Notes: generated from the sequence alone by a model not told the origin. Counted from the stretch's first letter, positions 1-34,010 are shown. The stretch: 34,010 bases of DNA from Candidatus Rifleibacteriota bacterium (GCA_017417215.1 JAFPZP010000063.1:1-34010); one strand, 5' to 3'. Made by a program: numbers and translations.

Positions 1-61
1 ATATCTTATATCTTATATCTTATATCTTCTATCTCCAGCTTTGGTCTTATATCTCATATCT
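1..61. repeat. Heptanucleotide tandem array, unit ATATCTT
   Basis: The window opens with four exact ATATCTT units followed by decayed ones, with ATCTCAT and ATCTTTT still in 7-bp register. The left end is cut by the window edge, so the full length is unknown. It lies upstream of uppP and has no coding potential that I can see. It is one of about ten arrays in this window with a 7-bp period. Confidence 0.85.
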
Positions 62-166
62 TTTCCCCTCATGACCCCTCTATATTATATGTAAGAAAAT
101 TCAAGTATTTCTAAATATGTTCCGATAACCTTAATGTATAAATGTCAAAATAATAAACAAATCCGT

Positions 167-203
167 TTAATCTGCTCGCAAACAGAGATTAACCTTAAGG
201 AGG
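167..203 (+). promoter_or_regulatory. uppP leader hairpin and Shine-Dalgarno
   Basis: A 7-bp stem TTAATCT/AGATTAA (167-173 with 186-192) closes a 12-nt loop just before a near-perfect Shine-Dalgarno AAGGAGG (197-203), 7 nt from the uppP ATG. The palindrome CCTTAAGG overlaps the Shine-Dalgarno. The Shine-Dalgarno fixes the uppP start. A regulatory role for the hairpin is only a guess. I could not place a convincing -35/-10 pair in 62-166. Confidence 0.5.
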
Positions 204-210
204 CCAATCT

Positions 211-1041
211 ATGTTAAATACTATATTGCAAGGCATTATTCAGGGGCTAACTGAATTTTTGCCTGTATCCAGTTCAGGTCATCTGTCGATATTTCAATAT
301 TTTACCAAGGCTCAGACCATTGAAAATGGCTCTACAATGACCTTCGATCTTGTCCTCCATTTCGGAACCCTAATTGCCGTCATATATTACTTCTGGAAAG
401 ACATAGTCCCCTATTTTACTATCAGCGGTTGGAAAGACCCTATGAGACGTAAAATAGCCTGGCTTGTTATTGTTGCCAGTATTCCAACAGCCATAATTGG
501 TTTTGGGTTAAAGAAAAAAATTGAAGCTATGATGGAAAACCCAATAGCTGTTTGCTGCTGCTTTATATTTACAGGAGTAATTCTTCTTGTTTCCGAAAAA
601 CTCAAAAAACAAAAAGAAAACTCAACTACCTTACCAGAGCTAACTTACGGTAAAGCTATAGCAACAGGTGTTGCTCAAGGCATTGCCTGCGCACCTGGCA
701 TATCTCGTTCTGGTTCTACCATTGCTGCTGGACTTATTTGTGGTTTAAAAGGCGAAGAAGCAGCCAGATTCTCATTCCTTCTTATGATAGTATCTGTAGG
801 CGGTGCCACATTATTAGAAGGCATTAAAGTTTACAAATTTGTAAAAGCTGCCGGTCACCTTCCAGAAGGATTGATTCCATCTCATCTTATTGTCGGAGCT
901 CTTACTTCTATGATAGTCGGTTTTCTATCATTGAAGTTTTTAGTTTATATCATTAATAAGCAGAAGCTCTCTTATTTTGCTTATTATCTTTTTGCTGTTT
1001 CAATCATATGTATTTCACTGATTCTATTTGCGGGGATGTAA
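211..1041 (+). CDS. uppP: Undecaprenyl-diphosphatase UppP/BacA
   Basis: Integral membrane phosphatase that dephosphorylates undecaprenyl pyrophosphate to recycle the lipid carrier for peptidoglycan and other envelope polymers; members often give bacitracin resistance. Both family motifs are present. The N-terminal QGLTEFLPVSSSGHL holds Q11, E15 and H24 (family (E/Q)xxxE motif), and PGISRSGST at 162-170 holds R166. The rest is a series of hydrophobic helices ending in a C-terminal membrane segment. At 276 aa it has the usual length for the family. The start has a strong Shine-Dalgarno 7 nt upstream. It ends 3 nt before the ftsK ATG, so the two are very probably cotranscribed. Confidence 0.97.
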   Translation: MLNTILQGIIQGLTEFLPVSSSGHLSIFQYFTKAQTIENGSTMTFDLVLHFGTLIAVIYYFWKDIVPYFTISGWKDPMRRKIAWLVIVASIPTAIIGFGLKKKIEAMMENPIAVCCCFIFTGVILLVSEKLKKQKENSTTLPELTYGKAIATGVAQGIACAPGISRSGSTIAAGLICGLKGEEAARFSFLLMIVSVGGATLLEGIKVYKFVKAAGHLPEGLIPSHLIVGALTSMIVGFLSLKFLVYIINKQKLSYFAYYLFAVSIICISLILFAGM

Positions 1042-1044
1042 ACA

Positions 1045-3981
1045 ATGAACACAAAAAAAATACTCTTACCTGATTCCTCATACAAAGGTAAAACAAGAAC
1101 CAGAAAACGCAAACGGGATGACACCACAGAACTACACAAAAACAGTGAAGGAACTTTCACAGCACGTGTTTCACGTTCTGGATACGCTCCTTTAGAAATC
1201 GACTTCCGTCAAAGAAGTGAAGCGATAGGACTAGTGATGATTGGCTTAAGTGCTTTCTCACTGTCCTTAATTCATTACATAAGTTCTTCTGGCATTCCAG
1301 GCTTAATAAATGGTTCTATGGTCTATTTTGGAATAGGTGTCTATATCATTCCTGTTCTAATTGGCTTGATGGGAATGCAAAGATTTCTCGAAAAGCCTTT
1401 CCAAAATATTGGCTGGAGAATAGCAGGTTCAATAGGCACCGTCATCTTCACTTTAGGTCTATTCTATACTGAAGGCGGCAAAATTGGCGCATGGACATTC
1501 ACTAGTTTTGCCAACATTTTTGGTTCTATTCCCACAAAAATATTATTTAGTGCTTTGTTACTATCTTCTGCCATCTTTGCATTAGATATTCTATATAAAG
1601 ATGTATTAGGCGCATTATTAATAGCTTGTGGTTTCATTACAAAAGCTTTGAAATTCTGTTGGGAAGTAGGCTTAAACCTCATAAGCATGTCTATCGGAGC
1701 AGTTAAAACCACATCAAAATTCTGTGCTGTTTCATACAATAGATTAAGCGAAGCTTTCAAAGAAAAACAGATAGATCCGGAAAGCAATCTCGGTAAGTTA
1801 TTAGCTTTCAGACCTAGTTTTAAAGAAAACACTAATCAGGAAGAAAACAAGGACCAGTCAGATAATACTGCTGTCTTGGAAAAAGCTTCTGATTCTGTAA
1901 CAGAAAACAATAATGAAGCTAAGTCTGTTGATATTAGTTCTGATACAGAAGACACAAAACAGGAAAGAAGCAGAAACCAAGATGAAGAAGAAGCTCAGAT
2001 TATTCCTGTTCCTAAGTTATATAATCCTAGTGCAGAAACAGAAGAAGCCAAAGAAGAAGTTTCTGTTCAGCAGGAAGAAAATACCAATACACCTTCTATT
2101 CAAGTTGCAAGTATTTCGTCTGAATGTGTTTTTGTTAATTCCTCAATTTCAGTAATAGCAGCCAATGCTATTTCAGAAAGTGAAGAATCACCACTCCCCT
2201 CCCCCACCGAATCTAATATAACCCAGGAAAATGTTTGTGAATCAGAAAAGAATAACGATATTGAAGAAGTTTTAGGTTACACAGAAGATTCTGAAGAAGT
2301 AAAAGAAGAATCTCAGGAAGTTCTTGAAAAAGTCAGCCAGGAATCAGATACAGAAGAATGTGTATCTGCAGAAGAAAACGAAGCTCCTTTACAAAAAGAA
2401 GAAGCAACAACAAACAATCTTCCCGAAAAACCATTTGAAGAAAAAGAACAGGTTTATCTAGAAGACAATCGTATCGACCACGAAATCAAACAGGCAGAAA
2501 AAGAAGAAGCTCCGAAGAAAATTAATCAGTATGCAAATTGTAAGCTTCCTCCCCTTGAAATTCTTAGGATTCCTCCTGTTAAGATTTCTAATGCTGATAT
2601 TCAGTCTGAATTAAGTTATCGTTCTGCACATCTGCTGAAAACTCTAGGTGAATTCGGAATCAAAGCCAGCATAACAGACATTGTTCAAGGTCCTGCTGTT
2701 TCAAGATTTGAATTGAAGCCAGCTCCAGGTGTTAAAGTCAGACAGATCACTTCACTGACAGACGATATAGCACTTTCGTTAGCTGCTCAATCTATTGCTA
2801 TCGAAGCTCCTATTCCTGGCAAATCAGCCTTAGGCATTATTATTCCAAATTCTAAACCCACTCCGGTTTACTTTTATAATCTGCTTAATAATGATGAGTT
2901 TTTGAGATCTCCAAACCTTTTACAGATTGCAGTTGGCGTAACCATTAACGGAACGAACATCTATTACAACCTTGCAGAAATGCCACATTTGCTTATTGCT
3001 GGTTCTACAGGTTCAGGGAAATCTGTTTGCGTTAACTCAATCATTGCAAGCATATTGTTCAAGGCAAGACCTGATCAGGTTAAATTCATAATGATTGACC
3101 CCAAAATGGTTGAATTATCAGGTTATAACGGAATTCCTCACCTTATAGCCCCAGTTGTAACAGATCCTGCAAAAGCTTCCGGTGCATTGATGTGGGCAGT
3201 AGAAGAAATGGAACGCCGTTATGAACTTCTCTCAAGATGCCAGGGCGTAAAGAATATTTCCACCTATAACGAAAAACTTGAAGAATTAAGAGAAGAAGTT
3301 GACCCCAGCTTCGAACCTATGCCATATATAGTAATAGTTATTGATGAATTAGCAGACCTTATGATGACATGTTCTGCAGAAGTTGAAGGCTCAATCTGTC
3401 GTCTGACTCAGATGGCCAGAGCGGTTGGAATGCACTTGATAATTGCAACCCAGCGTCCTTCAGTTAATGTTATTACAGGTTTAATCAAAGCAAATCTGCC
3501 AAGCCGAATAGCTTTTTCCGTTTCAAGCCAGGTTGACTCAAAAACAATTCTTGATGCTGCCGGTGCTGAAAAACTCTTAGGAAAAGGCGATATGTTATTC
3601 CTGCCTAAAGGTCTTACAAAACCAAAACGACTTCAGGGACCCTACGTTTCCGATAACGAACTGAACGATTTGATAAATTTTGTAAAATCTCAAGGCAAAC
3701 CTGAATATTTAAATATTGCAGTCGCAAGAAATAAAAAAGATGAAGATGATGATGAAGACGATGAAGAAGTAGATTCTGACCTCTCTTTAATAGATGCGAT
3801 TAAAAAATATTTAGAAAATCAAGAAAAAACTTCAACAAGTATGCTTCAAAGAAAATTCAGAATAGGGTATAATAGAGCGGCAAGAATTATGGATCAATTA
3901 GAAGAGGATGGTATAGTAAGTCCATCTGACGGTTCAAAACAGCGTAGAGTTCTTAATGGAAGGAGCAATGCTCAAATATGA
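1045..3981 (+). CDS. ftsK: DNA translocase FtsK/SpoIIIE
   Basis: Membrane-anchored dsDNA pump that clears chromosome DNA from the division septum and, in many species, activates XerCD at dif. The N terminus is basic, followed by four hydrophobic segments at about 60-80, 90-111, 122-142 and 165-200. Residues about 250-510 form an acidic, Glu/Ser-rich linker. The alpha/beta motor follows, with Walker A GSTGSGKS at 653-660 and Walker B IVIVIDE ending at D767-E768. The C-terminal gamma winged helix (about 915-970) contains the FRIGYNRAARIMDQLEEDGI signature that reads KOPS-type sequences. At 978 aa it is within the family's range. A GGGGA sequence 8 nt before the ATG serves as Shine-Dalgarno inside the uppP end. 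Its TGA overlaps the next ATG (ATGA), so translation of the giant TPR gene is probably coupled to it. Confidence 0.97.
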   Translation: MNTKKILLPDSSYKGKTRTRKRKRDDTTELHKNSEGTFTARVSRSGYAPLEIDFRQRSEAIGLVMIGLSAFSLSLIHYISSSGIPGLINGSMVYFGIGVYIIPVLIGLMGMQRFLEKPFQNIGWRIAGSIGTVIFTLGLFYTEGGKIGAWTFTSFANIFGSIPTKILFSALLLSSAIFALDILYKDVLGALLIACGFITKALKFCWEVGLNLISMSIGAVKTTSKFCAVSYNRLSEAFKEKQIDPESNLGKLLAFRPSFKENTNQEENKDQSDNTAVLEKASDSVTENNNEAKSVDISSDTEDTKQERSRNQDEEEAQIIPVPKLYNPSAETEEAKEEVSVQQEENTNTPSIQVASISSECVFVNSSISVIAANAISESEESPLPSPTESNITQENVCESEKNNDIEEVLGYTEDSEEVKEESQEVLEKVSQESDTEECVSAEENEAPLQKEEATTNNLPEKPFEEKEQVYLEDNRIDHEIKQAEKEEAPKKINQYANCKLPPLEILRIPPVKISNADIQSELSYRSAHLLKTLGEFGIKASITDIVQGPAVSRFELKPAPGVKVRQITSLTDDIALSLAAQSIAIEAPIPGKSALGIIIPNSKPTPVYFYNLLNNDEFLRSPNLLQIAVGVTINGTNIYYNLAEMPHLLIAGSTGSGKSVCVNSIIASILFKARPDQVKFIMIDPKMVELSGYNGIPHLIAPVVTDPAKASGALMWAVEEMERRYELLSRCQGVKNISTYNEKLEELREEVDPSFEPMPYIVIVIDELADLMMTCSAEVEGSICRLTQMARAVGMHLIIATQRPSVNVITGLIKANLPSRIAFSVSSQVDSKTILDAAGAEKLLGKGDMLFLPKGLTKPKRLQGPYVSDNELNDLINFVKSQGKPEYLNIAVARNKKDEDDDEDDEEVDSDLSLIDAIKKYLENQEKTSTSMLQRKFRIGYNRAARIMDQLEEDGIVSPSDGSKQRRVLNGRSNAQI

Positions 3982-6900
3982 CCAAGGAAAGATGTCCATT
4001 TCTAGGGAAGTTAAGAGATGGAAACCTCTCTGGATGCGAATGCGTTCAGGAACAATGTATTTTCTATCGTGCTGAAGATGCTAAATGTGTTTTCATAGAA
4101 ATAGGCACAGCTTCAAGAGAATATCTTGAATCTCTGAAACGAATGGCGGAACAGAACGAACTGACATTAATGCGCGAACGTGCAGCCAGTTTTTCTGATT
4201 CTGAAAAAGCAGAACGTGTTCAGCTTTATGCTAGTCAGGGTGGAACCAACAAGAATCAGGGCAATTTTGAAAAAGCACTCTTAGATTACAAAAAAGCTCT
4301 TATTTTAATGCCGAAAGACCATGCTATTCATCGCTCTCTCGGTGACATTTACTCTATACAGGGTATTATGGATGAAGCTATTTCGTCTTATCGTCAGTCT
4401 TTAAAAGAGTATCCTGATGATGGTGAAACCTGGATAAGACTAATATTGCAATACAGAGCTATTTCTGCTCACATGCCTGATCAGGAAAAACGCTACGCAG
4501 GTGTTATAAAAAAGATCCAGCAAGAACTTACAGATGTTAAAAATGAAGCAACCGTCAATGCTGTCTTAGGTAACGCTTATCTTATTCTTCATTCTCAAGA
4601 CACAGAAAAATTTGAACAACAACGCTCTGAAGCAGAAAAACTAATGTTGAAAGCCTTAGAAATTGACCCCAAGAATATTTGGGCTCACTTAGGCTTAAAA
4701 GATGTAAAACTCTACGACAACGACTATGAAGGCGCTATTAAACAGTTAGAAACCGGAATGGCGCAAAATCCTGACAACTCACGTCTTTGTTTTGAATTAG
4801 GTGAATGTTATCTAATTGCACATGCTGAACATGCTTTATCTGATGAAGATTGTTTAAATAAAGCACATGAATACTATAAAAAGTTATTAGACCAAGACCC
4901 CAGCTATGCTCCGGCTTACTTCAGACTTGGCTATATTAGTGAACAAAAAGCTTCTTATGACCAGGCAATAGACTACTATAAACAAGGTCTTGAAATTAAT
5001 CCTATTAATCAGTTTGCCCATTTCAGACTAGGTAAAATTCACCTGATTATGGGTATGACAGAACTGGCCATTTCCAGATTCAAAGAAGTTATTGAACTTT
5101 CCAAGAACAGAATTCATGAAGTTTACCAGGAAGGATACAGATTCAATAAGCTTAGATTCTTTAAAGAAGCCAGCGCATTGGAAGCCTGGATTGAACTTGG
5201 GAAAATTCTTGTCAGACGCAGACAGTATGATGATGCTTCCGAAGCCTTCCAAAAAGCTCTTTCAATTGATAAATCCAGTCCTCTTGCTATTACCAATCAG
5301 ATCGACCTTTATAAGATTAGAACAGCAGACAGTAAAGATGTTGATACTCTCTACAGTAAATACATCGAACAGTTTAAGAATGCTGCAATGATCGACTTCC
5401 AGAATCCTGTAGCTCATTATGCACTTGCTTATGCTTGTCAGGTTCTTCCTGCAGTTCTTAAAGATAAACAGGAAGAAAGAACAGAAGAAGCTCTCAACAG
5501 CTATCAGATGGCAATCAACCTTAAACCTGATTTCAAATGGGCTTATTGGGGCTTGAAGAACTCTTACATGACTATAATGGAAGATTCTACCCCACTCTAT
5601 GAACAGGCTCTTGATGCATGTAAAGTTGTTACTGAATTTGACAGCGAAGACCCAAGAGGTTACTTCGAAACTGGTGATGTTTATCATCGCATGGGCGACA
5701 TAAAACAAGCTTTCTCTTATTTCGAAAAAGCTCTTGAAAAAGACAAGACCTATATTCCTGCTTATTTGAACATGGCTGAAATAGAACATGACTCAGGCAA
5801 TCAGGATGAAACAGTCAAACTTTATCAAAAGGTCATCAGAATCAACCCGAACTTTGCTCAAGGCTATTACGAATTAGGTAAAGTTTATCAGGAAATAAAT
5901 GAAAATGAAAAAGCTTTGTCTAACTTACGTAAAGCAATTGAACTCGATATCGACTATACTGAAGCACATTTTGCAATAGGTCAGATTTGTTATGAAGAAC
6001 ATCAGGATGAAACAGCAAAGATACGTTTCAGCAGAGTAATTGAATTAGAAGAAGATAATGCAGAAGCTCACTATTATCTTGGAATGATTCAACACAGAAA
6101 CGGTCATTTCAAAGAAGCTGTTGAAGAACTCGAAACCGCAATTCGTATTTCTAAGAATCCAACAAAGATGAAATTCGACCTTGCTGGACTCTATGTCAGT
6201 GCTAATCAATGGATTGAAGCATCTAAAGTTCTGGAAGAAATTCTTGAAACTTCTCCAGAATATATTGATGCTATGCTCAGATATGCAAATGTCCTTGAAA
6301 ATCTCTCTCAGTTGAATGATGCAGAAACAGAATATGCTAAGGTTCTTGAAATTGATCCACAAAATCTTTCTGCACACGAAAGTCTGGCTAAGTTGTATGA
6401 ATCCACTGACCAGATTTACAAAGCTGAAGATGAATATCTGAAAGTAGTTGAATTGAAGCCTGATCACGTAGATGCTCTGATGTCTCTTGCCAAGATTTAC
6501 TTAATTAGAGATTTGCGCGATAAAGCTCTTGAAGCCTTGAATTCTGTTATTGAAATCAAGCCAGATATTTTTGAAGCTCATCTTGAAGTTGCAAGAATAT
6601 ATAATAGCCGCAATCAGTTTGAAATGGCTGTTGAATCATATAATAATGCAATCAATATTAAACCTTCTGCTCCTCAGGCACATGTTGAACTTGCTGATGT
6701 TTATATGAGCATTGAAAAGACTGATAAGGCAATAGAAGAATTCAACAAAGCTCTTGATATCGATCCTCTACTTGCTGATGCTCTTGCAAGTCTTGGTGAT
6801 TTGTATAATCTCAAGGAAAGCTACGATCTTGCCGGTAATTGCTACAGAAGATTAGTAGAAATCGATCCTAACAATCATTCTGCCAGATTTAAACTTGCTG

Positions 6901-8825
6901 AAACCTACTATCATCTTGGTCAGCTTGAAAAAGCTCTTGATGAATATCTTAAAGTTACCGAAATCAACGATGAACGCACTGACGCTCTCATCAGACTTGG
7001 TAAAATTTATTCATCTCTCGAAAAATGGGAAGAATCAGCAAAATTCTACGTCAAAGTATTCCAAATCGACCCAGGCAACTCAATTATTCACTTTGAACTT
7101 GGTAAAGTATACGACCATCTTAACAGACTTACCGATGCTCTTCACGAATTCGAATCTGCTCTTGAAGCAGAACCGAACAGCGAAGAAATTGTTACCCAGA
7201 TTGGTCTTATACATAGTAAGCAAGGTAATGTTGACAAAGCTATTGAATACTTCAACAGAGCAATTCAACTCGCCAACACCAATCCTGTTCCACACAGGGA
7301 ATTGGCAATGGCTTACATCAACAAAGGCCGCGTAGATAAAGCTATTGTTGAATTTAAAGAAGCTTTGTCTCTTGAACCCAACAACATTTCTGTTAATATC
7401 GAACTTGCCAAGGCATACACCAGCCAGGGTATCATTGATGAAGCAGTAGAATCTTACAAAAAGGTAATCAGCCTAGATCCACGCAATGCATCTGCTCATT
7501 TTGAATTAGGTATTATTTTCTCAACACAAGGAATTGTAGAAAATGCAATATCTGAATTCAGAATAGTAATAGGCTTATCTCCAAATCACAAAAGAGCTCA
7601 TCTTGAATTAGCAAGACATCTAAGAGATATTGGTCAGATAGATGAATCTATTGAAGAATACAAGAAATCAATAGAACTTGATTCCGAAAGTGCAATAATC
7701 TACTACGAACTCGGCGATATTTACTACAATAAGGGTGATTATCAGAATGCTTTGCCAATGTTTGAAAAGACTCTTGAACTCCAGGATGACTATGTAGATG
7801 CTTATCAGAAACTCGGTATGATCCATGCAGCCAACGAAGAATGGCAAAAAGCTAAAGAATTGTTCGAAAAATCTATCGCTATGGAAGCCGAAAGTTATGA
7901 AATCTACAAAGAACTTGGTGAAGTATGTGAAAGACTTGACGACAAAGAAAATGCAGTTAAAGCATTTGAAAAAGCTCTTGAACTCAAACCAGGCGATTTG
8001 AATATTATTTACAGACTTGGTGCACAATACAAGAACACTTCTAACTATGAAAAGATGATTCAGCTTTATTCTAAAGCTGTTAAAGCTGCACCGAAGAATG
8101 CTCTGTTCTTCTTTGAACTTGGTGAAGCCTATGAAGGTAATTCTCAAAAAGAAGAAGCCATCGAATATTACGAACGTGCATTATCACTCAATGAAAATCT
8201 TCTTGAATGTATTTATGCACTTGGTAACATTTTCTGGGAAGTTCAGAATTATGACAAGATGGTCAGACTTTACAAGAAAGCCGTCATGCGTTATCCTACT
8301 AATAGCAAAGCCCACTTTGAACTCGGTAAAGCTTACTACAAAATGCTCAGAGTTGGTGATGCAATAGAAGAATTTAAGAAAGTAATTAATCTTGATTCTA
8401 ACCACAAAGAAGTCTATTATGAATTAGGCAAGCTTTATGTAGATAATGGAATGCACCAGGAAGCTGTTGGAATTCTTGAAAAAGCTGTTCAGATTACTCC
8501 AGATAATGGTGAAGCCCACTTCTTACTGGCAAAAGCCTACGAAGGAATCAATAGAAAAGATAAAGCAACTGAATCCTTCAAAAAAGCTCAGGGTCAGATG
8601 GAAGAAAACTACGAAGTATTGCTTAATGTTGGACAAGACTACTTTGAACATGGCAATTATGAAGAAGCGCTTAAAGAGCTTACAAAAGCTTCAGAATTCC
8701 CAGAAGCAACTTCAATGGTTTACTTCATACTTGGTAAAACCTACAAGGCTTTGGGCATGAAAGAAGAATACGCTCAAGCAATGGAAAAAGCCGACCAATT
8801 AATGGCCAAAGAAGAAGATTTATAA
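3978..8825 (+). CDS. Giant TPR-repeat protein with Cys-rich N terminus (1615 aa)
   Basis: Almost the whole chain after residue about 75 is tandem 34-residue TPR helices, of the order of 40 repeats, with the usual A-x-Y-x-LG...A...Y...A/I-x-L-x-P pattern. It is expected to be a cytoplasmic protein-binding superhelix; no signal peptide or membrane segment is visible. The first 40 residues differ: cysteines at 6, 20, 22, 27 and 37 (beginning CPFLGKL) could bind zinc or an Fe-S cluster. A non-standard module around 474-545 contains WAYWGLK (521-527). The ATG overlaps the ftsK TGA by 4 nt; an AGGAG lies 12 nt upstream. Partner and function are unknown. Position suggests a scaffold linked to division or chromosome segregation, but that is inference. 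Confidence 0.93.
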   Translation: MTKERCPFLGKLRDGNLSGCECVQEQCIFYRAEDAKCVFIEIGTASREYLESLKRMAEQNELTLMRERAASFSDSEKAERVQLYASQGGTNKNQGNFEKALLDYKKALILMPKDHAIHRSLGDIYSIQGIMDEAISSYRQSLKEYPDDGETWIRLILQYRAISAHMPDQEKRYAGVIKKIQQELTDVKNEATVNAVLGNAYLILHSQDTEKFEQQRSEAEKLMLKALEIDPKNIWAHLGLKDVKLYDNDYEGAIKQLETGMAQNPDNSRLCFELGECYLIAHAEHALSDEDCLNKAHEYYKKLLDQDPSYAPAYFRLGYISEQKASYDQAIDYYKQGLEINPINQFAHFRLGKIHLIMGMTELAISRFKEVIELSKNRIHEVYQEGYRFNKLRFFKEASALEAWIELGKILVRRRQYDDASEAFQKALSIDKSSPLAITNQIDLYKIRTADSKDVDTLYSKYIEQFKNAAMIDFQNPVAHYALAYACQVLPAVLKDKQEERTEEALNSYQMAINLKPDFKWAYWGLKNSYMTIMEDSTPLYEQALDACKVVTEFDSEDPRGYFETGDVYHRMGDIKQAFSYFEKALEKDKTYIPAYLNMAEIEHDSGNQDETVKLYQKVIRINPNFAQGYYELGKVYQEINENEKALSNLRKAIELDIDYTEAHFAIGQICYEEHQDETAKIRFSRVIELEEDNAEAHYYLGMIQHRNGHFKEAVEELETAIRISKNPTKMKFDLAGLYVSANQWIEASKVLEEILETSPEYIDAMLRYANVLENLSQLNDAETEYAKVLEIDPQNLSAHESLAKLYESTDQIYKAEDEYLKVVELKPDHVDALMSLAKIYLIRDLRDKALEALNSVIEIKPDIFEAHLEVARIYNSRNQFEMAVESYNNAINIKPSAPQAHVELADVYMSIEKTDKAIEEFNKALDIDPLLADALASLGDLYNLKESYDLAGNCYRRLVEIDPNNHSARFKLAETYYHLGQLEKALDEYLKVTEINDERTDALIRLGKIYSSLEKWEESAKFYVKVFQIDPGNSIIHFELGKVYDHLNRLTDALHEFESALEAEPNSEEIVTQIGLIHSKQGNVDKAIEYFNRAIQLANTNPVPHRELAMAYINKGRVDKAIVEFKEALSLEPNNISVNIELAKAYTSQGIIDEAVESYKKVISLDPRNASAHFELGIIFSTQGIVENAISEFRIVIGLSPNHKRAHLELARHLRDIGQIDESIEEYKKSIELDSESAIIYYELGDIYYNKGDYQNALPMFEKTLELQDDYVDAYQKLGMIHAANEEWQKAKELFEKSIAMEAESYEIYKELGEVCERLDDKENAVKAFEKALELKPGDLNIIYRLGAQYKNTSNYEKMIQLYSKAVKAAPKNALFFFELGEAYEGNSQKEEAIEYYERALSLNENLLECIYALGNIFWEVQNYDKMVRLYKKAVMRYPTNSKAHFELGKAYYKMLRVGDAIEEFKKVINLDSNHKEVYYELGKLYVDNGMHQEAVGILEKAVQITPDNGEAHFLLAKAYEGINRKDKATESFKKAQGQMEENYEVLLNVGQDYFEHGNYEEALKELTKASEFPEATSMVYFILGKTYKALGMKEEYAQAMEKADQLMAKEEDL

Positions 8826-8869
8826 AATGTCCTCAAATAATTCAGAGATAGTAAATAGGAGACAGGTGA

Positions 8870-11800
8870 ATGATTAACCGCTGGGAAATCCTTTTAGAAA
8901 AAGGGCAGGCTTATTTGGAGCTGCAAAATTATGAAAAGGCCAGCGCTGCCTTAGAAAAGGCATTAGCAGAAAAGCCAGACCACGTACCCATATTAAAGTA
9001 TCTTGCAGAATGTCAGTTACAAAGCGGCAAAAACCAAGAAGGAATCAATACTTTAGAAAAAATAGTCAAGCTTTCTCCAGCCGATTATGAAATGGCTCAA
9101 AAGCTTGGTGATTTGCTGTTAAAAGAAGGAAAAACCGAAAGAGGTATTCTGGTTCTGTCTAAAGCTGCTTCACTTCGTCCTAACGATAAAGAGCTCCAAT
9201 ACAATCTCGGATTATTAAATCTTCACAGTGGAAAAGAAAAAGAAGCAGAAAAATGCTTCCAAGCTGCCATCAGAATTGATCCTACCTACGCTCCTGCTAT
9301 AATAGAAATGGCCAGACTTCGTATTAATTCCGGCAATATCGAAGTAGCTATCCAAATGTTCCAAAAAGCAGTGGAAATAGACCCCGACAATGCCAAGCTT
9401 CATATTGAACTGGCTGAAGCCTATGAATTTAACGGTCAATACGATGATTCCATGATGGAATACAAAAAAGCAGAATATTTGAATCCAAACGATTCTGCTG
9501 TTCACTTTAAACTGGGTAAAGACCTTGAATCAAAGGGCAAATACGAAGAAGCTCTTGAAAAATATCAATCAATTAAAGAAATAGATAAAGATAATATTGA
9601 ATTATATTATCGCTGTGCCAAAATCTATCAGCGTCTTGAAATGCCTGATGAAGCTCAGAAAGAATTTGAAACCATAGCAAAAATGAAGCCAGAATGGCTT
9701 GAAATTCGCTATGAACTTGCAAATCTCTACGGTGAACATGGGCAGTATGACCTTCAACTAAAAGAATACGAAGCTATAGCTAAGTATGACACCTCTTCTC
9801 CTGAAATAATGGAAAATCTTGCTGCATCATATGCAGCTACTGGTGATCTTGATAAATCAATAGAGTTCTATAGAAAGACCTTAGAAGCAGACCCAGACAA
9901 CTATGAAATATTGGAAAGAATCTATGAAGTAGTTGCTGCTGGCGGTAATCCTGCACCTTGTATTGATAATCTTGTTGCTCTCTTTGAAATACGTCCAGAC
10001 GATTCAGAACTTGCTTTGACTATTGCTCGTGCATACCGTGAAAACTCTATGGTGGACGAAGCAAATGCCTACTACTTAAAGGTTCTTGAATTAGACCCGA
10101 ACAGAGCAGATATCAAAGGCGAACTCAGGCTTATCTACAGAAGCAAAGGTATGGTTAACGAAGAAATTGACGCAATCAATACCTTGCTTGAACTTGAACC
10201 TGAAAATCAGGAATTACTCAACGATTTGCAAGAACTCCAGGTTAAAGCCGGTAAAGACCTTGATGCAATCAATACTCTCAATAGACTTTGCACAATAGCT
10301 CCAAATGTTGAATGGTATCTGAAAATCGGAACCATATACAATAAACTTGGTTTCATTACAGAAGCAATGGCTGCTCTACAGCAAGCTTTAAATCTCAATC
10401 CACAAGATCCAAGTCCGCATCTTATGCTTGCTGACATCTATAAGTCTCGTGGCATGAACGATGAAGCAATCGAATCATACAAAGTTATTCTTAGTATGAA
10501 TCCTGAAGATTTAAAAGCTAACCTTGCATTAAGTGATTTGTATAGAGATCTTGGAAAGACTCAGGAACAGATGGAAGCTCTCAGAAATGCCGTATCTCTC
10601 GGTGCTTCCGACCCAAGATTGTATCTTGAACTAGGTAGTCTTTTACTCCAGGAAGGTCAGGCAGAAGAAGGCCAGAATATTCTTGCAAAAGCCAAAGAAC
10701 TTAGTAATGGTGATCCAGAAATCATCAACAAGCTTATAGATATCTATTTATTCCGCAACTTCCCACAGGAAGCTTTAAATGAATTAGAAGAACTTCGACA
10801 GCAAGAACCAGAAAACGTTGAGCTTTATCTTAAGATTTCAAGAATATATAAGAGCCAGCAAATGTATGACGAAGCTCTTGAAATTCTTGGACAAGCCAGA
10901 GTTGTTGCTCCTCAGAATTCAGAAATTACTATTGAAATCGCTAAATTATATAAAGATTCTGGCGATTACAAACAGGTTATTCAGCTTCTTGTCGAAGCAC
11001 GTCAGAACCAGCCTAACACAGACGAAATCAGCACTCTTATTTCCGAAGCCTATGCTATGTCTGGTGACCAAGAAATGGCTATCATGGAATTGAATAATCT
11101 TATCAAGAAAAATCCTCTTAACTATGCAGCTAAGATTCAACTTGGTAAAGTTTATGCAATTAGCAACATGATAGACCAGGCAACAATGACATTCAAGAAT
11201 ATCATTGCGGAAAAAAGCGACAATACCGATGCTCACGTTGAACTGGGTAAGTTATTTGTCAGCATGGGTAGATCCTATAATGATGATTCTATGATTGATG
11301 CTGGTATCACAGAAATAAAAACTGCTATAAGCCTTGATAACAACCATGTTAATGCACATTATGAATTAGGTGTTGCTTATTACGACATGGAAAAATTCGA
11401 CTTGGCTTTGCCAGAATTTATCAAAGTCCTAGACCTTGAACCTCTTCACGTAAAAGCAAAAGAATACTATGGTAAACTTGTTGGTATAAAAACAGATGAA
11501 CAAGCTAATGAAGGTATTAAACAAGCTAGAGTTTACTCTGAAAGAGGCATGACTAAGAACGCTATTACGGAATATGAAAACGTAATTAAACTTCAACCCA
11601 ATAATCAGATTGCTTGGTTTGAACTTGGTGCTTTACAGCTTAATCTTGAAAACTATCAAAGCGCTATTGATTCATTGCAGAAAGCGAAAGAAATTAATCC
11701 TGAAGAACTTGAAGTATACATTACTCTTGCCCAGGCTTATTTAAAGACCAATCAACCAGACGAAGCATCAATCGAACTTCAGGAATTGCTTGGAATGTGT

Positions 11801-13477
11801 CCAGACCACTACACCGGTCTGTATATGCTTGGTAAAATCTTCCAGGAAAAAGGCTGGATTGATGAAGCTATTGAAAAATATCAGGCAGCTCATGAAGTCG
11901 TTGACACAGAAGTCGACCCAGTATTGCAGCTTGGTATTATGTGCAGAGACCGTGGTGACGTAGAAAATGCCAAGATTTGGTTCCAGAAGGTAATAGATCT
12001 TAATCCAAGTATTACTGAAGCAACTGACTTCTTTGCAAATCTTTCTGCTTCACAGCGTAATGCTGAAATCGACGAAGCCTTCAATAATGCTGTTGAAGCT
12101 GAAAAAGCAGGTAACATCGATACTGCAATCATGTATTACGATAGCGTTATCGACTTGGATAACCACAATCTTGAAGCCAGATACAAACTCGGCACTCTGT
12201 ATGAATCATTGAATAAATTTGATGAAGCCGCATTTGAATATGAACAGGCCATCAACAATGACCCGAATGGTAAATATAAAGAACTTCCTTTGAAACTTGG
12301 TAAGTTACACATCAGAAAGGGTAAGATTGTTGAAGCTGTTGAATTAATGCGACAAGCCAAAGTTTATTTTCCAGACAATATAGACATACGTATAGACTTT
12401 ATAACTCAGTTGAAGTTTAAACAGTTGAACGGTTTCTGCTCTAAAGAAGAACTTGAAGACACCAATAACGAAATTAGAACTGCAACAGCCAATAGTGCTA
12501 ATTTCTGTGATTGGATGGAACTTGGTATGTTCTTATCCAAAGGTCTTGACAAATCAGTAGATGAAGAAACTGCTGTAAGCCAAGCTATTGAATGTTTTGA
12601 AAAGGTTTTACAGCTTGATGCAGATAACTCTTTCGCAATGATTGAATTAGCAAAAGTTTATCATAGAAAGAGCATGTTTGCTGAAGTTGAAAACATATTC
12701 AAGAAAGTTCTTGAAAAAGACCCAGACAATATCTATGTCCACAGTAAACTTGCAGATTTGTATATTACAATGCAAAGATATCCGGAATCACTCTCCGAAT
12801 TACGCCAGTTAATAGAATTAGATCCTACTAATGGCGAATATTATATGAAGACAATAGATACCAGCAAAGAAATGCTTGCTAAGGCACAAGATCGTGAACA
12901 CCAGCTCAGTGTTGTTCTTAGAGACTTCCAAGCTAAGGCTGAAGCTAATCCAGAAGATGCAATGTCTCATTTCGCTCTCGGTTATGCTTATATTACTCTT
13001 GGAAGTGGCTTTACACCAACAGAAGAAGAACAGGAAAGAGCTATTGACCAGTTCAAGATTGCCGACATGCTTGGTAAGAATACCTTGTTGTGGCCATTAT
13101 GGGGTCTTAAATATGTTTACAGTAAGCAATCAATCAGTGGTAAACATATGTATGATGAAGCAATCCAGATGTGCCGAACAGCTCTTAAACGTGATGAAAA
13201 CAGCGCTAGAGCACACTATGAACTTGGCGAAGCATACAACGAAAACTACGATGTCAATATGAAGAATGAAGCAATGCAAGAATATAGAAAAGCTATTCAG
13301 CTTGATCCAAACTATATTGAAGCACACTTCAGACTGGCCAGCATATACAGAGTTAAGAATATGTTTGATAGAGCCAGTGAAGAATACAATAAGGTCATCG
13401 AATTAGACCCGACCGGACCTCTTGCAAAAGACGCTCAACGTTCTATCATTCACATTGAACGTTCTAAGGGAGACTAA
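8870..13477 (+). CDS. Giant TPR-repeat protein (1535 aa)
   Basis: A second very long TPR solenoid starting 44 nt after the first, with AGGAG at 8857-8861, 8 nt before the ATG. TPRs start at the N terminus (the first is near residues 5-40) with no signal peptide or Cys cluster, and run to the last residues. The repeats are of the same style as the upstream gene, and a shared atypical module near residues 1380-1445 contains WPLWGLK (1408-1414), matching WAYWGLK in the neighbour. This suggests the two arose by duplication and internal repeat expansion. No enzymatic domain is visible. Probably a cytoplasmic scaffold cotranscribed with ftsK; partners unknown. Confidence 0.93.
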   Translation: MINRWEILLEKGQAYLELQNYEKASAALEKALAEKPDHVPILKYLAECQLQSGKNQEGINTLEKIVKLSPADYEMAQKLGDLLLKEGKTERGILVLSKAASLRPNDKELQYNLGLLNLHSGKEKEAEKCFQAAIRIDPTYAPAIIEMARLRINSGNIEVAIQMFQKAVEIDPDNAKLHIELAEAYEFNGQYDDSMMEYKKAEYLNPNDSAVHFKLGKDLESKGKYEEALEKYQSIKEIDKDNIELYYRCAKIYQRLEMPDEAQKEFETIAKMKPEWLEIRYELANLYGEHGQYDLQLKEYEAIAKYDTSSPEIMENLAASYAATGDLDKSIEFYRKTLEADPDNYEILERIYEVVAAGGNPAPCIDNLVALFEIRPDDSELALTIARAYRENSMVDEANAYYLKVLELDPNRADIKGELRLIYRSKGMVNEEIDAINTLLELEPENQELLNDLQELQVKAGKDLDAINTLNRLCTIAPNVEWYLKIGTIYNKLGFITEAMAALQQALNLNPQDPSPHLMLADIYKSRGMNDEAIESYKVILSMNPEDLKANLALSDLYRDLGKTQEQMEALRNAVSLGASDPRLYLELGSLLLQEGQAEEGQNILAKAKELSNGDPEIINKLIDIYLFRNFPQEALNELEELRQQEPENVELYLKISRIYKSQQMYDEALEILGQARVVAPQNSEITIEIAKLYKDSGDYKQVIQLLVEARQNQPNTDEISTLISEAYAMSGDQEMAIMELNNLIKKNPLNYAAKIQLGKVYAISNMIDQATMTFKNIIAEKSDNTDAHVELGKLFVSMGRSYNDDSMIDAGITEIKTAISLDNNHVNAHYELGVAYYDMEKFDLALPEFIKVLDLEPLHVKAKEYYGKLVGIKTDEQANEGIKQARVYSERGMTKNAITEYENVIKLQPNNQIAWFELGALQLNLENYQSAIDSLQKAKEINPEELEVYITLAQAYLKTNQPDEASIELQELLGMCPDHYTGLYMLGKIFQEKGWIDEAIEKYQAAHEVVDTEVDPVLQLGIMCRDRGDVENAKIWFQKVIDLNPSITEATDFFANLSASQRNAEIDEAFNNAVEAEKAGNIDTAIMYYDSVIDLDNHNLEARYKLGTLYESLNKFDEAAFEYEQAINNDPNGKYKELPLKLGKLHIRKGKIVEAVELMRQAKVYFPDNIDIRIDFITQLKFKQLNGFCSKEELEDTNNEIRTATANSANFCDWMELGMFLSKGLDKSVDEETAVSQAIECFEKVLQLDADNSFAMIELAKVYHRKSMFAEVENIFKKVLEKDPDNIYVHSKLADLYITMQRYPESLSELRQLIELDPTNGEYYMKTIDTSKEMLAKAQDREHQLSVVLRDFQAKAEANPEDAMSHFALGYAYITLGSGFTPTEEEQERAIDQFKIADMLGKNTLLWPLWGLKYVYSKQSISGKHMYDEAIQMCRTALKRDENSARAHYELGEAYNENYDVNMKNEAMQEYRKAIQLDPNYIEAHFRLASIYRVKNMFDRASEEYNKVIELDPTGPLAKDAQRSIIHIERSKGD

Positions 13478-13480
13478 TTT

Positions 13481-13515
13481 CTAATTAGCAATTAGGAGTG
13501 AGGAATTAGGAATTA
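13481..13515. repeat. Heptanucleotide array, unit GGAATTA
   Basis: Five 7-bp units in register directly after the giant TPR stop codon: CTAATTA, GCAATTA, GGAGTGA, GGAATTA, GGAATTA. In rotation this is ATTAGGA. A second array at 13591-13625 carries nearly the reverse complement, so the two could pair into a long imperfect stem. The 13516-13590 stretch between them holds two weaker hairpins, one being TAGTTTA/TAAACTA at 13529-13548. Confidence 0.8.
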
Positions 13516-13590
13516 TAAGAGAAAAAAATAGTTTAATATAATAAACTAACGATAAATCAAAAAAGTCTGTTAGTTTTAAAAACTAAAACA

Positions 13591-13625
13591 ATCCCCTAAT
13601 CTCTAATCCCTACCTCCTAATCCCT
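13591..13625. repeat. Heptanucleotide array, unit AATCCCT
   Basis: Five 7-bp units in register: ATCCCCT, AATCTCT, AATCCCT, ACCTCCT, AATCCCT. The reverse complement in rotation is ATTAGGG, one base from the ATTAGGA of the array at 13481-13515. It lies 54 nt upstream of the rimO start. It could close a large hairpin at the end of the TPR transcript. Confidence 0.8.
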
Positions 13626-13679
13626 AAGTTAGGCGATAATTACCGAATAATAGTAAAATTTATCGAAAAATCTAAAATC

Positions 13680-14975
13680 ATGAAATTTCACATAATATCC
13701 TTAGGTTGTTCCAAAAACACAGCCGATTCAGAACATATTGCAAATCATTTTAAAGCTACAGGCTGGGAATGGTCTGGAGCTCCAGAAAAATCTGACCTTA
13801 TACTTATTAATACTTGTGGTTTTATCAATGATGCCAAAGAAGAATCTTTAAGAAATATTATGGAAGCTATTTCTTTAAAAGAAAAGCATCCACGTTTAAA
13901 AATAGCAGTATTTGGTTGTTTGATTAAACGTTACCACAAAGAAATAGAAGAACAGATTCCTGAAATAGATTATTTATTTGATTTCCTAACTCCAAAAGAA
14001 ATAACCCAACTATGTAAGTTGGCTGGGAAAAACTACAAAGAACCTGATTATTCCAACAACAGCCGTTTCTTTAACCCAAAACATATTGGAATTCTGAAAA
14101 TTGGTGAAGGCTGCAATAACAGATGTGCATATTGCGCTATTCCTAATATTAGAGGGCCATATTACTCTTTGCCAGAAGATGAGATAATTAAAGACTGCAA
14201 AAACCTGGTTGCTTCAGGCGCCAAGGAAATATCAGTAGTTGCACAAGATATAACTCGTTATGGAACAGATAAAGATGGTATTTGCCGTCTTCCTTCTCTT
14301 CTCAAAAAGATTTCAGCTATAAAAGGTGTTGAATGGATTAGACTTCATTATATGCACCCAAGAGGTCTGACACCAAAGCTTATAGATGATATCTTTTCTA
14401 TAAAAAAAGTTCTCCCCTACTTTGATATTCCTTTTCAACATATTTCTGCAAAGTTAGTAAAGGCAATGAACCGCCATACTACTCCAGAACATATGATAAG
14501 CCTGATTAAGCATATTCGTTCTAAATACCCTAACGCTATTATTAGAACTACATTTATTGTTGGTTTCCCAGGTGAACAAAAACGCGATTTTGACAAATTA
14601 ATAAATTTCATCGAAGAATACCCATTAGACCGAGTAGGTTCGTTCATGTATTCCCCAGAAGAAAATACCCCAGCCTACTCAATGACACCCAAGGTCAGAG
14701 AGTCAACAAAACAGGCACGATTAGACCAACTGATGACCCTCCAACAGCTTATAATAGAAGAAAGAAATAAAAAGCTGATTGGAAAAGAAATTGATGTTAT
14801 AATAGATAAAGTATCCTCAAAGGGAGTCGCCACAGGAAGAACTCCTTATGACGCCTATGAGGTAGATAACATCACAACTATAAATGATTCGAAAGGTCAC
14901 AAGCCGGGCGATATAGTAAAAGTAAAGCTTACTGATGCAGATGCCTACGACTTTAAAGCTGTTATTTTAGAATGA
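13680..14975 (+). CDS. rimO: Ribosomal protein uS12 methylthiotransferase RimO
   Basis: Radical-SAM enzyme that adds a methylthio group to the conserved aspartate of ribosomal protein S12. The N-terminal UPF0004 domain begins with ISLGCSKNTADSEH, and its three cluster cysteines are C10, C46 and C80. The radical-SAM CxxxCxxC is C145, C149, C152 (CNNRCAYC). A TRAM-type beta domain fills about 370-431. The GCSKN start and S12-type motifs favour RimO over the tRNA enzyme MiaB. Length (431 aa) is normal. No good Shine-Dalgarno precedes the ATG, but the start is fixed by homology. The TGA overlaps the pgsA ATG by 4 nt. Confidence 0.96.
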   Translation: MKFHIISLGCSKNTADSEHIANHFKATGWEWSGAPEKSDLILINTCGFINDAKEESLRNIMEAISLKEKHPRLKIAVFGCLIKRYHKEIEEQIPEIDYLFDFLTPKEITQLCKLAGKNYKEPDYSNNSRFFNPKHIGILKIGEGCNNRCAYCAIPNIRGPYYSLPEDEIIKDCKNLVASGAKEISVVAQDITRYGTDKDGICRLPSLLKKISAIKGVEWIRLHYMHPRGLTPKLIDDIFSIKKVLPYFDIPFQHISAKLVKAMNRHTTPEHMISLIKHIRSKYPNAIIRTTFIVGFPGEQKRDFDKLINFIEEYPLDRVGSFMYSPEENTPAYSMTPKVRESTKQARLDQLMTLQQLIIEERNKKLIGKEIDVIIDKVSSKGVATGRTPYDAYEVDNITTINDSKGHKPGDIVKVKLTDADAYDFKAVILE

Positions 14976-15595
14976 ATCTGGCAACGAAACTTACCATAGC
15001 TAGAGTTATAGCTATTCCTTTATTTATGGTCGCTTTTTTATGGAATCCTCCTGGAGTTTCCCTTGTAAGCGATTGGGGAAAGATAATTGCTACAGTTATT
15101 TTTATAATAGCCGCCATAACAGACTATTTTGATGGTTATCTTGCAAGAAAATACAATATGGTTACTACTTTTGGTAAGTTTATTGACCCGATAGCAGATA
15201 AACTATTAGTTTCAGCAGCTCTAATCGTAATGGTCGCCTATAGAGAAATATCTTATACTTCTGCTTGGGTAACGGTAATAATCATCGCGAGAGAATTCTC
15301 TGTCACAGGTTTAAGATTGATTTGTGCAGAAAAAGGAGTAGTTATTGCAGCTTCTAACGCAGGAAAGTTCAAAACTGTATCTCAGCTTGTTGCAATAATT
15401 ACAGCTCTTTGTTTTATTTCTATTAGAGTTATCTTAGATACATATTATTCTACAGAAGCTGGGAATAACTTTCCGGTTATGTTTAATACCTACTATGGGT
15501 ATATAATTTATACATTAATGGGAATTGCTACTATAGCAACAATTTATTCTGGATATGACTACTTTAGAAAAAATAAATCCTTCTTGGAAAAATAG
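14972..15595 (+). CDS. pgsA: CDP-diacylglycerol-glycerol-3-phosphate 3-phosphatidyltransferase
   Basis: Membrane enzyme that makes phosphatidylglycerophosphate from CDP-diacylglycerol and glycerol-3-phosphate, the committed step to phosphatidylglycerol. The full CDP-alcohol phosphotransferase signature is present: D51, D54-G55, A58-R59, G68, D72 and D76 within DYFDGYLARKYN...GKFIDPIADK. N-terminal LTIARVIAIPLF is typical of PgsA. Several membrane helices follow; 207 aa is normal. It is coupled to rimO by an ATGA overlap and followed by pgpA, the enzyme for the next step. Confidence 0.95.
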   Translation: MNLATKLTIARVIAIPLFMVAFLWNPPGVSLVSDWGKIIATVIFIIAAITDYFDGYLARKYNMVTTFGKFIDPIADKLLVSAALIVMVAYREISYTSAWVTVIIIAREFSVTGLRLICAEKGVVIAASNAGKFKTVSQLVAIITALCFISIRVILDTYYSTEAGNNFPVMFNTYYGYIIYTLMGIATIATIYSGYDYFRKNKSFLEK

Positions 15596-16058
15596 ACCTG
15601 AAGCCAGACGACTAGTAAGATTGCTTGGCTCATGCTGCTATCTTGGGTATATAAAAAAATTCCCAGGGACTTTTGGTAGTCTGCCAGGCATTGTATTTTT
15701 CTTAATAACAAAAGATTTAAACATCTGGATTCAAGGACTGATCATAACAGCATTCTTAATTTTTTCAATCGCAGTTTCTCAGGCTATGGAAGACATAGAT
15801 GAGACCAAAGACCCTGTTGAAATAGTTATTGATGAAACAGCCGGAATGTGGGTAGCCTTATTTGGTCTTTGGGATGCAAATTTAACAATGATAATAACCG
15901 CTTTTCTACTTTTCAGGGCACTAGATTTTTTCAAACCCTACCCTATTTCTATTTTTCAAACATTTAAAGGTGGAAAAGGCATTGTAGCCGATGATGTTGC
16001 TGTCGGCATGATTACAAACATCATCATCAGACTTTTGCTTCTAAAGGGCGTATTCTAA
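15555..16058 (+). CDS. pgpA: Phosphatidylglycerophosphatase A
   Basis: Removes the phosphate from phosphatidylglycerophosphate to give phosphatidylglycerol, directly following the PgsA step. The family motifs are seen in order: FPGTFGSLPG near 36-45, VIDETAGMW at 91-99 (D93, E94), RALDFFKPYP at 121-130, and GGKGIVADDVAVG at 139-151 (D146, D147). Several hydrophobic helices agree with a membrane enzyme; 167 aa is typical. The start overlaps pgsA by 41 nt and has no clear Shine-Dalgarno, so the first residues are uncertain; a TTG near 15621 would be a shorter alternative. Confidence 0.93.
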   Translation: MTTLEKINPSWKNRPEARRLVRLLGSCCYLGYIKKFPGTFGSLPGIVFFLITKDLNIWIQGLIITAFLIFSIAVSQAMEDIDETKDPVEIVIDETAGMWVALFGLWDANLTMIITAFLLFRALDFFKPYPISIFQTFKGGKGIVADDVAVGMITNIIIRLLLLKGVF

Positions 16059-16060
16059 GC

Positions 16061-16095
16061 TCTCAATTCTCAATTCTCAATTCTCATTTCTCAAT
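16061..16095. repeat. Heptanucleotide array, unit TCTCAAT
   Basis: Five 7-bp units in register (four TCTCAAT and one TCTCATT) fill the whole 38-nt gap between the convergent stop codons of pgpA and the RNase D-like gene. No conventional terminator hairpin is present here, so the array takes the place where one would be expected. Confidence 0.9.
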
Positions 16096-16096
16096 T

Positions 16097-17332
16097 CTAC
16101 AAAGTTGGTCTTCTTGTAGAGCGTCTGCCTCTGCGTCGTGCTTTTTTAGAGAGTTTCGGAGGTTCCTGTTCCAAAAGAGGTATGATTCCGTCGGCCAATA
16201 GTCTTGCCTGCCAATCATGCAGTATTTCGCTTTGAACGAGCTCACCCAAAGTCTGAGGTCGCAATTTTGCAAGACTATATAACGCATGAGAAGGAGCTAA
16301 AACAGAAGGTGGAATGTTGGCTTTCGCAGCAATTTTATCTCTTACCTCTCTGATTGCCTTAGCTAGTTCGCCTTCCCAAGCATTAAGCAATTCTTCACGA
16401 GAATGCTTCTGGATAGGTCTTTCTAAATCTACTAATTCTGCATCTAATCCAGCTCTTATTGCCTTCTGAATATCTGTTCCATATCTTGCTAAAAATTCAT
16501 GATTCATACCCTTTATTGTATTCAAACCAGCGATACTTCTAGGAGTAAGTCTAGCTATTTCCAATAAAGACTGATTACTCAATAGCATGAATGGTGCCCT
16601 ATCTATGCTTTCAGCAATTTCTTCTCTTAACTTCCAGACTTCACGCAAAACTGCTAATGAACGCAAAGAAAGATATGAACTTCCCTTTATATGGAAAGCA
16701 TAGGGATCTGGCTCTTGATTGTGAGCTTCTCTAGCCTGCTTAGCTATAGCATCGCATTCTTCCATAACCCATTCTATACGACCCAATTCATCTAATTCTT
16801 GAATCAGACAATCATAAACAGGAATAAGACATACGGCATCAAGCAAGCCGTATTTTTTCATAGCTTCAGTTAAAGGTCTTTTAGACCAGTCACATCTTTG
16901 CAAATGCTTATCTAATGTAAAACCTAAATATTTTTCTGTTAATGCCCTCAAGCCTAGCTCTGTCATACCTATTATTTCAGCAGCTTTGCGAGTATCGAAC
17001 ATTTTTGGAATAAATATCTGCAAATCTTTTGCAAGCATTGAAATATCATAATCGCCGCCATGGAAAAGCCACATACATTTACTCTTCGAAGCAAATTCCT
17101 GGAAAGGAGAAAAATCGCTTATCACTTGTGGATCCATAATTGCGGCTTCTTTGCGAGTTGCAATCTGAATCAGATTAACTTTTGCATAATAACGATAAAA
17201 AGCGGCTGATTCTACATCTACTGCTATAACATCTTCATTGGCTGCTCTTTTAAAAAATGCAGCCACTTCTTCTGTTGTTTCTATCAGCTTAGAATTTGCG
17301 ATAAAAGGTGACGGGTCAAAAGCTATGTTCAT
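16097..17332 (-). CDS. rnd: Ribonuclease D-like 3'-5' exonuclease with HRDC domain
   Basis: DEDDy-family exoribonuclease, expected to trim 3' ends of tRNA precursors and other small RNAs. Motif Exo I is D39 and E41 (VDVES), Exo II is H91...D96 (HGGDYDISML), and Exo III is Y161...D165 (YGLLDAVCLIPVYD). An HRDC-type helical domain lies at about 215-290 (YLSLRSLAVLREVWKLREE), and a second helical stretch follows. The chain ends in a very basic tail (ARRRGRRSTRR) that probably binds RNA. Length of 411 aa is close to RNase D. No strong Shine-Dalgarno is visible. The gene converges on pgpA and diverges from the DUF1015 gene. Confidence 0.9.
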   Translation of the reverse strand: MNIAFDPSPFIANSKLIETTEEVAAFFKRAANEDVIAVDVESAAFYRYYAKVNLIQIATRKEAAIMDPQVISDFSPFQEFASKSKCMWLFHGGDYDISMLAKDLQIFIPKMFDTRKAAEIIGMTELGLRALTEKYLGFTLDKHLQRCDWSKRPLTEAMKKYGLLDAVCLIPVYDCLIQELDELGRIEWVMEECDAIAKQAREAHNQEPDPYAFHIKGSSYLSLRSLAVLREVWKLREEIAESIDRAPFMLLSNQSLLEIARLTPRSIAGLNTIKGMNHEFLARYGTDIQKAIRAGLDAELVDLERPIQKHSREELLNAWEGELAKAIREVRDKIAAKANIPPSVLAPSHALYSLAKLRPQTLGELVQSEILHDWQARLLADGIIPLLEQEPPKLSKKARRRGRRSTRRPTL

Positions 17333-17474
17333 AAAGGTCTTATTTTCTTATATAATTTTTCAGCGAATATAATATACTATTTTTCAAAATAAATCAGTAT
17401 TTTTTTATTAATTTGTTTTTAATAATTCTAAAAAATATATTGATACTATAGAATTAATGAAATAGAATCATAAT

Positions 17475-17516
17475 TTAGATTTAAGATATAAGATAGAAGA
17501 TTGAAGATAGAAGTTA
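17475..17516. repeat. Heptanucleotide array, unit (T/G)AAGATA
   Basis: Six 7-bp units in register: TTAGATT, TAAGATA, TAAGATA, GAAGATT, GAAGATA, GAAGTTA. It sits in the 279-nt divergent gap between the rnd-like gene and the DUF1015 gene. An inverted partner, TAAATCT, follows at 17561-17577. The same arrangement, array then inverted array, occurs at 13481-13625. The remainder of 17333-17474 is very A+T-rich with many TATA-like strings but no clear promoter pair. Confidence 0.8.
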
Positions 17517-17560
17517 GATAATTCTTCGATAAATTAATCATCATCATTTTTCTTTATTCT

Positions 17561-17577
17561 TAAATCTTAAATCTTAA
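17561..17577. repeat. Short heptanucleotide array, unit TAAATCT
   Basis: Two exact TAAATCT units and a partial third, the reverse complement of AGATTTA at 17478-17484. Together with the array at 17475-17516 it can fold a long A+T-rich stem just before the DUF1015 Shine-Dalgarno. Confidence 0.6.
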
Positions 17578-17611
17578 AACTAGAAAAAAGTGAAGGAAAG
17601 GAAATATTATA

Positions 17612-18916
17612 ATGTCAGATATTAACGCAAGATTAGAAGCAGTTGGATTAAAGGCAGCAGATATTATGCTTCCAAAGAAGGGCACTGATTTATCTAAATG
17701 GGCAGTAGTTGCCTGTGACCAGTATGAATCTGAAAAAGAATATTGGAAATCAGCATCAGATATAGTTGGTGAAGCACCTTCAACTCTTCGTCTTATATTC
17801 CCAGAATGCTATCTTGAAGATAATGATGGCGATCAACGCATTGCTAACATCAATGCTTCAATGAAGAAATATGTTGACGCCAAGTTATTTGATACATATA
17901 AAGAATCTTTCTTCCTGGTTCGCAGAACCTGCAGCGGCGTTTCAAGATGGGGTCTCATGGCTGCATTAGACCTTGACCGCTATAGTTGGGAAAAAGGTTC
18001 CAAGACCTTAATCAGAGCTACAGAAGGCACAATTCTTTCTAGAATTCCACCGAGAAAGAAAATCAGAAAAGATGCTCCTCTAGAAATTCCTCACATCATG
18101 GTTTTGATTTCTGATGAAAAGCGCTCTGTAATTGAACCTTTGGCAGCTAAAAAAGACAAACTTCAAAGCGTTTATGATGTTGAACTCATGAAAAATGGCG
18201 GTCATCTTGAAGCTTGGCTTGTAAATTCTGACGAAGACAAAGAAAACATCTGCAAAGCTTTTGAAGCTATATACGGTGCTCTTGATAAATCTAACCCATT
18301 ACTTTTTGCTATGGGTGATGGCAATCACAGTTTTGCAACAGCCAAGAGCTGCTGGGAAGATATTAAAGCTACTCTTACACCAGAACAGCAGAAGAATCAC
18401 CCCGCAAGATTCTGCCTTGTTGAATTAGAAAACATTTTCGATCCAGGCCTTGTATTTGAACCAATTCATCGTGTTTTCTTCAATGTTCCAGAAGATGTAT
18501 TCCTGAATGAACTCAAGAAAAACGCTGAATCTATTTCAATCGAAGAAGTTAGTTGCAAGAACTGCATCGCTGACAAGATTAAAGACCAGAGCGAACAGCG
18601 CTTCGGTTACTGTGTAGCCGGCAAGCATGCAGTTGTTACTCTTAAGAAACCTGCTGCCAACATCGCTGCAGGCACTCTCCAGAAGGTTATCGACGAACTG
18701 GTTAAACAAAAATACAATATCGGCTACATCCACGGTGCTGATGTTACTGATAAACAGGGTTCTGAAAAAGGCAATATAGGTATCTTCTTACCAGCTATTG
18801 ATAAGGGTACATTCTTCGAAACAATTATTAAAGACGGTGCCCTTCCCCGTAAGACCTTCTCTATGGGTGAAGCCAACGAAAAACGCTTCTACATGGAAGC
18901 TAGAGCGATTAAGTAA
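17612..18916 (+). CDS. DUF1015 family protein
   Basis: Conserved protein of unknown biochemical function, 434 aa as usual for the family. Recognised from the start, KAADIMLPKKGTDLSKWAVV, the CDQYES stretch, the hallmark MGDGNHSFATAK at 234-245, and HPARFCLVELENIFDPGL downstream. No signal peptide or membrane segment, so cytoplasmic. The GDGNHS motif looks like an active-site or ligand loop, but no reaction can be named. The start is supported by purine-rich AAGGAAAGG at 17593-17601, 10 nt upstream. It is alone on its strand and followed by a long repeat-rich gap. Confidence 0.92.
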   Translation: MSDINARLEAVGLKAADIMLPKKGTDLSKWAVVACDQYESEKEYWKSASDIVGEAPSTLRLIFPECYLEDNDGDQRIANINASMKKYVDAKLFDTYKESFFLVRRTCSGVSRWGLMAALDLDRYSWEKGSKTLIRATEGTILSRIPPRKKIRKDAPLEIPHIMVLISDEKRSVIEPLAAKKDKLQSVYDVELMKNGGHLEAWLVNSDEDKENICKAFEAIYGALDKSNPLLFAMGDGNHSFATAKSCWEDIKATLTPEQQKNHPARFCLVELENIFDPGLVFEPIHRVFFNVPEDVFLNELKKNAESISIEEVSCKNCIADKIKDQSEQRFGYCVAGKHAVVTLKKPAANIAAGTLQKVIDELVKQKYNIGYIHGADVTDKQGSEKGNIGIFLPAIDKGTFFETIIKDGALPRKTFSMGEANEKRFYMEARAIK

Positions 18917-18920
18917 GCTG

Positions 18921-18941
18921 TAAGATAGAAGATAAGAGATA
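18921..18941. repeat. Heptanucleotide array, unit (T/G/A)AAGATA-like
   Basis: Three in-register units, TAAGATA, GAAGATA, AGAGATA, directly after the DUF1015 stop. The units match those before the same gene (17475-17516), so DUF1015 is flanked on both sides by related arrays. The array runs straight into the 85-bp palindromic element. Confidence 0.65.
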
Positions 18942-18943
18942 AA

Positions 18944-19028
18944 AGAAGTCTACCCATTGTCATAAACGTATAGCTTTCAGAGCTAAAGCCCATACGCTAT
19001 ACTTTTTATGACAAATGTGTAGACTTCT
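18944..19028 (+). repeat. 85-bp imperfect palindromic element, copy 1
   Basis: Bounded by perfect 10-bp inverted ends AGAAGTCTAC/GTAGACTTCT. The arms keep pairing inward with a few mismatches and single-base bulges (GTCATAAA with TTTATGAC, GTATAGC with GCTATAC) for about 30 bp. The centre has a further GCTTT/AAAGC mini-stem. A second copy at 30023-30104 is in the opposite orientation and nearly identical over 77 bp; I see one substitution in the shared GTCTAC-to-GTAGAC part. No open reading frame. No clear target duplication. Could be a MITE-type element or a structured RNA. Confidence 0.85.
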
Positions 19029-19070
19029 CTTTATTTTCAATTCTCACCTTTCAGTTTTCCGTTTTCATCC

Positions 19071-19091
19071 CATCACTCACCACAAACCACA
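19071..19091. repeat. Short heptanucleotide array, unit CACCACA-like
   Basis: CATCACT, CACCACA, AACCACA in 7-bp register, related to the array at 19471-19498 (CACCACT). Each of these two arrays is followed at once by a strong terminator-type hairpin (19093-19124 and 19503-19542). Confidence 0.5.
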
Positions 19092-19092
19092 G

Positions 19093-19124
19093 AAAAAAGC
19101 TCGTCATTAATGACGAGCTTTTTT
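19093..19124. terminator. Perfect bidirectional Rho-independent terminator
   Basis: A 32-bp perfect palindrome: six A, then GCTCGTCA paired with TGACGAGC, then six T. It has a T-run in both directions. It lies between the plus-strand DUF1015 gene and the minus-strand cyclase and could stop transcripts from both sides. Confidence 0.88.
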
Positions 19125-19139
19125 ATTACAAAACAAATT

Positions 19140-19202
19140 CTTATTCCAATTTACGATCCAAAATGGAATAAGAGAAAACCTTATTCCAAAAATTGGAATA
19201 AG
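19140..19202. repeat. Two tandem hairpins with the same stem
   Basis: CTTATTCCA (19140-19148) pairs with TGGAATAAG (19164-19172), and the same stem is repeated as a perfect palindrome with a 3-nt loop at 19180-19202 (arms CTTATTCCAA and TTGGAATAAG). The loops differ. Any strand could carry the signal. Function unknown. Confidence 0.7.
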
Positions 19203-19311
19203 CAAATTTTTAATTGATCCCGCAGCAAAGCTGAGAGTAAGCGCGAGAGCTCTATTCTCCGCACAAAGCGCGTTCCCTTTTAGATTATAATAGCCTAACC
19301 TAGAATTATTC

Positions 19312-19403
19312 TGGATTGCCACGCAGTCTTCGACTGCTCTACGACTCCTTGCCATCCCTGGCGCTCGCTTGCATGGCAACCTCCTGTTGCTCAGCAATGA
19401 CGG
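19312..19403. repeat. GGATTGCC...GCAATGACG hairpin-rich repeat
   Basis: A 92-bp block more G+C-rich than its surroundings, opening with TGGATTGCCACG and closing with GCAATGACGG. It contains GCAGTC-TTC-GACTGC (19323-19337) and a 7-bp stem TTGCCAT/ATGGCAA (19349-19355 with 19373-19379). Similar GGATTGC...GCAATGAC repeats occur in many unrelated bacteria, from memory. Only one copy is in the window. Confidence 0.55.
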
Positions 19404-19448
19404 TTTTGGTAGCAACTAACGATTTCTAAAACTAATCCCTTCTCCCTT

Positions 19449-19465
19449 GCCAAGCTTCGCTTGGC
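19449..19465. repeat. Hairpin GCCAAGC-TTC-GCTTGGC
   Basis: Perfect 7-bp stem with a TTC loop. The same stem with a GTA loop recurs at 19641-19657, so the pair brackets the 19466-19640 stretch. Confidence 0.6.
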
Positions 19466-19470
19466 CTACA

Positions 19471-19498
19471 CACCACTCACCACTCATCACTCACCACA
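19471..19498. repeat. Heptanucleotide array, unit CACCACT
   Basis: Four units in register: CACCACT, CACCACT, CATCACT, CACCACA. It leads directly into the terminator hairpin at 19503-19542. Confidence 0.75.
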
Positions 19499-19502
19499 AA
19501 AC

Positions 19503-19542
19503 ACATTTAAAAAAGCTGGCATTCGCCAGCTTTTTTAAATGT
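19503..19542. terminator. Perfect bidirectional terminator, 18-bp stem
   Basis: Arms run 19503-19520 and 19525-19542 with an ATTC loop and no mismatch; the core GCTGGC/GCCAGC is flanked by A6 and T6 runs. On the minus strand it lies about 120 nt beyond the cyclase stop and is the likely terminator of that long operon. Confidence 0.88.
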
Positions 19543-19603
19543 AAATCACTTAGTTATTCTGATACTATTGTTCGTAAGCTTACTTGCCTTTTTCTTAACA
19601 ATA

Positions 19604-19638
19604 ACTACAACAACTACCAACTACCAACTACAATAACT
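19604..19638. repeat. Heptanucleotide array, unit CAACTAC
   Basis: Three exact CAACTAC units (19611-19631) with decayed units on each side, placed between the terminator at 19503-19542 and the cyclase stop codon. The reading frame across it is not gene-like. Confidence 0.75.
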
Positions 19639-19640
19639 AC

Positions 19641-19657
19641 GCCAAGCGTAGCTTGGC
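19641..19657. repeat. Hairpin GCCAAGC-GTA-GCTTGGC
   Basis: Second copy of the GCCAAGC stem, with a GTA loop in place of TTC. It ends 2 nt from the cyclase stop codon (19660). Confidence 0.6.
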
Positions 19658-19659
19658 TG

Positions 19660-22600
19660 TTACTTGTGCGTAAGTATATAACGTCCATCCCAGCCTTCTG
19701 GAGGTGGATTAACCTTGTATTCATTACAGCGTGTAATATAAGTTTTTGACGGACCATCATTGGGGTCGAGCTTCAAAACTTCTTCAAAAGTAGCTATGGC
19801 TTCATCCCATTTTCTTTCAAGATGGAGCTGAATAGCTTTATCATAAAGTTCTGTCTTTTCAAACCAGCCTTCTGGCTCATCACCAATTTTACAAACCAGT
19901 TCGTGAACCTTAACCGGTTCTTTCTTACCCTTAACAGCCAAAAAGTCTAAGAAACGACCTCTGACAGCGTGTTTAACTCGCTGATAGGTATTGTCGCTGA
20001 CCATCATCATAGTGCCATATTCTTTATTGGCGCCTTCAAGACGTGAAGCTAAGTTAACACCGTCACCCATACAGGTGAAGTTCATCTGAGCCTTCTGCGA
20101 ACCCATGTAACCGACAACAACATCTTGTGTATTAATACCGCATCTGGCAGCTACTTTCGGGAAACCTCGTCTAGCCCAATCTATCTGCAGTTCCTTGATC
20201 TTTTTCTGCATTGCTATTGCACAAAGAACCGCTTTAACAGCATGATCTTCCTGTTTTTTCGGGAAATTCCAAAAAGCCATTACTGCGTCACCAATGAATT
20301 TATCTAGAGTTCCACCGTATTCAAACAAAAGATCAGTCATAGCACCTAAATATTCATTAAGTAATATAACCAGATCTTCTGGTGAAAGACCTTCTGAAAT
20401 TGTAGTAAAACCTGCAACGTCAGAGAAGAAAATTGTCAGTTCAGTCTTGGTTCCGCCTGGTCTTACCAAATCAGGATTATCAAGCATATACTGAACAACG
20501 TCAGCAGAAACGAACTTAGAGAACATTGCTTTTGTAGTATTAGCTTTTTTACGCTGTTTTAAGTAATTAATCAAAGTATTAGCAAACCATATAGACAGTA
20601 TAGCTGTTAATAAAGGAGCTAACTTTACAACCTGTCCCAGCAAGTGATAAGAAAAATAGCTACAAATACTAGCTAACATAACAATTACTAATGATATTAG
20701 TGTTCCAATAACAGGAGAATAGATTTCTAATACAAAGGCTGTAACTATACAACAAATAATTAACGAGAAAAGAGTAATATAAAAATTTGGTCTTCTAATA
20801 AAGTTTCTATTAAGTAAATTCATGATAATATTAGCATGAATTTCTATTCCCATTAATGGGTCATTAGATACTTGTAAACCTGTTGGATAGGACACAGGAG
20901 TAGGATAAAAATCGAAATCAGTAGCCTCAAAGGGGCCAGCTATGTAGACTCTTTCTCCCTTGTTTTCCATCTTCTTTCCTAAAGTTCTTCTATGAGCAAA
21001 ATTAGGATCTAGCCTTGTTTTATCAGGATTTTTCTTTAAAAATTCTTTTAAAACATTATCATCTAAAGCTTCATAATAAGAAACCGAATTTATACCAGCA
21101 TATTTATTGTTGCCTTTTCTAGTAGAACCAGCATAATTAATATAAATTCTACCTTCTGCAGATAATGGGATTTCTAAGTCTTTTATTTTTAAAAGACCAT
21201 TAAACTTTCCTTTACAGAAATCTTCTCTTATTTCTTCAAATACTTTCTTTTGAACCTCAATATAAGAAGGTTCAGCAATAGCCAGTTTCTTATTTATTTC
21301 TTCAATTTCTTTTTCAGATTCTTTAACTATAGTCCCAAAACCATCTCTGCCTTTTTTATCTTTAATTGTTTTTTTCAATTCTTCTAAGCGCTTAGGCAAA
21401 ACAAATTTGTTGTCATAATCTAATTTTTCTAATGCTATTTTCAATGCAAAAGAAGGTTTTATAGTCTGAGTAGCAATCAAATTATTGTTGGCATCGTATA
21501 CTTTCTCGTCTACCATAATTATTACTGGAGCTTCAGTAATATATGATTTGCTGCCTTGAGTCATATCAATCATTGCATAATCAATGTTATTCTTATTTTC
21601 TAGAAAAAGTTCATATGGTTTTATAAAGATATTTTCAACAATACCCTGCTTATTATTTTGAGAAAGCTCAACAAGTTTATCAGATGAGGTTTGTTTCGAA
21701 TCACCAGGATTATTATCTGTATATTTCATCATTTGAGTAAAAGAACCCTCATCTCTGGCACCTTCATCTTCAATACTTTCAGTTTTTCTGCGTGCCGCAA
21801 GAACAACCTTGCTTTTTATATTTTTAAAAGTATTAGCTAATTCTTGATCGTATTCCTTGGTTTTTTCGCCTTGGAGTACAAAGTCAAATCCAATTACAGA
21901 AGCAGGTTCTACCCAATAAGAAGTATCTCGGCCATAAGTTTTTAATTTTAGAGTAAGAGTAAAAAAGTTTTTTTCTGTTCCAGCATTATCTTCACGTTTC
22001 TTTAAAGTTGGAAACAATCTAAATTCATAGACCATTTCGGCATACCCGAGATTATTTAATAGATTCTGAAATCTAGTAAGAATTTCTTCGATGCTTTGTT
22101 TTTGGGATTTGTTTCCCCTGGTATCTTTTTTACTATTTTTTATCTCATCATTATTGTCATTTAAATCCAAAAGATTTTCTATTTCTTCTTTAACCTGTTT
22201 AGAATCCCAATCTACGCAAAGAGTTGGGAAAATCAGATATTTACTTCCGCCAGCAAGAACTTTAAATAGATTTTGTCCTCTAGGTTTCCAAGTATTTCCT
22301 GTAACTTTTATAAAAGAAGTAAAACCTGGTTTGTCCTTATTTTCAGTTTTCTTAAAATAATCACTGACCTGTTTCGAATCACCTTTCCATTTATCTTGAT
22401 CATAGTAATCTAGATTTTTACTATTTTTGTTTTCGCTTTCATCCAGCAAATTATTCCATTCGTTCCAAGAAGTAGAGATTGGTCTCTGATTACGTATTTT
22501 TTCATATAAACCTATTTTTATAGTTAATAAGTCAAAACTTTGAGAACGGCTTTTAAAAGGAGATTCTCTTTTTTGTCTCTGACCTAAAAATTTGAACATA

Positions 22601-22890
22601 GAAGAATGGATATGTCTATTATTAATATCCATGTTAAGTAAAGAAGATGAAGTTTCATCTTTTTTTACTACAGTTACCAGCTTAGGATCTTTAGGCAACT
22701 GATAACCAATTTGATATATTAATGCTTGTAAGTATCTTTCTAACTCAGTAAAACCTAGGGTTATTTCAATACTAAACACAATCACAAAAACGACTAAAGC
22801 AATCAATCTAATTGTATAATTTTTATCTTTTCTGAAAAAAAACTTAGACAATTTGCTTTTAATATTAGACAATTTGGCAGAAATACTCAT
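19660..22890 (-). CDS. CHASE2-domain adenylate/guanylate cyclase with C-terminal TPR
   Basis: Membrane receptor cyclase predicted to make cAMP (or cGMP). A membrane segment at about 28-46 is followed by an extracytoplasmic CHASE2-type sensor to about residue 700, ending in LMGIEIHANIIMNLL. Three membrane helices follow (about 703-722, 727-748, 752-773). The class III catalytic domain has both metal aspartates, D824 (FFSDVAGF) and D868 (KFIGDAVMAFW). A short TPR-like tail (1014-1042) closes with PPPEGWDGRYILTHK, typical of this architecture. The sensor region is roughly twice the usual size, enlarged by charged, low-complexity inserts. AGGA lies 7 nt before the ATG, which overlaps the GH57 TGA by 4 nt. 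Substrate choice cannot be read safely. Confidence 0.92.
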   Translation of the reverse strand: MSISAKLSNIKSKLSKFFFRKDKNYTIRLIALVVFVIVFSIEITLGFTELERYLQALIYQIGYQLPKDPKLVTVVKKDETSSSLLNMDINNRHIHSSMFKFLGQRQKRESPFKSRSQSFDLLTIKIGLYEKIRNQRPISTSWNEWNNLLDESENKNSKNLDYYDQDKWKGDSKQVSDYFKKTENKDKPGFTSFIKVTGNTWKPRGQNLFKVLAGGSKYLIFPTLCVDWDSKQVKEEIENLLDLNDNNDEIKNSKKDTRGNKSQKQSIEEILTRFQNLLNNLGYAEMVYEFRLFPTLKKREDNAGTEKNFFTLTLKLKTYGRDTSYWVEPASVIGFDFVLQGEKTKEYDQELANTFKNIKSKVVLAARRKTESIEDEGARDEGSFTQMMKYTDNNPGDSKQTSSDKLVELSQNNKQGIVENIFIKPYELFLENKNNIDYAMIDMTQGSKSYITEAPVIIMVDEKVYDANNNLIATQTIKPSFALKIALEKLDYDNKFVLPKRLEELKKTIKDKKGRDGFGTIVKESEKEIEEINKKLAIAEPSYIEVQKKVFEEIREDFCKGKFNGLLKIKDLEIPLSAEGRIYINYAGSTRKGNNKYAGINSVSYYEALDDNVLKEFLKKNPDKTRLDPNFAHRRTLGKKMENKGERVYIAGPFEATDFDFYPTPVSYPTGLQVSNDPLMGIEIHANIIMNLLNRNFIRRPNFYITLFSLIICCIVTAFVLEIYSPVIGTLISLVIVMLASICSYFSYHLLGQVVKLAPLLTAILSIWFANTLINYLKQRKKANTTKAMFSKFVSADVVQYMLDNPDLVRPGGTKTELTIFFSDVAGFTTISEGLSPEDLVILLNEYLGAMTDLLFEYGGTLDKFIGDAVMAFWNFPKKQEDHAVKAVLCAIAMQKKIKELQIDWARRGFPKVAARCGINTQDVVVGYMGSQKAQMNFTCMGDGVNLASRLEGANKEYGTMMMVSDNTYQRVKHAVRGRFLDFLAVKGKKEPVKVHELVCKIGDEPEGWFEKTELYDKAIQLHLERKWDEAIATFEEVLKLDPNDGPSKTYITRCNEYKVNPPPEGWDGRYILTHK

Positions 22891-24509
22891 TTGTCGTTCC
22901 TACTACTTCTATAGACTCTATAATCCATTTCAGGGAAAATATTATCCCTTTTTTCTACTTCACGCAACCAGGATTCATTTATCTGACCTTTATTGATATC
23001 TTCATAAAGCTTTGTAAAACGGAAAACGTGATCTTTTACTCTCTTTTTAGCATAACCAACAGTAGTATCCATTTTCATGATAAAAGCCCAATCAGATGAT
23101 TGAAGAAGCATAAGTTCTCGTGCTGCCTGATTCAAAGCATCTTTTGTTAGCCCTTCTGCATCAGGGAAAGTGTCAGCTAGTTTTATCATACGCTCTGCTG
23201 CTTTGTGCATATGCGGATATATATAAGCATTGGTTTCATTCAACCATACTTCGCTATAACCATTTGCACCCCAGGTTGAATCAGAAGGGGTAGCTTCCTG
23301 AATTCCAGGATAATAATCAATATAATCAGATGGTGTTACCAAGCTGACATACTTGCTTTCAAGAGAGGTTTTCTTCAAGACATAGTAAATAAAATCAGGT
23401 CCTTCATACCACCAATGACCGAATAATTCGCAATCATATGGAGCAACTACAATAGGCTTGCGATCCATATGTTTCATCAAATATTCTACTTGTCGTTCTC
23501 TGCACCATATAAAGTGAGCACCATGTGAAGCCGCTCTTTTCATAGCTTCCTGATAAGAATAAGGCTCTTTCTGGGAAGAATTTCTGTCGGTAATTCTATA
23601 ATACTTAATTCCTGTATTAAGCCTCATACCAGATTCATGAATATATGGCTTTATATAATCAAAATCTAAATCATAGCCAATATCTCTATAAAACTCTCTA
23701 TAATAGGGATCTCCAGGATAACCAATTATAGATGACCAGACCTGATGACCACTTTCCATGTCACGCCCAAAAGCCTTTACACCTGAGGGGCATTTTATTG
23801 GTGCATAAACTCCATAAGTCGGTCTTGGCTCAGCCTTAGTTATTCCGTGAGAATCTGTGATAAAATATTCAATACCAAAATCATTTAATATTTTATCATC
23901 TCCTCTATGGAAGGCACATTCAGCAAGCCATATTCCCCTAGGCTGCCTATTAAAAAATCTTACATATTCACTTACACCAACCTCAATCTGTGCTCTTACA
24001 GAAGGTCTGTAATCCTTCATTAAAGGCAAAAAGCCATGAGTCGCACAACAGGTAATAATTTCTAAAACACCTTTTTCTTGAAAATATTTAAATGCGGAAA
24101 TTAAATTATGTTCTAATTTTTCGAAAATATCTCTAAATTTTCTGTATTTATCTCTATATAACCTTGCTGTATTATAAAATTCAGGCATATCTTTTGTTCT
24201 GGTTACTTCTTTTTCAGATAATTCTTCAAGTTTTGCAAGATAATCAGAATATCTATCCATCAAAAGCTCATCTGAAAGCATATTTAGAAGAGGGGGTGTC
24301 AAAGTCATTGTTATACGGAAATCAATGCCTTCATTTATTAATTTATAAAATACATCTATTAATGGAATATAAGTTTCTGTAATTGCTTCATACAGCCATC
24401 TTTCTTCCATCATATCAGAGTATTCAGGATGTCTAACAAAAGGCAGATGAGCATGAAGAATTATTGATAAAAATCCGGGTCTTAAATCTAATTTATTATT
24501 ATTTTGCAT
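22887..24509 (-). CDS. GH57 1,4-alpha-glucan branching enzyme
   Basis: Glycoside hydrolase family 57 with the DUF1957-type C-terminal helical domain, the architecture of alpha-1,6-branching enzymes for glycogen-like polymers. Motif 1 is HAHLPFVRHPE (H19, H21), the nucleophile motif is GIWLAEC (E197), and the acid/base motif is YDCELFGHWWYEGP (D359). The C-terminal part, from about 420, contains WGANGYSEVWLNETNAYIYP and ends in long helices. At 540 aa it has normal length, and no signal peptide is visible, so it is cytoplasmic. The DUF4912 gene upstream is a common companion. The Shine-Dalgarno candidate GGGGAG lies 13 nt from the ATG inside a repeat hairpin, which is unusual. Confidence 0.92.
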   Translation of the reverse strand: MQNNNKLDLRPGFLSIILHAHLPFVRHPEYSDMMEERWLYEAITETYIPLIDVFYKLINEGIDFRITMTLTPPLLNMLSDELLMDRYSDYLAKLEELSEKEVTRTKDMPEFYNTARLYRDKYRKFRDIFEKLEHNLISAFKYFQEKGVLEIITCCATHGFLPLMKDYRPSVRAQIEVGVSEYVRFFNRQPRGIWLAECAFHRGDDKILNDFGIEYFITDSHGITKAEPRPTYGVYAPIKCPSGVKAFGRDMESGHQVWSSIIGYPGDPYYREFYRDIGYDLDFDYIKPYIHESGMRLNTGIKYYRITDRNSSQKEPYSYQEAMKRAASHGAHFIWCRERQVEYLMKHMDRKPIVVAPYDCELFGHWWYEGPDFIYYVLKKTSLESKYVSLVTPSDYIDYYPGIQEATPSDSTWGANGYSEVWLNETNAYIYPHMHKAAERMIKLADTFPDAEGLTKDALNQAARELMLLQSSDWAFIMKMDTTVGYAKKRVKDHVFRFTKLYEDINKGQINESWLREVEKRDNIFPEMDYRVYRSSRNDK

Positions 24510-24523
24510 TTTTTTATTTTTGC

Positions 24524-24617
24524 TCCCCTTTATAAGGGGAAAAGTCAGCGATAGCTGACAGAGAGGTTTTAAAATCCCCCTGTCTACTTCGTAGACATCC
24601 CCCTTTACCCAAGGGGG
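24524..24617. repeat. Multi-hairpin intergenic element (family copy A)
   Basis: Fills most of the 111-nt gap between DUF4912 and GH57. In plus-strand order: TCCCC/GGGGA palindrome (24524-24540), GTCAGC-GATA-GCTGAC (24544-24559), GTCTAC-TTC-GTAGAC (24582-24596), and CCCCC/GGGGG (24599-24617). The part from 24571 matches copies at 28172 and 29954 in the same orientation. In the transcribed (minus) sense the last arm of the first palindrome supplies the GH57 Shine-Dalgarno. Confidence 0.85.
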
Positions 24618-24620
24618 TGT

Positions 24621-25385
24621 TTATCTTTTTAACAATTCATCGGAACTGCCAATTGTATGGGAATCGCATTCTTCATCATTACCAATAGCTTTATTTAAAT
24701 CAAAATTTTCTATTATTTCTATAATTTCGTTAATATTGCTATTTGCTATTTCTTGTAATTCAGAATCATTTTCTTCAGCAATCTTTTCTTCTTCAATAAC
24801 GGGTTTTGCTGGTACCCACTCAGCAATATTTTCTGATAGCTTATCGGTAGGAATATGTATTGGATTTGAAGTAGCTAATACTTCATCGCCAATAGAGGGA
24901 ATACGAATACAAAGTTGAACAAAATAATCACAATCGCTATCATTCAAGCTCAAATACCAATTATCACAATTTTCAGGTAATTTAATGTCAAAAGAATAAT
25001 TAAGAGAGGTATTAAAAACACGAAGGAATAACTCGGTGTGTGCATATTCAAAAGCACCAAGCTTTATTTCAAGTTTCTTTTGCTCAATAGAAGAAAATTC
25101 CCAATAAACCCATGCCCAATGAGGGTCTCTAGCTTGAGCAACAACTCTTGTTTCACCGTATTCAGAAGGTAAATCGCCAGTAAGCTCTTCTTCTGTTATT
25201 ACTACAGAAGAAGGGATTGACGAAGTATTAATTAATTCAACATTTTCAAAAGTCGAATTTAAATTTGAAAACTTATTATTTATAAGCCCAGCCTTATCTT
25301 CTTCTAATAATTCATTAGGCTCAATAGGCTTAGTTTTTAAGTTTACAGGAATAGCGACACTATTTAAAATGTCGTTCTGACTCAT
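24621..25385 (-). CDS. DUF4912 domain protein
   Basis: Recognised by the DUF4912 core RDPHWAWVYWEF at about 88-99, followed by a beta-rich stretch (ELFLRVFNT, NWYLSLNDSDCDYFVQLCIR, ending in EWVP) to about 195. The N-terminal 75 and C-terminal 60 residues are acidic and low in complexity. Function is unknown; the aromatic core resembles small beta domains that sit next to alpha-glucan enzymes, and here it directly precedes the GH57 branching enzyme. In other bacteria DUF4912 is often fused to an N-terminal Rho_N/SAP-like domain. Here that domain is encoded by the preceding AT-hook gene, whose TGA overlaps this ATG by 4 nt, so it looks like a split version of the same unit. Confidence 0.88.
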   Translation of the reverse strand: MSQNDILNSVAIPVNLKTKPIEPNELLEEDKAGLINNKFSNLNSTFENVELINTSSIPSSVVITEEELTGDLPSEYGETRVVAQARDPHWAWVYWEFSSIEQKKLEIKLGAFEYAHTELFLRVFNTSLNYSFDIKLPENCDNWYLSLNDSDCDYFVQLCIRIPSIGDEVLATSNPIHIPTDKLSENIAEWVPAKPVIEEEKIAEENDSELQEIANSNINEIIEIIENFDLNKAIGNDEECDSHTIGSSDELLKR

Positions 25386-26758
25386 TGTTTTTTTTTCTTA
25401 TCTTGTAAAAGAACAGATAATTTTTCGAGGTCTTTTAATTCCTGTTCAGAGCGTTTATTAGCGGTTTTCTTTTCAGCGCTTTTTTTTGCTGTTTTGTTGC
25501 CTTTCTTTGGAGTAGCAGCAACAATTTTTTCTGCTACCTTCTTAGCTTCTTTCTTTGCTGGTTTTTCGGCTACTTTTGTAGCTTTTTCAGCTTTAGCTGG
25601 TCTACCGCGCTTTTTAGCTACGGGTTTTTCTTCGACTTTCTTGGCTGGTTTTTCTGCTACCTTTGCAGCCTTTTCAGCCTTAGAAGGTCTACCACGTTTT
25701 TTAGCTACGGGTTTTTCTTCGACTTTCTTGGCTGGTTTTTCTGCTACCTTTGCAGCCTTTTCAGCTTTAGATGGTCTACCGCGTTTTTTAGCTACGGGTT
25801 TTTCTTCGACTTTCTTAGCTGGTTTTTCTGCTACCTTTGCAGCTTTTTCAGCTTTAGCTGGTCTACCGCGCTTTTTTGCTACGGGTTTTTCTTCGACTTT
25901 CTTAGCTGGTTTTTCTGCTTCTTTTGCAGCTTTTTCAGCTTTAGAAGGTCTACCGCGCTTTTTAGCTGCGGGTTTTTCTTCAACTTTCTTGGCTGGTTTT
26001 TCTGCTACCTTTGCAGCTTTTTCAGCTTTAGATGGTCTGCCACGTTTTTTAGCTACGGGTTTTTCTTCTACTTTCTTTGCTGGTTTTTCTGCAACCTTTG
26101 CAGTTTTTTCAGCTTTCGAAGGTCTGCCACGTTTCTTTGCTACGGGTTTTTCTTCTGCTTTCTTTGTAGGTTTTTCTGCTACCTTTGCTGCTAATTCAGC
26201 TTTTGAAGGTCTACCGCGTTTTTTGGCTACAGGTTTTTCTTCAACTTTTTTTGCTGGTTTTTCTGCAGTCTTTGCTGCTAATTCAGCTTTTGAAGGTCTA
26301 CCGCGTTTTTTTGCTACGGGTTTTTCTTCTACTTTTTTTGCTGGTTTTTCTGCTACTTTTGCTGCTAGTTCAGCTTTTGAAGGTCTGCCACGTTTTTTTG
26401 CTACGGGTTTTTCTTCAACTTTTTTCGCTGGTTTTTCTGCTACTTTTGCTGCTAGTTCAGCTTTTGAAGGTCTGCCACGCTTCTTTGCTACGGGTTTTTC
26501 TTCTACTTTTTTTGCTGGTTTTTCGGCTACTTTTGCAGCTTTTTCAGCCTTAGAGGGTCTTCCGCGTTTTTTCTTATCGGTAGAAAGTGTTTTTTCAGAT
26601 TTATTTTCTTTGGGTTCTTTTTCGATTTTCAAGCCCAATAAAAGAGCTACTATCTCTTCTTTGGAAGCCTTTGCAGAATATTTAACTCCGATAATCTTTG
26701 CGAAATTAAATAATTCATCTTTGCTCATTTTTTTTAATTTATCTTCTGAAAATTTCAT
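25382..26758 (-). CDS. Repetitive AT-hook protein with N-terminal SAP/Rho_N-like domain
   Basis: 458 aa from the ATG at 26758, chosen because GGGAG lies 8 nt upstream (26766-26770); a TTG at 26773 would add five residues but lacks support. Residues about 5-42 (LKKMSKDELFNFAKIIGVKY) look like a SAP/Rho_N helix-extended-loop-helix. Then come twelve copies of a 29-residue unit beginning KKRGRPSKAE; RGRP is the AT-hook core that grips the minor groove of A+T-rich DNA. The tail is Lys/Ala-rich, like histone H1. It is expected to be an abundant DNA-binding, nucleoid-type protein. It is coupled to DUF4912 by an ATGA overlap, with branching enzyme and cyclase downstream. Confidence 0.9.
   Translation of the reverse strand: MKFSEDKLKKMSKDELFNFAKIIGVKYSAKASKEEIVALLLGLKIEKEPKENKSEKTLSTDKKKRGRPSKAEKAAKVAEKPAKKVEEKPVAKKRGRPSKAELAAKVAEKPAKKVEEKPVAKKRGRPSKAELAAKVAEKPAKKVEEKPVAKKRGRPSKAELAAKTAEKPAKKVEEKPVAKKRGRPSKAELAAKVAEKPTKKAEEKPVAKKRGRPSKAEKTAKVAEKPAKKVEEKPVAKKRGRPSKAEKAAKVAEKPAKKVEEKPAAKKRGRPSKAEKAAKEAEKPAKKVEEKPVAKKRGRPAKAEKAAKVAEKPAKKVEEKPVAKKRGRPSKAEKAAKVAEKPAKKVEEKPVAKKRGRPSKAEKAAKVAEKPAKKVEEKPVAKKRGRPAKAEKATKVAEKPAKKEAKKVAEKIVAATPKKGNKTAKKSAEKKTANKRSEQELKDLEKLSVLLQDKKKKQ
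25550..26572 (-). repeat. In-frame 87-bp tandem repeat encoding 12 AT-hooks
   Basis: The first and twelfth RGRP codon blocks (26566 and 25609) are exactly 957 bp apart, 11 units of 87 bp with no indel. The last unit is partial. Copies differ mainly at third codon positions and at a few residues (Ser/Ala after RGRP, Lys/Leu, Val/Thr/Glu), so the amino-acid unit is conserved more than the DNA. Confidence 0.95.
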
Positions 26759-26792
26759 TATTAAAGCTCCCAAAAACTATTTATCAATAATT

Positions 26793-26798
26793 ATTATA
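26793..26798 (-). promoter_or_regulatory. Possible -10 box for the AT-hook operon
   Basis: TATAAT on the minus strand, about 35 nt before the AT-hook ATG. No good -35 lies at the right distance (best is near TGGTAA), and the whole stretch is A+T-rich, so this could be chance. It would give the AT-hook/DUF4912/GH57/cyclase genes their own promoter. Confidence 0.3.
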
Positions 26799-26851
26799 TT
26801 TTTAATGTACACATTTTACCATAAAAATAAAAAAAAATAATATATTTTTTT

Positions 26852-26980
26852 TTATTTTTCTTCTTCCTTTGTAAATTGTTCTAATAGCTTATTTAACAAG
26901 GCTGGTAAAAATATAAAAAATAAATAATAATGCAATGCCATAAATAAACCGAATAAGTATCCAAACATCTGATAAAACAT
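26852..26980 (-). CDS. Small hydrophobic membrane protein (42 aa)
   Basis: Short ORF starting MFYQMFGYLFGLFMALHYYL with one long aromatic-rich hydrophobic helix (about residues 3-32) and a charged C-terminal tail (FTKEEEK). GGAG lies 8 nt before the ATG, in the 19-nt gap after the upstream TPR gene's stop, so it fits the operon exactly. A single-pass membrane peptide is the likely form. I do not recognise a family. The strong ribosome binding site and operon spacing are the main reasons to believe it is real. Confidence 0.7.
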   Translation of the reverse strand: MFYQMFGYLFGLFMALHYYLFFIFLPALLNKLLEQFTKEEEK

Positions 26981-26999
26981 TGGTTTATCTCCTATTTAT

Positions 27000-28142
27000 T
27001 CATTCGTATTTATGCTCGATTTTAACCAAAACTCTTACACTGGAAAAAAGAGGTACACCCTGTTTCCCACCAGTATAAGAATCATCTATATAAGCCTTAG
27101 TAAGACTTACATCTGAAAAAGATACATAATATTTATATTTAGATGTTTCAAAAGAAAGAATATTATTTTCCATACCATCAGAAGCAGAAAATAAATAATC
27201 TTTTTTTTCTGAACCTTTACCTAATGTTATTGAAAACCACTCAAAACGATTATTAGGAATACCATCTCTTTCATTAAATGCTTTAAGAGAAAAACCACCT
27301 TTTTCAACATCTCTTGTAACAGAGCCAGTATTGCTAAATTCAAAAGTTTCTTGGAAAATAAGAGTATTTTCGTTAGAAACTACTTCAGAAATAGCATTAT
27401 GAGGCTTGGCAGTTTCTAAATAAGAAGTTTTTTTAGTATTAAAATTATCAAGCTTAGCTTCAGCTTGAGTAGCTTCATCTGAGTCCGGATAAATAATTAT
27501 AATCTGTTGAAGAGTTTCGACTGACTTTTCTATATCACCACGTAGTTCTAGCATTGTAGCAAGTTTTAAAAGTCTGTCCGGTTCTTTATCTTTGGTTTCA
27601 GAAAGATAAGTTAAATATTTAACTGCATCTTCAATTAATCCATGCTCATTTTTTTCCATTAAAGTAGGCATTAAACGCAAACTTGCCAAATAATCATCAA
27701 TAGCTGCTCTGATATTTCTTTTTTTATAATATTCCATAGCAGAATTAAAAAGTCTGGTAGCTTCTTCCGTCTGAGCCATTTCCGGAAGATGTTCCAGTTT
27801 CATATAAGCTCTACTTTGTAATATATCAGGTAGTTTGCCGCTTTTCATAGCAAGCTTATAATGATAGGTTGCAAATTCATAACGACGAACAGCCTCTAAA
27901 CATTCACCTATTCTAAAATGAAGCTTAGCAGATATTTCATCGTTGCTAGTCATTCCTAAGCCTTCATAATAAAAAACAAGAGCTTCTCGGTAATCATTTT
28001 TTCTAAAAAGATCTTCAGCCCTTATTAAGCACTTATTAATTGTATAAGGGGGTGTTATTTTTTCTGTATTCTGAGCTAAAACAGCATCAGAACATACTAA
28101 TACAGAAGTTAATAAAGCATATAATACTAGCTTTTTATTCAT
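27000..28142 (-). CDS. Exported TPR protein with C-terminal beta domain
   Basis: 380 aa. Residues 1-23 form a signal peptide (KKLVLYALLTSVLVC...AVLA, cleavage likely before QNTEK); the Cys in it lacks a proper lipobox. TPR-like helices span about 33-235 (AEDLFRKNDYREALVFYYEGL, AMEYYKKRNIRAAIDDYLASL, LELRGDIEKSVETLQQIIIIYPD). From about 255 to the end the chain is beta-rich and unrecognised. It is expected in the periplasm. A small membrane ORF follows 19 nt downstream, so the two may form an envelope pair. No clear Shine-Dalgarno; GGATGGG is the nearest. Confidence 0.85.
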   Translation of the reverse strand: MNKKLVLYALLTSVLVCSDAVLAQNTEKITPPYTINKCLIRAEDLFRKNDYREALVFYYEGLGMTSNDEISAKLHFRIGECLEAVRRYEFATYHYKLAMKSGKLPDILQSRAYMKLEHLPEMAQTEEATRLFNSAMEYYKKRNIRAAIDDYLASLRLMPTLMEKNEHGLIEDAVKYLTYLSETKDKEPDRLLKLATMLELRGDIEKSVETLQQIIIIYPDSDEATQAEAKLDNFNTKKTSYLETAKPHNAISEVVSNENTLIFQETFEFSNTGSVTRDVEKGGFSLKAFNERDGIPNNRFEWFSITLGKGSEKKDYLFSASDGMENNILSFETSKYKYYVSFSDVSLTKAYIDDSYTGGKQGVPLFSSVRVLVKIEHKYE

Positions 28143-28171
28143 TTAACCCATCCATACCTTTTAACTAATCT

Positions 28172-28272
28172 AAAATCCCCCAGTCTACTTTGTAGACATC
28201 CCCCTTTAAGAAAGGGGGTATTTTTTTATTCTTCGTAGACATCCCCTTTAAAAAAGGGGGTATTTTTTTATT
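28172..28272 (+). terminator. Tandem terminator-like repeat (family copy B)
   Basis: GTCTAC-TTT-GTAGAC (28183-28197) followed by a CCCCCTTT/AAAGGGGG hairpin (28200-28218) and a T-run, then a second, truncated unit 43 bp on: TTCGTAGAC at 28232 with a CCCCTTT/AAAGGGG hairpin (28243-28259) and again a T-run. The T-runs make both good terminators on the plus strand, antisense to the flanking minus-strand genes. The unit matches copies at 24571 and 29954. Confidence 0.8.
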
Positions 28273-28319
28273 CTACATTAACAAGCTTTTTTATTATTCA
28301 AGTCGTAATTCCTAATTTT

Positions 28320-29459
28320 TTAAAATCCACCAGTGAAATTATTAGGAACAACAGAACGAATAATAAGGTCGTTATTCTTAGTATTAGGTACTGTTTCAAG
28401 CAACAAGTATTTTGTCTTTCCTTTTTGAATGTCTTTTCTTATTTCTTTTAATAAAGGAATTACATTCAAATCACCGCTTTGGAAAAGTCCCAGATTATAA
28501 AGGTTGTTCTTGTTTGCATCTACATAAGCAAAATAAGCATCATTATAGCGAATAAGAACCTGTTCGGCATAATGGGTATCTTTATCTTCCAAACCCTTTT
28601 TATAATCTTTTTCAGCTCTAAGCATTTCCTTAAGAGCCTTTTCCATTTCTTCGTGACGGTTATTCCATTTATCTAATCCCTGAATTAACTGTTGGAACAT
28701 TACAACACTGATATATTCTGTGTTCTGTTTATAAACTTCAACAATATCGTCACATTCAAGAAGAGCTATACCTAAGTTATAAGCTAAGCCCACGCCAAAT
28801 TCCTTAGCCATTTTCTTGAATACAGGAGCAGAAATACCACCGTTACGAAGCAGAACTTTCATTTCGTGCTTTTTAGCAGCATCGCAAATTACTTTCAAAG
28901 CCTTTTTAAATTGAGTTTCTGCCAAAGGATCAATAAATTCACCAGGCTGAGAAACTGGAACAATTATGTTTTTTACACCATATTTTGCCCCAAGTTCTAT
29001 TATAGGAAGACAATCTTCAACCTTTAACTGAGAATAAATAGGATTACCCTTTAGAGCGTTAGGAATAGCCAAATAACAGGGTCTGAAATGAACCAGTTTT
29101 TCTGGTCTTTGGTAGATTTTCCTTTTCCCTCTGATTTTTTCATCTTCTTTTTTAGTATTAGATTGATTTAAAGCAGGAGGAACGGAATAAGCTTTTCCTA
29201 TATATTCAGGTAAAGTCAAAATTGCTTCAATACCAAGTTCCTGAGTTTTTTCAAGCATTTTTTCAAATGCTTCGGAATTATTTTTCAGACCAGGGTCGTT
29301 AACTCTGATATCTATGAAGTTCATTTTATCGCGCCATTTGGCCAATGAACCATTACAACTGATTGAAATAGGTGGATCTAACGGGTCTTGAGAACCACCT
29401 AAAGCCTGTTCCACATAACCGAGAAGAAAAGTTGTTTCTGTATTATTCATAATAGCCAT
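28320..29459 (-). CDS. Xylose isomerase-like TIM-barrel protein, probably inactive
   Basis: The order of strands and helices looks like the sugar-phosphate isomerase/epimerase (AP endonuclease 2) TIM barrel: NFIDIRVND, LGIEAILTLPE, VKNIIVPVSQPGEF, MKVLLRNGG, VGLAYNLGIALL, YISVVMFQQ, TKYLLLETVP. The usual metal ligands are replaced. LLRNGG (203-208) stands where ENH is common, N228 stands in the DTGH position, and VVMFQQ stands where HxKD is common; only E355 remains. A charged helical insert (about 265-325) separates the last two strands. No signal peptide. It is most likely a non-catalytic binding or structural protein; the fold assignment itself is by eye. Confidence 0.72.
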   Translation of the reverse strand: MAIMNNTETTFLLGYVEQALGGSQDPLDPPISISCNGSLAKWRDKMNFIDIRVNDPGLKNNSEAFEKMLEKTQELGIEAILTLPEYIGKAYSVPPALNQSNTKKEDEKIRGKRKIYQRPEKLVHFRPCYLAIPNALKGNPIYSQLKVEDCLPIIELGAKYGVKNIIVPVSQPGEFIDPLAETQFKKALKVICDAAKKHEMKVLLRNGGISAPVFKKMAKEFGVGLAYNLGIALLECDDIVEVYKQNTEYISVVMFQQLIQGLDKWNNRHEEMEKALKEMLRAEKDYKKGLEDKDTHYAEQVLIRYNDAYFAYVDANKNNLYNLGLFQSGDLNVIPLLKEIRKDIQKGKTKYLLLETVPNTKNNDLIIRSVVPNNFTGGF

Positions 29460-29602
29460 AATCTACCATATTGGAGCAATCTAAGCAATAACATTGTTTT
29501 TGCAAAAATTCTAAAAAAATAAAAAAAAGTACTAAAGTATGAAGAGAAAGTTTCCGATACCTATTAAAGAAAAGCGAAAAATAGGCTAAGGAGGCAATTA
29601 TT

Positions 29603-29776
29603 ATGCAGCTTAATCAGGAAGAAGCTTACTACGTTCTCACAAATCTCGATGTATTCGTAAACAGATTCGAAAGAGCAACTCATAAAAAAGTTACTCCAGG
29701 CGCTTTACAGATTATTCATGAAATTCTGACAGAAGCATCTTTCCCAGAAGGTGTGAACTCTAAAAATCTGAACTAA
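29603..29776 (+). CDS. Small protein of unknown function (57 aa)
   Basis: ORF beginning MQLNQEEAYYVLTNLDVFVN and ending NSKNLN, preceded by AAGGAGG (29588-29594) at 8 nt, the best Shine-Dalgarno in the window together with that of uppP. The composition is that of a soluble, folded helical peptide, not low-complexity sequence. It stands alone on the plus strand, divergent from the TIM-barrel gene. A CCTATT/AATAGG stem lies just upstream. Its transcript would run into the cloverleaf element and the copy C terminator. I do not recognise a family. Confidence 0.75.
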   Translation: MQLNQEEAYYVLTNLDVFVNRFERATHKKVTPGALQIIHEILTEASFPEGVNSKNLN

Positions 29777-29812
29777 GATAAAAAAAGAGATTAGAGCAAT
29801 AGAGATGAGGGG

Positions 29813-29941
29813 AAAGACCCCCTCAGTCACTTCGTGACAGCTCCCCCAACAGCTTCGCTTTTGGGGAGCATCGAGAGAGAAGAAGATCTGCCCCCACTTT
29901 AGGTGGGGGAAGTGGTTCCGAAGGAACCGAAAGGGGTCTTT
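29813..29941 (+). ncRNA. Five-stem cloverleaf structured element
   Basis: An outer 9-bp stem AAAGACCCC/GGGGTCTTT (29813-29821 with 29933-29941) encloses four hairpins: GTCAC-TTC-GTGAC (29826-29838), GCTCCCC/GGGGAGC (29840-29869) with inner AGC-TTC-GCT, CCCCCAC/GTGGGGG (29891-29909), and GGTTCC-GAA-GGAACC (29914-29928). All are perfect in their cores. Similar blocks are, from memory, dispersed in gut Clostridia genomes. Whether it acts as RNA or as a mobile DNA element is not decided; the strand is given as that of the upstream small ORF. Confidence 0.7.
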
Positions 29942-29953
29942 AATAAAAAAAAT

Positions 29954-30006
29954 AAAATCCCCCAGTCTACTTCGTAGACATCCCCCTTTAAAAAAGGGGG
30001 TCTTTT
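29954..30006 (+). terminator. Hairpin repeat with terminator (family copy C)
   Basis: AAAATCCCCC followed by GTCTAC-TTC-GTAGAC (29965-29979) and a CCCCCTTT/AAAGGGGG hairpin (29982-30000) with a short T-run. Same orientation and nearly the same sequence as copies A (24571) and B (28172). Suitable to terminate the small plus-strand transcript. Confidence 0.8.
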
Positions 30007-30022
30007 AAAGAACAGAGATGAG

Positions 30023-30104
30023 AGAAGTCTACACATTTGTCATAAAAAGTATAGCGTATGGGCTTTAGCCCTGAAAGCTATACGTTTATGACAATGGGTA
30101 GACT
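30023..30104 (-). repeat. 85-bp imperfect palindromic element, copy 2
   Basis: Reverse complement of the element at 18944-19028. It keeps AGAAGTCTAC at one end, while the other end stops at GTAGACT, having lost the last bases of the inverted end. Internal arms are preserved. It sits 17 nt after the copy C terminator repeat. Confidence 0.85.
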
Positions 30105-30133
30105 GAAAAAGACTGTGTGGAGAAATGAGAGAA

Positions 30134-30190
30134 CTCAAAAACAAAAAAAAGCTCTTAGCAAAATGCTAAGAGCTTTTTTTTGTTTTTGAG
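30134..30190. terminator. Perfect 27-bp-stem bidirectional terminator
   Basis: Arms 30134-30160 and 30164-30190 are fully complementary with an AAA loop. The core GCTCTTAGCA/TGCTAAGAGC is flanked by eight A and eight T. It begins 1 nt beyond the stop codon of the outer-membrane gene (30192) and closes the FecR/barrel operon; it also faces the plus-strand small ORF. Confidence 0.92.
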
Positions 30191-30191
30191 C

Positions 30192-32165
30192 TTAGAAAAT
30201 GTATTCTAACGAAGCATATACCTGTTTATTATATACTCTATCAGCGAAATTATATTCCATTTCCTGAGAAGCGTTATTAAATTCGCTGTAATAAGTTTTT
30301 TCTAATGTTCCATTTATAGTAAGTTTCAAATCGTCTTTCAGCCAACGATTATACTTAACTTCAGTAACAGGCTGCATACGGCCATCCCAATCAGATGGAG
30401 CCCCGCCAAGATTTCTGAATTCCAACTTTCTCCATCTCTGAGAAATCTGCCAATCATAGCATTTGCGTTTATAGAATGAGAGGTTGAAACCGCTTTGTAT
30501 ATAGCGATAATCAGCAAAATTCATGGAAATATTATCGTAACGTCTTATAAAATGTTCTGTTGTCCAAGATAATTTGTAATTATTCTTTAAATTCCAACTC
30601 AAATCAGCAACGAAATCATTTTGATCAAAATCAAGAGCTTCATTAGTGACTGAATTTCTTTGATGATAAGTGTCATCAAATTTGATTTTATAATCTTTAT
30701 TAATACTTCTTACCCAACCGATATGGATTATATTATTTTTGTGAGCATATTCCCTGGTATTTTCATCATTATATTTATAACGATAATCAGCATTTACGTA
30801 AGTTCTGTCGTCTGTTTTGATTGAAAAACCATTGAATATATCAAGTTCTGCATAACCTCTAGGTTCATCAGAAGCATAACTACGCTTAGAATAATCGGCT
30901 TTTAAATTATAGTTTACTTTATTATTTACAGGCAGTTTATAACCGAATTGAAAATAATCATCATAATAGCTGGTTCTAAAAGATATCAATGATTCATTTT
31001 CATAGATTCTGCGATCATAAGTATTCGAAATACTCAAATCTGCATTATTACCCGTAAAGTATTTAGTCATTTCGGTATATAAATTAAAGTTCTTATAATC
31101 AAGATTATCTACATTTTTATATTTTACAATATCAGATGTAAACTCAATATATTTAGTTGAATTATTATTCATCCAACTTTCTTGAGCACTAGCGATATAT
31201 TCATTGTAATCAGATCTGGAATTATTAGGATAAGCCTTGGTTTTTAATCCTAAGCTTAATTCCATATCACGGTTTTTCCAATTTTTAGCATATAAAGCTT
31301 CAAACAGATTTACGCGGTAGTTCTTATTTGAATTATCAGGATATTTAACATGCTGTAGCTTGTCTCTTAGAGTAATAGCAGAATTATCATCATTCTTTTT
31401 ATTAAAAGAAAGAGTTAGATGATTTTCTTTAACTTTTTCATTTCTTTCACGAGTTAAATACTTTTCTTCTAAGTATAACTGGCGATTATTTTCCATATCA
31501 TAAGTGAGTCTTAAACGGCCAGAAGTTAAATCATTAGGAACAGTTTCACCGACATTTTCATGTTTTTCATCAGAATCTCTGAATTCAAATTTTAAATTAC
31601 CTGTTAGTTTAACTTTTTCATTTTTCTGGTCTTCTGCACTAATAACATTTGAATATTCATCAGAAGCAGTTATTGGATTCAGTTCATAAGGAGTTTCTGC
31701 TTTTTCTGCTTCGCTGAGGTTTTCTTTTTTTTTGTCTTGTTCAGTTTCTTTAACTTCAACTTTTTCTTTTTCTTTAAAAGTATAATTGTCTGTATAGTAA
31801 TCTCTAACTTTTCTATACAAATCATCTAATCTGTTGAAGCCATCGCGAAGTTCAATCTGATCGGCAGGATTTTTAGAAAGGGTATTATTATACAAATCTT
31901 CCATCAAATCGTATCTGTCTTCAACCTTACTCATAAGGTTTTCTGCCTGAAGCAATATTTCTGATGAACTTGCGCCAGATTCGTCTTCCATTAAATTATC
32001 TTGTTTTCGTTTTAATTCCTGTAAACTTCTTAGACTGTTACTGAATTCTGGTTCATAACGTCTAAAAGCGCTTAAAGCATTCTCACTCTGTTTAGAAACA
32101 GCAAAGGCTGGTTCGGACAAAGCTAAAGCAGATAGCAACAGTATAAATATTACTTTTTTTCTCAT
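30192..32165 (-). CDS. Predicted outer-membrane beta-barrel protein
   Basis: 657 aa with a signal peptide (KKVIFILLLSALALSEPAFA, cleavage before VSKQ). A helical region at about 25-130 is followed by a charged linker to about 185. From there to the end the chain alternates hydrophobic and polar residues with many aromatic and Asn/Asp residues, as in transmembrane beta-strands, and closes with YASLEYIF, a terminal Phe typical of barrel assembly signals. It is predicted to be a porin-like or surface barrel; no substrate can be named. AAAGGA overlaps the FecR gene's TAA, so the two are translationally close. Confidence 0.8.
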   Translation of the reverse strand: MRKKVIFILLLSALALSEPAFAVSKQSENALSAFRRYEPEFSNSLRSLQELKRKQDNLMEDESGASSSEILLQAENLMSKVEDRYDLMEDLYNNTLSKNPADQIELRDGFNRLDDLYRKVRDYYTDNYTFKEKEKVEVKETEQDKKKENLSEAEKAETPYELNPITASDEYSNVISAEDQKNEKVKLTGNLKFEFRDSDEKHENVGETVPNDLTSGRLRLTYDMENNRQLYLEEKYLTRERNEKVKENHLTLSFNKKNDDNSAITLRDKLQHVKYPDNSNKNYRVNLFEALYAKNWKNRDMELSLGLKTKAYPNNSRSDYNEYIASAQESWMNNNSTKYIEFTSDIVKYKNVDNLDYKNFNLYTEMTKYFTGNNADLSISNTYDRRIYENESLISFRTSYYDDYFQFGYKLPVNNKVNYNLKADYSKRSYASDEPRGYAELDIFNGFSIKTDDRTYVNADYRYKYNDENTREYAHKNNIIHIGWVRSINKDYKIKFDDTYHQRNSVTNEALDFDQNDFVADLSWNLKNNYKLSWTTEHFIRRYDNISMNFADYRYIQSGFNLSFYKRKCYDWQISQRWRKLEFRNLGGAPSDWDGRMQPVTEVKYNRWLKDDLKLTINGTLEKTYYSEFNNASQEMEYNFADRVYNKQVYASLEYIF

Positions 32166-32176
32166 TTTATTTTCCT

Positions 32177-33871
32177 TTACTTACCAAGTTGCCCTTCTAA
32201 CTGGTTCTTAAGATCTTCAACACAAGAAGATAATTCAGAGGCTTCGTCATCTAATTCATTCATAGCATTAGAAATTCTAAGCCAAGAATCATATACTTCC
32301 TGATATTCAGAAGATTTATATGCTGCTTGAGAAAATTTTCTATTTATTTGATTATATAATTTTTCAGCTTTTGTATAAACTCTGCGCATTCTATCGTAAC
32401 TAGCAAGAGTTCTTGTTACAGCTTCAACATAACGCTGCTTAGTAGCATCAGAAGAATTACTAATAGCTTTATAATTTTCCAAATGCTCTCTAATAGTAGA
32501 TGCATAACTTGGTATTTTTTCATCAAAATCACTCATTTGATTCATAGAGGCTGATTCAATTTCTGGAACAGAAGAGAAGTCTTGAAGTGCTTTTAGCATG
32601 GCTTTATCAAGCATATTATAGAATTTAACGAGTTTAGTCTTTTCATCAGATTCAGATAAAGCATTAAGTCTTTCACCAATTTGACCAAGATCACTGTATA
32701 AGGATTTCAAATTAGTAACTGCATTATTGAATTCCTGATAAGAAGACTGTTCTCCTACTTCTCTAATTATTCTGTTAACTTCTTCATTGATTTCATTAAT
32801 ATCATTTAAAATTTCTGTTCTATCATCAGAATCTGCATCTGGCTGGGTTCCGGTATTGGTTTCATCATTTATTTTTGATGCATCTTCAATTTTCTTAGAA
32901 AGTTCTGCAATGAAGGCGTCTACTGAACTTATAGTTTTGCTAAGTCTATCCATAGATTCCTTGGCTTTTTTAATACAATTACTACGTTCAGTAATTTGTT
33001 GTTTATTCAAGCCATCTCTAGAAGAATAACTCTTAATACTGCTATTTACTTCTTCGTAAATACCAATAAAACGCTTTCCTTCCAGGAGAGAATTCTCATA
33101 ATTTGGCAATAATTCCTTAAGTTCATCATTAGTCTTTGAGCCAGCATCAGATTTCATATTATTAAAAGCAGAATTTAGTTTATTGTTTTCTTCATCTATT
33201 CCTTTTATCTGCTCTTCGATTTTTCCTTTAATCGTGTTGATATCAAGCTTGTCATTACTTTTATCTAATTCTTCCTGAAAAGATTTTTGTATTTCAGGAT
33301 CGATTTCTTTTCGTAAAACATTGCCTTTATTATCCATAATAACAGTCTGTCCTTCTTCTACGATAACTTCTATACCGTTAATCTTAGAAGTAACTGTTGA
33401 TTTGCCCTTAGTAACACTAAATTTACTTTCACTGCCATTTTCTTCAGCAATAATAGTGGTTCCGTTGATACCGGCAACGCATTGGCTCATTTCTATTTCA
33501 AGAGATTTTCCTTCAGCCATCTTTTTAATATTACCCCACATGTTACCAGCAAGCATTTCGATCTTACTAACATTGCCTTCTTCAGTATGGATAATAAGAG
33601 TAGTTTCAGGTTTTATAACATAGGTGCTCATATCTTCAAGACCAAGAATAGCACCTGAATCTTCTTTGGTTCTTATTCTATCGTCTTCATAAATGACTGT
33701 ATCCAATTCAGCATATTCATAAGCATCATCATCTTCAGAATTTGGTCTTATACTAACTTCACCATATAAGTCATTGAATCTTATTTTTGAGTCGATCTTA
33801 TCTGCAGAAAAAGCAGGCAAAGATATAGTTAATGTAAGAACAAGTAAAAGTATTATCTTAAATCTTTTCAT
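32177..33871 (-). CDS. FecR-domain exported protein with long helical region
   Basis: 564 aa from the ATG at 33871, preferred over 33883 because AGGAAG precedes it (33875-33880) at 3 nt with GAGG at 6 nt; the upstream ATG has no Shine-Dalgarno. The signal peptide ends near LPAFSA. A FecR-type beta domain spans about 25-185 (LYGEVSIRPN, YEDDRIRTKEDSGAILGLED, AGINGTTIIAEE, VIVEEGQTVIMD). The remaining 380 residues are helical and probably coiled coil, with Glu/Asn/Ser-rich segments. It is not a sigma-regulator arrangement, since no FecI-type gene is near. Periplasmic location is expected. The barrel gene follows 11 nt after its stop, suggesting a joint envelope role. Confidence 0.88.
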   Translation of the reverse strand: MKRFKIILLLVLTLTISLPAFSADKIDSKIRFNDLYGEVSIRPNSEDDDAYEYAELDTVIYEDDRIRTKEDSGAILGLEDMSTYVIKPETTLIIHTEEGNVSKIEMLAGNMWGNIKKMAEGKSLEIEMSQCVAGINGTTIIAEENGSESKFSVTKGKSTVTSKINGIEVIVEEGQTVIMDNKGNVLRKEIDPEIQKSFQEELDKSNDKLDINTIKGKIEEQIKGIDEENNKLNSAFNNMKSDAGSKTNDELKELLPNYENSLLEGKRFIGIYEEVNSSIKSYSSRDGLNKQQITERSNCIKKAKESMDRLSKTISSVDAFIAELSKKIEDASKINDETNTGTQPDADSDDRTEILNDINEINEEVNRIIREVGEQSSYQEFNNAVTNLKSLYSDLGQIGERLNALSESDEKTKLVKFYNMLDKAMLKALQDFSSVPEIESASMNQMSDFDEKIPSYASTIREHLENYKAISNSSDATKQRYVEAVTRTLASYDRMRRVYTKAEKLYNQINRKFSQAAYKSSEYQEVYDSWLRISNAMNELDDEASELSSCVEDLKNQLEGQLGK

Positions 33872-33962
33872 ATTCTTCCTCATAAAAATTCTTGGTTTTT
33901 ATAATTTAACATCTTAGGTTACCATGAGGGGGAAAAAAGAGCAAGAAAATTAAAGAGATAGA

Positions 33963-34010
33963 GGAAAAGGGAAAAGGGAAAAGGGAAGAGGGAAGAGGGA
34001 AAAGGGAAGA
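33963..34010. repeat. Heptanucleotide array, unit GGAAAAG
   Basis: Six in-register units (four GGAAAAG, two GGAAGAG) and a partial seventh, cut by the window end. Purine-only on the plus strand. It lies about 90 nt upstream of the FecR gene start; 33872-33962 holds no recognised signal. Confidence 0.9.

Follow-up and report, generated by a model that had tools for sequence, protein, structure and literature searches.

We analyzed a 34,010-nucleotide stretch of DNA from a Candidatus Rifleibacteriota bacterium (hereafter the window), a contig belonging to a 2.57-Mb genome that is 69% complete. A check of reading frames and Pfam domains confirmed four contiguous genes on the minus strand, as located in the initial annotation: an AT-hook/Rho_N-like gene (25382..26758), a DUF4912 gene (24621..25385), a GH57 glycogen branching enzyme gene (22887..24509) and a CHASE2 cyclase gene (19660..22890). 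The junctions were likewise as described, with 4-nt ATGA overlaps at 25382-25385 and 22887-22890 and a 111-nt gap between the DUF4912 and GH57 genes at 24510-24620. The gap holds a REP-like palindrome (CCCCCTT..AAGGGGG, 24599..24617), present in three copies in the window against 0.01 expected, and a similar element was found in genome G003. No Rfam element or recognizable regulatory site was found in the window, and an antisense reading frame on the plus strand (25494-26840) was taken as spurious, being a mirror of the AT-hook repeats.

The four-gene order recurred across many genera of a single bacterial family and is thus more than chance. The operon extends beyond the four genes, with a TPR gene and a TIM-barrel gene lying upstream in the same conserved block. 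The first gene of the block encodes a TIM-barrel-like protein with a weak AP_endonuc_2 match (TIM28; 28320..29459, minus strand), whose ortholog directly precedes that of the second in the family genomes; the second, TPR27 (27000..28142, minus strand), was recognized by a TPR_2 match of 36 bits and by synteny and has a signal-peptide-like start. On the other side, a strong intrinsic-terminator-like hairpin with a 19-bp stem lies ~115 nt past the cyclase gene (19502..19543, minus strand), followed by a gene for an RNase D-like protein with DNA_pol_A_exo1 and HRDC domains (PF01612 and PF00570; 16097..17332, minus strand). RNase D directly follows the cyclase in other genera, whereas in the window a DUF1015 gene sits between them. 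The order in the family is therefore TIM-barrel, TPR, microprotein, Rho_N/AT-hook/DUF4912, GH57, CHASE2 cyclase and RNase D.

The microprotein, missed by the initial annotation, is a conserved membrane protein. In the window it is an unannotated hydrophobic protein of 42 aa (MFYQMFGYLFGLFMALHYYLFFIFLPALLNKLLEQFTKEEEK; 26852..26980, minus strand) preceded by a GGAG ribosome site. A gap of ~200 nt upstream of the AT-hook gene is kept in the family members, each with a hydrophobic reading frame of 36-42 aa and a ribosome site; of the 24 family genomes, 21 encode the protein, and among 336 genomes we saw no convincing copy elsewhere. Its alignment has 10 invariant residues, and third-position changes prevail among the codon differences (815/274/1624 at positions 1/2/3). 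It had no match to any Pfam or NCBIfam model.

A split gene for a DUF4912 protein

The AT-hook gene starts with an ATG at 26758 and encodes a protein of 458 aa and pI 10.3 with 12 AT-hooks (KKRGRP, with KRGRP cores; Pfam AT_hook, 89.9 bits). The hooks, one per 29 aa, are encoded by an 87-bp tandem repeat array of 11.8 copies (25549..26572, minus strand) detected with TRF. G003 has 10 cores, and the 87-bp repeat differs between it and the window species while the AT-hook core is conserved. The GRP cores stand in a basic context, and the protein is predicted to bind AT-rich DNA. Pfam Rho_N and SAP models gave no match in this protein at E 0.1; its start matched a hidden Markov model built from the Rho_N-like N-termini of fused relatives with E 5e-10.

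In all other genera of the family that we examined, the AT-hook/Rho_N part and DUF4912 form one protein of 270-800 aa. The genus of the window has split this fused gene into two, which the initial annotation did not recognize. In the split form, seen in the window and in G003, the two reading frames overlap by 4 nt and the C-terminal domain is gone; reading the sequences placed the split point just 5' of a VAIPV motif kept in both fused and split forms. The halves differ in charge, the AT-hook/Rho_N part having a pI of 10.3 and the DUF4912 part, of 254 aa, a pI of 4.2. The fusion of DUF4912 with Rho_N in other genomes, which the initial annotation had pointed out, holds on a large scale: Pfam Rho_N matched 13 of 30 fused proteins, our family-derived N-terminal model matched 40 of 83 DUF4912 proteins, and an N-terminal extension of more than 60 aa was present in 70 of the 83 and net positive in 59 of those 70. 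A Lys/Ala/Pro-rich basic tail and a Rho_N-like helical domain are usual in DUF4912 proteins.

The DUF4912 domain itself matched PF16258 with 82.3 bits (gathering cut-off 29.4) and has the conserved core DPxW...YWE and highly conserved aromatic positions. An AlphaFold2 model (pLDDT 91.5) gave an FnIII/Ig-like beta-sandwich with FnIII matches of modest TM-scores by Foldseek; a carbohydrate-binding-module fold was considered as well, and Foldseek returned FnIII domains instead. The model of a fused relative showed three confident folds, a helical start, DUF4912 and a C-terminal beta domain, with disordered linkers between them, and a Glucodextran_B-like C-terminal domain was found in 20 of 30 fused proteins. 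Compared with the PF16258 family, the DUF4912 protein of the window has thus diverged, being split from its Rho_N/AT-hook half and without the Glucodextran_B-like domain of other genera. The modeled sandwich and the conserved aromatics are compatible with a binding role, although they do not indicate the ligand. We found no solved structure of a DUF4912 relative and no description of DUF4912 function in the open literature searched.

DUF4912 is a near-obligate upstream partner of short-loop GH57 branching enzymes

The GH57 protein of the window matched PF03065 with 124.3 bits (against 21.2) and PF09210 (BE_C) with 145 bits (against 25), and its best match in the PDB, over the full length and with E 5e-167, was AmyC of Thermotoga maritima (2b5d). 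E197, C198 and D359, corresponding to the catalytic Glu, the branching-type Cys of CSR-3 and the catalytic Asp, were invariant in the alignment, and the catalytic loop has 32 residues between its anchors in comparison with 39-67 in long-loop enzymes. By the catalytic residues, the Cys and the short loop, all shared with AmyC, the protein is an AmyC-type branching enzyme, and branching activity is predicted. A difference from AmyC is that the literature consulted describes the latter alone, whereas the enzyme of the window has an obligate-looking DUF4912 partner; the T. maritima genome also encodes DUF4912.

To assess the association, we used 336 genomes over many families, one per species. DUF4912 was single-copy in 93 of them, 81 of which had a strong GH57 branching enzyme; a strong GH57 without DUF4912 was found in five (Fisher p 6e-58). 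In at least 73 of the 93 genomes, 52 of them outside the phylum, GH57 lay within 6 kb directly downstream of DUF4912, and contig ends hide at least two further adjacencies (G030 and G033). A separate scan of 80 named GH57 loci, built on motifs of the window-type enzyme and so leaving long-loop enzymes outside the sample, contained 75 loci with at least 1 kb of upstream sequence. DUF4912 was encoded just upstream at 67 of these 75 and just downstream at one. The loci came from Bacillota, Omnitrophota, Nitrospirota, Planctomycetes, Elusimicrobia, Verrucomicrobia, Margulisiibacteriota, Latescibacterota, Goldiibacteriota, Poribacteria, Myxococcales, Blastocatellia and others, and the neighborhood of DUF4912 and GH57 suggested in the initial annotation was thereby borne out across many phyla.

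The association followed the type of catalytic loop. Of the DUF4912 genomes, 72 could be typed, and every one had the short form, whereas DUF4912 was found in none of 33 long-loop genomes; in 10 short-loop genomes DUF4912 was not detected, in at least two cases due to contig ends. Because each loop form is also a clade, the genome counts are not independent events and the link to the short loop could partly reflect the shared ancestry of one enzyme clade. Across bacteria, short-loop, AmyC-type GH57 branching enzymes have in DUF4912 a near-obligate partner encoded upstream. DUF4912 is thereby assigned to a single, defined type of enzyme as its dedicated partner, which, with the predicted nucleic-acid-binding half, gives the family a testable role. 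It also suggests that AmyC-type enzymes have so far been assayed without their partner.

Genes for glucan metabolism were studied in the family of the window. A search of the family for a canonical GT5 GlgA as the synthase found none; the glycogen synthase present there is of GT4 type, the four TIGR02149 matches tested scoring 514-543 bits against a cut-off of 302. The window's own genome, 69% complete, yielded no match to this synthase. The family genomes also carry phosphorylase-like and GH13 proteins, and GH77 was not found among them. Given the GT4 synthase and the phosphorylase-like and GH13 proteins, alpha-glucan synthesis in the family is plausible from gene content.

With somewhat less than even confidence, we favor an explanation in which the DUF4912 protein binds nucleic acid and serves as a scaffold for alpha-glucan synthesis, and in which the cyclase belongs to a separate, family-specific signaling block. 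The Rho_N/AT-hook tail would hold DNA (or RNA) and the DUF4912 beta-sandwich would hold the GH57 enzyme or the alpha-glucan as it grows, such that DUF4912 and GH57 together could tie glucan synthesis to the nucleoid, with glucan particles placed and shared out at division. Each of these steps, the binding of nucleic acid, enzyme or glucan as well as glucan placement, is inferred by analogy with PhaF of Pseudomonas and PhaM of Ralstonia, which join PHA to DNA via basic, histone-like tails (PMC5658603). In both systems a polymer-side domain is combined with a basic, repetitive tail that binds DNA, here by prediction, and the gene lies beside those of polymer enzymes (PMC5658603). In contrast to PhaF and PhaM, the proteins of the window are without the PHA-binding amphipathic helix, the polymer is presumed to be alpha-glucan and the nucleic-acid part is of Rho_N/AT-hook type. 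Pfam detected no phasin domain in the AT-hook or DUF4912 protein, and the likeness is a working analogy only, with no family membership. In this proposal, glycogen in bacteria may be chromosome-anchored in the way that PHA is. The wider generalization, that DUF4912 proteins are pan-bacterial glucan phasins tying the glucan of short-loop GH57 enzymes to the nucleoid and that these enzymes depend on them in the cell, is doubtful at present.

Some observations count against the scaffold. The FnIII-like fold gives no direct sign of glucan binding by DUF4912, 13 of the 83 DUF4912 proteins have no N-terminal extension of more than 60 aa, and about half have no detectable Rho_N. Rho_N domains can also bind RNA.

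A catalytic role is the strongest competitor, if an unlikely one. The tyrosine carried by the long catalytic loop is missing, together with that loop, from short-loop GH57 enzymes; DUF4912 might mainly provide binding of the acceptor chain and thus raise branching over hydrolysis, the basic tail being secondary. In favor of such a helper is the perfect division by loop type, DUF4912 going with short-loop enzymes and never with long-loop ones. When AmyC, from a species that has DUF4912, was assayed alone, hydrolysis amounted to as much as 30%, and its short loop does not extend to the acceptor side (PMC6616209). The conserved aromatics of DUF4912 and the Glucodextran_B-like domain of the fused proteins point the same way. 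However, AmyC branches without a partner protein (PMC6616209), the short-loop genomes with no detected DUF4912 speak against a helper, and the idea leaves unexplained why Rho_N, AT-hook and histone-like tails recur.

Alternatively, the DUF4912/Rho_N protein might regulate glucan genes at the level of transcription or RNA, acting on its own operon via the nucleic-acid-binding part while DUF4912 senses glucan or a sugar. We consider this less probable still, and fairly remote. The Rho_N domain, the AT-hooks and the position of the gene directly upstream of GH57 would suit a regulator, and there is a precedent in PhaF, which controls gene expression too (PMC5658603). On the other hand, we found no sequence-specific DNA-binding domain and, in the window, no recognizable site or RNA family; the 12 degenerate AT-hooks and disordered tails indicate non-specific binding instead. 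Helper and regulator functions could hold together with that of a scaffold.

The cyclase and its family-specific block

The cyclase gene encodes a receptor with CHASE2, transmembrane, class III adenylate cyclase and TPR parts; CHASE2 (PF05226) scored 53 bits (against 26.3) and the cyclase domain (PF00211) 77.7 bits. The catalytic motifs FFSD, LDKFIGD and NFTCMGDGVNLASR, which all 17 family orthologs share, cover the two metal-binding Asp, the Lys/Thr specificity pair and the transition-state Asn and Arg, and the nearest solved relative is CyaB of Pseudomonas aeruginosa (3r5g). The protein is probably an adenylate cyclase with a task of its own.

The initial annotation had read the adjacency as storage-polymer synthesis controlled by, or signaling to, cAMP, with the cyclase and the branching enzyme in one pathway. 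The intact motifs, the tight GH57-cyclase junction in 17 family genomes (spacing -4 to +31 nt) and the 4 to 20 matches to cNMP-binding domains per genome in the 15 family genomes searched are consistent with this idea. The cyclase follows GH57 in one family only, however, and the two proved separable in both directions. In three genomes of two genera (G004, G009 and G017), DUF4912 and the GH57 branching enzyme are both absent, but the TIM-barrel, TPR, microprotein and cyclase genes remain contiguous, with RNase D next in G004 and G017. They form one clade (UFBoot 99) that, under midpoint rooting, is nested among pair-carrying genomes, which makes a single clean loss of DUF4912 and GH57 the simplest history. 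No GH13 GlgB replacing the lost GH57 was seen among 13 GH13 proteins from these genomes, a subset of their GH13 genes; the 13 were maltodextrinase, TreS, TreY, TreZ or had no match at E 1e-60. Conversely, G013, representing one genus, keeps the DUF4912-GH57 pair without an adjacent cyclase, and beyond the family none of 79 named GH57 loci showed a cyclase.

On the basis of the loss pattern and the absence outside the family, we reject the cyclase as a member of the glucan unit; the neighbors it keeps are the TPR protein and the microprotein. Most family genomes have seven or more CHASE2 matches, and the GH57-adjacent cyclase is therefore not special. We found no CRP-like site in the operon, the single weak half-like match lying inside the DUF1015 gene. 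Control of glucan synthesis by the cyclase, or reporting on it, thus appears improbable, and the lasting functional unit is DUF4912 and GH57 only. In our preferred explanation, the cyclase would be part of a membrane-signaling block of TIM-barrel, TPR, microprotein, cyclase and RNase D, within which the pair is set.

That the entire order is inherited synteny of promoter-sharing neighbors without common function is very improbable: the block does hold genes without an evident glucan role (TIM-barrel, TPR and RNase D), but the adjacency across many phyla in practice excludes mere synteny for DUF4912 and GH57. Synteny likely remains the explanation for the position of the cyclase, and a tight gene order within one family, such as that of the cyclase, is to be distinguished from linkage persisting across phyla.

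With CyaD1, CyaD2 and CyaK of Sinorhizobium meliloti (PMC13001267), the cyclase of the window shares an external CHASE2 domain, transmembrane segments, a class III cyclase and the K/T specificity residues. It differs from them in its very large extracytoplasmic part, its C-terminal TPR and its neighbors, the family-specific microprotein and the TPR protein. The S. meliloti pathway requires an outer-membrane partner, NsrA (PMC13001267); that the microprotein and the TPR protein are parts of the cyclase receptor is our guess.

Neighbors of the cyclase gene

A conserved hydrophobic microprotein of 42 amino acids is encoded at 26852–26980 (minus strand), upstream of the AT-hook gene. Of 24 family genomes, 21 carry it, and no family library provided an annotation for it. 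Some family genomes have lost GH57, and there the microprotein still accompanies the CHASE2 cyclase. In G004, a family genome from which the DUF4912–GH57 pair is absent, we observed the microprotein followed by two cyclase-like ORFs in tandem (locus L294, 3387–8410). While the cyclase leads directly to the RNase D gene in other genera, the two are separated in the window by a DUF1015 gene (17612–18916, plus strand).

Glycogen synthase and repeated palindromes

We found no GT5 GlgA in the family genomes G001–G023, their glycogen synthase being a single GT4 enzyme (TIGR02149) in its place; GT5 is present in other families of the same phylum. The REP-like palindrome CCCCCTT..AAGGGGG occurs three times in the window, against an expectation of 0.01: within the DUF4912–GH57 gap (24599–24617) and at 28200–28218 and 29982–30000. 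A similar palindrome was seen in G003, a relative sharing the split AT-hook and DUF4912 genes.

DUF4912 at GH57 loci of other bacteria

The GH57 branching-enzyme loci of Brachyspira (L190, L192 and L193) had no adjoining DUF4912. In Natroniella acetigena (L213, 9596–10384), DUF4912 lies directly downstream of GH57 rather than upstream. The DUF4912 match upstream of GH57 in Carboxydocella (L211, 6925–7996) spans two overlapping open frames, and the gene is possibly split or frameshifted.
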